Assembly: GCF_001428805.1 (NCBI RefSeq)
Contig: NZ_LMIS01000001.1
Coordinates: 1,050,587 to 1,114,586, forward strand
Origin: Aeromicrobium sp. Root236
GTDB lineage: Bacteria; Actinomycetota; Actinomycetes; Propionibacteriales; Nocardioidaceae
DNA length: 64,000 nt
Direction of reading: 5' to 3'
This document shows positions 1 to 64,000 of the stretch, one piece after another (the stretch's first letter is position 1; every line of letters starts with the position of its first letter). The notes beneath the pieces are model-generated. The model searched no databases, was not told the origin of the DNA, and saw only the letters and a program-made list of their open reading frames with translations. Both the position numbers and the translations under genes were made by a program.

Positions 1-1496
1 CACGAGTCCTTGCCGTCCGAGGTCTCGATCAGCACCCTCGTGACCGCGTCGGTGCCGTGGCCCTGGTCGAGGATGCGTACGCGGAAGTCGATCAGGTGGA
101 AGCGGGCGACATCGGGATAGACCTGCTCGATCGCCTGACGCAGCGCATGGTCGAGCGCGTTGACCGGACCGTTGCCCTCGCCGATCACGGCGAGGCGCAC
201 TCCCCCGGCGACGAGCTTGACCGTCGCCTCGGCGACGGCGTCGTCACCGCGCGCGGACTCGGCCAGGACCCGCCAAGACTCGACGTCGAAGTACGAAGGC
301 CGCGCCCCGTCCATCTCCTCGGCGAGCAGTAGCTCGAACGACGCGTCAGCGGCCTCGAACGTGTAGCCGGACTGCTCCATCGCCTTGACCCGGTCGGTGA
401 CCCGGGCGAGTCGGGCCGGGTCGTCGGCCAGGTCGAAGCCCAGCTCCTTGCCCTTGAGCTCGATCGTGGCGCGACCGGCCATCTCCGACACGAGGAGACG
501 CATGTCGTTGCCGACCAGTGCCGGGTCGATGTGCTGGTAGAGGTTGGGGTCGACGCGGATCGCGCTGGCGTGCAGCCCCGCCTTGTGGGCGAACGCCGAG
601 ACGCCCGTGTAGGGCTGGCGGGCCGAGGGCGGGTAGTTCGTGATCTCCGCGATCGCGTGCGAGATCCGCGACGCGTCGGCGAGGGCGCCCTCAGGCAGCA
701 CGGTCATGCCGAGCTTGAGCTCGAGGTTGGCGACGCACGTGATGAGGTCGGCGTTGCCCGTGCGTTCGCCGTAGCCGTTGACGCAGCCCTGCACGTGCGT
801 CACACCGGCCTGGACCGCGGCCATCGAGTTGGCGACGGCGCATCCGGTGTCGTTGTGTGCGTGGATGCCGAGGCGTACGCCCGTGGTGGCGACGTCCGTG
901 ACGATCTCGGTGACCCAGTGCGGCAGCATGCCGCCGTTGGTGTCGCACAGGATGACGACCTCGGCGCCGGCGTCACCCGCGGCGCGTACGACCTCGAGTG
1001 CGTAGTCGCGGTTGGCGCGGTAGCCGTCGAAGAAGTGCTCGAGGTCGACGAACACCCGCTGCCCCTCCTCGCGGAGGTAGGTCACGGTGTCGCGCACCAT
1101 CGCGAGGTTCTCCTCGAGCGTGGTGCGCAGCGCCTCGGTGACGTGGCGGTCGTGGCTCTTGGCGACCAGTGTCACGACCGACGCACCCGAGTCGCGGAGC
1201 GCCTGGATCAGCGGATCCTCCGATGCCTGGACCCCGGCCCGCCGCGTGGCGCCGAACGCCGCGAGCGTCGCGTGCTTGAGGTCGAGCTCCTTGGCCGCCA
1301 GGGCGAAGAACTCGGTGTCCTTGGGGTTGGAGCCGGGCCAGCCGCCCTCGATGTAGCCCACGCCGAGGTCGTCGAGGTGACGAGCGATGTGCATCTTGTC
1401 CTGCACGGAGAGGTTGAGGCCCTCCTGCTGGGCGCCGTCTCGCATCGTCGTGTCATAGACGTGGAAGTCGCTCACGCTCTGGTGTCCTGCGTTCAC
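1..1496 (-). CDS. cimA: Citramalate synthase (C-terminus off the left edge)
   Basis: Condenses pyruvate with acetyl-CoA to citramalate, the entry step of the threonine-independent route to 2-oxobutyrate and isoleucine. About 498 codons are visible; the last few dozen residues and the stop lie outside. The HMGL-like TIM barrel starts with DTTMRDGAQQEG, then shows IHAHNDTG (metal site) and NGYGERTGNADL, with a LeuA-type dimerisation domain toward the C-terminus. The DTTMRDG and NGYGERTGNA blocks favour CimA over LeuA (family knowledge). GTG at 1496 follows AAGGA with 7 nt spacing; GTG at 1475 is an in-frame alternative. The gene lies behind an isoleucine-rich leader peptide and a terminator, so attenuation by charged tRNA-Ile is likely. 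Confidence 0.93.
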   Translation of the reverse strand, partial: MNAGHQSVSDFHVYDTTMRDGAQQEGLNLSVQDKMHIARHLDDLGVGYIEGGWPGSNPKDTEFFALAAKELDLKHATLAAFGATRRAGVQASEDPLIQALRDSGASVVTLVAKSHDRHVTEALRTTLEENLAMVRDTVTYLREEGQRVFVDLEHFFDGYRANRDYALEVVRAAGDAGAEVVILCDTNGGMLPHWVTEIVTDVATTGVRLGIHAHNDTGCAVANSMAAVQAGVTHVQGCVNGYGERTGNADLITCVANLELKLGMTVLPEGALADASRISHAIAEITNYPPSARQPYTGVSAFAHKAGLHASAIRVDPNLYQHIDPALVGNDMRLLVSEMAGRATIELKGKELGFDLADDPARLARVTDRVKAMEQSGYTFEAADASFELLLAEEMDGARPSYFDVESWRVLAESARGDDAVAEATVKLVAGGVRLAVIGEGNGPVNALDHALRQAIEQVYPDVARFHLIDFRVRILDQGHGTDAVTRVLIETSDGKDS

Positions 1497-1545
1497 TGCT
1501 CTGTCCTTCGGTCCGGTCGGCATCTCGGCCACTCGTCTCGACAAC

Positions 1546-1588
1546 AAAAAAGCCCCCCAGGATATGGGAGGCAGCGCGTCGGGGGCTT
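1546..1588 (-). terminator. Intrinsic terminator of the cimA attenuator
   Basis: On the minus strand AAGCCCCC (1588-1581) pairs with GGGGGCTT (1557-1550), closing a 23-nt loop, and runs into six consecutive T. It lies between the Ile leader peptide and the cimA start, where an attenuator terminator belongs. CGCGC in the loop can pair with GCGCG in the last leader codons, a possible antiterminator (inference). Confidence 0.85.
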
Positions 1589-1592
1589 GGTG

Positions 1593-1637
1593 TCAGTGCC
1601 CGGCGCGCCTGTCGATAATGATCGAGATGCTCTGCAT
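1593..1637 (-). CDS. Leader peptide of cimA with isoleucine control codons
   Basis: A 14-codon frame read MQSISIIIDRRAGH ends 5 nt before the terminator hairpin. Four of five consecutive codons (ATC TCG ATC ATT ATC) are isoleucine, the end product of the CimA branch. A -10 box TAGACT lies 7 nt upstream of the ATG and no Shine-Dalgarno is visible, so the peptide is probably translated from a leaderless transcript. In the classical attenuation model, ribosome stalling at the Ile codons would prevent the downstream terminator from forming. The mechanism is inferred; codons, hairpin and T-run are seen directly. Confidence 0.85.
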   Translation of the reverse strand: MQSISIIIDRRAGH

Positions 1638-1644
1638 GCGGCTC

Positions 1645-1654
1645 AGTCTAGACT
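1645..1654. promoter_or_regulatory. Palindromic shared -10 element for divergent transcripts
   Basis: AGTCTAGACT reads TAGACT on both strands. On the minus strand it lies 7 nt before the cimA leader ATG (1637); on the plus strand 9 nt before the ATG at 1664. Both transcripts could start at or near their start codons from one 10-bp palindrome. No good -35 hexamer is visible on either side. Confidence 0.6.
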
Positions 1655-1663
1655 GATCGACCT

Positions 1664-2359
1664 ATGACCGCCAGACCCGTCCCGCTCGACGTGGAGCCGA
1701 CCGTCATGTACGCCGTGATGACTCCGGACCCGTTGGAGTCCGAGGACCTGATCCCGCCACCCTCCCCCGAGCTGCTGCGTCACTACGGCTCGTCAGAGGT
1801 GGCAATGCGCCGGCTGAGGTCACGCCACCACCAGCGGCTCATCCTGCGCCGGACGAGCCTCGAGGACGCCGCCTTCACGATCCGCGACGCGCGCATCGAC
1901 GCGTTGCTGCTGGCCGAGGAGCACGACGGCGTCGTCATCGACCTCGGCATCCCCCGCGTCGTCGAGGGTCGCTCCGACGAGGTCTCCCTCGCACACGCCA
2001 CCCAGTGGTACACGGTCGACTACGAGGCGCTCGGCGAGGGCCGGGTCCGCACCGTCGGGCTCGCGTCGTTCGGCTTGCCCGAGATCGTGCTCGACGGCGT
2101 CGACGAGTCCTCCCACGCGATGTACACCGCAGTGCTCGCCGGGCTCGTCCACCGGCTCCTCGCGGAGTGGCCGGCCAACGACCCGGTCGGCCGCGCCACG
2201 GTGACCCTGCGCGACATCGCGTACGGGCTCGGCGACGCGGAGGCGGCGTCGACGCCCAAGGGCCGGTCGATCGACGTCGACATCGCGTACGACGCCGACG
2301 ACCACCTGCTTCTCGTCACGCTCGACGGCGACCCCGCCGAGTCGCTGTTCGCCCCCTGA
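1664..2359 (+). CDS. Hypothetical protein, 231 aa
   Basis: I do not recognise this family. It reads as a soluble, acidic protein without signal peptide or membrane segment, and its codon use matches its neighbours (C or G at most third positions), which supports a real gene. A proline-rich stretch (IPPPSPELL) near residue 30 precedes an Arg/His-rich segment around residues 49-61 and a mixed alpha/beta remainder. It diverges from the cimA leader across a shared -10 palindrome and converges on aspA with 2 bp between stops. The ATG at 1664 is 9 nt after TAGACT, fitting a near-leaderless transcript. Confidence 0.7.
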   Translation: MTARPVPLDVEPTVMYAVMTPDPLESEDLIPPPSPELLRHYGSSEVAMRRLRSRHHQRLILRRTSLEDAAFTIRDARIDALLLAEEHDGVVIDLGIPRVVEGRSDEVSLAHATQWYTVDYEALGEGRVRTVGLASFGLPEIVLDGVDESSHAMYTAVLAGLVHRLLAEWPANDPVGRATVTLRDIAYGLGDAEAASTPKGRSIDVDIAYDADDHLLLVTLDGDPAESLFAP

Positions 2360-2361
2360 CC

Positions 2362-3792
2362 TCAGCCGGCCGGTTCGTCCCGCTTCGACCGCTTGGGTGC
2401 GAGGTGCGCCAGCGTCTCAGGACGCAGGATCGCCTCGAGCTTCTCCGGGGGCAGCAGGCCACGTTCGAGGACGATCTCCGCCACACCACGACCTGTCGCC
2501 AGCGCCTCCTGGGCGACGTCGGTCGCCGCGGAGTAGCCGATGTAGGGGTTGAGGGCGGTGACCAGGCCGATCGAGTTCTCGACCTCGCTGCGCAGCAGCT
2601 CGACGTTGGCGGTGATGCCGTCGACGCAGCGCGACGCCAGCACCAGGATCGCCTCGCGCAGCCGGGAGATGCCGGCCGACAGCGAGTAGCAGATGACCGG
2701 CTCGAACGCGTTGAGCTGCAGCTGGCCGCCCTCGGCCGCCATCGTCACCGTCACGTCGTGCCCGATGACCTGGAACGCGACCTGGTTGACCACCTCGGGG
2801 ATGACCGGGTTGACCTTGCCGGGCATGATGCTCGACCCGGCCTGCACCGCCGGCAGGTTGATCTCGTTGAAGCCGGCACGCGGGCCCGACGACAGCAGGC
2901 GCAGGTCGTTGCAGATCTTGGAGAGCTTGACCGCGACCCGCTTGAGCGTGCCGGACAGCTGCACGAACGCACCGCAGTCCTGCGTGGCCTCGATCAGGTC
3001 CACCGCGCTCTCGAGCGGCAGGCCGGTGATCCGCGAGAGGTGGTCGCACGCGGACGGGACGTAGCCGGCCGGCGCGTTGAGCTGAGTGCCGATCGCCGTC
3101 GCGCCGAGGTTGATCTCGTGCAGCAGCAGCACCGCCTCGGAGAGCCGGCTCCGGTCCTCGGAGATCATCAGGGAGTACGTGCGGAACTCCTGCCCCAACG
3201 TCATGGGCACGGCGTCCTGCAGCTGCGTACGGCCCATCTTGAGGACGTCGTGGAACTCGTCGGCCTTGGCCGCGAACGAGGCCTCCAGCACCGCCATGGC
3301 GTCGAGCAACGCGTGCGTCGCCAGGATGATCGCGATCTTGACCGCGGTCGGGTAGACGTCGTTGGTCGACTGGCTCAGGTTGACGTGCTCGTTGGGGTGG
3401 ATGACGTGGTAGTCGCCCTTCTTGTGCCCCATCAGCTCGAGCGCGCGGTTGGCGATGACCTCGTTGGCGTTCATGTTGGTCGACGTGCCGGCGCCGCCCT
3501 GGATGACGTCGACGATGAACTCGTCGCGCAGCTCACCGCTGCGGATCTCCTCGCAGGCCTGGCGGATCGCGTCGTAGCGCTCGTCGTCGAGCAGCCCGAG
3601 GTCGTGGTTGGCCGCCGCGGCCGCCTCCTTGACCGCAGCCAGCGCCTCGACGAGGAACGGGCTCGTGCCGATCGGGATGCCGGTGATGGGGAAGTTCTCG
3701 AGGGCGCGGAGTGTGTGCACTCCCCAATAGGCCTCGAGGGGGACGTCACGGTCGCCGATCAGATCGTGTTCGGAACGCGTGGCAATGGTCAT
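2362..3792 (-). CDS. aspA: Aspartate ammonia-lyase
   Basis: Cytoplasmic enzyme that deaminates L-aspartate to fumarate and ammonia reversibly. At 476 aa it has normal length. The superfamily signature GSSIMPGKVNP is at residues 319-329 and carries the catalytic serine loop. GTSTNMNANEV (102-112), STNDVYP (142-148) and GRTQLQDAVP (187-196) are also present, and the last block reads as aspartase rather than fumarase (family knowledge). The ATG at 3792 opens a normal N-terminus. The gene is downstream of ilvE on the same strand but separated by a strong 40-bp palindrome, so it probably has its own promoter, perhaps with -10 TATGGT near 3842-3837. Confidence 0.93.
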   Translation of the reverse strand: MTIATRSEHDLIGDRDVPLEAYWGVHTLRALENFPITGIPIGTSPFLVEALAAVKEAAAAANHDLGLLDDERYDAIRQACEEIRSGELRDEFIVDVIQGGAGTSTNMNANEVIANRALELMGHKKGDYHVIHPNEHVNLSQSTNDVYPTAVKIAIILATHALLDAMAVLEASFAAKADEFHDVLKMGRTQLQDAVPMTLGQEFRTYSLMISEDRSRLSEAVLLLHEINLGATAIGTQLNAPAGYVPSACDHLSRITGLPLESAVDLIEATQDCGAFVQLSGTLKRVAVKLSKICNDLRLLSSGPRAGFNEINLPAVQAGSSIMPGKVNPVIPEVVNQVAFQVIGHDVTVTMAAEGGQLQLNAFEPVICYSLSAGISRLREAILVLASRCVDGITANVELLRSEVENSIGLVTALNPYIGYSAATDVAQEALATGRGVAEIVLERGLLPPEKLEAILRPETLAHLAPKRSKRDEPAG

Positions 3793-3865
3793 GTGCAGCC
3801 TCCAGTACGGGGCGCGTCGTTGAGCCCCACATGGCGACCATAGAGCAATCGGGCGCTCACGTGCG

Positions 3866-3905
3866 GAAGGGGATGACTGTACTGGCCAGTACAGTCATCC
3901 CCTTC
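3866..3905. repeat. 40-bp perfect palindrome between ilvE and aspA
   Basis: The sequence is symmetric about 3885/3886, with a core of ACTGTACTGG and CCAGTACAGT flanked by GGGGATG and CATCCCC arms. As RNA it makes an 18 to 20-bp stem starting 12 nt after the ilvE stop, so it may be the leuB-ilvE terminator, although no U-tract follows on either strand. It also lies just upstream of the presumed aspA -35 region and could be an operator. The symmetry is certain; the role is not. Confidence 0.75.
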
Positions 3906-3917
3906 TCGTGCGCGCTG

Positions 3918-5018
3918 CTATGCAGGCACTATCTGGTGGAGCCAGCCGTGGCGATCCGTCGCGCGACCGTACTGGATGTCGACCAGTGCCGAGCGGATGT
4001 CGGTCGTGATCTTGCCGGCCTCACCGTCGCCGCTGACGGCCTCGCCGCCGTCCCACTTGAGCGAGCTGATCGGCGTCACGACCGCCGCCGTGCCACAGGC
4101 GAACACCTCGGTGATCGTGCCGTCGGCGGTGCCGTCGCGCCACTCGTCGATGCTCACGCGCCGCTCGACGACGTCATAGCCGAGGTCACGGGCGATCTGC
4201 AGGATCGAGTCGCGGGTGACGCCCTCGAGGATCGAGCCGGACAGCTCGGGCGTGACGATCGATCCGTCGGAGTGGACGAAGAACAGGTTCATGCCACCGA
4301 GCTCCTCGACCCACTTGTGCTCGGTCGAGTCGAGGAACGCCACCTGGGCGCAACCGTGCTGCGTCGCCTCCTGCTGCGGGAGCAGGCTCGCGGCGTAGTT
4401 GCCGCCGCACTTGGCGGCGCCCGTGCCGCCGGTGCCGGCGCGCGAGTACTCCGAGGACAGCCAGATCGACACCGCCTCGACCCCGCCCGGGAAGTACGCC
4501 CCGGCGGGTGACGCGATGACGGCGTAGGTCACGTGCTGGCTCGGACGAACGCCGAGGAACACCTCGGAGGCGTACATGAACGGTCGCAGGTAGAGGCTCT
4601 TCTCGCCGCCGGACGGAGCCCAGGCGCGATCGGCCGTGACCAGGTCACGGATCGAGCCGAGGAACCAGTCGGTCGGCAACTCCGGCAGCGCGAGGCGGTG
4701 TGCCGAGCGCTGCATGCGCTCCGCGTTGGCCTCGGGCCGGAACGACCAGATCGAGCCGTCCTCGTGGACGTAGGCCTTGAGGCCCTCGAAGATCTCCTGG
4801 GCGTAGTGCAGCACCGCTGTCGCGGGATCGAGCATCAGCGGACCGTAGGGCACGACGCGGGCATCGGCCCAGCCGGTGTCGGGCGTCCACTCGGCCAGGA
4901 ACATGTGGTCGGTGAAGTGGTTGCCGAAACCGGGGTTGTCGAGGATGGCCTCGCGCTGCTCGTCGGTCTTCGCCGCGGGGTTCGGCTCGAACCTGCTCGC
5001 GAAATGGTTGGAAGTCAT
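3918..5018 (-). CDS. ilvE: Branched-chain amino acid aminotransferase
   Basis: PLP enzyme (fold IV) performing the last transamination to valine, leucine and isoleucine. It is 366 aa from ATG 5018. The PLP lysine is K203 in GAAKCGGNYA, preceded by YLRPFMYASE and followed by the family block near LSGSILEGVTRDS. Both are typical of actinobacterial BCAT. AGGA lies 5 nt before an in-frame GTG at 5027, which could be the true start. The gene follows leuB by about 40 bp; a stem AGCGGTC/GACCGCT spans the leuB stop. It probably shares the leuB transcript and its BCAA-responsive leader. Confidence 0.94.
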   Translation of the reverse strand: MTSNHFASRFEPNPAAKTDEQREAILDNPGFGNHFTDHMFLAEWTPDTGWADARVVPYGPLMLDPATAVLHYAQEIFEGLKAYVHEDGSIWSFRPEANAERMQRSAHRLALPELPTDWFLGSIRDLVTADRAWAPSGGEKSLYLRPFMYASEVFLGVRPSQHVTYAVIASPAGAYFPGGVEAVSIWLSSEYSRAGTGGTGAAKCGGNYAASLLPQQEATQHGCAQVAFLDSTEHKWVEELGGMNLFFVHSDGSIVTPELSGSILEGVTRDSILQIARDLGYDVVERRVSIDEWRDGTADGTITEVFACGTAAVVTPISSLKWDGGEAVSGDGEAGKITTDIRSALVDIQYGRATDRHGWLHQIVPA

Positions 5019-5061
5019 AGTAATCACGGTAGTCCTATTTCGGGTCAAAGGTAAGCGGTCA

Positions 5062-6120
5062 TTAACCGACCGCTACGCCCTCGGCCACACGTGAAGCTAT
5101 GGCCCCTCCCACCTCCTCCGTGCTGCGCGGTGCCGCGCCTCGTTCGGCGATGTCGGCCTCGACCGCGGAGCTGATGCGGGCCGCCGCCTCCGGCAGGCCG
5201 AGGTGCTCGAGCAGGAGGGCGCCGGACAGGATCGCGGCCGTCGGGTCGGCCTTGTGCTGACCCGCGATGTCGGGGGCCGAGCCGTGGACCGGCTCGAACA
5301 TGCTGGGGGCCGTACGGTCGGGGTTGACGTTGCCGCTGGCGGCCAGGCCGATGCCTCCGGTGATCGCCGCGGCGAGGTCCGTGAGGATGTCGCCGAAGAG
5401 GTTGTCGGTGACGATGACGTCGAACCGCGCCGGATCCGTGACGAGGAAGATCGTCGCGGCGTCGACATGGAGGTAGTCGACCGCGACGTCCGGGAACTCG
5501 GCCGCGACGGCGTCGACCGTGCGCGTCCAGAGGTGACCGGCGTGCACGAGCACGTTGTTCTTGTGGACGAGCGTCAGCTTCTTGCGCGGACGGGCCTGAG
5601 CGCGGGCGAAGGCGTCGCGGACGACGCGCTCGACGCCGTAGGCGGTGTTGATGCTGACCTCGGTCGCGAGCTCATGGGGCGTGCCGACGCGGATCGCACC
5701 GCCGTTGCCGACGTAGGGGCCTTCGGTGCCCTCGCGGACGACGACGAAGTCGATCGCACCGGGATCGGCGAGCGGTGTGGCAACGCCAGGGAAGAGCTTG
5801 GACGGGCGCAGGTTGACGTAGTGGTCGAGGGCGAACCGCAGCTTGAGGAGCAGGCCGCGCTCGAGGACGCCGGAGGGCACGCTCGGGTCACCGACGGCGC
5901 CGAGCAGGATCGCATCATGGCCCCGGATCTCCTCCAGGACCGAGTCGGGCAGGGTCTCCCCCGTGGCGTGCCAGCGCTTGGCACCGAGGTCGTACTCGGT
6001 GCTGCTGAACGAGGCGTCGTGATCGGCGGCGACGAGGTTGAGGACCTGGAGCGCCTGTGCGGTCACTTCGGGTCCGATGCCGTCTCCGGGCACCACTGCG
6101 AGGGAAAACGAGCGAGTCAT
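5062..6120 (-). CDS. leuB: 3-isopropylmalate dehydrogenase
   Basis: NAD-dependent oxidative decarboxylase of 3-isopropylmalate in leucine synthesis; in the citramalate route LeuB also oxidises 3-methylmalate, which fits the nearby cimA. It is 352 aa from ATG 6120 and shows PGDGIGPEV at the N-terminus, [13 protein letters not shown], the metal/NAD loop [15 protein letters not shown] and [17 protein letters not shown] 6120 lies 7 nt after a TAGAAT box, suggesting a leaderless proximal start; an ATG at 6129 is in frame. Further upstream are a 31-aa small ORF, a long-range RNA stem and a leader peptide rich in Leu/Val/Ile codons. Confidence 0.95.
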
Positions 6121-6127
6121 GAGCGTC

Positions 6128-6133
6128 ATTCTA
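6128..6133 (-). promoter_or_regulatory. Proximal leuB -10 box
   Basis: TAGAAT on the minus strand ends 7 nt before ATG 6120, the spacing seen for other apparently leaderless genes here. It would give leuB a basal promoter independent of the leader at 6497. The -35 is weak. Confidence 0.45.
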
Positions 6134-6177
6134 GGCAGGCAAGTCTCAGGATATGAAACCTGCGTCTTGGTATGTGG

Positions 6178-6273
6178 TCAGTTGTCGTCGGGTCGTTCGG
6201 ACGACTCGAGCTCGGGGGTCGAGGCCTCGTCGCGCAGGTGCGCGGGGCCCCACTCCATCAGTCGGGGTTCCAT
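6178..6273 (-). CDS. Small ORF of 31 aa in the leuB leader
   Basis: The frame starts with MEPRLMEWGPAHLRDEA and ends after an acidic tail. It has the best Shine-Dalgarno of the region, AAGGAG 6 nt before the ATG, and ends 57 bp before leuB. It has no membrane segment and I do not recognise it. Because it lies between the BCAA-codon leader peptide and leuB, it may be a conserved small protein of the leu operon or a second translated leader element. Its reality rests on the ribosome binding site and regular codon use. Confidence 0.5.
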   Translation of the reverse strand: MEPRLMEWGPAHLRDEASTPELESSERPDDN

Positions 6274-6318
6274 GGCGATCTCCTTCGGTGTCGGACGTGG
6301 TGCGGGTCCGGTGCGGGT

Positions 6319-6416
6319 CCGCCGTTCCACCAGACACGTGTCCGGAGATCATCCGAGGAGAGTACGAAAAGTGTGCGATCAGATCGTGATCAAGCACCCC
6401 TGCGGCGGAACGGCGG
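6319..6416 (-). promoter_or_regulatory. Long-range stem in the leuB leader RNA
   Basis: CCGCCGTTCC (plus strand 6319-6328) is the exact reverse complement of GGAACGGCGG (6407-6416), allowing a 10-bp stem across 78 nt downstream of the leader peptide. Within it lie GATCAGATCGTGATC (dyad with 5-bp arms) and ACACGTGT. It could be the alternative fold of the regulatory leader. No U-tailed terminator is seen. Confidence 0.45.
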
Positions 6417-6431
6417 GCCAACGCCGAAACT

Positions 6432-6468
6432 CCGCGGCAGGGTGTAGCCCTAAGAGGCCCTGCCGCGG
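6432..6468 (-). promoter_or_regulatory. 11-bp hairpin overlapping the leuB leader peptide
   Basis: CCGCGGCAGGG (6432-6442) and CCCTGCCGCGG (6458-6468) are perfect complements with a 15-nt loop. On the minus-strand RNA the 5-prime arm starts about one codon after the L-V-V-I control codons, so a ribosome stalled there would cover it. No T-run follows, so it is not a simple terminator. An antiterminator, anti-antiterminator or pseudoknot stem similar in idea to the actinobacterial LEU element is possible. Confidence 0.6.
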
Positions 6469-6497
6469 CAAGCGATTACTACGAGCTGCTTCCGCAT
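6450..6497 (-). CDS. Leader peptide upstream of leuB with Leu/Val/Ile codons
   Basis: A 15-codon frame reads MRKQLVVIACRGRAS. The control run is CTC GTA GTA ATC (Leu-Val-Val-Ile). Tandem GTA is striking in DNA that otherwise uses GTC and GTG, and the nine bases CTCGTAGTA recur exactly in the ilvB leader. A TAGACT box (6512-6507) ends 9 nt before the ATG and no Shine-Dalgarno is visible. The 11-bp hairpin begins within the codons just after the control run. The target is presumed to be leuB-ilvE, 370 nt downstream past a small ORF. Confidence 0.65.
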   Translation of the reverse strand: MRKQLVVIACRGRAS

Positions 6498-6611
6498 GGT
6501 GGAGCCAGTCTAGACACGCGCACGCCGTCCTGTCCGGCAAACGTGGGGCGCGTCTCAGGGCCCGAGACGAGACGCGCGTGCTCTGTCAGCGGATCGTGAC
6601 AGACTGGCCAG

Positions 6612-7175
6612 GTGAGTGCCCCCGCTGAAGTCCCCGCGCTCGTCTCGAGCACTCTCGACCTGTCCCGCCAGCGCGGGTTCATCACGTCGATCCGCAACGA
6701 GACCGGTCGCCTGCTGGCGTCTCTGGCCGCCTCACGCACTGGGACGCTCGCCGAGCTGGGCACCGGCTGCGGCGTCGGGTCGGCCTGGCTCTCCAGCGGC
6801 GCGCCCAAGGATGCCCGCGTCGTCAGCGCCGAGCTCGATCCAGCTCTGGCCGGCGACGTGCAGAAGATCTTCGCCGACATCGACAACGTCGACGTCATCG
6901 CCGGTGACTGGTCGAGCCTCGAGCAGTACGCCCCGTTCTCCCTGCTGTTCGTCGACGTCCGTGAGGTCATGCAGGACATCGACGTCATCGCCGACCTGCT
7001 GGAGCCGGGTGGCATCGCCGTCCTCGACGACTTCGTGCCGTCGGCGTTCTGGCCGCCGATCGTCGAGGGTCGCGTCGACACCGTGCGCGAGCAGTGGCTC
7101 ACCGACGAGCGCTTCGCCGCGGTCGAGATGCTGATCGACGTCGACGCCTCGTTGATCATCGCGACCCGGCGCTAG
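6612..7175 (+). CDS. SAM-dependent O-methyltransferase-like protein
   Basis: A 187-aa class I methyltransferase of unknown substrate. The SAM-binding glycine motif is LAELGTGCGVG near residue 47, followed by an acidic residue at the end of strand 2 (SAELDP) and LFVDVREV / IAVLDDFV in place of the later motifs. The organisation resembles short COMT-like (O-methyltransferase family 3) proteins. The GTG start lies 6 nt after CAGACT, a likely -10, so the mRNA is probably leaderless. It diverges from the leuB leader across about 115 bp and converges on the permease gene with adjacent stops. Confidence 0.75.
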   Translation: MSAPAEVPALVSSTLDLSRQRGFITSIRNETGRLLASLAASRTGTLAELGTGCGVGSAWLSSGAPKDARVVSAELDPALAGDVQKIFADIDNVDVIAGDWSSLEQYAPFSLLFVDVREVMQDIDVIADLLEPGGIAVLDDFVPSAFWPPIVEGRVDTVREQWLTDERFAAVEMLIDVDASLIIATRR

Positions 7176-8726
7176 CTACCGATAGCCCGCGCGGTGCGCC
7201 CCGGGAGGGCGTGCGCCGGACGGTGCCGGCTCGGGCTCCGGTGGAGCCGGTGGCGGTTCCTCGCGGTTGCCCAGCGCGCTGTGCCGGATGCCGTACATCA
7301 GGTAGACCAGCAGACCGAGGACCATCCAGACGGCGAAGTAGCCCCAGGTCGACCACGTGAGGTTGAGCGACAGCCAGATGGTGGCGAGAAGCGACAGGAT
7401 CGGCACGAGCGGCACGAACGGCACGCGGAAGCCACGCTCGAGGTCGGGCTGTGACCGGCGCAGCCTGATGACTCCGACGGCGCAGAACGCGAAGGCGAAC
7501 ATCGTGCCGAGCACCAGCAGGTCGGCCAGCTTGGCCGCAGCGGGCGCGAGGGCGAGCGCTGCGGCGGCGATCCCCGCGACAGCGGCGGCCCTGGACGGCG
7601 ACGACCCCACACCCACACGAGCCAGGCTGCGGGGCAGCAGCCCGTCACGGCCCATCGCGAACAGCACCCGGCTCTGGGCGATGAGCACCACCAGGACGAC
7701 GGTCGTCAGCCCGAACATGGCGCCGACGTTGATCACGTTGGCGCTCCACCCGGACCCCACCGAGCGCAGCGCGTCGGACACCGGTGCGCCAGTGTTGAGC
7801 TCGCCGTATGGGCGTACGCCGACCAGCACCGCAGCCATCGCGACGTAGAGGGCGGTCACGATGCCGATCGACGCCAGCATCGCCCGAGGAACCGATCGGC
7901 GGGGGTTGCGGGCGTCTTCTGCGGCGGTGGCGATGAGGTCGAAGCCGATGAACGCGAACACGATGATGCCGGCGGCCGTGAAGATGCCGGTCACGCCGAA
8001 CGCGTCGCCGGATCCACCGAGCAGGCTCTGCAGGACGGTGCCGCGGTCGTCGGCGCCGGCTTTCACGGCCGGCACGAACGGCGTGTAGTTCGCCGAGTCG
8101 ACGTGGCGGGCACCGACGACGATGACCACGATGACGGCCGTGAGCTTGGCCGCCACGATCGTGGCCAGGACCCGGCCGGAGAGCTTGGAGCCGACCATCA
8201 CCAACAAGGCCAGCACGATCACGACGATCGCGGCGATCCAGCCGGTGCCCTTGTCCACCGACGAGTGCTCCGAGACGAACGCCGGAACCGTGACGTCGAA
8301 GCCCTGCAGCGTCGAGTCGAAGTAGGCCGCCCAGACCCGCGAGACGACGGCGGCAGCCACCACGAGCTCGAGCACCAGCGCCCAGCCGACGACCCAGGCC
8401 CAGAGCTCACCGAACGCGACGTAGGCGAACGTGTAGACGCTTCCGGCCGTCGGCAGGATCGAGGACAGCTCGGCGTACGAGAGGGCGGCCAGCAGGCACA
8501 CCACGGCAGCGATCAGGAACGACACGATCACGGCGGGGCCGGCCATCGTCGCCGCCTGCTTGCCCGCGAGCGAGAAGATGCCGCCGCCGATCATCACCCC
8601 CAGTGCCAGGACGATGAGCAGCCCCGTGCCGAACACCGCGGGCAGCCGGTGACGGGCGTTGCTGATCCGCAGCATCGCCAGCTCGGGCGGGAGCCGACGT
8701 GCCCTGCCGATCGGAGCATCGGCCAT
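7176..8726 (-). CDS. APC-family amino acid permease
   Basis: A cytoplasmic-membrane amino acid/cation symporter of 516 aa with about twelve hydrophobic segments. Segment 1 carries the substrate-backbone motif GVMIGGGIFSLAG, segment 6 reads FAFIGFDLIATAAEDARNPRRSVP (glutamate characteristic of CAT/YfnA-like permeases), and the C-terminus is a proline-rich tail (PPPAPPEPEPAPSG). ATG 8726 follows a G-rich stretch and precedes the first permease residues; upstream in-frame codons encode an unlikely Cys/Arg-rich extension. The substrate cannot be told from sequence. It is monocistronic and divergent from the GGDEF-EAL gene. Confidence 0.85.
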   Translation of the reverse strand: MADAPIGRARRLPPELAMLRISNARHRLPAVFGTGLLIVLALGVMIGGGIFSLAGKQAATMAGPAVIVSFLIAAVVCLLAALSYAELSSILPTAGSVYTFAYVAFGELWAWVVGWALVLELVVAAAVVSRVWAAYFDSTLQGFDVTVPAFVSEHSSVDKGTGWIAAIVVIVLALLVMVGSKLSGRVLATIVAAKLTAVIVVIVVGARHVDSANYTPFVPAVKAGADDRGTVLQSLLGGSGDAFGVTGIFTAAGIIVFAFIGFDLIATAAEDARNPRRSVPRAMLASIGIVTALYVAMAAVLVGVRPYGELNTGAPVSDALRSVGSGWSANVINVGAMFGLTTVVLVVLIAQSRVLFAMGRDGLLPRSLARVGVGSSPSRAAAVAGIAAAALALAPAAAKLADLLVLGTMFAFAFCAVGVIRLRRSQPDLERGFRVPFVPLVPILSLLATIWLSLNLTWSTWGYFAVWMVLGLLVYLMYGIRHSALGNREEPPPAPPEPEPAPSGARPPGAHRAGYR

Positions 8727-8958
8727 GCACGTACACCCCCCAGGCCTCCTGGCCACCCGATCGGGCGACCGCACTGCGAGAAACGTACCGGCGCACGGGT
8801 GACATGTCAGCCGACCGACGCGTCTGCAGGCGTGAAACCAGTCGCATCGGCAGCCGATCTCACGGACGTCAAGCCAACCGCCGCCGATTGGGACAAGATG
8901 GGGACCACCACGTCCATGGCACCGTTGACGTGGCACGACCGACAGCGGAAGGAGGGCC

Positions 8959-11211
8959 ATGACCAGGATCTACCTCGTCGCCGGCGCGATCGCGACGGCG
9001 ATCTATCTCCTCGGCCCGACCACCGCGATGTACGACGCGATCGGCGCCTCCTGCGTCGTCGCGATCCTCCTCGGCATCCGGCTCAACCGGCCGGCCAAGC
9101 CGCTGCCGTGGTACCTCATGGCGGCCGGACAGGCCGCTTGGGTCGCCGGCGACCTGTTCTACGACCTGCCCGACCTGATCCACACCGACCCACCGGCCTC
9201 CGACCTGGCCTACCTGACCGCGTACCCGTTGCTCATCATCGGTCTGGCGCTCCTGGTGCACAGCCGGCGGCCCACGCGCGACACCCCCGGCCTGATCGAC
9301 AGCGCGATCGTCATGCTCGGTCTCGGGCTCTTGTCGTGGGTGCTCGTCGCGGACCCGATCGTCGACGACACGAGCATCTCGTGGCTCGACCGCGCCATCG
9401 CCGCGGCCTATCCGGCGGGCGACATCCTGCTCCTCGCGCTCGTCGTGCGCCTGGTGTCCGTCCCGGGATCGAGGTCGCCCGCGTTCAGGCTGCTGGTCGC
9501 CGCGCTGATCCCGCTGATCGTCGCCGACACGGTGTTCGCGATGGAGGCCGGGACGTCGTACGCCACCATGCTCGACGTGCTGTGGCTCAGCTCCTACCTC
9601 CTGTGGGGTGCCGCGGCCCTCCACCCGACGATGGCGCAGCTCTCGACGCCGTCAGGCGTGCGCACGGCGCCGTTCACCGCCCAACGGCTGGTGGCACTCG
9701 GTGCCGCGGTGCTCGTCGCCCCGGTGCTGCTGGTCGCGCAGCTCACGGACGGCCTGCACGTCGACACCTGGACCATCGTGCTCGGCGCGAGCATCCTGTC
9801 GATACTCGTCGTGGCGCGCATGGCGTTCAACATCGAGGAGATCCGGTCGACCGCGCGGCAGCGTGACCAGCTGCGCGCCGACCTGTTCCACGAGGCGTCC
9901 CATGACGCGCTCACGGGGATGGCCAACGGCCCCTACATGCGCCAGCAGATCGGCGCTGCGCTGCGACGTGGCCGCCGCGACGGCAGCTCGGTCGGACTGC
10001 TCGTCGTCGACGTGGACGAGTTCGACCAGGTCAACGACCGCTTCGGGCACGGCATCGGCGACCTCGTGCTGCGGGCTGTGGCCCAGCGGCTGCGCGGCCT
10101 CGTCCGCGACGTCGACGTCGTCGGGCGTCTCGGCGGTGACCAGTTCGTCATCCTGCTCGACTCGGTCGCCTCCGACCACGACGCGATGATCCTCGCGGCC
10201 CACCTGTTGCCGACGATCAACCAGCCGGTGGACGTGGCGGGGCGGTTGATCCCCGTCACCGCGAGCATCGGCGCCACCACGAGCATGGACGGCGGCACCG
10301 AGCCCGATCAGCTGCTGCACGAGGCCAATGTCGCGATCAGGCGGGCGAAGATCTCGGGCCGCGGGCGCATCGAGGTGTTCGACAACCGGCTGCGCTCGGA
10401 GCTGGAGGAGCGCACCGCGATCGAGACCGACCTGTGCGCCGCACTCACCGGCGGGCGGATCTCGCTGCACTACCAGCCCGTTGTCGCGGTGCACACCGAG
10501 ATCGTCGAGGGATACGAGGCGCAGCTGCGTTGGGACCACCCCGAACGCGGCCTGCTCGGCCCCGAGGCGTTCCTGCCGATCGCTGCCACGTCGGACCTGA
10601 TCTGCGAGCTCGACCGCTGGACGATCCGCGAGGCCACTCGCGAGCTCGCCGAGCTGACGGCAGCCGATCCCGAGCGGTTCGCCGACCTCACCATCTCGGT
10701 CAGCATCTCCGGACGTACGCTCGCCTCCCCCACGCTCATCGAGGACGTCGTGGACGCGCTCAACGCCTCACGGCTCGCGCCACACCGCCTGACGATCGGC
10801 ATCACCGAGATGGCTCTGGTCGACGTGCCCAACGCGATGCTGCCGTTGAGCGCGTTGCGCCATGCGGGGGTGTTCGTCAGCATCGACGACTTCGGCACCG
10901 GCCGGACGCCGGTCGGTCAGATCCAGCACCTGCCCGCTGACGCCATCAAGATCCACTCGACGCTGATCAACTCCGAGGAACCCGGGGCTCGCGACCTGCT
11001 GGCGCTGCTGGTCAACGCGTCGCACGGCTCCGGCCTGCTCGTGGTGGCCGAGGGCGTCGAGGACGTCGGACAGCTCATCGACCTCCGGCTGCTCGAGTGC
11101 GACTCGGCGCAGGGCCTCTACTCGGCGTCGCCGGATCCGACCGACGACCCCGTGATCGTGCACCCTTCGGTGCGGGGCGCTCCACGACTGCGCATCGTCC
11201 CGGACCAGTGA
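8959..11211 (+). CDS. Membrane GGDEF-EAL protein with degenerate active sites
   Basis: A 750-aa protein with about eight membrane segments (residues 1-290), a GGDEF domain (about 310-475) and an EAL domain (about 490-725). The diguanylate cyclase motif is GGDQF (392-396) rather than GGDEF, while an RxxD inhibitory site (R383-D386) lies at the right distance. In the EAL domain E520, E617, D643 and D644 persist, but EAL reads EAQ, the usual metal-ligand Asn is Ser (VSISG, 581-585) and the Asp after the conserved Lys is His (KIH, 664-666). It therefore looks like a c-di-GMP receptor or scaffold rather than an enzyme (inference). GGAGG precedes the ATG. Its 3-prime end overlaps yczE by 94 bp on the opposite strand. 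Confidence 0.88.
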   Translation: MTRIYLVAGAIATAIYLLGPTTAMYDAIGASCVVAILLGIRLNRPAKPLPWYLMAAGQAAWVAGDLFYDLPDLIHTDPPASDLAYLTAYPLLIIGLALLVHSRRPTRDTPGLIDSAIVMLGLGLLSWVLVADPIVDDTSISWLDRAIAAAYPAGDILLLALVVRLVSVPGSRSPAFRLLVAALIPLIVADTVFAMEAGTSYATMLDVLWLSSYLLWGAAALHPTMAQLSTPSGVRTAPFTAQRLVALGAAVLVAPVLLVAQLTDGLHVDTWTIVLGASILSILVVARMAFNIEEIRSTARQRDQLRADLFHEASHDALTGMANGPYMRQQIGAALRRGRRDGSSVGLLVVDVDEFDQVNDRFGHGIGDLVLRAVAQRLRGLVRDVDVVGRLGGDQFVILLDSVASDHDAMILAAHLLPTINQPVDVAGRLIPVTASIGATTSMDGGTEPDQLLHEANVAIRRAKISGRGRIEVFDNRLRSELEERTAIETDLCAALTGGRISLHYQPVVAVHTEIVEGYEAQLRWDHPERGLLGPEAFLPIAATSDLICELDRWTIREATRELAELTAADPERFADLTISVSISGRTLASPTLIEDVVDALNASRLAPHRLTIGITEMALVDVPNAMLPLSALRHAGVFVSIDDFGTGRTPVGQIQHLPADAIKIHSTLINSEEPGARDLLALLVNASHGSGLLVVAEGVEDVGQLIDLRLLECDSAQGLYSASPDPTDDPVIVHPSVRGAPRLRIVPDQ

Positions 11212-11816
11212 GGCCGGCCGGAGCCGTCTGACGGCTGCCGGGCCTGCGTGAGCGGGAGGAAGAACTGCACGATCGGGCCGATCGTCAGGGCATACAGCAC
11301 CGTGCCGACGCCCACGGTGCCGCCGAGGACGAAGCCGATCGCCAGGACGCTGACCTCGATGACGGTCCGCCAGAACCGCACGCTGCGTCCCGTGCGTCGC
11401 ACGAGGCCCAGCCAGAGTCCGTCACGCGGACCGGGACCCAGCTGGGCACCGATGTAGATGGCGCCGGCGAGGCCGTTGCCGACCACGCCACCGACGAGCA
11501 GGGCGCCGCGCAGCCATGGGTTGTCGGGCTGGTCGATGACGGCGATGCCGGCATCGGCCGCGAGCCCGATCACGATGACGTTGAAGACCGTGCCGATCCC
11601 CGGCATCTGGCGCAGCGGGATCCACAGCAGGAGCACGACGGCTCCCACGAGGATGACGACCTGCCCGAAGGTCAGCGGCAGGTGGTCCGCCAGTCCTTCG
11701 TGGAAGACGTCCCACGGGTCCAGACCCAGGGTCGACTCGACCATCATCGCCATCGTGAAGCCGTACAGGAACAGTCCGATGAGCAGACGGGCGAGGCGGT
11801 TGGTCATGTCGACCAT
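11118..11816 (-). CDS. YczE/YitT-like membrane protein
   Basis: An integral membrane protein of 232 aa with about five hydrophobic segments. The LFLYGFTMAMMVESTLGLDPWDVFHEGL opening (GLxPWDVF core) and GAQLGPGPRDGLWLGLVRRTG are hallmarks of the YczE family, which often neighbours MocR regulators. It starts at ATG 11816 within the TGATG overlap with the upstream small membrane protein, so the two are translationally coupled. The hydrophilic C-terminal tail of about 40 residues is encoded in the 94-bp overlap with the GGDEF-EAL gene. The transport substrate is unknown; in other genera MocR-YczE pairs are linked to PLP or amine metabolism, which is only suggestive here. Confidence 0.82.
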   Translation of the reverse strand: MVDMTNRLARLLIGLFLYGFTMAMMVESTLGLDPWDVFHEGLADHLPLTFGQVVILVGAVVLLLWIPLRQMPGIGTVFNVIVIGLAADAGIAVIDQPDNPWLRGALLVGGVVGNGLAGAIYIGAQLGPGPRDGLWLGLVRRTGRSVRFWRTVIEVSVLAIGFVLGGTVGVGTVLYALTIGPIVQFFLPLTQARQPSDGSGRPHWSGTMRSRGAPRTEGCTITGSSVGSGDAE

Positions 11817-11977
11817 CACACCAGACTCCGATACGGGCTGCGTAGGTCGACCTCCTCTCGATGACTGCGTGGTGGCGGCCGCACCCCGTAGCCGTCGCCG
11901 CGAAGCGTACGGACGAGCTCGACGACCACCGCGGCGAACGCGAGGACGAGGACAGTGACGAGGATGATCTGGTTCAT
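11816..11977 (-). CDS. Small single-pass membrane protein, 53 aa
   Basis: The frame begins MNQIILVTVLVLAFAAVVVE, a clear N-terminal membrane helix, then continues with a basic, hydrophilic tail ending RSPYRSLV. Its TGA overlaps the ATG of the YczE-like gene (TGATG), strong evidence that it is a real first gene of a two-gene operon. It diverges from the MocR regulator across an AATT-rich dyad. I do not recognise a family. It may be an accessory subunit of the YczE-like protein. Confidence 0.65.
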   Translation of the reverse strand: MNQIILVTVLVLAFAAVVVELVRTLRGDGYGVRPPPRSHREEVDLRSPYRSLV

Positions 11978-11993
11978 GCTCTCAGCCTGATCC

Positions 11994-12022
11994 CAATTGG
12001 CATGGAATTACATAGCCAATTG
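11994..12022. promoter_or_regulatory. Dyad between the MocR gene and the yczE operon
   Basis: CAATTGGC and GCCAATTG form a perfect 8-bp inverted repeat separated by 13 bp, in an unusually AT-rich stretch 16 bp before the MocR GTG and 17 bp before the small membrane protein ATG. It is placed to control both divergent genes, so MocR is the likely ligand (inference). Confidence 0.6.
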
Positions 12023-12037
12023 TGAAACAGTGGCCCT

Positions 12038-13486
12038 GTGACGTCGACACTCTCTGCTCAAGCTCTGGCCCGACTGCTCGGACCCAAGGACTTCGCCGGC
12101 CCGGCCTACCGGGAGATCGCGGACCGCATCCGGCTGCTCGCGATCGACGGCCGCATCGTCGACGGCAGTCGCCTCCCGTCCGAGCGCGAGCTCGCAACCG
12201 CGATGAGCTTGAGCCGGACGACCACCAGCCGCGCGTACGCCGAGCTGCGGGACTCCGGACTGCTGCGCTCCCGCCAAGGGTCGGGCAGCGTGGTTCACCT
12301 GCCGATGGCGGCCTCCAGCACCAGCAGCCTGATCATGACCCCTGACGACGCCGACACGATCGCGCTGACCTACTCGGCCCCGGTCGGCCCTCCCGGTCTG
12401 GGCCGGGCCTTCGAGTCAGCCGCTGAGAAGCTGCCGGGTCTGCTCTCGACGACCGGTTACCTCCCGGACGGCCTCCCCGCCCTGCGCGAGATCCTCGCGC
12501 AGCGCTACACCGACGGAGGCCTGCCGACCGACCCCGACCAGATCATCGTGACGGCCGGCGCGATGGGCGCCGTGTCGCTCCTGGGTCGCACCCTCCTCGA
12601 TCCGGGCCAACGGGTCGTCGTCGAGGGGCTCAGCTACCCGCACGCCCACGAGTCCTTCGCGGCTGCCGGCGGCCGGTTGACCCCACTGCCCGTGGGCACC
12701 ACCCCCTGGGACCCGACTGCGCTGCGGTCCGCACTCGACGGAGCGCCACATCGCGCGACCTACATCGTGCCCGACTTCCACAACCCCACCGCGGCCGTCA
12801 TGAGTGACGACGAACGGGGCGCCTGGGCGTACGAGCTGCGACGCCACGACGTCGTGCCGGTCGTCGACGAGTCCCTCCGGGAGATGAACCTCGACGGAGT
12901 GGAACTGCCCCCGGTGTTCGCGACCTACAACCCTCGCGCCTTGCTGATCGGGTCGTCCTCGAAGTCGTACTGGGGTGGCCTCCGGGTGGGGTGGATCCGA
13001 GCACCGAAAGCCGCCGTGATGCCGATCGTCCAGGCTCGCATGATGGACGATCTGGGCTCGTCGGCCTTCGACCAGCTCGTGTTCGCAGAGCTCCTCGCGG
13101 AGGGCGGCCAGACCGCAGCAGCCGGCCGGGCCCGGCTCCGCGCAGCGCGAGACCACCTGCTCGCCGAGCTCGCCCGGGAGCTGCCCGACGTCAAGGCCCC
13201 GTGCCCGGCGGGCGGGTTGAGCCTCTGGGTCACGCTCCCGGACCGCATGTCGTCCCGGCTCACGACTGCGGCAAGCCGCCACGGGCTGCTGCTGACGCCC
13301 GGCCCGCGCTTCTTCACCCACGCCGGCGCCGCAGGCGAGCGACACCTGCGACTGCCGTACACGCAGTCGCACGAGACGCTGTCGGAGGCGGTGCGGAGGT
13401 TGCGCCTCGCCTACGACGACGTGGTCAGCGACACCACGACTGCCTCGCGGCGCGAGCGAAGCGACACGCTCGAGCTCATCGCCTGA
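12038..13486 (+). CDS. MocR-family PLP-dependent transcriptional regulator
   Basis: A 482-aa fusion of an N-terminal GntR winged helix (about residues 20-90, with LPSERELATAMSLSRTTTSRA as recognition region) to an aminotransferase fold I domain. The PLP lysine is K309 in GSSSKSYWGGLRVGW; DFHNPTAA and VVDESLREM are the other PLP contacts. Such proteins sense PLP or an amino-compound aldimine. Divergence from a yczE-like gene is a recognised MocR arrangement and predicts local control through the dyad at 11994-12022. The GTG at 12038 opens a normal N-terminus. The gene converges on the phytase-like gene with adjacent stops. Confidence 0.88.
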   Translation: MTSTLSAQALARLLGPKDFAGPAYREIADRIRLLAIDGRIVDGSRLPSERELATAMSLSRTTTSRAYAELRDSGLLRSRQGSGSVVHLPMAASSTSSLIMTPDDADTIALTYSAPVGPPGLGRAFESAAEKLPGLLSTTGYLPDGLPALREILAQRYTDGGLPTDPDQIIVTAGAMGAVSLLGRTLLDPGQRVVVEGLSYPHAHESFAAAGGRLTPLPVGTTPWDPTALRSALDGAPHRATYIVPDFHNPTAAVMSDDERGAWAYELRRHDVVPVVDESLREMNLDGVELPPVFATYNPRALLIGSSSKSYWGGLRVGWIRAPKAAVMPIVQARMMDDLGSSAFDQLVFAELLAEGGQTAAAGRARLRAARDHLLAELARELPDVKAPCPAGGLSLWVTLPDRMSSRLTTAASRHGLLLTPGPRFFTHAGAAGERHLRLPYTQSHETLSEAVRRLRLAYDDVVSDTTTASRRERSDTLELIA

Positions 13487-14716
13487 TCAGCGGCCGTCGA
13501 CGTCGATGACGACCATCTCGGTGTCGTCCGGCGTGCCCGGGTGGCGCGCCGAGTTGCCCGGGTAGTTGTTGTCGTTGGCGATCATGAGCCGGCCGTGCGA
13601 GAGCGGCACCAACGTCTCGACCGACTGGAAGCCGAACGAGAACGACGCTCCGGTCCCCCATCCGCCACCGTCGCTGATCCCCGCACCGTCGGAGATCTTG
13701 AGGAGGTCCACGACCAGCGACTTCGCAAGCGGGCGAGCCGTGTCGTGCCTGCTGAGCTTGACCTCGTACACCCGCTTGGTCACTGCGGCCGGGCCGTCGA
13801 AGTTGTCGCGCTCGAGCACCAGGAGCACGCCCGGCCGGATCATCTGGGCGTCGGCGGCGGAGTTGGCGTCGACGTCGACGTGATAGGTCCAGGTCCTTCC
13901 CGTGTAGTGGCCGGTCCGGGTGTCGAACTCCGAGATGACGCGTCGCCGCTTGTCCGCGTCGTTGAGCAGCGCGCTCTCCACGATCGGATAGAGGAAACGC
14001 CCGTCCTTGGACTCCGCCATGGCCTCGAACCCGCCGCTGCGCTGGACGTTGGGCTGCGCGTCGCCGAGCTCGGGGTTCTGCGGCGACATGCCGAGCGGGA
14101 ACGGCACCGGTGCCGACAGCAACCGGCCGCGCGAGTCGGCGTGCAGCAGGAACGGGCCGAACTCGTCCCCGATCCAGAACGAGCCGTCACGGCCGCGCTG
14201 CACCGACTCGATGTCGAAGTCATCGCCGGTGAGCTGCCGCGCGCCGGTCTCGTTGATGATCGGGAAGTCGATCGTGTGCCGCGGGTCGGACAGCGTGATG
14301 TGGCGCACCACCTCGATCGTGCCCGCACCGCCCGCGGCGGTCTTCCAGTGCGGCTTGACCAGATAGAGCCGCAGCAGGAAGTCCGCCGAGTTGCCCTTGG
14401 CGCCGAACCCGTTGTCCGGCTGCGCCCAGAACGTGCCGTCGCGGTTGTCGATGGCTGCCGAGAACCCTGGAATCACCTGACCGGGGAACGGACCCTGTCG
14501 GCCGTTGGCCGGCGTGGCCAGGGCTCCGGACGGCGGCCCGGGCTCGATGTCGTCGGCAGACAGGAGCGCCCTGGCCAGGAGCCTGGGACTGCCGGGATCG
14601 CCCGGTGCGTGGTGGCGAGCGGAGGCGGCTGCCGGCGACACCGCTGCGGCCGCGAGCAACACTGCGGCGCCTCCCGTGACGACGCGTCGGGCGGGGACGT
14701 GCAAACGACGATTCAT
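13487..14716 (-). CDS. Secreted esterase-like/phytase-like beta-propeller protein
   Basis: A 409-aa exported protein. The N-terminus has MNRRLHVPARR, a hydrophobic core and AAASA, typical of a signal peptide, possibly Tat-type because of the paired arginines. The body matches the esterase-like activity of phytase family: GFSAAIDNRDGTFWAQPDNGFG, IESVQRGRDGSFWIGDEFGPF and GFEAMAESKDGRFLYPIVE mark the propeller blades, ending in a calcium-type acidic loop (ANDNNYPGN). The substrate may be a phosphoester or lactone and is not known. AGGAG precedes the ATG. It is upstream of, and divergent in regulation from, the ilvBNC terminator region. Confidence 0.78.
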   Translation of the reverse strand: MNRRLHVPARRVVTGGAAVLLAAAAVSPAAASARHHAPGDPGSPRLLARALLSADDIEPGPPSGALATPANGRQGPFPGQVIPGFSAAIDNRDGTFWAQPDNGFGAKGNSADFLLRLYLVKPHWKTAAGGAGTIEVVRHITLSDPRHTIDFPIINETGARQLTGDDFDIESVQRGRDGSFWIGDEFGPFLLHADSRGRLLSAPVPFPLGMSPQNPELGDAQPNVQRSGGFEAMAESKDGRFLYPIVESALLNDADKRRRVISEFDTRTGHYTGRTWTYHVDVDANSAADAQMIRPGVLLVLERDNFDGPAAVTKRVYEVKLSRHDTARPLAKSLVVDLLKISDGAGISDGGGWGTGASFSFGFQSVETLVPLSHGRLMIANDNNYPGNSARHPGTPDDTEMVVIDVDGR

Positions 14717-14844
14717 GTCTGGCTCCTGATCCGAGATGACCCGATGGTGGGCTCAGGTCGATGCAAGGCGAGACAGGTGACGCCAGGCCGGCGCGGAGGC
14801 GAACGCTCGGCGATGAGCCGCTGAACTGCGCCGTGGGACGACGA

Positions 14845-14876
14845 AGGGGCGCCACCGCCGAAGCGGTGACGCCCCT
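14845..14876 (-). terminator. ilvBNC operon terminator
   Basis: A 14-bp stem (AGGGGCG..CACCGC arms, one G-U pair) closed by a TTCG tetraloop on the minus strand begins 16 nt after the ilvC stop. There is only a weak T-rich tail (CTTCGTCGTC). Stability and position support termination of ilvBNC. Confidence 0.75.
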
Positions 14877-14892
14877 CTCGGGTCGTTGCCGG

Positions 14893-16470
<1,578 letters not shown>

Positions 16471-16471
<1 letters not shown>

Positions 16472-18237
16472 CAGAGGTCCTCGTCATCCCAGTCGGGGGC
16501 CAGGTCGCGGGCGATCTGGATGGCGTCGTTGCTCGTGCCGGCGTGGACCATGGGCCACACCATCGCGTCGCGCTCGACGACGAAGTCGATCACGACGGGT
16601 CGGTCCGTGATGGCCATGGCCTTCTCGATCGTGGCGTCGACGTCCTCCTCGCTCTCGCAGCGCAGGCCGACGCAGCCGTAGGCCTCCGCGAGCTTGAGGA
16701 AGTCGGGGATGCGACGCGCGCCGATCGACTCGGGGCCGGTGTTGAGGTCGGTGTTGGAGTAACGACCTTCATAGAGCAGGGTCTGCCACTGGCGCACCAT
16801 GCCGAGCGAGGAGTTGTTGATGACGGCGACCTTGATCGGGATGTTCTCGATCGCGCAGGTCGCGAGCTCCTGGTTGGTCATCTGGAAGCAGCCGTCGCCG
16901 TCGATCGCCCAGACGACCGAGCCGGGCAGCCCGACCTGGGCGCCCATGGCGGCCGGAACGGCGTAGCCCATCGTGCCGGCGCCGCCGGAGTTGAGCCACT
17001 GGCGCGGACGCTCGAAGTCGACGTAGTGCGCGGCCCACATCTGGTGCTGGCCGACACCTGCCGTGTAGGTCGCCTCAGGCCCGGCGATCGCGTTGATGCG
17101 CTCGATCACGGTCTGCGGCGCGAGGCCGGTCTCGGGCTTGTCGTAGCCGACCGGGTAGCGGGCCTTGATGCCGAGCATCTGGGCCTTCCACGCGGCGTAG
17201 TCGCCCTCGATGCCGTCCTCGGACGCCTGCTTCTGCAGCGTCGAGATCAGGTCGGCGATGACCTCACGGCAGTCGCCCACGATCGGGACGTCAGCCGTGC
17301 GGTTCTTGGAGATCTCCGCAGGGTCGATGTCGGCGTGGATGATCTTGGCGAGCGGCGCGAACGACGCGAGCTGGCCGGTCACCCGGTCGTCGAACCGGGC
17401 GCCCAGCGAGATGAGCAGGTCGCTCTTCTGCAGAGCGGCGACCGCTGCGACCGTGCCGTGCATGCCCGGCATGCCGAGGTGCAGCTCGTGGGAGTCGGGG
17501 AACGCTCCGCGCGCCATCAGCGTCGTGACGACCGGGATCTGGGTCATCTCGGCGAGCACCTTGAGCTCGGCTGACGCATCGGCCTTGATGACGCCGCCGC
17601 CGACGTAGAGCACGGGGCGCTCGGCCGCCGCGATCAGGCGAGCAGCCTCGCGGACCTGCTTGCCATGCGGGCGCGTGGTGGGGCGGTAGCCGGGGAGCGC
17701 GAGCTCGGTCGGCCACGTGAACGTCGTGGTCGCCTGCAGCGCGTCCTTGGCGATGTCGACGAGCACCGGCCCGGGACGTCCGGTGCCGGCGATGTGGAAC
17801 GCCTCGGCGATGACCAGCGGGATCTCGGCGGGGTCCGTGACGAGGAAGCTGTGCTTGGTGATCGGCATCGTGATGCCGCGGATGTCGGCCTCCTGGAAGG
17901 CGTCCGAGCCGATCGAGCCGCTCGGCACCTGGCCCGTGATCGCGACGATCGGGACCGAGTCCATGTGGGCATCGGCGATCGCGGTGACGAGGTTGGTCGC
18001 GCCGGGGCCGGACGTGGCCATGCAGACACCGACCTTGCCGGTGACCATGGCATAGCCCTGCGCCGCGTGGCCAGCGCCCTGCTCGTGCCGGACGAGGATG
18101 TGCCGGATCTTCTCGGAGTCGAAGAGAGGGTCGTACGCGGGCAGGATCGCGCCGCCCGGGATGCCGAAGATCGTGTCGACCCCGGCGTGCTCCAGCGCCC
18201 GCACGAGGCTCTGGGCCCCCGTGAGCTGCTCGGTCAT
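16471..18237 (-). CDS. ilvB: Acetolactate synthase large (catalytic) subunit
   Basis: ThDP-dependent condensation of two pyruvates, or pyruvate with 2-oxobutyrate, the first common BCAA step. It is 588 aa from ATG 18237, which follows AAGGACG. The catalytic glutamate is E52 in [15 protein letters not shown], and the ThDP/Mg motif is [14 protein letters not shown] with the Asn-containing [19 protein letters not shown] belongs to the FAD-binding domain. It heads ilvBNC. A 107-nt leader from the leader-peptide start to the U-tract precedes it, with I-L-V-V control codons and an intrinsic terminator. Confidence 0.96.
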
Positions 18238-18295
18238 GATGTCGTCCTTCTGTTTCGGTCCATCGTATGTCGTTGAGTGACCCGGCTGTTCGCAT

Positions 18296-18329
18296 AAAAA
18301 AATCCCTCGGCCGTGAGGCATTCGAGGGA
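18296..18329 (-). terminator. Intrinsic terminator of the ilvBNC attenuator
   Basis: Minus-strand TCCCTCG (18329-18323) pairs with CGAGGGA (18309-18303) across 13 nt and is followed directly by seven T. It lies 27 nt after the leader peptide stop and 58 nt before the ilvB ATG. A competing GGCC/GGCC stem lies between the leader stop and the terminator. Confidence 0.9.
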
Positions 18330-18356
18330 GACGCGGGGCCGGATCAGGCCATCGCG

Positions 18357-18389
18357 TCAGCGGTGTACTACGAGAATCTCTGCATGCAC
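18357..18389 (-). CDS. Leader peptide of ilvBNC with Ile-Leu-Val-Val codons
   Basis: The frame GTG CAT GCA GAG ATT CTC GTA GTA CAC CGC TGA encodes [10 protein letters not shown], with all three branched-chain amino acids in four consecutive codons. Rare ATT and tandem GTA codons would make it sensitive to tRNA charging. The GTG sits 6 nt after a -10 box, so translation is probably leaderless. A U-tailed terminator follows. Leader peptides with terminators upstream of ilvB have been predicted in other actinobacteria (established comparative work); the exact peptide is read here. Confidence 0.88.
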
Positions 18390-18395
18390 GCGTTC

Positions 18396-18424
18396 AGTCT
18401 CGTCCTCCACGCGGCAGTGGTCAA
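18396..18424 (-). promoter_or_regulatory. ilvBNC promoter
   Basis: TTGACC (18424-18419), a 17-bp spacer and GAGACT (18401-18396) end 6 nt before the GTG of the leader peptide, placing the expected start point on that codon. Confidence 0.7.
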
Positions 18425-18576
18425 GTGGTGAGACAGTACGTACCAGTATGTGGACCTCGGCCGGACAACTCTCGGTGACGAAATGCGAATGTGTCTGACG
18501 GAGGCGCGTGGGGCTGGCACGATGTTGGCCCTGACGATCCGCTCGACCGACGCGGACGCCCACCGAAGGACATCAC

Positions 18577-18876
18577 ATGAAGAAGTCACTCACCGCCGTC
18601 GCCATCGTGGCGGCACTCTCGCTCACCGCCTGTGGCGGCGGGGACGATCGCCCCAGCAAGGAGGACCTGTCGAAGACGCTGTCCGACAAGGACAAGGGAG
18701 CCGGGCTGACCAAGAAGCAGGCCGACTGCGTCGCCGAGGCGATGCTCGACTCCAAGATCTCCGACAAGGGCCTGAAGGCGATCGCCGACGGCGACAAGGA
18801 CTTCAAGCCGAGCGCCGCCGACAAGAAGGCCCAGACGAAGGTCACCGAAGACATCACGAAGTGCGTCACCCCGTAA
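18577..18876 (+). CDS. Small secreted lipoprotein, 99 aa
   Basis: The N-terminus MKKSLTAVAIVAALSLTAC is a lipoprotein signal peptide with the lipobox LTAC and lipidated C19. The mature part is a short, charged, Lys/Asp-rich domain with two further cysteines (QADCVAEAML and ITKCVTP) that could form a disulfide. Similar short Cys-pair lipoproteins occur throughout actinobacteria without assigned function. GAAGGA lies 6 to 8 nt before the ATG. It is monocistronic and converges on the SGNH gene with a hairpin between them. Confidence 0.75.
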   Translation: MKKSLTAVAIVAALSLTACGGGDDRPSKEDLSKTLSDKDKGAGLTKKQADCVAEAMLDSKISDKGLKAIADGDKDFKPSAADKKAQTKVTEDITKCVTP

Positions 18877-18892
18877 CTGGCTGACGCGTCGA

Positions 18893-18925
18893 TCGGCCCG
18901 GTGGAGCTCGGCTTCGCCGGGCCGA
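18893..18925. terminator. Hairpin between convergent genes
   Basis: TCGGCCCGG and CCGGGCCGA are exact 9-bp complements around a 15-nt loop, between the lipoprotein stop and the SGNH hydrolase stop. It is a bidirectional terminator candidate without a U-tract. Confidence 0.55.
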
Positions 18926-18938
18926 CGTACGTCCGGGG

Positions 18939-21443
18939 TCAGCTCGCGTCGAGGAACTCGGCGAGCTTCTGCGCGATCAGCGCGTAGCCGGTGTCCGACG
19001 GGTGGATGTGGTCGAACGCCATGAGGCCGGCGCGTTGCTCGCTGCCGTACTCCCCGAACAACGGCTCGAGGTCGAACACGGCGATGTCCGGATCCGTCGC
19101 CGCGATGCGGGCGTACATCTCCTCGTACTGCTCCCACGTCACGTCGCCGCCGGCCGGCCGGTCGTAGTAGGGCATCAGCACGATCGACGGGTCGGTGTCG
19201 ACGTGCGAGCGGATCGTCGCGATGATCTCGCGGAGCCTGGCCTCGGTGTCCGCTGCCGGGACCCCGATCGCGAAGTCGTTGGACCCGATCGGCAGCACGA
19301 CGAGGTCCGGGTGGATGCCCGACAACGACGTCGCCCACGCATCGTGCGGCGCGACGTAGTCGAGCGCCCGGCGCGCACTGGCGCCGCCCTCCCAGACCCG
19401 CACGCCGCGCTCCAGGTCGCCGTTGTAGATCATGACGCCCTCGACGATGGCCGGGTTGCCGCCACCTCCCCCGGCCCCGCGCATGACGACCTCGTGGGGG
19501 CCGGCCGGGAGCCCGGAGATGCGCTCGACGTAACCGCCCCGGGTCGTCGCCCGGCCGCCGGTCTCGACGCGCTTCTCGGGGCCGCCGTCGACCGAGTACG
19601 TGAAGGCGCCGGCGCTCCCCGTCCAGCCGGAGTAGAGGATGTCGACGTCCGTGAACGTGTCCTTGAGCGTGATGGTCTGGGTCGAGCCGAACAGCGCGAG
19701 AGTCTGGAGGCCGAGGCCCTGCTCGAACACGCCGGCACCATTGACGTACGAGATCGGGTTGTCCGGGAACTGGCCCCAGTTGAACGGGTCGAGATAGCCG
19801 AAACCGCCCGGCACGCCCGCCGGTTGGTGCACCCCGCGCAGGTCGTCGCGGAACACGCTGATCCACCGCTTCTGGATGCTGGTGGCCCGGGCGCCGTCCG
19901 CGAGTGAGTCGCTGGGCCCGACGAAGATGTCGAGGGGCTCCTCGTCCACCCGGCCGAGCGCGGCGTGGAACGTGGTGAGGGCACGGGCGATCTTGCTCGG
20001 CGACTGAGGCCCCGGGATCGCACGCCGAGCGCTCCGTCGCGTGCTCGTCGCGTAGCCGTCCTTCGCGCCGGTGACCTCGGCCGTGATCAGGGAGCCCTTG
20101 TCGGCGTCGGTGAGCGTGTACGTCGCTGCGGTCGCGCCCGGGATCGCGACATCGTCACGCAGCCAGCGATACGTCAGCTGGACCGGGCTCGGCCCCCAGG
20201 TGCCGGGCGCCACGGTCAGCGTCTCCCCCGGCGCGTTGGTCCCCGAGACGACCGGCGTGGCCGACTGCAGTGAGGCGCGCGCGACCACCGCGGTCGGGTT
20301 GCTGGTCCGGGAGTCCGGGTTGAATCCCGGCTTCGACCCGGTGACCGTGACGGTGAGCCGGTGGTCGACATCCGCGGCCACCAGGTCGTACGTGGACGCG
20401 TCGGCGTCGGCGATCGGCGTGCCGGAGCGGCGCCACTGGTAGGTCAGCGAGACACCTGGCCCCCAGGAACCCGCCGCCGCCGTGAGGCGGCCACCGACCT
20501 CGGCCTCGCCACCGATGGTCGGGGTGGGGGTCGGGCTCAGCGTGCCACCGGTGACGAGCGCCGTCTGGTCGCTGGTCAAGGAGACCGGCGCCCAGCCAAG
20601 CTTGCTGCCGGTGACCCGCACCGCCAGACGAGCCCCGGCGTCGGCGTTGGTCACCGTGCGGGTGCATGCCGTGGCGCCGCTGATCGCCTCGCCGCCGCGC
20701 AACCACTGACAGGCGAACGTCACTCCGGCGTCCCAGGTGCCGGTCACCGTCGCCAGGGTCGAGCTCACGACCGGTGAGCCCTGGATCCGGGGCTTCTCGG
20801 TGCGCTGCAGAGCGACCTCGACCGTCCGCCACGGGGTCGTGAACAACACGTTGGCGGCCGACACGTCGGTGGCCGGCGGTGCCACGACCCTGAGCTTCGA
20901 CGACGACACCAAGGTGGCGCTGATCGCGAACGTCCCCGTGCTGTCGGTCCGCCCGGACACCTTCGAGATGACGCCGTCCCTGGAGATCTCGAGGTCGACG
21001 GGACGCGCTCCAGCCGTGCGCAGCCGGCCGTCGACCACGACCGGTTGCCCGGCGACGGGCGGCCGTGGGGTCAGGCGTGGCTGCGCCGCGACCACGAGCT
21101 GCGTCGAGATGACCCGCGGCGTGGACGCCGTGGATGCCACGGCGACGCGCAGGTGGTTCTGCCCCAGGGTCGACGAGTACGTCGTGGAGTACCTGCCGGT
21201 CGACGACGTGTGCATCAGACGCGTGTAGACCCACCCCGTGCCGAGGTTGCGCTGCAGCACGACGTTGGTGCCGGTCGGCACGTGCGTCACCCGGCCCGAG
21301 ACCGTGACGGGACTCCCGTACACCGGCGACACGGACGACACCGAGATCGACACCGCCGGCGTCACGGCAGCGGCCGGCGACGCGAGGGCGGTCGCCGCCA
21401 ACAGGACGACGACGAGGAGTCGCAGGGATCGCATCGGGGTCAT
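18939..21443 (-). CDS. Secreted SGNH hydrolase with three Ig-like repeats (paralog 1)
   Basis: An 834-aa exported protein. A signal peptide (LLVVVLLAATALASPAAA) is followed by Ig-like beta modules to about residue 210, three repeats of about 90 residues (each with GxWxxGV..YQWxRxG..A..Y...ADxxxxxxVxVTGxKxG), then an SGNH domain. The hydrolase blocks are FVGPSDSLADG (nucleophile serine region), LPIGSNDFAIG (GxND) and FDHIHPSDTGYA (Asp-x-x-His). A beta insert containing YSVDGGPE lies inside the hydrolase. It probably acts on a cell-wall or exogenous polysaccharide ester (inference). It lies 95 bp downstream of its paralog and shares a 44-bp identical stretch with it. Confidence 0.85.
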   Translation of the reverse strand: MTPMRSLRLLVVVLLAATALASPAAAVTPAVSISVSSVSPVYGSPVTVSGRVTHVPTGTNVVLQRNLGTGWVYTRLMHTSSTGRYSTTYSSTLGQNHLRVAVASTASTPRVISTQLVVAAQPRLTPRPPVAGQPVVVDGRLRTAGARPVDLEISRDGVISKVSGRTDSTGTFAISATLVSSSKLRVVAPPATDVSAANVLFTTPWRTVEVALQRTEKPRIQGSPVVSSTLATVTGTWDAGVTFACQWLRGGEAISGATACTRTVTNADAGARLAVRVTGSKLGWAPVSLTSDQTALVTGGTLSPTPTPTIGGEAEVGGRLTAAAGSWGPGVSLTYQWRRSGTPIADADASTYDLVAADVDHRLTVTVTGSKPGFNPDSRTSNPTAVVARASLQSATPVVSGTNAPGETLTVAPGTWGPSPVQLTYRWLRDDVAIPGATAATYTLTDADKGSLITAEVTGAKDGYATSTRRSARRAIPGPQSPSKIARALTTFHAALGRVDEEPLDIFVGPSDSLADGARATSIQKRWISVFRDDLRGVHQPAGVPGGFGYLDPFNWGQFPDNPISYVNGAGVFEQGLGLQTLALFGSTQTITLKDTFTDVDILYSGWTGSAGAFTYSVDGGPEKRVETGGRATTRGGYVERISGLPAGPHEVVMRGAGGGGGNPAIVEGVMIYNGDLERGVRVWEGGASARRALDYVAPHDAWATSLSGIHPDLVVLPIGSNDFAIGVPAADTEARLREIIATIRSHVDTDPSIVLMPYYDRPAGGDVTWEQYEEMYARIAATDPDIAVFDLEPLFGEYGSEQRAGLMAFDHIHPSDTGYALIAQKLAEFLDAS

Positions 21444-21538
21444 TTCTGGGAGTGTGTTCAGACCTGCGGCGAGCCTATGTCGTACGTATGCTCAAGTCCT
21501 GCGTTCGCAGAATTTCCCGTCCGATGACCTGTGCCGGC

Positions 21539-24103
21539 TCAGCCCTGTGGGCTCGGGGTGAGGAAGGCCGCGAGCCGGTCCGCGATCAGTGCGTAGCCCG
21601 TGTCCGACGGGTGGAGCATGTCCGACGACATGAGGCCCGCACGCTGCGCGCTCCCGTACGCGCCGAACAGCGGTGCCAGGTCGAAGACCGCGATCTTGGG
21701 GTCGGTCGACGCGATGCGGGCGTACATCTCCTCGTACGCGGCCCACGTGCCGGTGCCGGAGGTCGGACGCTCGTAGTAGGGCATCAGGACGATCGACGGA
21801 TCCGTGTCGACCCGGGCCCGGATGGTCGCGATGATCTCGCGGATCTTGACCTCGGTGTCCTTCGCCGGTGTGCCGAGGGCGAAGTCGTTGGACCCGATCG
21901 GCAGCACGACCAGGTCGGGGTGCACCTCCTTGAGCGACTCGGCCCAGCGGTCGCCGGGTGCGACGTAGTTCGCTGCGGCGAGGCCGCTGGCCCCGCCCTC
22001 CCAGACCCGGACGCCGCTGCTGCGGTCACCGTTGTAGAGCATGACGCCCTCGACGATCGCGGGGCTGCCGCCGCCCGTCCCGCGCATCACGACCTGGTGC
22101 ACACCGGGCGCGAGCCCGGAGACCTTCTCGACGTACCCGCCGCGGCTGGTCGGCTTGGCGCCGGTGTAGACCCGGACCTCGGGACCGCCGTCGACCGAGT
22201 ACGTGAACGTCCCGGCCGTGCCGGTCAGCCCGGCGTAGACGATGTCCAGGTCGGTCAGCTCGGCCTTGACCGTGATCGTCTGGGTCGAGTTGAACAGCGC
22301 GAGCGTCTGCCGGCCGAGCCCCTGCTCGAAGGCGCCGACACCCGACACGTACGAGATCGGGTTGTCGGGGAACTTGCCCCAGTTCAGCGGGTCGAGGTAG
22401 CCGAACCCGCCCTTGACCCCGACCGGCTGGTGCACCCCGCGCAGGTCGTCGCGCAGGACGCTGATCCACCGCTTCTGGATGCTGGTGGCCCGGGCGCCGT
22501 CGGCCAGCGAGTCACTGGGGCCCACGAAGACGTCGACGGGTTGCCGGTCCACATCGGCGAAGGCAGCGCGGAACGTCTCGAGGGCGCGAGTGACCTTGCT
22601 CGCCGACTGCGCACCGGTCACCGCGAGCTGCGCGCTCGTACGGGACTGGCTCGCGTAGCCGGCACGGGCGCCGGTCACGGTCAGGCACATCAAGGACCCG
22701 ACGTCGGCAGCGACCACGGTGTGCTGGACCGAGGTCTCGCCGGTTAACGCGGTCCCGTCACGCAGCCACTGGTAAGCCACCGTCACGCCGTTGTCCCAGT
22801 CGCCGGGCACCGCGGTGAGGACGTCGCCGATGGCCGTCGTGCCAGTGACCGTCGGGGTCGGCGTGCTCACCTGCGTGCCCTCGGCAACCGCCTGCGTCTC
22901 GGTGCTCGTCCTGGCCGTCGTCGGGAAGCCGGCCTTCGTGCCCGTGACGCGGACCGAGATCGCGCTGCCACGATCCGCGGCCGTGAGGTCGTACGCGGTG
23001 CCGGTCGCGTCTTGAGCCGCCACCCCGTCGCGCAGCCACTGGAACGCGAGCTGGACCCCGTCAGGAGACCAGGTGCCGGAATCTGCGGTCAACGTCCGGC
23101 CCACCTCTGCCGTACCGGTGATCGTGGGCGTGGCGGGCGTGATGATCGGCGCGGGAGTCACTGCCTCCGACAGCGCCGACGTGGTCGTCACGCTGGCGTA
23201 GCCGGGCTTGCTGCCCATCACCTGCACCGACAGCCGCCTGCCGGTGTCATCGGTCCCAGGCGTGTACGTCGACGAGGTCGCACCGCTCACCGCCACCGAG
23301 TCCTGGGCCGTCGTCCCGGCCAACCACTGGTAGCTGAGCTGTACGCCCGCGGGTGCCCACGTGCCCGGCTCCGCAGTGAGCGTCGCATCCACCTGTGGGG
23401 TCCCGCTGACCGACGGCGTCGGCGTGGCCGTCAACGTTCCCGGGACCACCACCGCAGACGGCGCCGACGTCGCGGAGACGCTCGGGTAGCCGGTCTTGCT
23501 GCCGGTCACCCGCACCGAGACCCGCTTGCCGAGATCACCGGCCCCAGGCGTGTACGTCGTCGCCGTCGCGCCGCTCACCGCCACCGAGTCGGTCAGCCAC
23601 TGGTAACCGAACGTCAGCCCGGCGGGTGCCCACGTGCCGGAGGCCGCGGTCAGCGTCGAGTCGACGACCGGACTGCCCTCGATCGAGACCTGGCCCGGCG
23701 TGATGGTCGCTGCCGCGACGACGGTCGCCGTCATGCTGGAGCTCCTCACGAGGCTCGTGTAGCCGGACTTGCTGCCCGTCACCTCGACCACCAGTCGCTT
23801 GCCCACGTCGGCAGCCCGCACGACGTACGTGGTCGTGGTTCCCCCGGTCGCCACCAGGCTCTTGCTGGTCGTGCCGCTCAGCCAGCGGTAGGTCAGCGTG
23901 GCGTCGGTCGGCGACCAGACACCGGGTCGGACGGTGAGGGTGAGGCCGGCCTGTGGCGTGCCCGTGATCGAGGGCGGGGTCGAGCTCGAGACGGCAGCAA
24001 CGGGCCTCGCGCTGGACGGTGCGACGGTGCCGGCCAGCACGACAGCCATCAGCCCGATCAGGAGCCCGAATTGCCTCGAATGGCGCACTTGACCGGCATG
24101 CAT
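21539..24103 (-). CDS. Secreted SGNH hydrolase with five Ig-like repeats (paralog 2)
   Basis: An 854-aa tandem paralog of the preceding gene. The signal segment is LLIGLMAVVLAGTVAPSSARP. Five Ig-like repeats follow immediately (consensus WxPxGxxxxYQWLxxxxxVSGAT..TYTPGxxDxGxRxSVxVxGSKxGY), then the SGNH domain with FVGPSDSLADG, LPIGSNDFALG and SDMLHPSDTGYA; here the block V Asp and His are separated by ML rather than HI. Compared with paralog 1 it lacks the extra N-terminal beta module and has two more repeats, suggesting repeat expansion or contraction after duplication. The upstream 100 bp is comparatively AT-rich. Confidence 0.85.
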   Translation of the reverse strand: MHAGQVRHSRQFGLLIGLMAVVLAGTVAPSSARPVAAVSSSTPPSITGTPQAGLTLTVRPGVWSPTDATLTYRWLSGTTSKSLVATGGTTTTYVVRAADVGKRLVVEVTGSKSGYTSLVRSSSMTATVVAAATITPGQVSIEGSPVVDSTLTAASGTWAPAGLTFGYQWLTDSVAVSGATATTYTPGAGDLGKRVSVRVTGSKTGYPSVSATSAPSAVVVPGTLTATPTPSVSGTPQVDATLTAEPGTWAPAGVQLSYQWLAGTTAQDSVAVSGATSSTYTPGTDDTGRRLSVQVMGSKPGYASVTTTSALSEAVTPAPIITPATPTITGTAEVGRTLTADSGTWSPDGVQLAFQWLRDGVAAQDATGTAYDLTAADRGSAISVRVTGTKAGFPTTARTSTETQAVAEGTQVSTPTPTVTGTTAIGDVLTAVPGDWDNGVTVAYQWLRDGTALTGETSVQHTVVAADVGSLMCLTVTGARAGYASQSRTSAQLAVTGAQSASKVTRALETFRAAFADVDRQPVDVFVGPSDSLADGARATSIQKRWISVLRDDLRGVHQPVGVKGGFGYLDPLNWGKFPDNPISYVSGVGAFEQGLGRQTLALFNSTQTITVKAELTDLDIVYAGLTGTAGTFTYSVDGGPEVRVYTGAKPTSRGGYVEKVSGLAPGVHQVVMRGTGGGSPAIVEGVMLYNGDRSSGVRVWEGGASGLAAANYVAPGDRWAESLKEVHPDLVVLPIGSNDFALGTPAKDTEVKIREIIATIRARVDTDPSIVLMPYYERPTSGTGTWAAYEEMYARIASTDPKIAVFDLAPLFGAYGSAQRAGLMSSDMLHPSDTGYALIADRLAAFLTPSPQG

Positions 24104-24211
24104 GTGTTGGCTCCGTAAGCCCCCACGTCGAACGTACGCGCGAAGTGAAGCGTGAAAGCCGGTCTGTCGAAGACTGAGGACTTAGGTCCCCCCGGGTGTG
24201 GCCCTAAGGGG

Positions 24212-24835
24212 TCAGAGCAGGGGCAGCGCGTCGTCGTCCGAGGCCACCCGGCCGGTCGCGATCCTGATCCAGTCGAGCCTGTCACCGACCTCCGGCTCAC
24301 GCGTGGTGACCTCGACGTACGCACTGATCAGCGCGTCGGAGACCGCCGCGACCGGCTGCTCGAGCAAAGGCGGTGCAGCGACGCCGGGCACCGACCGCGC
24401 GAGGTCGTCGCCGTGCACCACGAGCTCGAGGACCCGCGTGAGGATGAAGTCCTCGCGGGTGATCGCGCCGAGCGGGCCGCGTACGACCTCCGCCTTGAGC
24501 GAGTCCAGCGCGCGGAAGCCGAGCCGTGCGCAGTTGTCGATGCCGGCGAGGACGTCGCCGGCGAACGAGCGGGCCAGCTGCTTGGTGCCGTCGGCGATGT
24601 CGCGCGCCGAGGTCCCGTAGTTGGAGATGTACTCGTGGATCGTCCGCGGCTCGGCACGAGGTGCCGGGCCCAACACCGGGAAGTCGAGGAACGAGCGACC
24701 GATGTGCGTGATGAGCTCGTGCACGTTCCACGCCTCGAGGACGCTCTGCTCCTGGGCGTGCTGCAGCACCCCTGAGGTCTCGATCCACCCGCGGAGCGCG
24801 GCCCACTGCGACCGCAGCAGCTCCTCGTTGGTCAC
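24212..24835 (-). CDS. Maleylpyruvate isomerase-fold (DinB-like) protein
   Basis: A 207-aa protein of the mycothiol-dependent maleylpyruvate isomerase N-terminal (MDMPI, DinB-like four-helix) family. Two histidine-bearing helices, WNVHELITHIG near residue 40 and LVVHGDDLARS near residue 145, fit the metal site. Family members detoxify with mycothiol or are of unknown function; the substrate here is not known. The start overlaps the stop of the SDR gene in GTGA (GTG at 24835; GTG at 24838 is also in frame), so it is the third gene of ilvD-SDR-MDMPI and translationally coupled. Confidence 0.75.
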   Translation of the reverse strand: MTNEELLRSQWAALRGWIETSGVLQHAQEQSVLEAWNVHELITHIGRSFLDFPVLGPAPRAEPRTIHEYISNYGTSARDIADGTKQLARSFAGDVLAGIDNCARLGFRALDSLKAEVVRGPLGAITREDFILTRVLELVVHGDDLARSVPGVAAPPLLEQPVAAVSDALISAYVEVTTREPEVGDRLDWIRIATGRVASDDDALPLL

Positions 24836-26259
24836 CACGGCGAGGGCTCGTAGTCCTTCAGGAAGACGCCATGGATGTCCTCGCCGGCCTCACCGCGGAT
24901 GATCGGGTCGTAGACGCGCGCGGCCCCGTCGACGAGGTCGAGAGGTGCCTTGAAGCCCTCCTCGGCGAGCCGCACCTTGGTCGGGTGCGGGCGCTCGTCA
25001 GTGATCCACCCGGTGTCGACGGCGGTCATGAGGATGCCGTCCTGCTCGAGCATCTCCCCGGCGCTGGTGCGGGTCAGCATGTTGAGCGCCGCCTTGGCCA
25101 TGTTGGTGTGCGGGTGGCCCGGGCCCTTGTAGCGGCGGCTGAACTGGCCCTCCATCGCCGACACGTTCACGACGTACGTACGACGCGCTTCGGATGCCGC
25201 CATCGACGGCCGCAGGCGACTGACGAGGATGAACGGCGCCGTCGTGTTGCAGAGCTGCACCTCGAGGAGCTCGAGGGCGTCGACCTCGTGCACCCGCTGC
25301 GTCCAGCTGTTGACGTCGACCGTGTCGGGGACGAGGCCACCGGCATCGATCCGGGCGAGGTCGGCCGATCCCGCCGACAGCGCCATCGAGGTCAGCTCCT
25401 CGGCCGTGTGCGCGTCGCCGGCCAGCACGGGGTGCGCGGACACCGATCCCACGAGGGCGGCCGGGTGGGCATCGCTGGTGTGCCCGAACGTGAGCAGCTC
25501 CGGCAGCGGCCCCTCGGGCAGCGGCGCCGACTCGGCCTCGGCCAGCGGCGCGTACGCCCCAGGGGTCCGGCGCACGGTCTGTGCGGCGTTGTTGATGAGG
25601 ATGTCGAGCGGCCCCTGCTCCGCCACCGAGTCAGCGAGCCCGACGACCTGGGCGGGGTCGCGCAGGTCGATGCCGACGATGCGGAGCCGGTCGATCCAGT
25701 CCGCGCTGTCCGGCATGGCCGTGAAGCGGCGGACCGCGTCGTGCGGGAACCGGGTCGTGATCGTCGTGTGCGCACCGTCGCGGAGCAGGCGCAGGGCGAT
25801 GTACATGCCGATCTTGGCCCGACCACCGGTCAGCAGCGCCCGCTTGCCCGTCAGGTCGGTCCGGGCGTCGCGCTTGGACCGGTTGAGGGCGGCGCAGTCC
25901 GGGCACAGCTGGTGGTAGAACGCGTCGACGACGGTGTACTTCTGCTTGCAGATGTAGCAGGGGCGAGCCACGAGCAGCGTGCCCGCCGTGGCGCCGGCCG
26001 CGTTGGAGACGAGTGGCAGGCCCTCGGTCTCGTCGTCGATGCGGCGTGGCGAGCCGGTGGCCGTCGCCGCCACGACGGCGCGGTCGGCAGCGGCCACCTG
26101 GGCGCGCTTGTCGAGCCGGCGGTGCTTCTTGACGTTCTTGTAGAACTTCCCGCACGCCCGGCGCAGCGCGACGTAGTCGGGGTCGTCCTCGTCGAGCCGC
26201 TCGGCCGCGGCCAGCACCTGGAGCGCGACCGCCAGCTCGTCAGGGTCGATGTCGGTCAT
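24832..26259 (-). CDS. Unusual SDR oxidoreductase with N-terminal zinc ribbon
   Basis: A 475-aa protein. Residues 1-95 are helical and charged. C101-x2-C104 and C119-x2-C122 (CYIC...CPDC) look like a zinc ribbon. The Rossmann SDR domain starts at about 138 with TGGRAKIG (144-151) and has NNA (223-225). The catalytic serine is plausible at S367 (NVSAMEG) and K389 is present, but the position four before the lysine is T385 (HTNMAKAAL), so the usual YxxxK tyrosine is missing. A Y377 nearby might substitute. A long insert lies at 230-320. The ATG immediately follows the ilvD stop with no gap. Reaction unknown; a role connected to BCAA precursors is only contextual. Confidence 0.8.
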   Translation of the reverse strand: MTDIDPDELAVALQVLAAAERLDEDDPDYVALRRACGKFYKNVKKHRRLDKRAQVAAADRAVVAATATGSPRRIDDETEGLPLVSNAAGATAGTLLVARPCYICKQKYTVVDAFYHQLCPDCAALNRSKRDARTDLTGKRALLTGGRAKIGMYIALRLLRDGAHTTITTRFPHDAVRRFTAMPDSADWIDRLRIVGIDLRDPAQVVGLADSVAEQGPLDILINNAAQTVRRTPGAYAPLAEAESAPLPEGPLPELLTFGHTSDAHPAALVGSVSAHPVLAGDAHTAEELTSMALSAGSADLARIDAGGLVPDTVDVNSWTQRVHEVDALELLEVQLCNTTAPFILVSRLRPSMAASEARRTYVVNVSAMEGQFSRRYKGPGHPHTNMAKAALNMLTRTSAGEMLEQDGILMTAVDTGWITDERPHPTKVRLAEEGFKAPLDLVDGAARVYDPIIRGEAGEDIHGVFLKDYEPSPW

Positions 26260-27945
26260 CTAGCCACAGACTGCCCCGTCAGCGGCGGAGCTGACGAGCT
26301 TGCGGTACTTGGCCAGGACGCCCTTGGTGTACTTGGGCGGCAGCGGCTCCCAGCCGACCTTGCGAGCCTCGAGCTCGTCGTGGTCGACCTCGATCTCGAG
26401 CGTCCGGTTGGCCATGTCGAGCACGATCGGGTCGCCGTCGCGCACGAACGCGATGGGTCCGCCGTCGACCGCCTCGGGGGCGACGTGGCCGACGCAGAGG
26501 CCGGTGGTGCCACCGGAGAACCGCCCGTCGGTCAGCAGCAGGACGTCCTTGCCGAGTCCCGCGCCCTTGATCGCACCGGTGATCGCCAGCATCTCGCGCA
26601 TGCCCGGGCCGCCCTTGGGGCCCTCGTAACGGATCACGACGACGTCGTTGGCGACGATCGTGCCGTCCTCGAGCGCGTCCATGGCCTTGCGCTCGCCGTC
26701 GAAGACCCGTGCGGTGCCGCGGAACACGTCGGAGTCGAACCCGGCGCTCTTGACGACCGCGCCGTCGGGCGCGAGGGAGCCCTTGAGGATCGTGAGGCCG
26801 CCGGTCTTGTGGATCGGCTTGTCGAGCGTACGGATGACGTCTCCGTCGAGCTTCTCGGTGATGCCGGCGAGGTTCTCGGCCATCGTCCTGCCGGTCACGG
26901 TCATGACGTCGCCGTGCATGAGGCCCGCGTCGAGGAGCGCCTTCATGATGACCGCGGTGCCGCCGGCCTTGTCGACGTCGTTCATGACGTAGCGGCCGAA
27001 CGGCTTGAGGTCGCCCAGGTGCGGGACCTTGTCGCCGATGCGGTTGAAGTCGTCGAGCGTCAACGGCACCTCGGCCTCGCGGGCGATCGCGAGCAGGTGG
27101 AGGACGGCGTTGGTCGACCCGCCGAGCGCCATGACGACGGTGATGGCGTTCTCGAACGCCTCCTTGGTCATGATCTGTCGCGCGGTGATGCCCTTGCGGA
27201 GCAGCTCGACGACGGCTTCGCCCGACTTGTGCGCGAAGTCGTCGCGACGGTTGTCGATCGCCGGCGGGGCGGCCGAGCCGGGCAGGCTCATGCCGAGCGC
27301 CTCGGCGGCGGTCGCCATGGTGTTGGCCGTGAACATGCCACCGCAGGCGCCCTCGCCGGGACAGATCGCGCGCTCGATCTTGTCGACCTCCTCGCGGGTG
27401 ATGAGGCCCTTGATGCAGGCGCCCACCGCCTCGAACGCGTCGATGATCGTGACGTCCTTGCCGTCGACGTTGCCCGGCATGATCGAGCCGGCGTAGAGGA
27501 ACACGCTCGACAGGTCGAGGCGGGCCGCGGCCATCAGCATGCCCGGCAGGCTCTTGTCGCAGCCGGCGAGCAGCACCGAGCCGTCGAGGCGCTCGGCCAT
27601 CATGACGGTCTCGACCGAGTCGGCGATGACCTCACGGCTCACGAGCGAGAAGTGCATGCCCTCGTGGCCCATCGAGATGCCGTCGGAGACGGAGATCGTG
27701 CCGAACTCGAGCGGGTATCCCCCGCCCGCGTGCACGCCGACCTTGACCGCCTTGGCGAGCCGGTCGAGCGACAGGTTGCAGGGGGTGATCTCGTTCCAGC
27801 TGGACGCCACGCCGATCTGGGGCTTCTCCCAGTCCTCGTCGCCCATGCCGACGGCACGGAGCATGCCGCGGGAGGCAGTGGCCTCGAGGCCATCGGTGAC
27901 GGTGCGGCTGCGGGGCTTGATGTCGATCTGGTTCTCGGAGGCCAT
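26260..27945 (-). CDS. ilvD: Dihydroxy-acid dehydratase
   Basis: Fe-S enzyme dehydrating dihydroxy acids to 2-oxo acids in valine and isoleucine synthesis. At 561 aa it is of normal length. Cluster and metal motifs are [29 protein letters not shown] and [22 protein letters not shown]. The ATG lies 6 nt after TAATCT on the minus strand, fitting a leaderless mRNA; I see no leader peptide here, unlike ilvB and cimA. It heads an operon with the zinc-ribbon SDR and the MDMPI-fold gene. Confidence 0.96.
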
Positions 27946-27992
27946 GCCCCAAGATTACGGCGCGCCCCGACCGGGTCGTCCGCGGTGTCCAC

Positions 27993-28655
27993 CTAGAACA
28001 ACGGCACGAAGATCAACGCGAGGGCCCAGCTGACGAAGCTGCCCACCAGCACGTACTCGGCCCGCAGCCCGTCGGTGCGGTCACGCGAGATCTCGGGAAA
28101 GCGCAGGATGCCCTTGGCCGCGACCACGACGGCGATCGCGGCGAGGTTGCCGCTGAGCGCGCAGGCCAGCACGAACCAGCGTTCGAGCGGCCCGAGGACG
28201 CGGCCGCCGCGCAGCTCGTCGCCCTGTGCGAGCACCCGTGGTCCGGTGGACAGCAGCACGCGGCGTACGACGATGTTGGCGGCGGTCGCCAGGAAGAGCA
28301 CCACGCCCACGCCGAGAGCTGCCCGGTCGAGCGGCACGCCGTCGAGCCGCGGGATCGGGAGGTCGGCGTACCAGTCCTGCAGCGGTGCGTCGCCGAAGTC
28401 GAGCGCGCCGGATGCCATGACGAGGACCAGGCTCAGGGCGCCGAGCAGCACGACGCCGGCCGAGGAGTCGTGAGCGGCGGCGTCGACCCACACGACCACC
28501 ACGATGCCGATGACGAGCGCCAACCAGAGCGTGTGCCACTCCGCACCGAGCAGCAGCGGTCCGGCGACGGCGACCACGAAGCCTGTGGGGATCTTCCAGC
28601 GGCGTACGAGGTCAGCCATGCCGACCGCGGCGAGCAGCACCGCCAGGGCGGTCAC
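27993..28655 (-). CDS. Multi-pass membrane protein paired with SatD-like gene
   Basis: A 220-aa membrane protein with about six hydrophobic segments, beginning VTALAVLLAAVGMADLVRR. A polar loop GDELRGGRVLGPLER precedes the last two segments. GTG 28655 overlaps the SatD-like stop (GTGA). Upstream in-frame codons only mirror the satD gene, so the long upstream extension is not real. SatD-like proteins often neighbour small membrane proteins such as DUF3307; this one occupies the same position but I cannot assign it firmly to that family. Function unknown. Confidence 0.72.
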   Translation of the reverse strand: MTALAVLLAAVGMADLVRRWKIPTGFVVAVAGPLLLGAEWHTLWLALVIGIVVVVWVDAAAHDSSAGVVLLGALSLVLVMASGALDFGDAPLQDWYADLPIPRLDGVPLDRAALGVGVVLFLATAANIVVRRVLLSTGPRVLAQGDELRGGRVLGPLERWFVLACALSGNLAAIAVVVAAKGILRFPEISRDRTDGLRAEYVLVGSFVSWALALIFVPLF

Positions 28656-29281
28656 GGCTGCACCTGGCCGATCGACTCGAGCAGCGCGCCGATGCCGGCC
28701 CGGTGCCGCTGCGACACCGCTGACGTCGAGATGCCCTCGTCGTCGGCGATCTGGGACAGGGACTTGCCGTGCAGCTCGGCGAGCGCGATGCGGCGCTGGC
28801 GGCCGTCGAAGTCGCTGACCAGCTCGTCGCGCACCAGTAGGTAGGAGTTCACGATGTCGCCCCCCTCCGATCGTTCGCGCTTGAGCCAGGTCCGTAGCCC
28901 CGGGAGCTGGCGGCCCTTGGCCTTGGCGGTGTCGATCGCGTCGCGGGCCAACCACCAGGCCTGTCCGTCCTGGGTCAGACCATAGTTGGACGTGCCGACG
29001 ATCTCGAGGTCGCCGACCCCGATGCCGAACCGGCAGTCCATCGACTCCGGCAGCGCGAGGCGCACCAGCACGGTCGCGTAGAGCGCGTCGTGCAGGTCGT
29101 CGTAGACCCCTTGCAGCTCGTCGCCGATCGTCGGCTCGAGCGGCTGCGACGCGGGCAGCAGCGCGTTGACGACGGCCAGGGCGGAGAGCAGACTCTGCTG
29201 CGCCTCGGCCCGTGACGGTTGCTCACGCGACCCCACGAGGTCGCCGATGACGGCGAAGCGTGGTGAAGCGATCTGGTTCAT
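28652..29281 (-). CDS. SatD-like protein with C-terminal helix-turn-helix
   Basis: A 209-aa soluble protein. The N-terminus RFAVIGDLVGSREQPSR, followed by GDELQGVYDDL and FGIGVGDLE, matches the SatD family, named after a streptococcal acid-tolerance locus and biochemically uncharacterised. From about residue 165 a sigma-region-4-like helix-turn-helix (LAELHGKSLSQIADDEGISTSAVSQRHR) is present, so it probably binds DNA. ATG 29281 follows GGAG closely. Two identical-pattern dyads lie in the divergent region before the ATP-grasp gene. The downstream membrane gene overlaps by 4 bp. Confidence 0.78.
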   Translation of the reverse strand: MNQIASPRFAVIGDLVGSREQPSRAEAQQSLLSALAVVNALLPASQPLEPTIGDELQGVYDDLHDALYATVLVRLALPESMDCRFGIGVGDLEIVGTSNYGLTQDGQAWWLARDAIDTAKAKGRQLPGLRTWLKRERSEGGDIVNSYLLVRDELVSDFDGRQRRIALAELHGKSLSQIADDEGISTSAVSQRHRAGIGALLESIGQVQP

Positions 29282-29291
29282 TTCTCCATAT

Positions 29292-29336
29292 TGAAGGTAT
29301 TTACTTCAAAAGGCAAGAGTGAAGCGCTGCCCTTCA
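29292..29336. promoter_or_regulatory. Two TGAAG-N7-CTTCA dyads between satD and the ATP-grasp gene
   Basis: TGAAG-N7-CTTCA occurs at 29292-29308 and again at 29320-29336, centres 28 bp apart, in the 73-bp divergent intergenic space. The second overlaps the expected -35 region of the plus-strand promoter; the first lies just upstream of the satD start. Position suggests operators, possibly for the SatD helix-turn-helix. Confidence 0.65.
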
Positions 29337-29341
29337 TCGCC

Positions 29342-29347
29342 TAGGCT
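29342..29347 (+). promoter_or_regulatory. -10 box of the ATP-grasp gene
   Basis: TAGGCT ends 7 nt before the ATG at 29355, consistent with a leaderless transcript. Confidence 0.5.
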
Positions 29348-29354
29348 GAGATCC

Positions 29355-30206
29355 ATGACCATCACCTTCGTCACCTGCTCGTGGGCCCGGAGTCTTGACG
29401 CCGACCTGCCGCTCCTGCTCGAGGCCGCCCACCAGCGCGGGATCGACGCCGAGATCACGGAGTGGGACGACCCGGAGGTCGACTGGCAGACGTACGACGC
29501 CGTGGTCGTCCGCTCGTGCTGGGACTACACGACCCGGCGCGACGAGTTCCTGGCCTGGGCGGCGTCGGTGCCCCGCCTGCACAACCGCCACGACGTGCTG
29601 GAGTGGAACACCGACAAGGTCTACCTCCGCCAGATCGAGGCTGCCGGCGTGCCGATCATCGAGACGCGGTGGAACGTCGCAGACGGTGACGAGCTCGGCG
29701 ACCACGCCGAGTGGGTCGTCAAGCCGACCGTCTCGGCCGGGTCGAAGGACACCGCGCGGTGGGAGTCCCCCGCCGACGTCTACGCCCACAGCGCGGCGCT
29801 TGTCGCCGCCGGGCGTACCTCGATGACGCAGCCCTACATCTCCTCCGTCGACGACGAGGGTGAGACCGCGATGCTGTTCTTCGGCGGCGAGTTCTCGCAC
29901 GCCATCCGCAAGGGGCCGATCCTCGCCCGCGGCGAGGGCATCCGCCAGGACCGCGACGGCCGCGGCGAGAACGCGGTGCGCACGCCGACCCCCGCGCAGC
30001 ACGAGGTCGCCCGGGCTGCCCTCGCCGCGATCGACCACGTGCTCGGACGGCCCGCCGACCTCCTGTACGCCCGCGTCGACCTGGTCACCGGCGACGACGG
30101 ATCACCGCTGGTCATCGAGCTCGAGCTGGCGGAGCCCTACCTGTTCCTCGTGCTGGCCGACGGGGGCGCCGGCCGGCTCGTGGACGCCGTGGCGGCGCGG
30201 ATCTGA
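29355..30206 (+). CDS. ATP-grasp domain protein
   Basis: A 283-aa cytoplasmic protein with ATP-grasp architecture. The N-terminal Rossmann-like part contains VVVRSCWDYTTRRDEFLAW; AEWVVKPTVSAGSKDT supplies the nucleotide lysine and flexible loop, MTQPYISSVDDEGETAMLFFGGEFSHAIRK the central sheet, and LYARVDLV...PLVIELELAEPYLFL the metal-binding acidic residues. Similar stand-alone actinobacterial proteins are annotated only as hypothetical ATP-grasp or RimK-like ligases, presumably forming an amide from a carboxylate and an amine. No carrier or peptide substrate gene is adjacent; the partner satD-membrane pair is divergent across shared dyads. Confidence 0.78.
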   Translation: MTITFVTCSWARSLDADLPLLLEAAHQRGIDAEITEWDDPEVDWQTYDAVVVRSCWDYTTRRDEFLAWAASVPRLHNRHDVLEWNTDKVYLRQIEAAGVPIIETRWNVADGDELGDHAEWVVKPTVSAGSKDTARWESPADVYAHSAALVAAGRTSMTQPYISSVDDEGETAMLFFGGEFSHAIRKGPILARGEGIRQDRDGRGENAVRTPTPAQHEVARAALAAIDHVLGRPADLLYARVDLVTGDDGSPLVIELELAEPYLFLVLADGGAGRLVDAVAARI

Positions 30207-30251
30207 CGATTCGATTGCGGGGCCTGCGTACGCCGTGGACAATCAGCGCTT

Positions 30252-31136
30252 GTGAAGCCACCCACGGCCGCCTTCGTCCGCTATTACGACGTCGAGAGCG
30301 CCGACGGCACCCGGCTGAGGGCGTGGACGAATGATGCCGATGGGCCGACGGTCTTCCTGTCGAATGGCCTCGGCACCAACCCGCACGCCTGGCCGGCCCT
30401 GCTGCGGCCCGACTGCGGCCTCCACGTCGTGTCGTGGAACCACCGGGGCGTCGGCGGGTCCGAGCGGCCAGCCGACGGACGGGTCGACCTCGACGCGTTC
30501 GTCGAGGACGCGTTGGCGGTCATGGATCATGCGGGCATCGACTCGGCCGTCGTCGCCTCGTGGTCCGCGGGCGTCACGATCGCGTTCGAGCTCGCGGGGC
30601 GCCACCCCGAACGGGTCAAGGGGATCCTTGCCGTCGCCGGGGTGCCCGGCAACACGTTCGCGACGATGCTGGCTCCCCTGCGCATGCCTCCGGCGGTCTC
30701 CAAGCAGCTGATGGTCGGCCTCGCGCGTACGGCATGGGTGTCGGGACGCGCATTGGCACCGCTGACCCGGCGGATCCCCTGGACCAACGCGACGGCCAAC
30801 ATGCTCCGCCTGACGCGGCTCATCAACCCGGCGGCCGACACCGCGGAGCTGCGGACGCTCATGCAGGAGTTCTGCACGACGCATCCGTCCTGGTACGCCA
30901 AGCTCGCCCTCGGGGTGTCGGAGCACCAGCGCGTCTCGCTGTCCAGGATCGACGTGCCGGTGACCTTCATCGCCGGCAAGTGGGACATGCTCACCGGCGC
31001 CCGCGACATGCTCTCGGCGTCGGAACGCGTCGCCGGGTCCCGGTTCCTCGAGTTCGACGCGACGCACTTCATCCCGCTCGAGTTCCCCGACCTCGTCCTC
31101 GAGGAGCTCAAGGACCTGGTCGACCGCACCGCCTGA
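30252..31136 (+). CDS. Alpha/beta hydrolase
   Basis: A 294-aa alpha/beta-hydrolase fold protein. The oxyanion region is SNGLGTNPHAWP, the HRG motif WNHRGVGGSERP, the nucleophile elbow ASWSAGVTIAFELAG (serine), and the catalytic histidine FDATHFIPLEFP near the C-terminus; GKWDMLTG holds the acid. It resembles non-secreted lipase or ester hydrolases such as lysophospholipase-like or pimeloyl-carboxyl esterase-type enzymes, with no reliable substrate. The GTG at 30252 opens a typical N-terminus. It converges on gatB with a large inverted repeat between. Confidence 0.8.
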   Translation: MKPPTAAFVRYYDVESADGTRLRAWTNDADGPTVFLSNGLGTNPHAWPALLRPDCGLHVVSWNHRGVGGSERPADGRVDLDAFVEDALAVMDHAGIDSAVVASWSAGVTIAFELAGRHPERVKGILAVAGVPGNTFATMLAPLRMPPAVSKQLMVGLARTAWVSGRALAPLTRRIPWTNATANMLRLTRLINPAADTAELRTLMQEFCTTHPSWYAKLALGVSEHQRVSLSRIDVPVTFIAGKWDMLTGARDMLSASERVAGSRFLEFDATHFIPLEFPDLVLEELKDLVDRTA

Positions 31137-31141
31137 CCCCG

Positions 31142-31200
31142 AGTTTTGGGACAAACATCGTCACATCCGGAAGGAAAGTGCCGAGGAAAGTCCCAAAACT
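31142..31200. repeat. Inverted repeat between alpha/beta hydrolase gene and gatB
   Basis: AGTTTTGGGAC (31142-31152) is exactly complementary to GTCCCAAAACT (31190-31200) across 37 nt. The arms are AT-rich compared with the surroundings and the loop is purine-rich on the plus strand. It probably terminates both convergent genes, with A/T-rich arms giving a U-rich 3-prime end on either strand. Confidence 0.65.
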
Positions 31201-31206
31201 GGCGGG

Positions 31207-32703
31207 TCAGGTGAGCTTTTCGAGGATCAGCTCGCGTACGCGGCCGGCGTCGGCCTGGCCCCGCATCTCCTTCATGACGGCACCGATGAGCGCACCCGCA
31301 GCGGCCTGCTTGCCGTCGCGGATCTTCTGCGCGGCATCGGGGTCGCCGGCGATCGCCCGGTCGACGGCCTCGCCGAGCGCACCGTCGTCGGAGACCACCT
31401 CGAGCTGCCGCCCGACGATGACCTCCTCTGGCGTGCCCTCACCGGCGATGACGCCGTCGAACACCGAGCGGGCCAGCTTGTCGTTGATCCGGCCGGCGTC
31501 GATCAGTTTCTGGATCTCGGCGACCTGCAGCGGCGTGATGCCCAGCGAGTCGAGATCTGCACCCTGCTCGTTGGCTCGTCGAGCCATTTCGCCGAGCCAC
31601 CACTTGCGGGCCGCCTGCGGCGTGGCACCGGCCTCGATCGTGTCGGCGACGAGCTGGAGTGCACCGGCGCCGATCGTGTCGCGCATCTCGAGGTCGCTGA
31701 AGCCCCAGTCTGCCTGCAGGCGCGCGCGGCGTACGGCCGGCGGCTCGGGCAGCGTCGCGCGCAGCTCCTCGACCCACTCCCGCGACGGCGACACCGGCGC
31801 GAGGTCGGGCTCGGGGAAGTAGCGGTAGTCGTCGGCGTCGGACTTCTCGCGCCCTGAGGACGTCGTGCCGGTGTCCTCGTGGAAGTGCCGCGTCTCCTGC
31901 AGCACCGAGCCACCCTCGTCGAGGATTCCGGCGTGCCGAGAGATCTCGTAGCGGACCGCACGCTCGACGGACCGGAACGAGTTGACGTTCTTGGTCTCCG
32001 AGCGGGTGCCGAGGGTGGTCGAGCCCTTGGGCTTGAGCGAGAGGTTGACGTCGGCCCGCAGCGAGCCCTGGTCCATGCGTACGTCCGAGACGCCCAGCCC
32101 GCCGATCAGGTCGCGCACGTACGAGACGTACGCCCGGGCGACCGCGGCAGCCTTGTCGCCGGGCACCTCGATCGTGCGGGTCACGATCTCGATGAGCGGG
32201 ATGCCGGCGCGGTTGTAGTCGACCAGCGAGAAGTCGGCACCGTGGATGCGACCCGTCGAGCCGCCCACGTGCAGCGACTTGCCGGTGTCCTCCTCCATGT
32301 GGGCTCGCTCGATGTCGATCCGGTAGGTCTCGCCGTCGACCTCGACGTCGACGTGCCCGTCGAACGCGATGGGCTCGTCGTACTGCGACGTCTGGAAGTT
32401 CTTGGGCATGTCCGGGTAGAAGTAGTTCTTGCGCGCGAACCGGCACCACTCGGCGATCTCGCAGTTGAGCGCGAGGCCGATGCGGATCGCGGACTCGATC
32501 GCCTTGGCGTTGACGACCGGCAGCGCACCGGGCAGTGCGAGGCAGACCGGGCAGACCTGCGTGTTGGGCTCGGCGCCGAACTCGGTCGGGCAGCCGCAGA
32601 ACATCTTGGTCGCGGTGTTGAGCTCGATGTGGATCTCGAGGCCCATGACCGGGTCGAAGCGGGTCAGTGCCTCGTCGACGGGTACGAGAGTCTCAGTGGT
32701 CAT
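31207..32703 (-). CDS. gatB: Asp-tRNA(Asn)/Glu-tRNA(Gln) amidotransferase subunit B
   Basis: tRNA-binding and kinase subunit of the GatCAB amidotransferase. It is 498 aa from ATG 32703, which overlaps the gatA stop (ATGA). Zinc cysteines lie in [10 protein letters not shown] and [10 protein letters not shown]; the signature [17 protein letters not shown] is present, and the C-terminal YqeY-like tail ([28 protein letters not shown]) binds tRNA. It is the last gene of gatCAB. An upstream in-frame extension is not needed. Confidence 0.96.
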
Positions 32704-34211
32704 CGCGCAACCTCCAGATCGGGTGCCTGGGCCAGCATCGGGCCGCCCCATTGGTCCTCGAGCAGCTTCTCGAGCGCAGCGCCGGCGTTGTAGAGCCGGT
32801 CGTCAGCCTGCTGCGGGGCGAGGAACTGCAGACCGACCGGCAGGCCGTCCTCCTCGGCGAGCCCGACGGGCAGTGACAGGCCGGGGATCCCGGCGAGGTT
32901 GGCCGGGATCGTGGCGACGTCCTGCAGGTACATCGACAGCGGGTCGTCGAGCTTGGCGCCCAGCTGCCAGGCCGTCGTCGGCGAGGTCGGCGAGACCAGC
33001 ACGTCGACCTGCTCGAACGCCGATGCGAAGTCGCGGGCGAGCAGCGTACGGACCTTCTGCGCCGAGCCGTAGTAGGCGTCGTAGTAGCCGCTCGACAGCG
33101 CGTAGGTGCCGACGATGATGCGGCGCTTGACCTCGTCGCCGAAGCCCGCGTCGCGGCTCGACGCCATGACCTGCTCGGCGCTGGGGTCGTCGGCGCCGGC
33201 CGGCGGCACGCGTACGCCGTAGCGCATCGCGTCGAAGCGGGCGAGGTTGCTGCTCGCCTCGCTCGGCATGACGAGGTAGTAGGCCGCGAGGGCGTACTCG
33301 AGGCTCGGCAGGGAGACCTCGACGACCTCGGCGCCGGCGGACGTCAGCAGCTCGACGGCCTCGTGGAACCGCGCACTGACTCCGGCCTGGAATCCTTCGC
33401 CGCCGAGCTCTTTGACGATGCCGATCTTGAGGCCCTTGACGTCGGCGCGGCGGGCGGCCGAGACGACGAGCGGCGCCGGGGCGTCGATGCTGGTGGAGTC
33501 CATGGGGTCGTGCCCGCCCATGAGCTCGTGCAGCAGTGCGGCGTCGAGGACCGTACGCGTGACGGGTCCGGCCTGGTCGAGGCTGCTCGCCAGGGCGACA
33601 AGGCCGTAGCGGCTGACGCCGCCGTAGGTCGGCTTGACACCCACCGTGCCGGTCAGCGCGCCGGGCTGGCGGATCGAGCCGCCGGTGTCGGTGCCGATCG
33701 CGAGCGCGGCCTCGAACGCGGCGACCGCAGCGGCCGAGCCGCCACCGGAGCCACCCGGGATGCGGTCGCGGTCCCACGGGTTGCGGGTCGGCCCGTACGC
33801 CGAGTGCTCGGTCGAGGAGCCCATCGCGAACTCGTCCATGTTGGTCTTGCCGAGGATCGGCAGGCCGGCGGCCTTGATGCGCTGCGTGATCGTGGCGTCG
33901 TACGGCGGGATCCAGCCGTCGAGGATCTTGGAGCCGCACGTCGTCGGCATGCCCTTGGTGGCGACGATGTCCTTGACCGCGATCGGCACGCCGGCGAGAC
34001 CGTGCAGGCCCTCGCCGGCGGCCCGGCGTGCGTCGATGTCGGCCGCCGTGGCGAGAGCGCCCTCGGCATCGACGTGCAGGAACGCGTGGACGTCACCGTC
34101 GACCGCGGCGATGCGGTCGAGCTGCGCCTGCGTGGCCTCGACGCTCGAGACCTCCTTGCGGGCGAGCTTGCCGGCCAGGTCGGCGGCGCTGAGCTTCGTC
34201 AGATCGGTCAT
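32700..34211 (-). CDS. gatA: Asp-tRNA(Asn)/Glu-tRNA(Gln) amidotransferase subunit A
   Basis: Glutaminase subunit that releases ammonia for transamidation. It is 503 aa with the amidase signature [15 protein letters not shown] and [13 protein letters not shown]. The Ser-cisSer-Lys triad is placed at about K80 (VPIAVKDI), S155 and S179. It follows gatC by one base and overlaps gatB by 4 bp, so the three subunits are made from a coupled operon. Presence of GatCAB implies that this organism charges Gln- and/or Asn-tRNA indirectly. Confidence 0.97.
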
Positions 34212-34212
34212 G

Positions 34213-34521
34213 TCAGTCCTCCCCGAGGATCTTGGGGACGAGGAACCGCTGCTGCTCGGACGCCGGAGCGCCGGCGAGCGCCTCCTCGGGCGTCAGGCAC
34301 GGCACGACGACGTCCTCGCGGAACACGTTGTTGACCGGGACCGGGTGGCTCATGGCCTCGACGTCGTCACCGGCAGCCTGCTGGACGACCGCGACGTGCT
34401 CGAGGATGGCCGGCAGCTCGGCGGCGAAGTGGTCGAGCTCGGCCTCACTGAGGTCGATGCGGGCGAGGCCGGCCAGATGGCTGACGTCGGCACGCGAAAT
34501 ACCCTTGGCGGGCTCAGACAT
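34213..34521 (-). CDS. gatC: Asp-tRNA(Asn)/Glu-tRNA(Gln) amidotransferase subunit C
   Basis: A 102-aa belt subunit that wraps GatA and Gat[37 protein letters not shown] is the family N-terminal helix pair (key words [12 protein letters not shown]), and [20 protein letters not shown] and [10 protein letters not shown] follow in the usual order. AAGGAT precedes the ATG by 4 nt. A possible -10 TAGGAT lies about 40 bp upstream. It is the first gene of the operon. Confidence 0.95.
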
Positions 34522-34581
34522 ACGGATCCTTGCGGGTGGAGTCGGGGGTACCGATCCATCCTAGTGACCGTGACGAGTCGC

Positions 34582-35337
34582 TCAGGAGCGGGAGCGTTCG
34601 ATCAGGGCCTCGATGCCGTCGAGCATGACCTCGAGGTCGAAGCGGTACTCCGCGAACGGGTCGCCGCCCGGCTCGGGCTCGTCCGCGGCGCCCGACCAGG
34701 CGACGCGATGGAGCTGCGGGAAGCGGTCCTCCTCGACGACCTCCCGGAGGATCGCGGTGTAGTCGATCGGGTCGGCGCCACCGCCCTTGGCCTGTTGCGC
34801 GTCGTACGCCATGCGGGCATCGATCAGGGCATGCGAGGAGATCAGGCCGAGGATGCGCATCTTGTCGCCGTCGTCCAGGCCCGTGCCGTCCAGCGCCTCG
34901 AGCCCGACCTCCATCCAGCGCAGGGAGTTGGGGGCCAGCGGCGGCGTCGCCATCGGCATCTGGACGATCCAGATGTTGCGCGTGATGGCCTCGCGCTGCG
35001 CCATGGCCCAGCTGAGCAGCCGGCTGCGCCAGGTGTCCCCCTCGAGCTCGAACTCCATGACCCCGTCGGCGCTGGCGTTCCACATCAGCTGGAGCAGCTC
35101 GTCCTTGTTGGTGACGTAGCGGTAGAGGGACATCGTCGTGAATCCCACGGCCTTGGCGACGCGGGCCATCGAGACGGCGGCGAGCCCTTCGGCGTTGGCG
35201 ATGTCGACCGCCGCGGCAACGATGGCGTCGACGTTGAGCCCCGGCTTGGGTCCTCGGCGGCCCACCTCGCGCCGTCCCCAGAGCAGCTCGAGGCTGGGCG
35301 GCAGGACGGTTCGGTCGTCGGACTCAGCCATGCCCAC
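34582..35337 (-). CDS. TetR-family repressor of the divergent ABC exporter
   Basis: A 251-aa regulator. The helix-turn-helix is about residues 33-80 (LAAVSMARVAKAVGFTTMSLYRYVTNKDELL), followed by a TetR_C-type ligand domain common in regulators of drug efflux. It diverges from drrAB-like genes; two GTGTATG-type palindromes 21 bp apart lie in the intergenic space, and it is the obvious candidate to bind them. The start at 35337 (or the ATG two codons later) is upstream of the conserved HTH. The inducing ligand is unknown. Confidence 0.87.
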   Translation of the reverse strand: MGMAESDDRTVLPPSLELLWGRREVGRRGPKPGLNVDAIVAAAVDIANAEGLAAVSMARVAKAVGFTTMSLYRYVTNKDELLQLMWNASADGVMEFELEGDTWRSRLLSWAMAQREAITRNIWIVQMPMATPPLAPNSLRWMEVGLEALDGTGLDDGDKMRILGLISSHALIDARMAYDAQQAKGGGADPIDYTAILREVVEEDRFPQLHRVAWSGAADEPEPGGDPFAEYRFDLEVMLDGIEALIERSRS

Positions 35338-35355
35338 ACCCTTCCAGATCAGCTC

Positions 35356-35403
35356 TTGCGGCTTTCAGTGTACGTCATATACAGTTCCGTGTATGACATA
35401 CAC
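35356..35403 (+). promoter_or_regulatory. Promoter with two TetR-type operators before the drrA-like gene
   Basis: GTGTATGACATACAC at 35389-35403 is a perfect palindrome around one base and contains the start codon of the ABC ATPase gene. GTGTACGTCATATAC at 35368-35382 is an imperfect copy; the centres are 21 bp apart, two helical turns. TTGCGG (35356-35361) and TATACA (35378-35383) form the promoter, so occupancy would block the -10 and the translation start. Confidence 0.8.
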
Positions 35404-36319
35404 AGTTACCGCCACCGGCCTTCGCAAGGCGTACGGCGACCACACGGTGCTCGACGGGATCGACCTAGCCGTGGAGACCGGATCCGTGTTCTCGCTGCTC
35501 GGACCCAACGGCGCCGGCAAGACGACCCTGGTCCGCATCCTCGCCACGTTGCTGGCGCCCGACTCCGGCACCGCGACGGTCGCCGGACACGACCTCGTGA
35601 CCGATCCCTACGGGGTGCGTACGGTCATCAGCCTCACGGGCCAGTACGCCGCCGTCGACGAGGTGCTCACGGCCGAGGAGAACCTGCTCATGATGGCTCA
35701 GCTGAGGCATCTGCCCCGCAAGGTCGCCCGACGACGGGTCGAGGAGCTGCTCGTCGAGTTCGACCTCGTCGCCGCCCGCTCCCGCCGCGTCGGCACGTTC
35801 TCCGGCGGCATGACCCGGCGCCTGGACCTGGCGATCAGCATGATCGAGCGACCCGAGCTGCTGTTCCTCGACGAGCCGACCACGGGCCTCGACCCCCGCA
35901 GCCGCGAGCAGGTCTGGGGCACCGTCCGCCAGCTCGTCGACGACGGTGTCACGATCCTCCTGACGACGCAGTACCTCGAGGAGGCCGACCAGCTCGCCGA
36001 CCGCATCGCGGTGCTCGACGGCGGGTCGATCGTCGCCGAGGGCACTGCCGCGGAGCTCAAGTCGACGATCGGCGGCGAGCTGCTGCGCATCGAGCTCGCC
36101 GACGCCGAGTCGTACGCCCGCGCGGTCGCCCGGCTCGACCCCGAACGTACGGACGACAGGCTGCTCAGCATCGAGGTGCCGACAGACGGCTCCCCCGGCG
36201 AGATCGTCGCGATGCTCGCCCGGCTCGAGCGCGAAGGGCTCGCCGCGCGCAAGGTCACGACGGTGCACCCGAGCCTCGACGACGTGTTCTTCTCCCTCAC
36301 CGATCGGCCCGCCGCATGA
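35393..36319 (+). CDS. DrrA-like ABC exporter ATP-binding protein
   Basis: A 308-aa ATPase of the daunorubicin-resistance (DRA) subfamily. Walker A is GPNGAGKTT, the Q-loop is in SLTGQYAAVDEVLT, the signature is FSGGMTRR, Walker B is LLFLDEPTTGLD, and the switch appears as TTQYLEEADQL in which the usual H-loop histidine region follows. A C-terminal domain of about 90 residues (DAESYARAVARL..HPSLDDVFFSLT) is typical of DrrA. ATG 35393 lies inside an operator, and its stop overlaps the permease start. It likely exports a hydrophobic compound. Confidence 0.9.
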   Translation: MTYTVTATGLRKAYGDHTVLDGIDLAVETGSVFSLLGPNGAGKTTLVRILATLLAPDSGTATVAGHDLVTDPYGVRTVISLTGQYAAVDEVLTAEENLLMMAQLRHLPRKVARRRVEELLVEFDLVAARSRRVGTFSGGMTRRLDLAISMIERPELLFLDEPTTGLDPRSREQVWGTVRQLVDDGVTILLTTQYLEEADQLADRIAVLDGGSIVAEGTAAELKSTIGGELLRIELADAESYARAVARLDPERTDDRLLSIEVPTDGSPGEIVAMLARLEREGLAARKVTTVHPSLDDVFFSLTDRPAA

Positions 36320-37110
36320 CCACCTCAACGACAAGGAACCACACCATGACGCTCTCCACCGCCGTCCTCGACTCCCGCGTCATGGTGACGCGCAGCGTCC
36401 GCCGGTCGTTCCGCGACCCCGAGGCGTTCTTCACGGCGCTGATGCTGCCCGTGATCCTGATGCTGCTGTTCGTGTACGTCTTCGGCGGCGCGATGAACAC
36501 CGGCGGCGACTACGTCAACTACGTCGTGCCGGGCCTGCTGCTGCTGTGCGCCGGGTTCGGCGCCGGCACGACGTCGGTCAGCGTCGCGCAGGACATGAGC
36601 AACGGCATCGTCGACCGGTTCCGGTCGATGCCGATCCACGGCTCGTCGGTCATGGTCGGCCACATCGCAGCGAGCGTCGTCCGCAACCTCATCGCCACGG
36701 CGCTCGTGATCGGTGTCGCCCTGCTGGTCGGCTGGCGGCCCAACGCCTCACTGGTGGACTGGCTCGCCTCCATCGGCGTCGTGCTGCTGTTCATCCTCGC
36801 GATCTCGTGGCTCGCCGCGACGGCTGGGCTCCTGCTCGGCAGCCCCGAGGCGGCCAACGGGTTCTCGATGATCCTGATGTTCCTGCCGTACGTCAGCACG
36901 GCCTTCGTACCGGCCGACACGATGCCCTCGTGGATGCGGGGGTTCGCCGAGCACCAGCCGCTCACGCCGGTCATCGAGACGCTGCGGGGTCTCTGGATGG
37001 GCACGCCGATCGACGACCAGGCCTGGCTCGCGGCGGCGTGGTGCCTCGGCATCCTGGCCCTCTCGGTGCCGGCGGCAGGCTGGCTGTTCGGGCGGCGCAC
37101 ATCGAGATAA
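36316..37110 (+). CDS. DrrB-like ABC-2 transporter permease
   Basis: A 264-aa integral membrane subunit with six hydrophobic segments. MVTRSVRRSFRDPEAFFTALMLPVILMLLF is the typical N-terminal amphipathic helix plus segment 1 (key words RDPEAFF and LPVILMLLFVYVFG). The ABC-2 signature AFVPADTMPSWMRGFAEHQPLTPVIETLRGL is near residue 190. ATG 36316 overlaps the ATPase stop (ATGA), so the pair is translationally coupled under the TetR-type operators. Substrate unknown. Confidence 0.9.
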   Translation: MTTSTTRNHTMTLSTAVLDSRVMVTRSVRRSFRDPEAFFTALMLPVILMLLFVYVFGGAMNTGGDYVNYVVPGLLLLCAGFGAGTTSVSVAQDMSNGIVDRFRSMPIHGSSVMVGHIAASVVRNLIATALVIGVALLVGWRPNASLVDWLASIGVVLLFILAISWLAATAGLLLGSPEAANGFSMILMFLPYVSTAFVPADTMPSWMRGFAEHQPLTPVIETLRGLWMGTPIDDQAWLAAAWCLGILALSVPAAGWLFGRRTSR

Positions 37111-37135
37111 TCGCGTTCTCTGACAGGATGGGGTC

Positions 37136-37969
37136 ATGACCGAGCGCCTGACCCAGTTCCGCAACGGCCCCCACACCTTCGACGTCATCGACAGCGGCCC
37201 GCTGGACGGGACGCCCGTGGTCCTGCTCCACGGGTTTCCCCAGCGGGCCTCGGCGTGGAACGCGGTCGCCGAGCACCTGCACGCGCGCGGCCTCCGGACG
37301 TACGCACCCGACCAGCGCGGCTACTCCCCCGGCGCCAGGCCGAAGTCACGGTTCGCGTACGGCCTGGGCGCACTGACCTCGGACGTCATCGCCCTGATCG
37401 ACGCGATCGGCGCGCCTCGCGTGCACCTCGTGGGCCATGACTGGGGCGCTGCGATCGCGTGGTCGGTGGCGGCGAACCACCCCGACCGGCTCGAGACGCT
37501 GACCGCCGCCTCGGTGGCCCACCCAGCTGCCTTCCTCCGGTCGATGGTGACCAGCAACCAGGCCCTGAAGTCGTACTACATGGCGCTGTTCCAGCTCCCG
37601 GTCCTGCCCGAGCGGATGCTGGCGAGCGGACGAGCCGACTCGATGCTGCGCGGCAGCGGCATGACCCGCGAGATGGTCGAGCGGTTCCACACCGAGATCG
37701 TCGGCCACGGCGCGCTGCGCGGCGGGCTCGGCTACTACCGCTCGATCGTCCGGGCGTCGGCGGGACGGATCGGCACCAAGGTCACGGTGCCCACGACGTA
37801 CGTGTGGAGCGACGGCGACGTGGCACTCGGCCGCAAGGGCGCCGAGATCAACCACCGCTGGGTCACCGGCCCGTACGAGCTCAAGATCATCGAGGGCGCG
37901 ACCCACTGGCTGCTCGACGAGCGACCGGCCGAGCTGGCCGACAGCATCATCAAGCGGGTGGGCATCTAG
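37136..37969 (+). CDS. Alpha/beta hydrolase, epoxide hydrolase-like
   Basis: A 277-aa alpha/beta hydrolase. LLHGFPQRASAWN gives the HGFP oxyanion motif, and the nucleophile elbow VGHDWGAAIAW carries aspartate, as in epoxide hydrolases and haloalkane dehalogenases. EGATHWLLDERP provides the histidine. The order and tryptophan after the nucleophile fit epoxide hydrolase best (family knowledge). CAGGAT lies 6 nt before the ATG, so the mRNA may be leaderless and independent of the exporter 25 bp upstream. Substrate unknown. Confidence 0.82.
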   Translation: MTERLTQFRNGPHTFDVIDSGPLDGTPVVLLHGFPQRASAWNAVAEHLHARGLRTYAPDQRGYSPGARPKSRFAYGLGALTSDVIALIDAIGAPRVHLVGHDWGAAIAWSVAANHPDRLETLTAASVAHPAAFLRSMVTSNQALKSYYMALFQLPVLPERMLASGRADSMLRGSGMTREMVERFHTEIVGHGALRGGLGYYRSIVRASAGRIGTKVTVPTTYVWSDGDVALGRKGAEINHRWVTGPYELKIIEGATHWLLDERPAELADSIIKRVGI

Positions 37970-37979
37970 GCTCGTCGGC

Positions 37980-38327
37980 ATGCCTCCGCAGAAACCTCAA
38001 GACGTCGGACCGTGGGACCTGCTCGCGTTCGTGTGCGAGCTCGCGATGATCGTCCTGCTCGTCGCGGCGGGCCACGGCATGGCGGGCGGCTGGAAGGGCT
38101 GGGCGCTGGGGGCGTTCCTCGCCTTCGTCGCGATCGGCATCTGGGCGCAATGGATGGCGCCGACGTCCGACAAGCGGCTGGTCAACCCGACCCGATTCAT
38201 CGTGCAGGTCATGCTGTTCGTGACGGTCGCCCTCTACGCGGCCGCCGGCGGTCTCGTCTGGTGGGGCATCGGCTTCGCCATCGTGGCCATCACCGCGTTC
38301 GCGGCTCGCATCCGTTCGGACCCCTGA
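37980..38327 (+). CDS. YrdB-like (DUF2568) small membrane protein
   Basis: A 115-aa membrane protein with four hydrophobic segments: DLLAFVCELAMIVLLVAAGH, the segment around AFLAFVAIGIWAQWMAP, FIVQVMLFVTVALYAAAG and the C-terminal IGFAIVAITAF. The GxWxxWxAPxSxxRLxxPxR pattern (AQWMAPTSDKRLVNPTRF) is characteristic of the YrdB/DUF2568 family, which has no known function. TAGGCT ends 7 nt before the ATG, suggesting its own leaderless transcript although it is only 10 bp after the hydrolase. Confidence 0.8.
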   Translation: MPPQKPQDVGPWDLLAFVCELAMIVLLVAAGHGMAGGWKGWALGAFLAFVAIGIWAQWMAPTSDKRLVNPTRFIVQVMLFVTVALYAAAGGLVWWGIGFAIVAITAFAARIRSDP

Positions 38328-38336
38328 GCGTACGAC

Positions 38337-39248
38337 TCAGAGCGGCAGCGACCGTACGCTCCGGAACCGTCGTTCGGTGCCGTCGAACGGGTCCGTGAGC
38401 TCGAGCTCGGCCGCGAGGAGCTGCAGCGGACGACTGAAGTCGTCGACCGCGATGTCGCGCACCGTCGGGTAGAGCGGGTCGTCGACGATCGGGATGCCCA
38501 GGCCGTGCAGGTGCAGGCGCAGCTGGTGGGTGCGGCCGGTGCGGGGCGTGAGCCGGTAGACGCCCTGGTCGCCGATCTGTGACTCCAGCTCGACCAGCGT
38601 CTCGGCGTTGACGGGTGCGTCCGGCACGACCTCGGCCTGCCACGTGCCGCGGCGCTTCGTGACGTGGTTGCTCACCACGACGGGGAGCTCGAGGTCCGGA
38701 CGCACGGGTGCCAGGGCCCGGTACGTCTTGCGGACCGCACCCTCCTGGAACAGCGTCTGGTAGGCACCCCGCCACCGCCGCTCGGTGGCGAGCAGCAGGA
38801 GGCCCGACGTCACCCGGTCGAGCCGGTGCAACGGCGACAGCTCGGGCAGCCCGAGCTCGTCCCTGAGGCGTACGACGACGCTCTGCCGCACGTGCCGGCC
38901 GCGCGGGATCGACGACAGGAACGCCGGCTTGTCGACGACGACCAGCCGCTCGTCCCGGTGGATCACGTGGAGCTCACCGGGCACGTCGGCCTCGTCGGGC
39001 AGGTCGCGGTGGAACCACACGAACGTGTGCGGCGCGTACGCGTGCTCCTCCCGCACCGCCTCGCCGCTGTCGTAGACGAACCGCTCGTCCGCCAGCATCC
39101 CGGCGATGTCGACGCGTTCCGGCAACCGGTCGCGCAGCCACGCGCCCATCGTCGGCCACGGATCGGGCCGCGGGAGGCCACGGTCAGGCGTACGCACCCA
39201 CGCAGCGCCGAGTCCGTGACGCGGCGGCAACGGTGAGCGTGGAGGCAC
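38337..39248 (-). CDS. RluA-family RNA pseudouridine synthase
   Basis: A 303-aa pseudouridine synthase lacking an S4 domain. The RluA motif with catalytic aspartate is PLHRLDRVTSGLLLLATE near residue 142. LVVVDKPAFLSSIPRG precedes it, and TGRTHQLRLHLHGLGIPIVDDPLY is the C-terminal RNA-binding block. Such single-domain RluA proteins modify rRNA or tRNA; the target site cannot be predicted. The GTG start lies 6 nt after TAGCAT on the minus strand, so it is probably leaderless. It diverges from the DUF1801 gene. Confidence 0.88.
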   Translation of the reverse strand: MPPRSPLPPRHGLGAAWVRTPDRGLPRPDPWPTMGAWLRDRLPERVDIAGMLADERFVYDSGEAVREEHAYAPHTFVWFHRDLPDEADVPGELHVIHRDERLVVVDKPAFLSSIPRGRHVRQSVVVRLRDELGLPELSPLHRLDRVTSGLLLLATERRWRGAYQTLFQEGAVRKTYRALAPVRPDLELPVVVSNHVTKRRGTWQAEVVPDAPVNAETLVELESQIGDQGVYRLTPRTGRTHQLRLHLHGLGIPIVDDPLYPTVRDIAVDDFSRPLQLLAAELELTDPFDGTERRFRSVRSLPL

Positions 39249-39350
39249 CTCTCGATGCTACGGGGGCCGCGATCCGGTCAGGAATCAAGAAGCGCGGCAC
39301 CCCGCGGCGAACCTACGCTCGCCGGGTACCCATCACAGAGAGGCAGCACC

Positions 39351-39797
39351 ATGACGCAGACCCAGTCGTACGAAGGATTCACCGAGGAGGAGCGCGCGGC
39401 GATGAAGGAGCGCGCCGCCGAGCTCAAGAAGTCGTCACGCGGCGGGGCGGCGGCCAAGAAGGCCGCCGCCGACGACCAGGACGCGCTCGACAAGATCGCC
39501 GAGATGCCCGAGGCCGATCGCGTCATCGCCGAGAAGCTGTACGCCATCGTGCGTGACACGGCCCCCGACCTGGCGCCCAAGACCTGGTACGGCATGCCGG
39601 CGTGGGCGCGGGACGGCAAGGTCGTCGTGTTCTTCAAGCCCGCGGCGAAGTTCAAGGTCCGCTACGCCGAGGTCGGGTTCAACGAGTGGGCCCATCTCGA
39701 TGACGGCGACATGTGGCCGACGGCGTACGCGGTGGTCGCGATGAACGCCACCATCGAGCAGAAGCTCACGGCGCTGGTCGAGAAGGCCGCCGGCTGA
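39351..39797 (+). CDS. DUF1801 (YdhG-like) protein
   Basis: A 148-aa cytosolic protein. The N-terminal third is Lys/Ala/Glu-rich and probably helical (EEERAAMKERAAELKKSSR). The DUF1801 core follows: APKTWYGMPAWARDGKVVVFFKPAAKFKVRYAEVGF (key words WYGMPAW and VVFFKPA), then NATIEQKLTALVEKAAG. Related proteins include YdhG/FrataxinBsub iron chaperone-like folds and hypothetical stress proteins; no function can be assigned. AGAGGC is a weak ribosome binding site 7 to 8 nt before the ATG. Confidence 0.78.
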   Translation: MTQTQSYEGFTEEERAAMKERAAELKKSSRGGAAAKKAAADDQDALDKIAEMPEADRVIAEKLYAIVRDTAPDLAPKTWYGMPAWARDGKVVVFFKPAAKFKVRYAEVGFNEWAHLDDGDMWPTAYAVVAMNATIEQKLTALVEKAAG

Positions 39798-39864
39798 CTG
39801 TCACACGTTCGGGCTCGCGTACGTCAAAGGTGCATTCGAGTCAGATTTCTGCGGGAGGCATCTC

Positions 39865-41202
39865 ATGAGCACGACCCTTGACACACTCCGCCGCGAGTTC
39901 AGCGGTGACATCATCGAGCCCGGCGACACGGCGTACGAGCTGGCCAGCCGTACCGTGCTGGCACAGGGCACTCCGGCGTACGTGCTGAGGCCGGCGACCG
40001 TCGCCGACGTCCAGGCCGCCGTGTCGTTCGCCGGCGCCACCGGGCTCCCGGTGGCGGTGCGCGGCGGCGGCCACAGCTTCCCCGGCTTCGGGACCAACGC
40101 CGACGGGGTCGTCATCGACCTCGGGCGCCTCGCCGACGTGGAGGTCATCGACAAGGAGCGCCACGTCGTACGGATCGGCCCCGGTGCGACATGGGGGCAG
40201 GTCGCGGACACCTTGGCGCCGCACGGGTTGTCGATCTCGTCGGGCGACTCCCGGAGCGTCGGCGTCGGTGGGCTGACGCTGGGCGGCGGCATCGGCTGGA
40301 AGGTCAGGAAGTACGGGCTCGCGCTCGACAACGTGATCGCCGCAGAGGTCGTCATCGCGACGGGCGAGGTCATCCGTGCCAGCGCCGAGGAGGTCGACGA
40401 GCTGTTCTGGGCGATCCGCGGTGGTGGCGGCAACTTCGGCGTCGTGACCGCGCTGGAGTTCGCTACGCACGAGACCACCGACGTGTTCTTCGGCCGGATC
40501 GCGTTCCCCGCAGCCGAGGCTGCGACGGTCCTCCAGGGCTGGGCGGCGTACCTGCGCTCTGCTCCCGACGACCTCACCTCGACGGTCGAGCTCGCCAACC
40601 CGTTCGCCGGAGGACCCGAGGCGCCGGTCGTCGTGCGGGTCGTCTTCGACGGCGACGACCCGGCCGCGGCCGCTGCGGCGATCGACCCGATCCGCGGGCT
40701 CGGCACGGTGATCGAGGACGACGTGGCGCTGGTGCCGGTCGGCGCGACGCTCGAGGAGGGCATGGTCCCGCCGCCGGGCATCCGGATCGTGACCCGCAGC
40801 GGGTTCGTCGACGAGGCGTCCGTGCCGGACGTGCTCGGGATCCTTGCCGAGACGGGTGCCGTCGAGGGTTCCCCCGTCATCGCCATCCGCAGCGTCGGTG
40901 GTGCGGTGGCGCGGGTCGACGACGATGCCACGGCGTACGCGCACCGGCAGGCGGAGCTGATGTTCGCGACGACGATGGTGGGGCCTGAACCGGTCATCGC
41001 CGCCCGGCGACCCGGCTTCGACGCCACTTGGGCGAAGCTCGCTCCGCACGTCAGCGGTGCGTACGGCAACTTCCTGTCGTCAGCGTCCGAGGCTGATGTC
41101 GATGCGGTCTACCCGTCGGAGACGTACCGGCGGCTCCGGGCGGTCAAGCGGGAGTACGACCCCGGCAACCTGTTCGCCGGCAACCACAACATCCGCCCCT
41201 AG
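39865..41202 (+). CDS. FAD-linked oxidase with BBE domain
   Basis: A 445-aa FAD-binding oxidoreductase of the PCMH/berberine-bridge type. VRGGGHSFPGFGTNADGVVIDL contains the histidine normally used for covalent 8-alpha-FAD linkage, SSGDSRSVGVGGLTLGGGIGW the second flavin loop, and the C-terminal BBE motif YPSETYRRLRAVKREYDPGNLFAGNHNI. The usual bicovalent cysteine segment around the second loop reads GDSRSVGVGG without cysteine, so linkage is likely monocovalent. Probable substrates are sugars or hydroxylated aromatics; none is indicated by neighbours. GGGAGG precedes the ATG. Confidence 0.85.
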   Translation: MSTTLDTLRREFSGDIIEPGDTAYELASRTVLAQGTPAYVLRPATVADVQAAVSFAGATGLPVAVRGGGHSFPGFGTNADGVVIDLGRLADVEVIDKERHVVRIGPGATWGQVADTLAPHGLSISSGDSRSVGVGGLTLGGGIGWKVRKYGLALDNVIAAEVVIATGEVIRASAEEVDELFWAIRGGGGNFGVVTALEFATHETTDVFFGRIAFPAAEAATVLQGWAAYLRSAPDDLTSTVELANPFAGGPEAPVVVRVVFDGDDPAAAAAAIDPIRGLGTVIEDDVALVPVGATLEEGMVPPPGIRIVTRSGFVDEASVPDVLGILAETGAVEGSPVIAIRSVGGAVARVDDDATAYAHRQAELMFATTMVGPEPVIAARRPGFDATWAKLAPHVSGAYGNFLSSASEADVDAVYPSETYRRLRAVKREYDPGNLFAGNHNIRP

Positions 41203-41209
41203 GCCCCGC

Positions 41210-41266
41210 TGAGCGTGACGAGTTGCAGGCTCGCCTGGGCGTGTCGCCTGCAGCTCGTCACGCTCA
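41210..41266. terminator. 21-bp hairpin between FAD-oxidase and DUF1272 genes
   Basis: Arms 41210-41230 (TGAGCGTGACGAGTTGCAGG start) and 41246-41266 are complementary over 21 bp with one T/C difference that becomes a G-U pair, across a 15-nt loop. It starts 8 bp after the oxidase stop and ends 8 bp before the DUF1272 stop. It is probably a bidirectional terminator, although the length also resembles a REP-type element. Confidence 0.75.
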
Positions 41267-41273
41267 CGGCTGG

Positions 41274-41525
41274 TCAGCGCGCGTGAGCGGTGAGGCAGTC
41301 GGGGTTGAAGACACGGGTGGTCGAGGGCGGATCGCTCGCCAGCCGCAGCGCGGAGGGAACCGGCCGGCGTACGAGCTCACCGCCGCAGTTGGGGCACACA
41401 CCGCGGAGGACGTCGTCGGCGCAGTCGCGGCACCACGTGCACTCGTAGGTGCAGATCAGGACGTCGGTGGACAGCGGATCGAGGTCGCGATCGCAGCACT
41501 CGCAGTTGGGGCGGATCTCCAGCAT
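41274..41525 (-). CDS. DUF1272 zinc-binding protein
   Basis: An 83-aa protein matching DUF1272: MLEIRPNCECCDRDL, ICTYECTWCRDCADDVL and CPNCGGELVRRP. Ten cysteines in CxxC-like pairs (NCECC, CTWCRDC, CPNC) imply two structural zinc sites. The family is widespread and uncharacterised. CATACT lies 6 nt before the ATG on the minus strand, so it may be transcribed leaderlessly, 17 bp after the ligA stop. It lies against the long hairpin at its 3-prime end. Confidence 0.88.
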   Translation of the reverse strand: MLEIRPNCECCDRDLDPLSTDVLICTYECTWCRDCADDVLRGVCPNCGGELVRRPVPSALRLASDPPSTTRVFNPDCLTAHAR

Positions 41526-41542
41526 GCGACCAGTATGGCTGG

Positions 41543-43654
<2,112 letters not shown>

Positions 43655-43711
43655 TTATCGCCGCGGGGGGACACTCGGCGCGGCGGAGAGGCTGTCGCCT
43701 AGGCTCACCGC

Positions 43712-44068
43712 ATGAGATTCGTGGTGCTCCTGATCGTGGTGTCGACGGTGGCGGTCTTCGTGCTCCAACGGTTCATCGTGCGGCTCGCGACGAAGGCCCG
43801 CACGACCGAGCGCGTCCTGGCCGACGGCAAGCCCACGACGGCCGTCGTGCTCGACACGTACGACACCGGCTCCCGGGTCAACACCATCTATGTCATGGTC
43901 CGTCTGACCTTGCGGATCGAGGACGCCGAGGGCGTGCCGGGGTTCGAGACCACGACCGTCGCGCCGATCAGCCCGGTCAAGCTGCCGGACTTCGCGATCG
44001 GCCGCACCATCAAGGTGCGCGTCGACCCCGCGACCAAGGACGTCGCGATGGACCAGCCCCAACGCTGA
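43712..44068 (+). CDS. Hypothetical membrane-anchored protein, 118 aa
   Basis: One N-terminal membrane helix (FVVLLIVVSTVAVFVLQRFIV) is followed by a beta-rich soluble domain (TTAVVLDTYDTGSRVNTIYVMVRLTLRIED, ending KVRVDPATKDVAM). The pattern V..V.dTG...N...v.l.l.v...g...y..tt.......v...G....VrvDP is common to small actinobacterial proteins of unknown function. TAGGCT ends 6 nt before the ATG, indicating a leaderless mRNA. It diverges from ligA and converges on the MetE-like gene with adjacent stops. Confidence 0.7.
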   Translation: MRFVVLLIVVSTVAVFVLQRFIVRLATKARTTERVLADGKPTTAVVLDTYDTGSRVNTIYVMVRLTLRIEDAEGVPGFETTTVAPISPVKLPDFAIGRTIKVRVDPATKDVAMDQPQR

Positions 44069-45034
44069 TCAGCCGGCCGCGACGCGCTGCGCCAGCACCA
44101 AGGCCTGTCGGGCCCATGCGGGCGAGGCGCCGGCCAGGCCGCAGGTCGGCGTGACGACAAGCCGTGCGGCGTACGCCTCCTCGTCGAACCCGAAGCGGCC
44201 GAAGAACGCCGCGATGCGGGTGACCAGCGCCTTGTCGGTGACACCAGCCGTGTCGGTGGAGGGGACCACGCCGAGCCACAGGTCGACGCCCTGCTCGAAC
44301 GACTCCGCCCAGATGTCGTCGGGCCGGGCGAGCGACAGGTCGGACGAGATCGCCGTGAAGCCCGCGCCTGTGAGCAGCTCGACTGGTACGTCCGGCGCGC
44401 ACGAGTGCACGACGGGGCGTGCCCCGGCGCCGGAGATCGCCTCGGTGACGAGGCGCAGCAGGGCGTCGGCCTCCGGCGGGTGGACGCTGCGGTGACGCGA
44501 GAACCCGCTGGCGGTCGGTATGCCGCCGGTGAGCACCGGGACGATCGACGGCTCGTCGACCTGCACCACGAGCTCGGCCTGCGGGAAGCGGCGACGCGCG
44601 TCGGCGACGTGCGCGCGGAGGCCCTCGGCGAGTGACTCGGCGATCTCTCGCCGGGCACCGTGGTCGGCGAGCATCTTGTCGCCTCGCGGTCGCTCGACGG
44701 ACGCCGCGAGGGTCAACGGGCCGGTGACCTGGAGCTTGAGCAGACCTTCGTGCGTACCGGCGAGCTCCTCGGCGACGTCGAGGTCCTGCGCCAGCAGCGA
44801 TCGCGCCCGGCGCTGGTCGGCGCCCTCCCCCACGCCGACGCGCCAGCCGTCAGGCTGCAGGTCGGCCTCGAGGCCCTCGAGCACGGCGAGCGTACGACCG
44901 ATCATCCCGGCGTGCACGCCTCGCGCAGGGAGCTCCGGCACGTAGGGGAAGTCGCCGACCTCGCCCATGACGAGGCGGAGCGACTCGGCGAAGTCGGTGC
45001 CCGGCATCGAGCCGATGCCGGTGGCGATGCTCAT
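44069..45034 (-). CDS. MetE C-terminal-like (cobalamin-independent methionine synthase family) protein
   Basis: A 321-aa single-domain member of the UROD/MetE-like superfamily, about half the size of full MetE. TGIGSMPGTDF opens the barrel; PLTLAASVERPRGD, VVQVDEPSIVP and VHSCAPDVPVELL supply the substrate and zinc regions, and TPTCGLAGASPAWA gives the last zinc cysteine. Such short proteins occur downstream of mnmA in many actinobacteria and their methyl donor and acceptor are uncertain; they may transfer methyl groups or be core-MetE-like. GAAGGA precedes the ATG. No SAM or cobalamin riboswitch is evident in the 125 bp upstream. Confidence 0.82.
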   Translation of the reverse strand: MSIATGIGSMPGTDFAESLRLVMGEVGDFPYVPELPARGVHAGMIGRTLAVLEGLEADLQPDGWRVGVGEGADQRRARSLLAQDLDVAEELAGTHEGLLKLQVTGPLTLAASVERPRGDKMLADHGARREIAESLAEGLRAHVADARRRFPQAELVVQVDEPSIVPVLTGGIPTASGFSRHRSVHPPEADALLRLVTEAISGAGARPVVHSCAPDVPVELLTGAGFTAISSDLSLARPDDIWAESFEQGVDLWLGVVPSTDTAGVTDKALVTRIAAFFGRFGFDEEAYAARLVVTPTCGLAGASPAWARQALVLAQRVAAG

Positions 45035-45159
45035 GTGGTTCCTTCGTCTGATGGTGGAGCGGTGAGTAGGTCGCCTGTCGCGCGTGGCGGCGGTGGGCTG
45101 GTTGGCTGTACGGGCCCCGGATGGGCGACCAGGTCACCGCCCCAGGCGAGGATTGACGA

Positions 45160-46248
45160 CTAACCCACCGCCACGCGGGCGGTACGACTGATGGTGGCCG
45201 AGCCGACGACGCGAGTGCCGTCGTAGATGACGCAGGCCTGGCCCGGGGCGATGCCGCTCGCCGGATCGTGGAGGTCGACGCGTACGTCGGAGCCGGAGAC
45301 GTGCACCGTCGCGCGATGCTCGTCGCCGTGCGCGCGCAGCTGCACCGTGCAGTCGAGCGACCCGGCCGGAGGCGCACCGCACCACAGCGGCTTGATGCAC
45401 TCGAGCGCGTCGACCGCGAGCGACTCCCGCGACCCCACGGTGACGGTGCCGCTGACCGGCTCGATGTCGAGCACGAAGCGCGGCTTGCCATCGTCGGCCG
45501 GGATGCCGAGCCGGAGCCCGCGCCGCTGGCCGATCGTGAACGCGTAGGCCCCGTCGTGCTCGCGCAGCACGGTGCCGTCCTCGTCGACGATCGTGCCCGG
45601 CTTGGGGCCGAGCTTCTCGCCGAGCCAGCCGGCGTTGTCGCCGTCGGGGATGAAGCAGATGTCGTGGCTGTCGGGCTTGGTCGCGACCTGGATGCCGCGC
45701 CGCGCCGCCTCGGCGCGTACGACGTCCTTGGTCGTGTCGCCGAGGGGGAACAACGAGTGCGCGAGCTGCTCCTGGGTGAGCACGCCGAGCACGTAGGACT
45801 GGTCCTTGCCCATGTCGATCGCGCGATGCATCTCGATCGTGCCGTCCGCGGCGGTCTCGAGCTGCGCGTAGTGACCCGTCGCGACGGCGTCGAAGCCGAG
45901 CGCCAGGGCCCGGTCGAGCACCGCGGCGAACTTGATCTTCTCGTTGCAGCGCAGGCACGGGTTGGGCGTACGCCCGGCGGTGTACTCGGCGATGAAGTCG
46001 TCGACGACGTTGTCGGCGAACTCCTCGCTCATGTCCCACACGTAGAACGGGATGCCGAGCTGGTCGGCGGCGCGGCGGGCGTCGCCGGCGTCCTCGATCG
46101 AGCAGCAGCCGCGCGCTCCCGAGCGGTACGACCGGGGGTTGCGGCTGAGCGCCAGGTGCACGCCCGTGACGTCGTGACCGGCGTCGACGGCGCGTGCGGC
46201 GGCGACGGCGGAGTCGACCCCGCCGGACATCGCGGCGATGACCCTCAT
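45160..46248 (-). CDS. mnmA: tRNA-specific 2-thiouridylase
   Basis: Adds sulfur to U34 of Lys, Glu and Gln tRNAs. It is 362 aa from ATG 46248. The PP-loop ATP motif is [13 protein letters not shown], and the catalytic cysteines are C98 ([10 protein letters not shown]) and C198 ([10 protein letters not shown]). [11 protein letters not shown] and [12 protein letters not shown] are further family blocks. Its ATG overlaps the stop of the cysteine desulfurase gene, an apt pairing because the desulfurase can feed persulfide sulfur to MnmA. The upstream in-frame codons merely mirror the desulfurase gene. Confidence 0.96.
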
Positions 46249-47450
46249 GACCCGCCCCTGACCAGCGAGGCCCTCTGCGCGCGCTCGTGCACGGCGGGCA
46301 GCGCCTCGATCAGCCGGTCGACATCGGCCTCCGTCGAGGTGTGGCCGAGGCTGAACCGCAGCGACCCACGGGCGGCGACGTCGTCGTAGCCCATCGCCAG
46401 CAGCACGTGGCTGGGCTGCGGCACGCCGGCCGCGCAGGCCGAGCCGGTCGAGCACTCGATGCCCTGCGCGTCGAGCAGCATCAGCATCGCGTCGCCCTCA
46501 CAGCCGGGGAATGTCACGTGGGCGATGTTGGGCAGCCGGTGGTCGGGGCCGGGCTCGGGATCGCCGTTGACGATCGCGTCCGGGACGACCCGCACGATGC
46601 CCTCGACGAGCCGGCGCCGCAGCCCTTCGATGCGCTCGACGGTCTCCGCCTGGCGCCCGACCGTGACGTCGACAGCGGCGGCGAACGCGGCGATCAGCGG
46701 GACGCTGAGCGTGCCGGACCTCAGGTCGCGCTCCTGGCCACCGCCGTGCAGCAGCGGTGTCGCCTCGAGCTCACGGCGGAACAGCAACGCACCGACGCCG
46801 ACCGGACCACCGAGCTTGTGCGCCGTGACCGTCATCGCGTCGAGCTGGCTGGCGGCGAAGTCGAGCGGCACGTAGCCGGCGGCCTGCACGGCGTCGCTGT
46901 GCACCGGGATGTCGTACGCGCGAGCGATGCCGACGACCTCGGAGACGGGCTGGATCGTGCCCATCTCGTTGTTGGCCCACATCGTCGTGACCGCGGAGAC
47001 CGAGGCCGGGTCACGCTCGACAGCAGCACGGAGCTCGTCGAGCAGGATGCGGCCGGTCGTGTCGACGGGCGTCATGTCGATCTCGGCGCCCTCGTGCTTG
47101 GCGAGCCACGTGACGGGGTCGAGCAGCGCGTGGTGCTCGATCGAGCTGAAGACGATGCGGTTGCGGTCGGGGTCCTGGGCGCGCCGCGACCAGTAGAGAC
47201 CCTTGATCGCGAGGTTGTTGGCCTCGGTGCCGCCGGAGCAGAACACGACCTCGCTGGGCCGCGCGCCGAACCGCTCGGCGATCAGCTCGCGCGCCTCCTC
47301 GACCGTGCGGCGGGCATCGCGGCCGGAGGCGTGCAGCGACGACGCGTTGCCCGTGCGGGCCAGCTCCTCGGCCATCACGGCGATCGCCTCAGGGACCATC
47401 GGCGTCGTCGCCGCATGGTCGAGGTAGGCCACTCGCTCGAGGTTGTTCAT
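46245..47450 (-). CDS. Cysteine desulfurase (NifS/IscS class)
   Basis: PLP enzyme of 401 aa that removes sulfur from cysteine as an enzyme persulfide. The PLP lysine is K212 ([11 protein letters not shown]); SIEHHALL and HSDAVQAAG contact PLP, and the persulfide cysteine is C339 in STGSACAAG. The short active-site loop is IscS/NifS-like (class I). The gene overlaps mnmA, so tRNA thiolation is its likely main job. No IscU or other Fe-S gene is adjacent. The ATG at 47450 gives the conserved start [12 protein letters not shown]. Confidence 0.93.
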
Positions 47451-47502
47451 CGCTCAACAAGCGTAGCCCGGTGACGCACGTCCCGTGCCCGCCGTCCGGA
47501 CG

Positions 47503-47541
47503 CACGACCGGCGCCGCCCGTGGAGGGCGACGCCGGTCGTG
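47503..47541 (-). terminator. Hairpin after the ABC importer operon
   Basis: CACGACCGGCG (47503-47513) and CGCCGGTCGTG (47531-47541) are exact 11-bp complements with a 17-nt loop, beginning 14 bp after the stop of the substrate-binding protein gene and 53 bp before the desulfurase start. There is no T-run. Confidence 0.7.
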
Positions 47542-47554
47542 GCAGGGCGAACGG

Positions 47555-48697
47555 CTACTTGCCGCCCTCCTTGAGCGTCACGTCGATCGGCTTGTAGTTC
47601 TTGCCGTCGACGTCGACCCCTTCGGCCTTGAGCTCCTTGAGCGCCGCATCCACGTACGTGTTGGAGTACGCCGACGCCGGAGGCGCCTTGGAGATGATCG
47701 TCGCGCCGGTCTCGTTCTTGGTGCCGAGCGCGATGTCGACGGTCTGCTTCCAGGCCGCCTCGTCGATCACGCCGACGCCGTGGGTCGAGGGCCAGATCAG
47801 CTTGTTGACCTCGTTGGTCATCCAGAGCTGGTGGCTCTCGCCGAGCTGCGAGCCCGCCGCCGTCACGATCTTGGCGGCTTCCGCCGGGTTGTCGCGTGCG
47901 TAGACCCAGCCCTTGATCGACGCCTTGATGAACTTGGTCGTCTGGTCCGCGTACGCCTTGTCCTTCAGCTTGTCGGTCTGCGCCCAGATCGCGTCCTGGA
48001 GCATCGCGGTGCCGACGTCGTTCCAGTCGATCACGTTGAGGTCGTCGGGCGTGTAGAGCTTGCCGGTCTTGGGGTTCTTGGTCTCCAGCACCTGGGCGTA
48101 CTCGTTGTAGGTCATCGCCTGGGCGGCGTCGATGTCACCGGCGAGGAAGCCGTTCATGTCGAACGCCTGCTGCACGAGCTTGACGTCCTTGACCCCCACG
48201 CCGTCCTTCTGCATGCCGGCGAAGAGCTCCCACTCGTTGCCGAAGCCCCAGCTGCCGACCTTCTTGCCCTTGAGGTCGGCCGGGCTCGTGATGCCCTTGT
48301 CCTTGAACGAGATCTGCGTCGTCGCGCTGCGCTCGAAGATCTGGGCGACGTCGGTGATCTTGGCGCCCTTCTCGATCGAGCCCAGGACCTTGGGGACCCA
48401 CGAGATCGCGTAGTCCACGTCGCCGGCCGACAGCACGTCCTGCGGCACGATGTCGGCGCCGCCCTCGACGATCTCGACGTCGAGCCCTTCGTCCTTGTAG
48501 TAGCCCTGGTCGACGGCCGCGTAGTAGCCGGCGAACTGTGCCTGGGGCACCCATTGGAGTTGGAGCTTGACCTTCGTCAGGTCACCGCTCGCTGAGTCGC
48601 CGTCACTGTCGCTCCCGCCCCCGCAGGCGCTCAGGACCAGCGATGCCGCAGCCACCATGGCGGCGACCCTTGCCCACTTCCGCATGTTGCGCTTCAT
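47555..48697 (-). CDS. ABC importer substrate-binding lipoprotein, THI5/NMT1-like
   Basis: A 380-aa lipoprotein; the lipobox is LSAC with C25 and a Gly/Ser/Asp linker follows. The mature domain matches the NMT1/THI5-like fold: [36 protein letters not shown] (key words [14 protein letters not shown]), [25 protein letters not shown], and [12 protein letters not shown]. The AQFAG-YYAA motif is shared with pyrimidine-precursor binding proteins such as ThiY, so a pyrimidine or ureido ligand is reasonable given the catabolic genes upstream. It is the last gene of the operon, 53 bp after the permease; a hairpin follows. Confidence 0.87.
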
Positions 48698-48750
48698 CGA
48701 TTCTCCTTGTTGGTGGTGCTGCAGGCCGTCCGTGGGTCACGGACGGACGA

Positions 48751-49554
48751 TCAGGGGGTCGAACGGTGTCGCGTGAAGAACATCTCGACCGCGAGGGCGG
48801 CGCAGTAGAACACGAGGCCGAGCACGATCGCGCCGAAGACGTACGCCCAGGCGAGGGCGTAGTTGCTGCTCGCGGCCGACGAGGTGATCGACTTGCCGAG
48901 ACCGCCGATCGGACCGCCGAAGTACTCGGCGATCAGCGCGGAGATGACCGCCAGCGACGAGGCGACGCGCAGGCCCGTGAAGACGTACGGCGCGGCGGTC
49001 GGCAGGGTCACCGCGAGCTGCTGCTGGCGGGCCGAGGCCGCGTAGACCCGCATGAGGTCACGGTGCACGGGACGCACCTGCCTCAGGCCGCGCAGCGTGT
49101 TGATGTAGACCGGGACGATCACCGCGACCGCCGCGACGATCTGCCGGGCGGTCTCCTTGTCGGCGCCGTACATCGTGTAGAGCACCGGTGCCAGCGCGAC
49201 GATCGGCATGACCGCGAGGGCCGCGACGAGTGGCGCCACGATCGTGTCGAAGATGCGCCACACGCCGGCGATGATCGCGCCGAGGATGCCGACCAGGGCG
49301 CCCACGACGAGCCCGATCAGGGCGTTGAGGCCCGTACGCGCCGAGCCGTCGACGATCGATCCGACGTTGTCGGTGATCTCGTGCCAGATGTCGGTCGGCG
49401 TCGGCACGATGTACTGCTCGATGCCGAACCCGTCGACGACGCCCTGCCACAGCCCGAGCATCGCGACGCCGAGGACGATCGGCGCGACGACGGTGCGATA
49501 GGCCGATCCGCGTGCCAGCGCCCGCTCGGGGATCGTCGCCGTCGTGGCGCTCAT
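48751..49554 (-). CDS. ABC importer permease 1 (SsuC/ThiX type)
   Basis: A 267-aa membrane subunit of the nitrate/sulfonate/pyrimidine family with six hydrophobic segments. The BPD-transport region holds the ATPase-contact loop [26 protein letters not shown], a variant of the EAA motif with the expected P followed by F/L residues, and [12 protein letters not shown] is the typical C-terminal block. Its start overlaps the ATPase stop by 4 bp. It probably pairs with the second permease as a heterodimer around the ATPase dimer. Confidence 0.88.
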
Positions 49555-50366
49555 CGGGTGTCGACTCCCCGCGCACCGGCGACTGGTACGCCGTGGAGCG
49601 CCTCGCGCACCTTGGCCACGCCGCGGAAGAACGCCTCGTCCTCCCGGAGCGAGTCGTCGCGCTCACTGGGTCCGCCCAGGCTGACGTCGATGACGTCGGT
49701 GATCCGGCCAGGTCGCGGCGACATCACGACGACGCGGTCGGACAGGAACACCGCCTCGGGGATCGAGTGCGTCACGAACACCACGGCGGCCTGGGTCTCG
49801 GCGCAGATGCGGACGAGCTCGTTCTGCATGCGTTCACGGGTCATCTCGTCGAGCGCGCCGAACGGCTCGTCCATCAGCAGCAGCTTGGGGCTCTCGGCGA
49901 GCGCGCGGGCGATGGCGACGCGCTGCTGCATGCCGCCGGACAGCTGGTCGGGATAGTGCCCGGCGAAGTCGGTCAGCCCGATCAGCTCGAGCAGCTCCGA
50001 CACCCGGGCCTTGCGCTCAGACCGGCCGGCGCCGTGCAGCGCGAGCGGCAGCTCGATGTTGCCCGTCACCGTCTTCCACGGCAGCAGCCCGGCCTGCTGG
50101 AACGCGATGCCGTAGTCCTGGTCGACGCGGGCCTGGCGGGCCGGCTTGCCGAACACGCTGAGCTCGCCCGAGGTCGGGGTGTCGAGGTCCGCGATGAGCC
50201 GCAGGAGCGTGCTCTTGCCGCAGCCGCTGGGCCCGATCAGCGACACGAACTCGCCCGGCGCGACGCTGAGGTCGACCGACTCGAGCGCCGTGACGGATGC
50301 ACCCTTGCGACCGCCGAACGTACGGCTGACGCCGCTGACCTCTACGGCTGGCTTGATGTCGTTCAC
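49551..50366 (-). CDS. ABC importer ATP-binding protein (SsuB/ThiZ type)
   Basis: A 271-aa ATPase. Walker A is GPSGCGKST, the Q-loop is [13 protein letters not shown], the signature is [14 protein letters not shown], Walker B is [16 protein letters not shown], and the switch histidine is [23 protein letters not shown] 50366 overlaps the upstream permease stop (GTGA) and the 3-prime end overlaps permease 1, so all transporter genes but the binding protein are translationally coupled. The EAVFLSDRV block is typical of the nitrate/sulfonate/taurine/pyrimidine importer ATPases. Confidence 0.93.
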
Positions 50367-51241
50367 GCGGGGATCTCCGAACGTCGATAGGGCTTGAGGG
50401 CGAGGCCGAGCAGGCCGACGAACGCGGCGGCCACCAGGCCGACGGCGATCGCCGCGAAGATCGGCGCCCAGGGCTTGGCCGGGTCGCTGCTGGCGGACTG
50501 GGCGTACTCGATGATCAGGCGGCCCACGCCGCCGCGCAGGCCGATCGAGACCTCGGCGACGACCGTGCCGATGACCGCCGACGCCGCCGCGAGGCGCAGC
50601 GCCGGCAGCAGGAACGGAACACTGGCCGGCAGCCGCAGGCTGAACAGCGTGCGCCACCAGCCGATCCCGTACGTGTGCATGAGGTCGACGTGGGTCGCGT
50701 CCGGCGCCTTGAGGCCGCGCAGCACGCCCACGGCGACCGGGAAGAACGCGAGGTACGCCGCGATGACCGCCACGGAGTGCTCGCTCTGCCACTCGAACCC
50801 GCCGATCGTGATCTGCGAGCCCCAACGGCGTACGAGCGGGGCGATCGCGATGAGCGGCACGGTCTGGCTCAGCACGATCCACGGCAGGACGGCCGCCTCG
50901 GCGATCGTGAAGCGCTGCATGACCAGCGCCAGGGCGAACCCGACGACAACGCCGATGATCCACCCGAACGCCGCGATCCTGAGCGTGAACAAGCCGGCGT
51001 CGAGCACGGTCTGCCACATCGTGTCGCCGATCGTGCCGATGACCGGGTCTGACAGTCTCGAGAACATGTCCCACACGTGCGGCATCGCGATGTCGGACGA
51101 ACGTGGCAGCACCGTCGTGCCGCCGATGACGACGCCGGTGTCGGGGGCGACCGCCTTGTAGGCCTCCCACACCCCGATCACCGCGGCGATGCCCAGGGCA
51201 CCGAGAGCCAGGCGCCCCAGCGGCGCGCTACGTCGGGTCAC
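50363..51241 (-). CDS. ABC importer permease 2 (SsuC/ThiX type)
   Basis: A 292-aa membrane subunit with six to seven hydrophobic segments. The EAA-like loop is MHTYGIGWWRTLFSLRLPASVPFLLPALRLAAASAVIGTVVAE (key words LRLPASVPFLLPALRLA), followed by GGVGRLIIEYAQ. The N-terminal segment (LALGALGIAAVIGVWEAYKAV) is long, with an extracellular loop before segment 2. GTG 51241 overlaps the LLM gene stop (GTGA); upstream in-frame codons mirror the LLM gene and are not used. Two distinct permeases with one ATPase and one binding protein suggest a heterodimeric channel. Confidence 0.88.
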   Translation of the reverse strand: MTRRSAPLGRLALGALGIAAVIGVWEAYKAVAPDTGVVIGGTTVLPRSSDIAMPHVWDMFSRLSDPVIGTIGDTMWQTVLDAGLFTLRIAAFGWIIGVVVGFALALVMQRFTIAEAAVLPWIVLSQTVPLIAIAPLVRRWGSQITIGGFEWQSEHSVAVIAAYLAFFPVAVGVLRGLKAPDATHVDLMHTYGIGWWRTLFSLRLPASVPFLLPALRLAAASAVIGTVVAEVSIGLRGGVGRLIIEYAQSASSDPAKPWAPIFAAIAVGLVAAAFVGLLGLALKPYRRSEIPA

Positions 51242-52254
51242 GCCTTCGCCGTCACGTGCTCGCGGATCTGCGGGATGACCGACTCGCCGTAGACCCTGAG
51301 GGTCTCCTCCTTGTTGTCGTGCTGGAGGTAGCCCGCGAACTGCGTCACGCCGACCTCCTGGAGCGCCTTGAGCTTGGCGACGTGGTCCTCGACGGTGCCG
51401 AGCAGGCAGAATCGGTCGACGATCTCGTCGGGCACGAACTCCGCGTGCGTGTTGCCGGCGCGGCCGTGCTCGTTGTAGTCGTAGCCCTCGCGACCCTTGA
51501 TGTAGTCGGTCAGCGCCTGCGGCACCGAGCCGTCCGCCCCGTACTTCTCGACGATGTCGGCGACGTGGTTGCCGACCATGCCGCCGAACCAGCGGCACTG
51601 ATCGCGCATGTGCGCCCAGTCGTCGCCGATGTACATCGGCGCGGCGATGCAGAACTCCAACGAGTCGGGGTCACGGCCGACGTTGGCCGCCGCGTCGCGG
51701 ACGGTCTGGATCATCCACTTCGTGATGTCGACGTCGGCGAGCTGCAGGATGAACCCGTCGCCGACCTCGCCGGCGGCCTTGAGCGCCAACGGGCCGTACG
51801 CCGCGATCCACACCTCGAGCGACGTGTTCGTCGTCCACGGGAACCGCAGGGTCGAGCCCTTGTAGTCGACCGCGCGGCCGCTGCCGAGCTCGCGGATCAC
51901 GTGCGTCGCCTCGCGGACCTCCTTGAGCGTCGACGGCTTGCCGTTCGTCACGCGTACGGCCGAGTCGCCCCGGCCGATGCCGCACACGGTGCGGTTGCCG
52001 TACATCTCGTTGAGCGTCGCGAACACCGACGCCGTGACGGTCCAGTCACGCGTCGCCGGGTTGGTCACCATCGGGCCGACGACGATCCGCTTGGTCTCGG
52101 CGAGGATCGCGCTGTAGATGACGTAGGGCTCCTGCCACAGGATGTGGCTGTCGAACGTCCACACGTAGTCGAAGCCGTGCGCCTCGGAGAGCTTGGCGAG
52201 CTGCACCGTGCGCCACGCGGGCGGGTTGGTCTGGAGTACGACTCCGAAATCCAT
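51238..52254 (-). CDS. LLM-class flavin/F420-type oxidoreductase (TIGR03842-like)
   Basis: A 338-aa luciferase-like TIM-barrel protein. MDFGVVLQTNPPAWRTV starts the fold; GFDYVWTFDSHILWQEPYVI, VGPMVTNPATRDWTV and CGIGRGDSAVRVTNGKP mark the cofactor pocket, and FILQLADVDITKWMI the later strands. It resembles the TIGR03842 group, which has been described as putatively F420-dependent with unknown function. It sits between dihydropyrimidinase (13 bp upstream) and the ABC importer (4-bp overlap), so it probably acts on a pyrimidine or dihydropyrimidine. Whether FMN or F420 is used cannot be read from sequence. Confidence 0.85.
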   Translation of the reverse strand: MDFGVVLQTNPPAWRTVQLAKLSEAHGFDYVWTFDSHILWQEPYVIYSAILAETKRIVVGPMVTNPATRDWTVTASVFATLNEMYGNRTVCGIGRGDSAVRVTNGKPSTLKEVREATHVIRELGSGRAVDYKGSTLRFPWTTNTSLEVWIAAYGPLALKAAGEVGDGFILQLADVDITKWMIQTVRDAAANVGRDPDSLEFCIAAPMYIGDDWAHMRDQCRWFGGMVGNHVADIVEKYGADGSVPQALTDYIKGREGYDYNEHGRAGNTHAEFVPDEIVDRFCLLGTVEDHVAKLKALQEVGVTQFAGYLQHDNKEETLRVYGESVIPQIREHVTAKA

Positions 52255-52267
52255 GGTCAGCCTTCTG

Positions 52268-53689
52268 CTAGATGAGGTACTGGGACAGGTCGCGCTTGAC
52301 GAACTGGCCATGGCCCTTGGTGCCGACGTACGCGTTGTCGTCCACGACGACCGTGCCGCGCGACATGACGGTGTCGACGTGCCCGTCGATCTCGAAGCCC
52401 TCCCACGCGGAGTGGTCCATGTTCATGTGGTGCGTCTTCTCGTAGCCGATCGACGTGTGACCGTTGGGGTCGTAGATCACGATGTCGGCGTCGGCACCGG
52501 GCGCGATGACGCCCTTCTTGCCGTAGAGGCCGAACATCCGGGCCGGCGTCGTCGAGGTGATCTCGACCCACCGCTCGAGCGTGATCTGGCCGCTGACGAC
52601 GCCTTGGTACATGAGGTCCATGCGGTGCTCGACGGACCCGATGCCGTTGGGGATCTTGGAGAAGTCGCCCAGGCCGAGCTCCTTCTGGTCCTTCATGCAG
52701 AACGGGCAGTGGTCGGTCGAGACCATCTGGATGTCGTTGGTCCGCAGGCTCTGCCACATGTGGTCCTGGTGGCCCTCCGCGCGGGACCGCAGCGGCGTCG
52801 AGCACACCCACTTGGCGCCCTCGAAGCCCGGCGCGCCGAGCTGCTCCTCGAGCGACAGGTAGAGGTACTGGGGACATGTCTCGCCGAACACGTTCTGCCC
52901 GTTGTCACGGGCCGCGGCGAGCTGCTCGACGGCCTGCTTGGCGCTGACGTGCACGACGTACAGCGGCGCTCCGGTGAGGTTGGCGAGCATGATCGCGCGG
53001 TGCGTCGCCTCCTCCTCCATCTGCCACGCGCGGGCGATGCCGTGGTAGTACGGATCGGTCTTGCCCTGGGCCAGGAGCTGCTCGACGAGCACGTCGATCG
53101 CGGGCCCGTTCTCGGCATGCATCATCGTCATGAGGCCGGTCTCGGCCGACGTCTGCATGGCCCGGAGGATCTGCGCGTCGTCGGAGTAGAACACCCCTGG
53201 ATAGGCCATGAACAGCTTGAAGCTCGTGATGCCCTCGTCGACCAGGCCGTCCATCGCCTTGAGCGAGTCGGCGTTGACGTCGCCGATGATCTGGTGGAAG
53301 CCGTAGTCGATCGCGCAGTTGCCGCGTGCCTTGTCGTGCCACGTCGCGAGGCCGTCCATGACCTGCTGCCCGTACGTCTGCACGGCGAAGTCGATGATCA
53401 TCGTCGTGCCACCCCACGCGGCGGCGCGGGTGCCGGTCTCGAACGTGTCGGACGCCGCGGTGCCACCGAACGGGAGCTCCATGTGCGTGTGCGCGTCGAT
53501 GCCGCCGGGGATGACGTACTTGCCGGTCGCGTCGATCACGGTGTCGACCGTGCGTGCCAGGTCGCTGCCCAGCAGGGTGGACCCGGGCGCCAGCACGCCG
53601 ACGATGACCTCGCCGTCGACGAGGACGTCCGCCGCGGAGCGGCCCGTCGCGGTGACGACCGTGCCGCCGGTGATGAGTGTGGTTGCCAT
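52268..53689 (-). CDS. Dihydropyrimidinase (D-hydantoinase)
   Basis: A 473-aa cyclic amidohydrolase opening dihydrouracil, dihydrothymine or 5-substituted hydantoins to N-carbamoyl amino acids. The binuclear zinc ligands are all visible: H67 and H69 (IDAHTHMELPFGG), carboxylated K158 (ITSFKLFMAYPG), H191 (MMHAEN), H247 (YVVHVSA) and D326 (STDHCPF). FKLFMAYP and the tyrosine/leucine loops are those of dihydropyrimidinase rather than dihydroorotase. It follows the beta-ureidopropionase-like gene by 9 bp; an AGGAGG-type sequence precedes the ATG. Confidence 0.93.
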   Translation of the reverse strand: MATTLITGGTVVTATGRSAADVLVDGEVIVGVLAPGSTLLGSDLARTVDTVIDATGKYVIPGGIDAHTHMELPFGGTAASDTFETGTRAAAWGGTTMIIDFAVQTYGQQVMDGLATWHDKARGNCAIDYGFHQIIGDVNADSLKAMDGLVDEGITSFKLFMAYPGVFYSDDAQILRAMQTSAETGLMTMMHAENGPAIDVLVEQLLAQGKTDPYYHGIARAWQMEEEATHRAIMLANLTGAPLYVVHVSAKQAVEQLAAARDNGQNVFGETCPQYLYLSLEEQLGAPGFEGAKWVCSTPLRSRAEGHQDHMWQSLRTNDIQMVSTDHCPFCMKDQKELGLGDFSKIPNGIGSVEHRMDLMYQGVVSGQITLERWVEITSTTPARMFGLYGKKGVIAPGADADIVIYDPNGHTSIGYEKTHHMNMDHSAWEGFEIDGHVDTVMSRGTVVVDDNAYVGTKGHGQFVKRDLSQYLI

Positions 53690-53698
53690 GAGGCCTCC

Positions 53699-54547
53699 TT
53701 ACGGCTTGGCGATCAAGGTGTAGGAGTCGGGACGGCGGTCGCGATAGAACTGCCAGTCGTCGCGCATCTCCTGCACCATGTCCATCTCGAGGTCGCGGAC
53801 GAGGATCTCCTCGTCGGTGCCCGAGCCCCGCTCGCCGACGAAGTTGCCGCGCGGGTCGATGACCTGGCTCGTGCCGTAGAAGTCGACGGCGAGCTCGCCG
53901 TACTCGTTGTCCTCCCGGCCGACCCGGTTGGGCTGGAGCACGAAGTAGCCGTTGGCGACCGCTGCGCACGGCCCCTCGACCTCCCACAGGCGGTTGCTCA
54001 GGCCCGGCTTGGTGGCGTTGGGGTTGAAGACGATGTGAGCGCCGTTGAGGCCCAGCTCGCGCCAGCCCTCCGGGAAGTGCCGGTCGTAGCAGATGTACAT
54101 GCCGATCTTGCCGACCGACGTGTCGAAGACCGGGTAGCCCAGGTTGCCGGGACGGAAGTAGAACTTCTCCCAGAACCGGTCGAGGTGCGGGAGGTGGTGC
54201 TTGCGGTACTTGCCGAGGATCGTGCCGTCGGCCTCGACGATCACCGAGGTGTTGTAGTAGACGCCGGTGATGTCCTCCTCGTAGATCGGCAGGATCATGA
54301 CCATCGACAGCTCCTTGGCGAGCGCCGCGAAGCGCTGCACGATGGGGCCGTCGGCCGGCTCGGCGTAGCGGTAGTACTTCTTGTCCTCGGTGATGCCGAA
54401 GTAGGGCCCGTAGAACAGCTCCTGGAAGCAGATGACCTGCGCCCCGTCGGCCTTGGCGTCGCGCGCGAACTGCTCGTGCTTGTCGAGCATCGACTCCTTG
54501 TCGCCCGTCCACGTCGTCTGCGTGATCGCGGCTCTGATGACCGTCAC
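53699..54547 (-). CDS. Nitrilase-family N-carbamoyl amidase (beta-ureidopropionase-like)
   Basis: A 282-aa carbon-nitrogen hydrolase. The Glu-Lys-Cys triad is E43 (CFQELFYGPYF), K116 (GKYRKHHLPH) and C153 (MYICYDRHFPEGWRELG). Context and the HLPHLDRFWEKFYFRPGN block favour an N-carbamoyl-beta-alanine or N-carbamoyl-D-amino-acid amidase releasing CO2 and ammonia. It is the first gene of the seven-gene minus-strand operon. The 150 bp upstream has a CGTTC-GTAT-GAACG dyad. The exact carbamoyl substrate cannot be fixed from sequence alone. Confidence 0.9.
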   Translation of the reverse strand: MTVIRAAITQTTWTGDKESMLDKHEQFARDAKADGAQVICFQELFYGPYFGITEDKKYYRYAEPADGPIVQRFAALAKELSMVMILPIYEEDITGVYYNTSVIVEADGTILGKYRKHHLPHLDRFWEKFYFRPGNLGYPVFDTSVGKIGMYICYDRHFPEGWRELGLNGAHIVFNPNATKPGLSNRLWEVEGPCAAVANGYFVLQPNRVGREDNEYGELAVDFYGTSQVIDPRGNFVGERGSGTDEEILVRDLEMDMVQEMRDDWQFYRDRRPDSYTLIAKP

Positions 54548-54671
54548 TTGGCTTCCCTCTCGCTTGTGGTCCAGATCACAGACCGTCGTAAGGCGCTCAC
54601 TCTAAGCACGTGGAGGCGGCCCGTCCAGAGATTCTTTGGTACGGACGTTTCATCGGAGCACATTTGTGTAA

Positions 54672-54685
54672 CGTTCGTATGAACG
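54672..54685. promoter_or_regulatory. CGTTC-N4-GAACG dyad upstream of the pyrimidine operon
   Basis: A perfect 5-bp inverted repeat around GTAT, 125 bp upstream of the beta-ureidopropionase-like start and 12 bp beyond the WYL gene stop. It lies in the most AT-rich stretch of this intergenic region (ATTTGTGTAACG). A regulator site, for example for PucR, is possible but unproven. Confidence 0.35.
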
Positions 54686-54696
54686 CGATCCGGGGC

Positions 54697-55659
54697 TCAG
54701 TCAGCGTCGTTTCGGGGGCTCCTGACGGCGGACGCGATCCGGTCTGCGAGGACGTTGAGGGCGTCGACGACATCCGGGCTCGCGTCCTCCACGACGAAGT
54801 CCTGGCCGATGAGCAAGAGGTTCGTCGCCACGGTGTCGGCCGTGTCGCCGGTGGCTCGCACGCGACACCGTTTGTCGTCCACGGCCTCCACCGGCACGAC
54901 CGCCGGCAGCCGAGCGCTGACGACATCCGCCGGCGCGGCGACCATGGCGTCGGCCCAGTGCCGCCGGTACATCGCGTCGATGCTCTCAAGCAGTGCTTCG
55001 GAGGGCGGCGCGACTCGCGGCTGGAATCGCGCGCCTGCCGGTTGCTTGATGGTCATCCGGTCAAGCCGGAAGTGACGCCAGTCGGCCCGCTCGGGATCGA
55101 GTGCCTGCAGGTACCACCGGCCACCGGACTGCACCAACCGGTAGGGCTCGACGTCCCGCTGCGTCGTGTTGCCCTTGCGGTCCGCATAGTCGAACCTGAC
55201 CCGTCGTCGGTCCCGGCACGCGCCCGCCAGGAACACCACGTCTTCCGGCGCGGTCACCGGCCCACCCCGGCTCGTCGTCTCGGTGAAGTTCCGCAGGGTG
55301 CTCATGCGGCCGCGAAGCCGCCACGGCAGCACCTGCTCGAGCTTCACGAGCGCTGTCACCGCGGCTTCACCCACTCCGGCGGTGCCCCCAGCCGCGAGCC
55401 GGAGCCCGATCGCCATGGCGACCGCCTCGTCGTCCTCCAACAGGAACGGCGGCAGGGTGCTGCCGGCCTGAAGGGCGTAGCCACCGACCACCCCGGACTC
55501 GGACTGCACCTCGTAGCCGAGATCACGCAGCTTGGCGATGTCATAGCGCAGCGTTCGCACGCTCACCCCCATGCGCGCCGCCAGCTCGGGTCCGGGCCAG
55601 CGCGTACGCGACTGGAGCAGGTTGAGCAGCTGCAGGAGCCGGGCAGATGGATTCGTCAT
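54697..55659 (-). CDS. WYL-domain transcriptional regulator
   Basis: A 320-aa YafY/DeoR-type regulator from ATG 55659. The N-terminal HTH_11 is LLQLLNLLQSRTRWPGPELAARMGVSVRTLRYDIAKLRDLGY (key words LAARMGVSVRTLRYDI), and the WYL domain is around residues 140-215 (VRFDYADRKGNTTQRDVEPYRLVQSGGRWYLQALD), with a WCX-type C-terminus. It diverges from the NmrA-like gene; the 21-bp dyad at 55681-55701 covers the -35 regions of both. GAATCT lies 7 nt before its ATG. Likely a local repressor or ligand-sensing regulator. Confidence 0.87.
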   Translation of the reverse strand: MTNPSARLLQLLNLLQSRTRWPGPELAARMGVSVRTLRYDIAKLRDLGYEVQSESGVVGGYALQAGSTLPPFLLEDDEAVAMAIGLRLAAGGTAGVGEAAVTALVKLEQVLPWRLRGRMSTLRNFTETTSRGGPVTAPEDVVFLAGACRDRRRVRFDYADRKGNTTQRDVEPYRLVQSGGRWYLQALDPERADWRHFRLDRMTIKQPAGARFQPRVAPPSEALLESIDAMYRRHWADAMVAAPADVVSARLPAVVPVEAVDDKRCRVRATGDTADTVATNLLLIGQDFVVEDASPDVVDALNVLADRIASAVRSPRNDAD

Positions 55660-55680
55660 GGTTTGAAGATTCTCGCGCAC

Positions 55681-55701
55681 TGCGGCAAGGATCTTGCCGC
55701 A
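55681..55701. promoter_or_regulatory. 21-bp operator-like dyad between WYL and NmrA-like genes
   Basis: TGCGGCAAG and CTTGCCGCA are exact inverted repeats around GAT. The dyad sits over the predicted -35 positions of both divergent leaderless promoters, so a single bound regulator, presumably the WYL protein, could control both. Confidence 0.7.
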
Positions 55702-55721
55702 ATCCTTGAAATCCTGGGGTC

Positions 55722-56579
55722 ATGAACCTCACCACACCGAAAACCATCCTCGTCACCGGCGCCACCGGCCAGGTCGGACGCCACCTCGTCTCAGAGCTGC
55801 TGTCGGCAGGCCATCGCGTTCGCGCGCTGAGCCGCAATCCAGAGGCGGCCAATCTGCCTGAAGCAGTCGACGTCATCGGCGGAGACTTCGCCGGCGAGCT
55901 GCCCGGCGAGCTCTTCAAGGACCTCGATGCGGCGTTCGTCTTCGCGGCAGACGGCGCCCCGTCCTTCGTCGCAGCAGCGGCCGCGGCAGGCGTGCCTCGT
56001 CTCGTGCTGCTGTCGTCACTCGCTGCCGCGCTCGAGCACGAACGCGACCGCGGCTCAGTCAGCCAGCTGCACCACTCCGCGATCGAGGAGGTGGTCCGCG
56101 AGAGCGGTGTGGCCTGGACGATCCTTCGCCCGGGCACGTTCGCCAACAACCTCCTGACCTGGGCCCAGCCGATCCGCTACACCGGCGGTGTCACAGGGCC
56201 GTACCCGACGTCGGCGCAGGCGCCGATCCACGAGGCCGACGTCGCCGCGGCTGCCGCGGTCGTGCTCACCACCGCGGGGCACGATGGCAAGATCTACGCG
56301 ATGACCGGGCCGCAGGCGCTGACCCGCGTCGATCAGCTCGCCGCGATCGGTACCGCGATCGGGCGGGAGCTCACATTCACCGAAAACACTCCTGAGGAGT
56401 TCCGTGCGGAGATGGCTCAGTACGGCGTCGCCGACGGCATCGTCACGATGCTGCTGGACTACTGGTCGGACACCGTAGACCAGCCCGACGTCGTACGCTC
56501 GCCAGAGGCGCTCACCGGCCGCCCGGCGCGTACGCTCGCCGACTGGGCGCGGGACCACGCCGCCGACTTCAGCGGGTGA
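55722..56579 (+). CDS. NmrA-like NAD(P)-binding protein
   Basis: A 285-aa atypical SDR of the NmrA/TMR-like group. ILVTGATGQVGRHLVSELL is the dinucleotide motif, followed by VRALSRNPEAANLP (NADP-type arginine) and LLSSLAAALEHERDRGSVSQLHHSAIEEVVRESGVAWTILRPGTFANN (key words ILRPGTFANN). Family members are quinone or azo/triphenylmethane reductases or redox-sensing proteins. AATCCT ends 6 nt before the ATG, so leaderless expression from the WYL dyad region is likely. The last 11 bp overlap the PucR gene 3-prime end. Confidence 0.82.
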   Translation: MNLTTPKTILVTGATGQVGRHLVSELLSAGHRVRALSRNPEAANLPEAVDVIGGDFAGELPGELFKDLDAAFVFAADGAPSFVAAAAAAGVPRLVLLSSLAAALEHERDRGSVSQLHHSAIEEVVRESGVAWTILRPGTFANNLLTWAQPIRYTGGVTGPYPTSAQAPIHEADVAAAAAVVLTTAGHDGKIYAMTGPQALTRVDQLAAIGTAIGRELTFTENTPEEFRAEMAQYGVADGIVTMLLDYWSDTVDQPDVVRSPEALTGRPARTLADWARDHAADFSG

Positions 56580-58227
56580 GCTGACCGGGCCCGGTGCGTC
56601 GCTGGTCAGATCGGCGACGCACCGGGGCTGAGCGGGCGTGGTCGTGGGCCATCATCGCGACCCCCAGGGACAGCTGTGACGAGGGATCGTCGAGGCGTAC
56701 GCCGAGCACGTTCTCGATCTGGGCGAGCTTGGCGTAGAGAGCCGGCCGGCTGCGGTGGGCGGTCCGGGCGAGGCGTGACTTGTTGCCGCCGGCAGCGAGG
56801 AACTGGCGCAGCAGGTCGAGCAGTCCCCCACCGTGCCTAGCCTCGTACGCCAGCAGCGGATCGAGCTCGGCCTCGACGAACGCCTGGACCCGCGGGTCGT
56901 CGTGCAGCTGCGCGATCAGGCCGTGCAGGCGGATGTCGGCCTGCCGGAAGTACGCCGGCCCGGCGGCGAGCGCCTCGTGGGCGACGCGCGCGACGTGCTG
57001 GGCGGTCCTCAGCGAGCGGCTCGTCGAGAGCAGGTCCGGCTCCGCGGCGCCGGCGCCGATCGTGACCGGGTCGAGTGCCGGGCCGGCGCGCATGGCGTCG
57101 GCGAACGCGGTCAGCACCGCATCCTCGGACGTACGGGCCGGCACCGCCAGCAGCAGCACGATCTGGTCGTCACCGAGGACACCGGCGATGGCGGACTGCC
57201 GTGACGCGACCAACGCCCTGGAGACGCGTTCGCCGAGTCGGCGCTGCGCGCGGTGCCGGGTCGCTGCCTCGCCCGCCGGCACGTCGATCTGGACGGCGGC
57301 ACCCACGTACGCCGTGCCGGGCGCGAGACCGAGGGCCCGGGCGCGGGTCAGCGCGGTCGAGGCGTCGGCCAGCCGTCCCTCGAGGAGCTCGGTCAGAAAG
57401 CCGCCCTGCGCCTGCAGCTGCACCGACTGCTGGTCGCGCTCGATCATGCGGGACAGCTCGACGGCCTGGGCCACGCGCTCGACGAGCATGCCGAGGCGTT
57501 GCTGGTCGGCCGTCGGGTTGGGCACGACCAGGCGGCCCCACTCGTGCCCGTGGGTGCCGACGCCCGTCGTGAGCCATCCCTCCAGCCCGGCGAGACCCGT
57601 GCCCTCGCGCCTGGGACACAGCCGCGATCGGCGCTCCCAGTCCGCGAGCAGCCCTTCGGCCGGGCGCCCGATCGCGTGGAATGCGACGACCCGCCGGTTG
57701 AGGTCCTCGAGCACCATCGACGAGCCGGCCATCTCCGCCCCGGCGCGTACGAGCTCGTCGATGCCGGCACCCTCGAGGCTCAACGCGGTGAACGTCTCGT
57801 GCACGTCCTGCGCGAAGCGTACGAAGTCGAACCGGTCCGCGACGATGCCCCGATGGACCTCCTCGGTGATCAGCACGAACCGCGCCTGCCGGTGCAGCAC
57901 CACGAGCGGGAAGTCCCGGGCGCGGGCCAGGTCGAGCACCGCGGGAGGTACGGCCGGCAGGTGCTCGCCGAGCTCGACGATCAGGCCCGCGGCCCCGGCC
58001 TCGACGAGCGCCGAGACGTAGTCCACCGCCTCGTCGGCCGAGCCCCGCATCGCCAGACCGGTCGACAGCAGCAGCTCGTCGCCCTCGAGCAGGTCGGCCA
58101 CCTCGCGCACCTCGCTGACGTGCACCCACCTGACGGGCCGGTCGAGCCGGGCGGCACCGGCCAGCACCTCGGGCTCGCCCGCCTGCACGGCCGGACCGGC
58201 CAGGATCGAGCGGATCGTGGGGATCAT
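56569..58227 (-). CDS. PucR-family transcriptional regulator
   Basis: A 552-aa regulator. The N-terminal PucR domain (IPTIRSILAGPAVQAGEPEVLAGAARLDRPVRWVHVSEV) covers about residues 1-125, a GGDEF-like/central domain is around 290-410, and the C-terminal HTH_30 is FLAAGGNKSRLARTAHRSRPALYAKLAQIENVLG (key words NKSRLARTAHRSRPALYAK). PucR proteins control purine or pyrimidine degradation and amine catabolism. It diverges from the semialdehyde dehydrogenase and aminotransferase genes and lies beside the dihydropyrimidinase operon, so it is the prime candidate regulator. TAGACT is 6 nt before the ATG (leaderless). Confidence 0.9.
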   Translation of the reverse strand: MIPTIRSILAGPAVQAGEPEVLAGAARLDRPVRWVHVSEVREVADLLEGDELLLSTGLAMRGSADEAVDYVSALVEAGAAGLIVELGEHLPAVPPAVLDLARARDFPLVVLHRQARFVLITEEVHRGIVADRFDFVRFAQDVHETFTALSLEGAGIDELVRAGAEMAGSSMVLEDLNRRVVAFHAIGRPAEGLLADWERRSRLCPRREGTGLAGLEGWLTTGVGTHGHEWGRLVVPNPTADQQRLGMLVERVAQAVELSRMIERDQQSVQLQAQGGFLTELLEGRLADASTALTRARALGLAPGTAYVGAAVQIDVPAGEAATRHRAQRRLGERVSRALVASRQSAIAGVLGDDQIVLLLAVPARTSEDAVLTAFADAMRAGPALDPVTIGAGAAEPDLLSTSRSLRTAQHVARVAHEALAAGPAYFRQADIRLHGLIAQLHDDPRVQAFVEAELDPLLAYEARHGGGLLDLLRQFLAAGGNKSRLARTAHRSRPALYAKLAQIENVLGVRLDDPSSQLSLGVAMMAHDHARSAPVRRRSDQRRTGPGQLTR

Positions 58228-58240
58228 CTGCGGAGTCTAG

Positions 58241-58282
58241 TTGACACTGTGTAAGGCGAACGAGCGATCTGGCGACATGTCG
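58241..58282 (+). promoter_or_regulatory. Promoter and dyad of the semialdehyde dehydrogenase gene
   Basis: TTGACA (58241-58246), an 18-bp spacer and CGATCT (58265-58270) are followed by the palindrome CGACATGTCG (58273-58282) at the expected start point. The plus-strand -35 abuts the minus-strand -10 of the PucR gene, so the two divergent promoters overlap. Confidence 0.5.
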
Positions 58283-58322
58283 TCCATTGCCCCTGGCGGC
58301 GCCGAGGCGGAGGATCGGCAGC

Positions 58323-59831
58323 ATGAGCGAAAAGAACGTCATCGGGCACTGGCTCGACAACAGCATCCACATCGGCAGCTCCGGACGCTTCGGCGACGTG
58401 ACGAACCCGGCCACCGGTGAGGTCACCGCGCAGGTCGCCTTCGCCGACGAGGCGGACGCCGCGCGCGTCATCGCCGCCGCCAAGGCCGCCGCCCCGGGCT
58501 GGGCCTCGGCATCACTGACGACCCGCACCAAGGTGCTGTTCCGCTTCCGCGAGCTGCTCAACGAGCGCAAGGAAGAGCTCGCCGCGATCATCACGTCCGA
58601 GCACGGCAAGGTGCTCTCGGACGCGCTGGGCGAGGTGTCGCGCGGGCTCGAGGTCGTCGAGTTCGCCTGCGGCATGCCGCACCTGCTCAAGGGCTCGCAC
58701 TCCGAGGGCGTCTCGACCGGCGTCGACCTGCACTCCAAGCGCCAGCCGCTCGGCGTCGTCGGGATCATCAGCCCGTTCAACTTCCCGGCCATGGTGCCGA
58801 TGTGGTTCTACCCGATCGCGATCGGCGCCGGCAACACCGTCGTCGTGAAGCCCAGCGAGAAGGACCCATCGGCCGTGCTGTGGACCGCCGAGCTCTGGAA
58901 GGAGGCCGGGCTCCCCGACGGCGTGTTCAACGTGCTCCAGGGCGACAAGGTCGCCGTCGACGCACTCCTGGACTCCCCCGACGTCAAGTCGATCAGCTTC
59001 GTCGGCTCCACGCCGATCGCCCGGTACGTCTTCGAGCGCGCGAGCCAGGCCGGCAAGCGCGTGCAGGCCCTCGGCGGCGCCAAGAACCACATGCTGGTGC
59101 TGCCCGACGCCGACCTCGACCTCGCGGCCGACGCCGCGGTCAACGCCGGCTACGGCTCCGCCGGTGAGCGTTGCATGGCCATCAGCGTCGTCGTCGCCGT
59201 CGGACCGATCGCCGACGACCTCGTCGACCGGATCGCGTCGCGTACCAAGACCTTGCGCATCGGCGACGGCACGCGCGGCACCGACATGGGACCGCTCGTC
59301 ACGCTGGCTCACCGCGATCGCGTCGCCTCGTTCGTCGAGGCCGGCGACGCTGCTGGCGCCAAGCTCGTGATCGACGGCCGCGAGTCGCCCGTCGACGGCG
59401 AGGACAACGGCTTCTGGCTCGGGCCGACGCTGTTCGACCACGTCACGCCCGACATGAGCATCTACACCGAGGAGATCTTCGGCCCGGTGCTCAGCGTCGT
59501 CCGCGCCGAGACGTACGACGAGGCCGTCGAGCTGATCAACGCCAACCCGTACGGCAACGGCGTCGCGATCTTCACCAACAACGGCGGCGCCGCCCGCAAG
59601 TTCGAGGTCGACGTCGAGGTCGGCATGATCGGCGTCAACGTGCCGATCCCCGTGCCGATGGCCTACTACTCGTTCGGCGGCTGGAAGAACTCGCTGTTCG
59701 GCGACACGCACGCGCACGGCGTCGAGGGCATCCACTTCTTCACGCGTGGCAAGGTGATCACCAGCCGCTGGGCCGACCCGGCGGTCTCGCCGACCGGAGG
59801 CCTCGAGCTCGCCTTCCCCACGCATGATTGA
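58323..59831 (+). CDS. mmsA: CoA-acylating (methyl)malonate-semialdehyde dehydrogenase
   Basis: A 502-aa aldehyde dehydrogenase converting malonate or methylmalonate semialdehyde to acetyl-CoA or propionyl-CoA with NAD. The catalytic cysteine is C284 in YGSAGERCMAIS, where MmsA proteins have GxRCMA instead of the usual GQxC. SPFNFPAMVPMWFYPIAIG, KPSEKDPSA and GSTPIARYVF are matching blocks. ATG 58323 follows GGAGGA; upstream in-frame codons are unlikely. With the aminotransferase 103 bp downstream it finishes beta-alanine or beta-aminoisobutyrate breakdown. Confidence 0.93.
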   Translation: MSEKNVIGHWLDNSIHIGSSGRFGDVTNPATGEVTAQVAFADEADAARVIAAAKAAAPGWASASLTTRTKVLFRFRELLNERKEELAAIITSEHGKVLSDALGEVSRGLEVVEFACGMPHLLKGSHSEGVSTGVDLHSKRQPLGVVGIISPFNFPAMVPMWFYPIAIGAGNTVVVKPSEKDPSAVLWTAELWKEAGLPDGVFNVLQGDKVAVDALLDSPDVKSISFVGSTPIARYVFERASQAGKRVQALGGAKNHMLVLPDADLDLAADAAVNAGYGSAGERCMAISVVVAVGPIADDLVDRIASRTKTLRIGDGTRGTDMGPLVTLAHRDRVASFVEAGDAAGAKLVIDGRESPVDGEDNGFWLGPTLFDHVTPDMSIYTEEIFGPVLSVVRAETYDEAVELINANPYGNGVAIFTNNGGAARKFEVDVEVGMIGVNVPIPVPMAYYSFGGWKNSLFGDTHAHGVEGIHFFTRGKVITSRWADPAVSPTGGLELAFPTHD

Positions 59832-59934
59832 CGGGGTCGAGGCCGCCCGCAGCCGAGCGCCACGTCAAGGTTGAGCGATCGCGGCGAAGCCGCCCGATGA
59901 CGAAACCTCGCAATCCGACAACGAAAGGTGACCG

Positions 59935-61254
59935 ATGAGCCGCACGTACGACCTCGACCGCGCCCACGTGTTCCACTCCTGGTCCGCGCAGGCCGAGCTC
60001 TCCCCCATGGTCATCGCCGGCGCGTCCGGCAGCGAGGTGTGGGACGAGGACGGCACGCGCTACCTCGACTTCTCGAGCCAGCTCGTGTTCACCAACATCG
60101 GGCACCAGCACCCCAAGGTCGTCGCGGCGATCCAGGAGCAGGCCGCCACGCTCTGCACGATCGGCCCGCCGTTCGCCAACGCCGCTCGCTCGGAGGCAGC
60201 CCGGCTGATCACCGAGCGTGCGCCCGACGGCATGGAGCGCGTCTTCTTCACCAACGGTGGCGCCGACGCCAACGAGCACGCGATCCGCATGGCCCGCCTG
60301 CACACCGGGCGGCCCAAGGTCCTGTCGACCTACCGGTCGTACCACGGTGGCACCCAGACGGCGATCAACGTGACGGGCGACCCGAGGCGCTGGGCGAGCG
60401 ACTCGGCGTCGGCCGGCACAGTGCACTTCTTCGGGCCGTTCCTCTACCGCTCCGAGTTCCACGCGACGACCGAGGCCGAGGAGTGCGAGCGCGCGCTGCA
60501 GCACCTCGACCACGTGATCCGCAACGAGGGCCCGACGACGATCGCGGCGATCATCCTCGAGACGATCCCCGGCACGGCCGGCATCATGGTGCCGCCCCCG
60601 GGCTACCTCGCCGGCGTGCGCGCACTGTGCGACGAGCACGGCATCATGCTGATCGCCGACGAGGTCATGAGCGGCTTCGGCCGTACGGGCGCCTGGTTCG
60701 CGATCGACCACTTCGATGTCGTGCCGGACCTCATCACGTTCGCCAAGGGCGTCAACTCCGGCTACGTGCCGCTCGGCGGGGTCATCATCAGCGACGCGAT
60801 CGTCGAGACGTTCGCGCATCGCGCCTATCCCGGCGGCCTCACCTACTCGGGCCACCCGCTCGCCGCCGCTGCGGCGGTCGCCACGATCACCACCATGGCC
60901 GAGGAGGGCATCGTCGAGAACGCTGCGCGCCTGGGCACCGAGGTCTTCGGACCCGGCCTCGCCGAGATCGCCGACCGGCACGCCTGCGTCGGCGAGGTGC
61001 GCGGCCTCGGTGCTTTCTGGGCCATCGAGCTCGTCGCCGATCCCGAGAGCCGCGAGCCGCTCGCGCCCTACGGCGGCAGCAGCCCGGCGATGAACGACAT
61101 CATCGCGGCGTGCAAGAAGGCCGGCATGCTGCCGTTCGCCAACTTCAACCGCATCCACGTCGTGCCGCCGTGCGTCATCAGCGATGACGACGCACGCCGG
61201 GGCCTGGCCATCATCGACGAGGCGCTGGCGATCGGCGACGCCGTCGTCGCCTGA
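59935..61254 (+). CDS. Class III aminotransferase, probably beta-alanine/beta-aminoisobutyrate
   Basis: A 439-aa PLP omega-aminotransferase (fold I). The PLP lysine is K271 in TFAKGVNSGYVPLGG, the pyridine-nitrogen aspartate is D242 (LIADEVMSGFGRTG), and NGGADANEHAIRMAR and YRSYHGGT are cofactor contacts. It follows mmsA and AAAGGTGACC precedes its ATG. The expected reaction is beta-alanine or 3-aminoisobutyrate plus a 2-oxo acid to (methyl)malonate semialdehyde; taurine or another omega-amine is an alternative because family members are promiscuous. It converges on the MFS gene. Confidence 0.9.
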   Translation: MSRTYDLDRAHVFHSWSAQAELSPMVIAGASGSEVWDEDGTRYLDFSSQLVFTNIGHQHPKVVAAIQEQAATLCTIGPPFANAARSEAARLITERAPDGMERVFFTNGGADANEHAIRMARLHTGRPKVLSTYRSYHGGTQTAINVTGDPRRWASDSASAGTVHFFGPFLYRSEFHATTEAEECERALQHLDHVIRNEGPTTIAAIILETIPGTAGIMVPPPGYLAGVRALCDEHGIMLIADEVMSGFGRTGAWFAIDHFDVVPDLITFAKGVNSGYVPLGGVIISDAIVETFAHRAYPGGLTYSGHPLAAAAAVATITTMAEEGIVENAARLGTEVFGPGLAEIADRHACVGEVRGLGAFWAIELVADPESREPLAPYGGSSPAMNDIIAACKKAGMLPFANFNRIHVVPPCVISDDDARRGLAIIDEALAIGDAVVA

Positions 61255-61256
61255 GG

Positions 61257-62495
61257 TCAGACCCCGACCGAGACCTCGGTGCGACGCTCGAGCCGGCGTA
61301 CGGCGGGGGACGCCAGCGACAGCAGGGCCGAGCCACCCATGACGGCGGCGACGACCAGGAGCCAGGTGTCGAAGCCGACAGCCGACGCGATCGGACCGGT
61401 GACGACCAGCCCGAGGGGCCTGGCGACGTACGAGCCGACGATGTCGAACGAGTAGACGCGGGCGAGCTTGTTCTCCGGGATGTTCTGCTGGATCGACAGG
61501 TCCCAGTTGACGCTGAAGATCTCCAGCCCGAAGCCGTGCAGGAACGCGCCGAGCAGGAGCAGCGGGAGGTGGTCGGACAGCGCCATCGCCAACGGGAACG
61601 CCGCAGTAAGAGCGAGCAGCGCCGTGCCGACGAACAGCCCGCGTCGCGGCCGCCACCGCAGCGTCACCACGCCACCGATGATGAAGCCCAGCATCAAGGC
61701 GCCGAGCGCCCAACCCCAGGCCGAGCGGCCCAGCGAGTCGCCGACCACGATCGGGCCGAGCACGCCCTGCACTCCCCCATAGAACAGGTGGTAGAGCAAC
61801 GCCTGGCCGATCAGCAGCCACAGCCAGGTGTGGCGGAACACCTCTGCGGCGCCGGCCCGCAGGTCGCCCAGCAGGGACGGCGCCTTCTCCGGCGCCACCA
61901 GTCGCGGCACGCGGATCAGTCCGAAGCACACCGCGGCGACCGCGAACGTCCCCGCGTCGACCGCGATGGCCCACCCCGAGCCGAACGCGGCCACGAGTGA
62001 ACCGGCACCGGAGAACCCGATCACCATCGCACCGTTCTGCGCCAGACGGCGTACGGCCACCGCCTTGGGCAGCTCCTCGGCGGGCACGGTCTGCCGCGTG
62101 AGCGCCGAGGACGACGGGCCACTCAGCGCGCCCAGGCAGCCGTTGAGGACACCGCCGACGGCCAGCAGCGGGATCGTGGCCCAGCCGCCGATGAGCGCGA
62201 CCGCGATGAGCGCCTGGAACACCGCCGCGGCCGCCGCGGAGCCTTGCAGCATCAGCTGGCGCGGCAGCCGGTCGCCCAGCACTCCACCGGCGAGCACCGT
62301 CAGCACCTCCGCAGCCGCGAACGCCGAGACCACGAGCCCGAGGTCCGTCGCGGATCCGCCGAGGTCGAGCACGGCGAACGCGAGGGCGACCGGCGTGATC
62401 GCATTGCCGAGCGCGCTGATCGTGGCGCCGGAGACCAGGTAGCGATAGTCCGGGTGCGCCAGCGGACCGCTGCGGAGGGCGCCTCGAGCGTTCAT
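61257..62495 (-). CDS. MFS transporter
   Basis: A 412-aa major facilitator with about twelve hydrophobic segments, similar to the MFS_3/EntS type exporters. RSGPLAHPDYRYLVSGATISALGNAITPVALAFAV is segment 1 (key words LVSGATISALGNAITPVA), and GGVLGDRLPRQLML is the loop-2 GDR(x)xRR-like motif. ATG 62495 follows TATCTT by 7 nt on the minus strand, pointing to a leaderless mRNA; an in-frame TTG nine bases upstream is less likely. It diverges from a MarR gene with operator-like palindromes between. Likely an efflux pump for the MarR ligand. Confidence 0.88.
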   Translation of the reverse strand: MNARGALRSGPLAHPDYRYLVSGATISALGNAITPVALAFAVLDLGGSATDLGLVVSAFAAAEVLTVLAGGVLGDRLPRQLMLQGSAAAAAVFQALIAVALIGGWATIPLLAVGGVLNGCLGALSGPSSSALTRQTVPAEELPKAVAVRRLAQNGAMVIGFSGAGSLVAAFGSGWAIAVDAGTFAVAAVCFGLIRVPRLVAPEKAPSLLGDLRAGAAEVFRHTWLWLLIGQALLYHLFYGGVQGVLGPIVVGDSLGRSAWGWALGALMLGFIIGGVVTLRWRPRRGLFVGTALLALTAAFPLAMALSDHLPLLLLGAFLHGFGLEIFSVNWDLSIQQNIPENKLARVYSFDIVGSYVARPLGLVVTGPIASAVGFDTWLLVVAAVMGGSALLSLASPAVRRLERRTEVSVGV

Positions 62496-62501
62496 GCGAC
62501 T

Positions 62502-62544
62502 CAAGATACTTCGCCAGCAAACTATTCGTCAACAAAGTACTTTG
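62502..62544. promoter_or_regulatory. MarR operator array between the MFS and marR genes
   Basis: CAAAGTACTTTG (62533-62544) is a perfect 12-bp palindrome at the predicted marR -35; CAAGATACTTCG (62502-62513) is a near copy covering the MFS -10 (TATCTT on the minus strand). CAAACTATTCG near 62518 may be a third, weaker site. Centres are 31 bp apart, about three turns. Confidence 0.7.
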
Positions 62545-62569
62545 GTTCCACCCGCGATAGCATGCGGTC

Positions 62570-63106
62570 ATGGCCGAGACCGACTGGACCGACCGGCACG
62601 TCGCCCGATGGCGCGATCACTGGGTCGACGTCCCGTTCGACGACGACGTCGAGGGCGTGGTCGTCCGCATCGGCCGCCTGCAGCGCTACCTCAAGGGCAC
62701 GAAGCAGCGAGCCGTGACCGAGACCGGGCTGCAGGACTTCGAGTACGACACGCTGCACTCGCTGATGATCCGGGACACCCCCGGCACCGCCTCCCCCACG
62801 GACCTCGCCGACGAGCTGGGCATCTCGGGCGCAGGCATGACGGGCCGGCTCGACAAGCTGGAGCAGGCCGGCTGGGTGCAGAGGACCGTCGCGCCTGACG
62901 ACCGGCGCCGGGTGGTCGTCGAGATCACCAAGGCCGGCGCGGACATCTGGCGGCGCGCCATGGCGCTGCGCGGTTCCCAGGAGCAGGAGATGGTGGCCGT
63001 TCTCAGCGCCAAGGAGCGTGCCACGATCAACCGGCTGCTGCGGAAGATGACGCTCCACGTCGAGGCCCGGGATCCCGATCCGTCGATCGGCAAGCCCAAG
63101 GACTGA
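62570..63106 (+). CDS. MarR-family transcriptional regulator
   Basis: A 178-aa regulator. The winged helix is about residues 60-130: YDTLHSLMIRDTPGTASPTDLADELGISGAGMTGRLDKLEQAGWVQRTVAPDDRRRVVVEIT (key words LADELGISGAGMTGRLDKLE and DDRRRVVVEIT). TAGCAT ends 6 nt before the ATG. It diverges from an MFS exporter over palindromic sites and lies 145 bp before an ABC exporter, so it may control both efflux systems. The inducer is unknown. Confidence 0.9.
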   Translation: MAETDWTDRHVARWRDHWVDVPFDDDVEGVVVRIGRLQRYLKGTKQRAVTETGLQDFEYDTLHSLMIRDTPGTASPTDLADELGISGAGMTGRLDKLEQAGWVQRTVAPDDRRRVVVEITKAGADIWRRAMALRGSQEQEMVAVLSAKERATINRLLRKMTLHVEARDPDPSIGKPKD

Positions 63107-63251
63107 CCACCTCGCCGACTTGATCTCAACCGCGGTTGAGGTCCTAGTCTGACGACAACGAGCGATTGGGATCGCCCTGTCTCCAAGGCGTAGTGTGGAT
63201 GGTTCCCGATCGCAACGACCTCCACACACGTCCAGGAGCCTCACCACCGGT

Positions 63252-64000
63252 ATGCCACCCGCCTCAGTCACCCAGCCTCGCGACCCAGGATCGATCCCCC
63301 GCAGCAGCACCTCGCTGTGGCGCCTGCGCGGATACCTGCGCCCGCACCTCTGGCGCCTGGTCGTGATGCTCGCTGCGGCGCTGCTGGCCGTGGTCGTCGG
63401 ACTCGCGATCCCGCTGGTGACCCGCGCGATCGTCGACGGACCGATCGCCGACCACGACTCCGGCGGCATCGTCCGCCTCGGCGCCCTCGCGCTCGTGCTC
63501 GGCATCGCCGAGGCGGCGCTGATCCTCGTACGCCGGTGGGTCCAGGCTCCTGCTGTGCTCGGCATGGAGACCGCGCTGCGCGGCGACCTCTACCAGCACC
63601 TCGACGAGCTGCCCATGGAGTTCCACGCGAAGTGGCAGTCCGGCCAGCTCCTCTCACGCGTGACGAGCGACCTGTCGACGATCCGGCGCTTCTCCGGCTT
63701 CGGCATGATCTTCCTGATCACGAACGTCATCCAGCTCGCCCTCACGGTCGCGCTGCTCCTGCACCTCTACTGGCCGCTGGCGATCGTGGCCATCGTGGCG
63801 GCCGTGCCGATCATCGTGACGTCGATGACGTTCGAGCGCCGCTACGTCAAGATCTCGCGACGGGTCCAGGACCAGCGCGGCGACCTCGCGACCCAGGTCG
63901 AGGAGTCCGCGCTCGGCATCCGCGCGATCAAGAGCTTCGGCCGGAGCCGCCTGGCGTACGACAAGTACGACGAGCGCGCGACGCGCCTCTACGAGTCCGA
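63252..64000 (+). CDS. ABC exporter (permease-ATPase fusion), 3-prime end off the window
   Basis: The first 249 codons are present and cover the transmembrane domain. LRGYLRPHLWRLVVMLAAALLAVVVGLAIPLVTRAIVDG is segments 1-2 of a type IV exporter, with the coupling-helix region LYQHLDELPMEFHAKWQSGQLLSRVTSDLSTIRRF (key words FHAKWQSGQLLSRVTSDL), IFLITNVIQLALTVALLLH and SFGRSR near the end. The nucleotide-binding domain would follow beyond 64000. ATG 63252 is supported by the start of continuous family similarity a few dozen residues later. It is probably a multidrug/lipid-type half-transporter, perhaps the first of a heterodimeric pair. Confidence 0.85.
   Translation, partial: MPPASVTQPRDPGSIPRSSTSLWRLRGYLRPHLWRLVVMLAAALLAVVVGLAIPLVTRAIVDGPIADHDSGGIVRLGALALVLGIAEAALILVRRWVQAPAVLGMETALRGDLYQHLDELPMEFHAKWQSGQLLSRVTSDLSTIRRFSGFGMIFLITNVIQLALTVALLLHLYWPLAIVAIVAAVPIIVTSMTFERRYVKISRRVQDQRGDLATQVEESALGIRAIKSFGRSRLAYDKYDERATRLYES

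Follow-up and report, generated by a model that had tools for sequence, protein, structure and literature searches.

In the ilvGMEDA and thr leaders of Escherichia coli, the position of the ribosome on codons for branched-chain amino acids, or for Thr and Ile, decides whether transcription terminates; these leaders operate by strand exchange between three segments and serve other target genes, cimA not being one of them. The closest tested case to the element described here is the ilvBNC attenuator of Corynebacterium glutamicum (ilvL, a 'fast attenuator'), which has mutational support (PMC11857589). It shares with the cimA element a near-leaderless leader peptide, an antiterminator adjacent to the terminator and an intrinsic terminator, and at the boundary its antiterminator and terminator have a GCC in common; its control codons are mixed (Ile/Val/Leu) and three hairpins are reported (PMC11857589), whereas at cimA the control codons are Ile and two hairpins are conserved. 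The ilvB1NC attenuator of Mycobacterium tuberculosis likewise combines a short upstream ORF with an antiterminator and a terminator in the leader, but its control codons are LVVI and its target is ilvB1 (PMC13236596). Other actinobacterial ilvB and leuS attenuators, ilvL and leuL2 of Streptomyces lividans among them, also consist of a leader peptide and a terminator (PMC1262725, PMC8079986), and ilvB and leuS leaders are among the matches of the covariance model R1 used below; the S. lividans ilvL peptide, MRTRILVLGKRVG (PMC8079986), resembles LLIIGRRAG.

The actinobacterial survey of Seliverstov in 2005 dealt with ilvB, leuS, leuA, trp and cys, reported seeing no conserved structures for other pathways and contains no occurrence of cimA (PMC1262725). 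The S. lividans attenuators of 2021 do not include cimA, and the main text of that paper does not contain citramalate synthase (PMC8079986). One report counts against the attenuator reading: exchanging codons of the ilvB leader in S. coelicolor was reportedly without effect, as cited in PMC1262725. Our own literature search, with subscription papers mostly outside its coverage, returned no attenuator at cimA and none at an actinomycete ilvA, in line with the first-pass annotation of this DNA, which had considered a cimA attenuator to be undescribed. The type of attenuator is already known for other genes; what is new in the literature searched is cimA as the target of what is very probably a switch.

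The leader upstream of cimA in Aeromicrobium

The window, that is, the whole stretch of DNA analysed, comprises 64,000 nt of Aeromicrobium sp. Root236; nearest relatives and taxonomy agree that it is Aeromicrobium DNA. The features of the locus, in window coordinates, are as follows.

1..1496, minus strand: cimA, citramalate synthase (TIGR00977 match), the putative regulated gene; extends beyond the window edge
1546..1551, minus strand: U tract of six U, the predicted termination point; TTTTTT directly after P2, 50 nt before cimA
1552..1572, minus strand: terminator hairpin P2, GCCUCCC-AUAUCCU-GGGGGGC, from sequence, consensus fold and covariation
1569..1610, minus strand: hairpin P1, candidate antiterminator; arms 1610-1599 and 1583-1569
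1593..1637, minus strand: leader peptide ORF, MQSISIIIDRRAGH and stop; ATG at 1637, 14 codons, stop TGA at 1595-1593; conserved in Aeromicrobium relatives
1614..1622, minus strand: control codons Ile-Ile-Ile; ATC 1622-1620, ATT 1619-1617, ATC 1616-1614
1628-1626, minus strand: further leader Ile codon, ATC, upstream of the Ile-Ile-Ile run
1645..1654, no strand assigned: palindrome AGTCTAGACT with a -10-like TAGACT on both strands, the minus-strand copy at 1650-1645; putative promoter

The gene, which encodes the enzyme of the first committed step in one Ile pathway, starts at GTG 1496 (alternative 1475) with AAGGA upstream, and its product scores 660.8 bits against the TIGR00977 citramalate synthase model (cut-off 450). 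A 14-codon peptide with an Ile-Ser-Ile-Ile-Ile run, and a hairpin with six T between it and cimA, had been proposed in the first-pass annotation; both are present, as the minus-strand ORF 1637-1593 and as the hairpin 1572-1552 followed by TTTTTT at 1551-1546. The upstream neighbour of cimA is a divergent ORF (1664-2359, plus strand), and since this is transcribed away, the terminator can act on the cimA transcript only. The divergent ORF encodes 231 aa, has a start that is conserved in close relatives and is without any Pfam match.

The perfect palindrome AGTCTAGACT occurs once in the 64 kb, with 0.01 copies expected, and is kept together with its TAGACT in most Aeromicrobium. The TAGACT box lies only 7 nt from the leader ATG, which implies a leaderless leader mRNA; the spacing resembles that in S. 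lividans ilvL and leuL, for which leaderless leader transcripts have been described (PMC8079986). The palindrome lies between two start codons, that of the cimA leader at a distance of 7 nt and that of the divergent ORF (ATG) at 9 nt, and it is possible that it constitutes a bidirectional leaderless promoter. In two Aeromicrobium genomes (G022 and G099), the attenuator has been cleanly lost: the GTG start codon of cimA comes about 7 nt past TAGACT, and cimA would itself be leaderless there with the putative promoter in the same position.

Conservation of the leader and its rare control codons

We tested for an in-frame Ile-Ile with a stop within 8 codons and a terminator 20-90 nt further on. 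Such an ORF and terminator lie ahead of cimA in 69 of 104 genomes spread evenly over the Actinomycetes, whereas, when the full set of 104 was dinucleotide-shuffled 20 times over, 19 rounds gave zero passes and the other gave one (mean 0.05); the occurrence of an Ile-Ile leader with a terminator before cimA is not chance. With other doubled residues, the same test was passed by 0-9 genomes (Leu-Leu 2, Val-Val 5) and, for Arg-Arg, by 27, a score that reflects the RRAG segment, which encodes the P1 5' arm. This is a strict test, and the covariance model detects cimA elements in additional genomes, for example G005. Among 80 named relatives of cimA, nearly all have an Ile-containing leader in the equivalent position, and its stop is followed at about 40 nt by a T run. 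Outside the class, an Ile-run leader with a terminator at cimA was found in 2 of 40 genomes, both from one family; these two leaders end in RIIIIR (G257) and FIIIP (G225), each followed by the stop.

The leader takes the form xSISIIIDRRAGH in Aeromicrobium, TIIIx and stop in Nocardioides, and MFYGLLIIGRRAG and stop in Streptosporangiales. Strictly Ile-only control codons are a property of Aeromicrobium and many Nocardioides; other lineages have Leu or Val directly upstream of the Ile run (LLII in Streptosporangiales, for instance), and 90 of 149 leaders carry Leu or Val codons within a four-residue stretch that has the final Ile as its last member, a point against the attenuator reading given below. 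The conserved Ile codons that the first-pass annotation suggested looking for in Nocardioidaceae exist there and in most of the families sampled. Its description of the leader as Ile-specific holds for the enriched Ile-Ile pair (the 69 genomes) but has to be relaxed for the lineages with upstream Leu or Val. A Fisher test on the Ile share of cimA and ilvB runs was set aside as biased, because the cimA rows had been chosen for Ile-Ile.

In 144 of 149 leaders, the final pair of Ile codons includes one or two ATT; within cimA itself, in the 80 named relatives, this codon accounts for 9 of 1008 Ile codons (0.9%). Of the Ile codons earlier in the leader, 64 of 68 are ATC and 4 are ATT, and the other leader codons are mostly GC-ending, which rules out general AT-richness as the source of the ATT excess. 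ATT and ATC share one tRNA for Ile. The ilvB leaders show a comparable habit, as the rare Val codon GTA is present in 29 of 29 and makes up 13 of 1231 Val codons (about 1%) in the ilvB genes; CTT and ATT are likewise enriched in these leaders. GUA has been named as a regulatory codon for ilvB1NC of M. tuberculosis (PMC13236596), and an influence of control-codon choice on sensitivity is discussed theoretically in PMC1183508.

Two conserved hairpins and a predicted switch

Between the Ile codons and P2, almost every sequence compared contains the hairpin P1, with a near-constant GCGC/GCGC base and an upper part that varies while its pairing is retained. In an alignment of 52 diverse sequences, 92.8% of the cells of the P1 and P2 helices are paired, and 100 cells have changed on both sides, compared with 6-17 for slid-partner controls. 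Covariation of the hairpin in Nocardioidaceae cimA leaders had been put forward as a check on the first-pass annotation, and it holds for that family and for most others sampled in the class. Of the two hairpins, that annotation recognised the terminator but not the conserved P1, which, placed between Ile codons and terminator, is likely to be the switch. Compared with shuffles, the 95-nt cimA leader has the better fold (z -3.1); the 54-nt terminator part by itself does not (z -0.7), and the case for an attenuator hence rests on conservation. Of 147 sequences, 109 have the start of P1 4-6 nt past the last Ile codon and 124 have its end 0-2 nt ahead of P2, while the leader stop codon varies in position from just ahead of P1 to within it. 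This succession of P1, P2 at 0-2 nt and U tract is the ilvB-type layout; the mixed Ile/Leu/Val codons and the downstream ilvB of that type are absent from the cimA element. Two other pairings were considered and discarded. GGUCUGC (the Gly-Leu-Leu codons) with GCAGACC (the terminator base) in Streptosporangiales is not a general antiterminator, as Actinomadura has the terminator without the leader half, and AAGCCCCC, just upstream of 1583, is not conserved in Aeromicrobium as a partner of the terminator 3' arm.

We consider it very likely that the cimA leader works as a ribosome-mediated transcription attenuator and ties expression of the gene, at the level of transcription, to charged tRNA-Ile. 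Its end-product codon run and intrinsic terminator are seen in the sequence, and a ribosome-gated second structure is predicted by folding. Conservation, covariation, the ATT bias, the divergent neighbour and the separate mixed-codon leaders of ilvB speak for this reading. Transcription would begin at or beside the leader ATG. When Ile is plentiful, the ribosome would clear the Ile codons, reach the stop and mask the 5' arm of P1; with P1 blocked, P2 would form and RNA polymerase would halt at 1551-1546. When Ile is scarce, the ribosome would wait at the Ile codons, P1 would fold right ahead of it and the adjacent terminator would fail. In the window, the P1 base (AGGC:GCCU) uses 4 nt (GCCU, 1572-1569) of the P2 5' arm, and P1 formation would remove them from the P2 stem. 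In most other lineages, P1 merely abuts P2 and would have to stop the P2 base from closing; the zero-nt junction suggests that it does so within the polymerase exit channel.

To model the ribosome, we folded only the uncovered RNA, counting as covered everything up to 12 nt from the first base of the A-site codon. P1 is predicted to form in 114 of 147 sequences when the A site holds the first Ile codon, in 20 of 147 when it holds the last Ile codon, and in 0 of 147 when it holds the stop codon. The difference between the first Ile codon and the stop indicates that P1 is gated by Ile supply, as an antiterminator requires. The equilibrium probability of P2 is about 0.88 in every ribosome state over the 147 sequences, which speaks against strand exclusion in most lineages, and competition for bases does not appear to explain the switch outside Aeromicrobium. 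It is conceivable, if rather doubtful, that further pairings make P1 and P2 compete for bases, and exclude each other, in every lineage. The GCCU common to both in the window would fit, as would the model for C. glutamicum ilvBNC, which relies on a common GCC trinucleotide (PMC11857589), but the P1-P2 gap is exactly 0 nt in 99 of 147 sequences and the probability of P2 does not drop when P1 can form. We regard it as unlikely that P1 is a pause hairpin synchronising polymerase and ribosome, with some other structure acting as the switch. Pause hairpins do occur in trp/his-type leaders and P1 sits right after the control codons, as this reading would have it; P1 also abuts the terminator, however, and the consensus fold showed no other conserved alternative structure.

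Two readings without attenuation carry much less weight than the ribosome-mediated attenuator. Conservation of the peptide within Aeromicrobium could point to a functional small protein with an incidental terminator, but across families the peptide retains only its Ile codons and differs in length, in flanks and in the position of its stop, and the RNA helices covary, which makes such a protein highly improbable. We give practically no credence to a T-box or metabolite riboswitch controlling cimA, despite the T-boxes of actinobacterial ileS (PMC1262725): a search of Rfam gave no match to the leader at the gathering threshold, a T-box included, and otherwise brought up just two sRNA families, both unrelated and with E above 1, and the transcript ahead of P1 is about 30 nt long and coding.

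Sister attenuators and the isoleucine branch

In the host genome, R1 has a single significant match, the cimA leader site (70.1 bits); the host ilvB leader scores 13 bits only. Across 44 genomes of the class, the best matches lie ahead of cimA in 31 genomes and the weaker ones ahead of ilvB or leuS, with ilvB leaders matched in many genomes. Of 30 genomes from the cimA comparison, 29 also carry an ilvB leader with mixed Ile/Leu/Val codons (runs such as ILVL, ILVV and LLVV), and none of the ilvB leaders listed has two adjacent Ile. The cimA version is thus matched to its pathway, and with its Ile run and cimA downstream it is a sister element rather than an ilvB attenuator. The host ilvB has its own leader peptide ahead of its own terminator, which bears out the contrast drawn in the first-pass annotation between an Ile-only leader at cimA and a mixed one at ilvB. 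A mixed leader that had also been claimed for leuB could not be recovered: the leuB region of the window (6090-6460) has no ORF rich in branched-chain codons with a terminator, and no R1 match. Leu-rich leaders, mostly with triple Leu and with the P1-P2 layout, precede long ORFs at several loci (L267, L268, L271, L272, L274 and L276-L278), and the two downstream ORFs tested are leuS. To our knowledge, Leu-rich leaders of the leuS type have so far been known mainly from Streptomyces.

One family (f17) has a different arrangement. The element is absent from 8 of 8 of its cimA genes, and on its contigs 15 of 15 best R1 matches are beside a threonine ammonia-lyase-like (ilvA-type) gene, which they precede, with leaders (14 readable) that end in MAIT, MVIT or MGIT or contain MII. 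Where checked, the proteins score under the TIGR01127 cut-off, and 'ilvA-like' is therefore the safe name. Control of the Ile branch has apparently moved in this family from cimA to the ilvA-like gene. The ilvA of the host genome scores above the TIGR01127 cut-off and is without an R1 match.

We tentatively propose that Actinomycetes may possess one attenuator family at cimA, ilvB, leuS and, in one family, the ilvA-like gene, in which a ribosome-gated hairpin adjoining the terminator prevents closure of the terminator base without strand exchange, the control run being re-coded for each gene and tuned by rare synonymous last codons. The mode of antitermination in actinobacterial attenuators, disputed for ilvB, becomes testable: a single genome offers a natural pair of sister attenuators with different control codons, ilvB for the shared enzyme and cimA for the Ile branch, and further natural contrasts are provided by the control on the ilvA-like gene in f17 and the loss in two Aeromicrobium. 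The finding may help producers of Ile or of citramalate-derived chemicals. For the organisms themselves, the citramalate route to Ile gains a predicted end-product control over most of the Actinomycetes families sampled.
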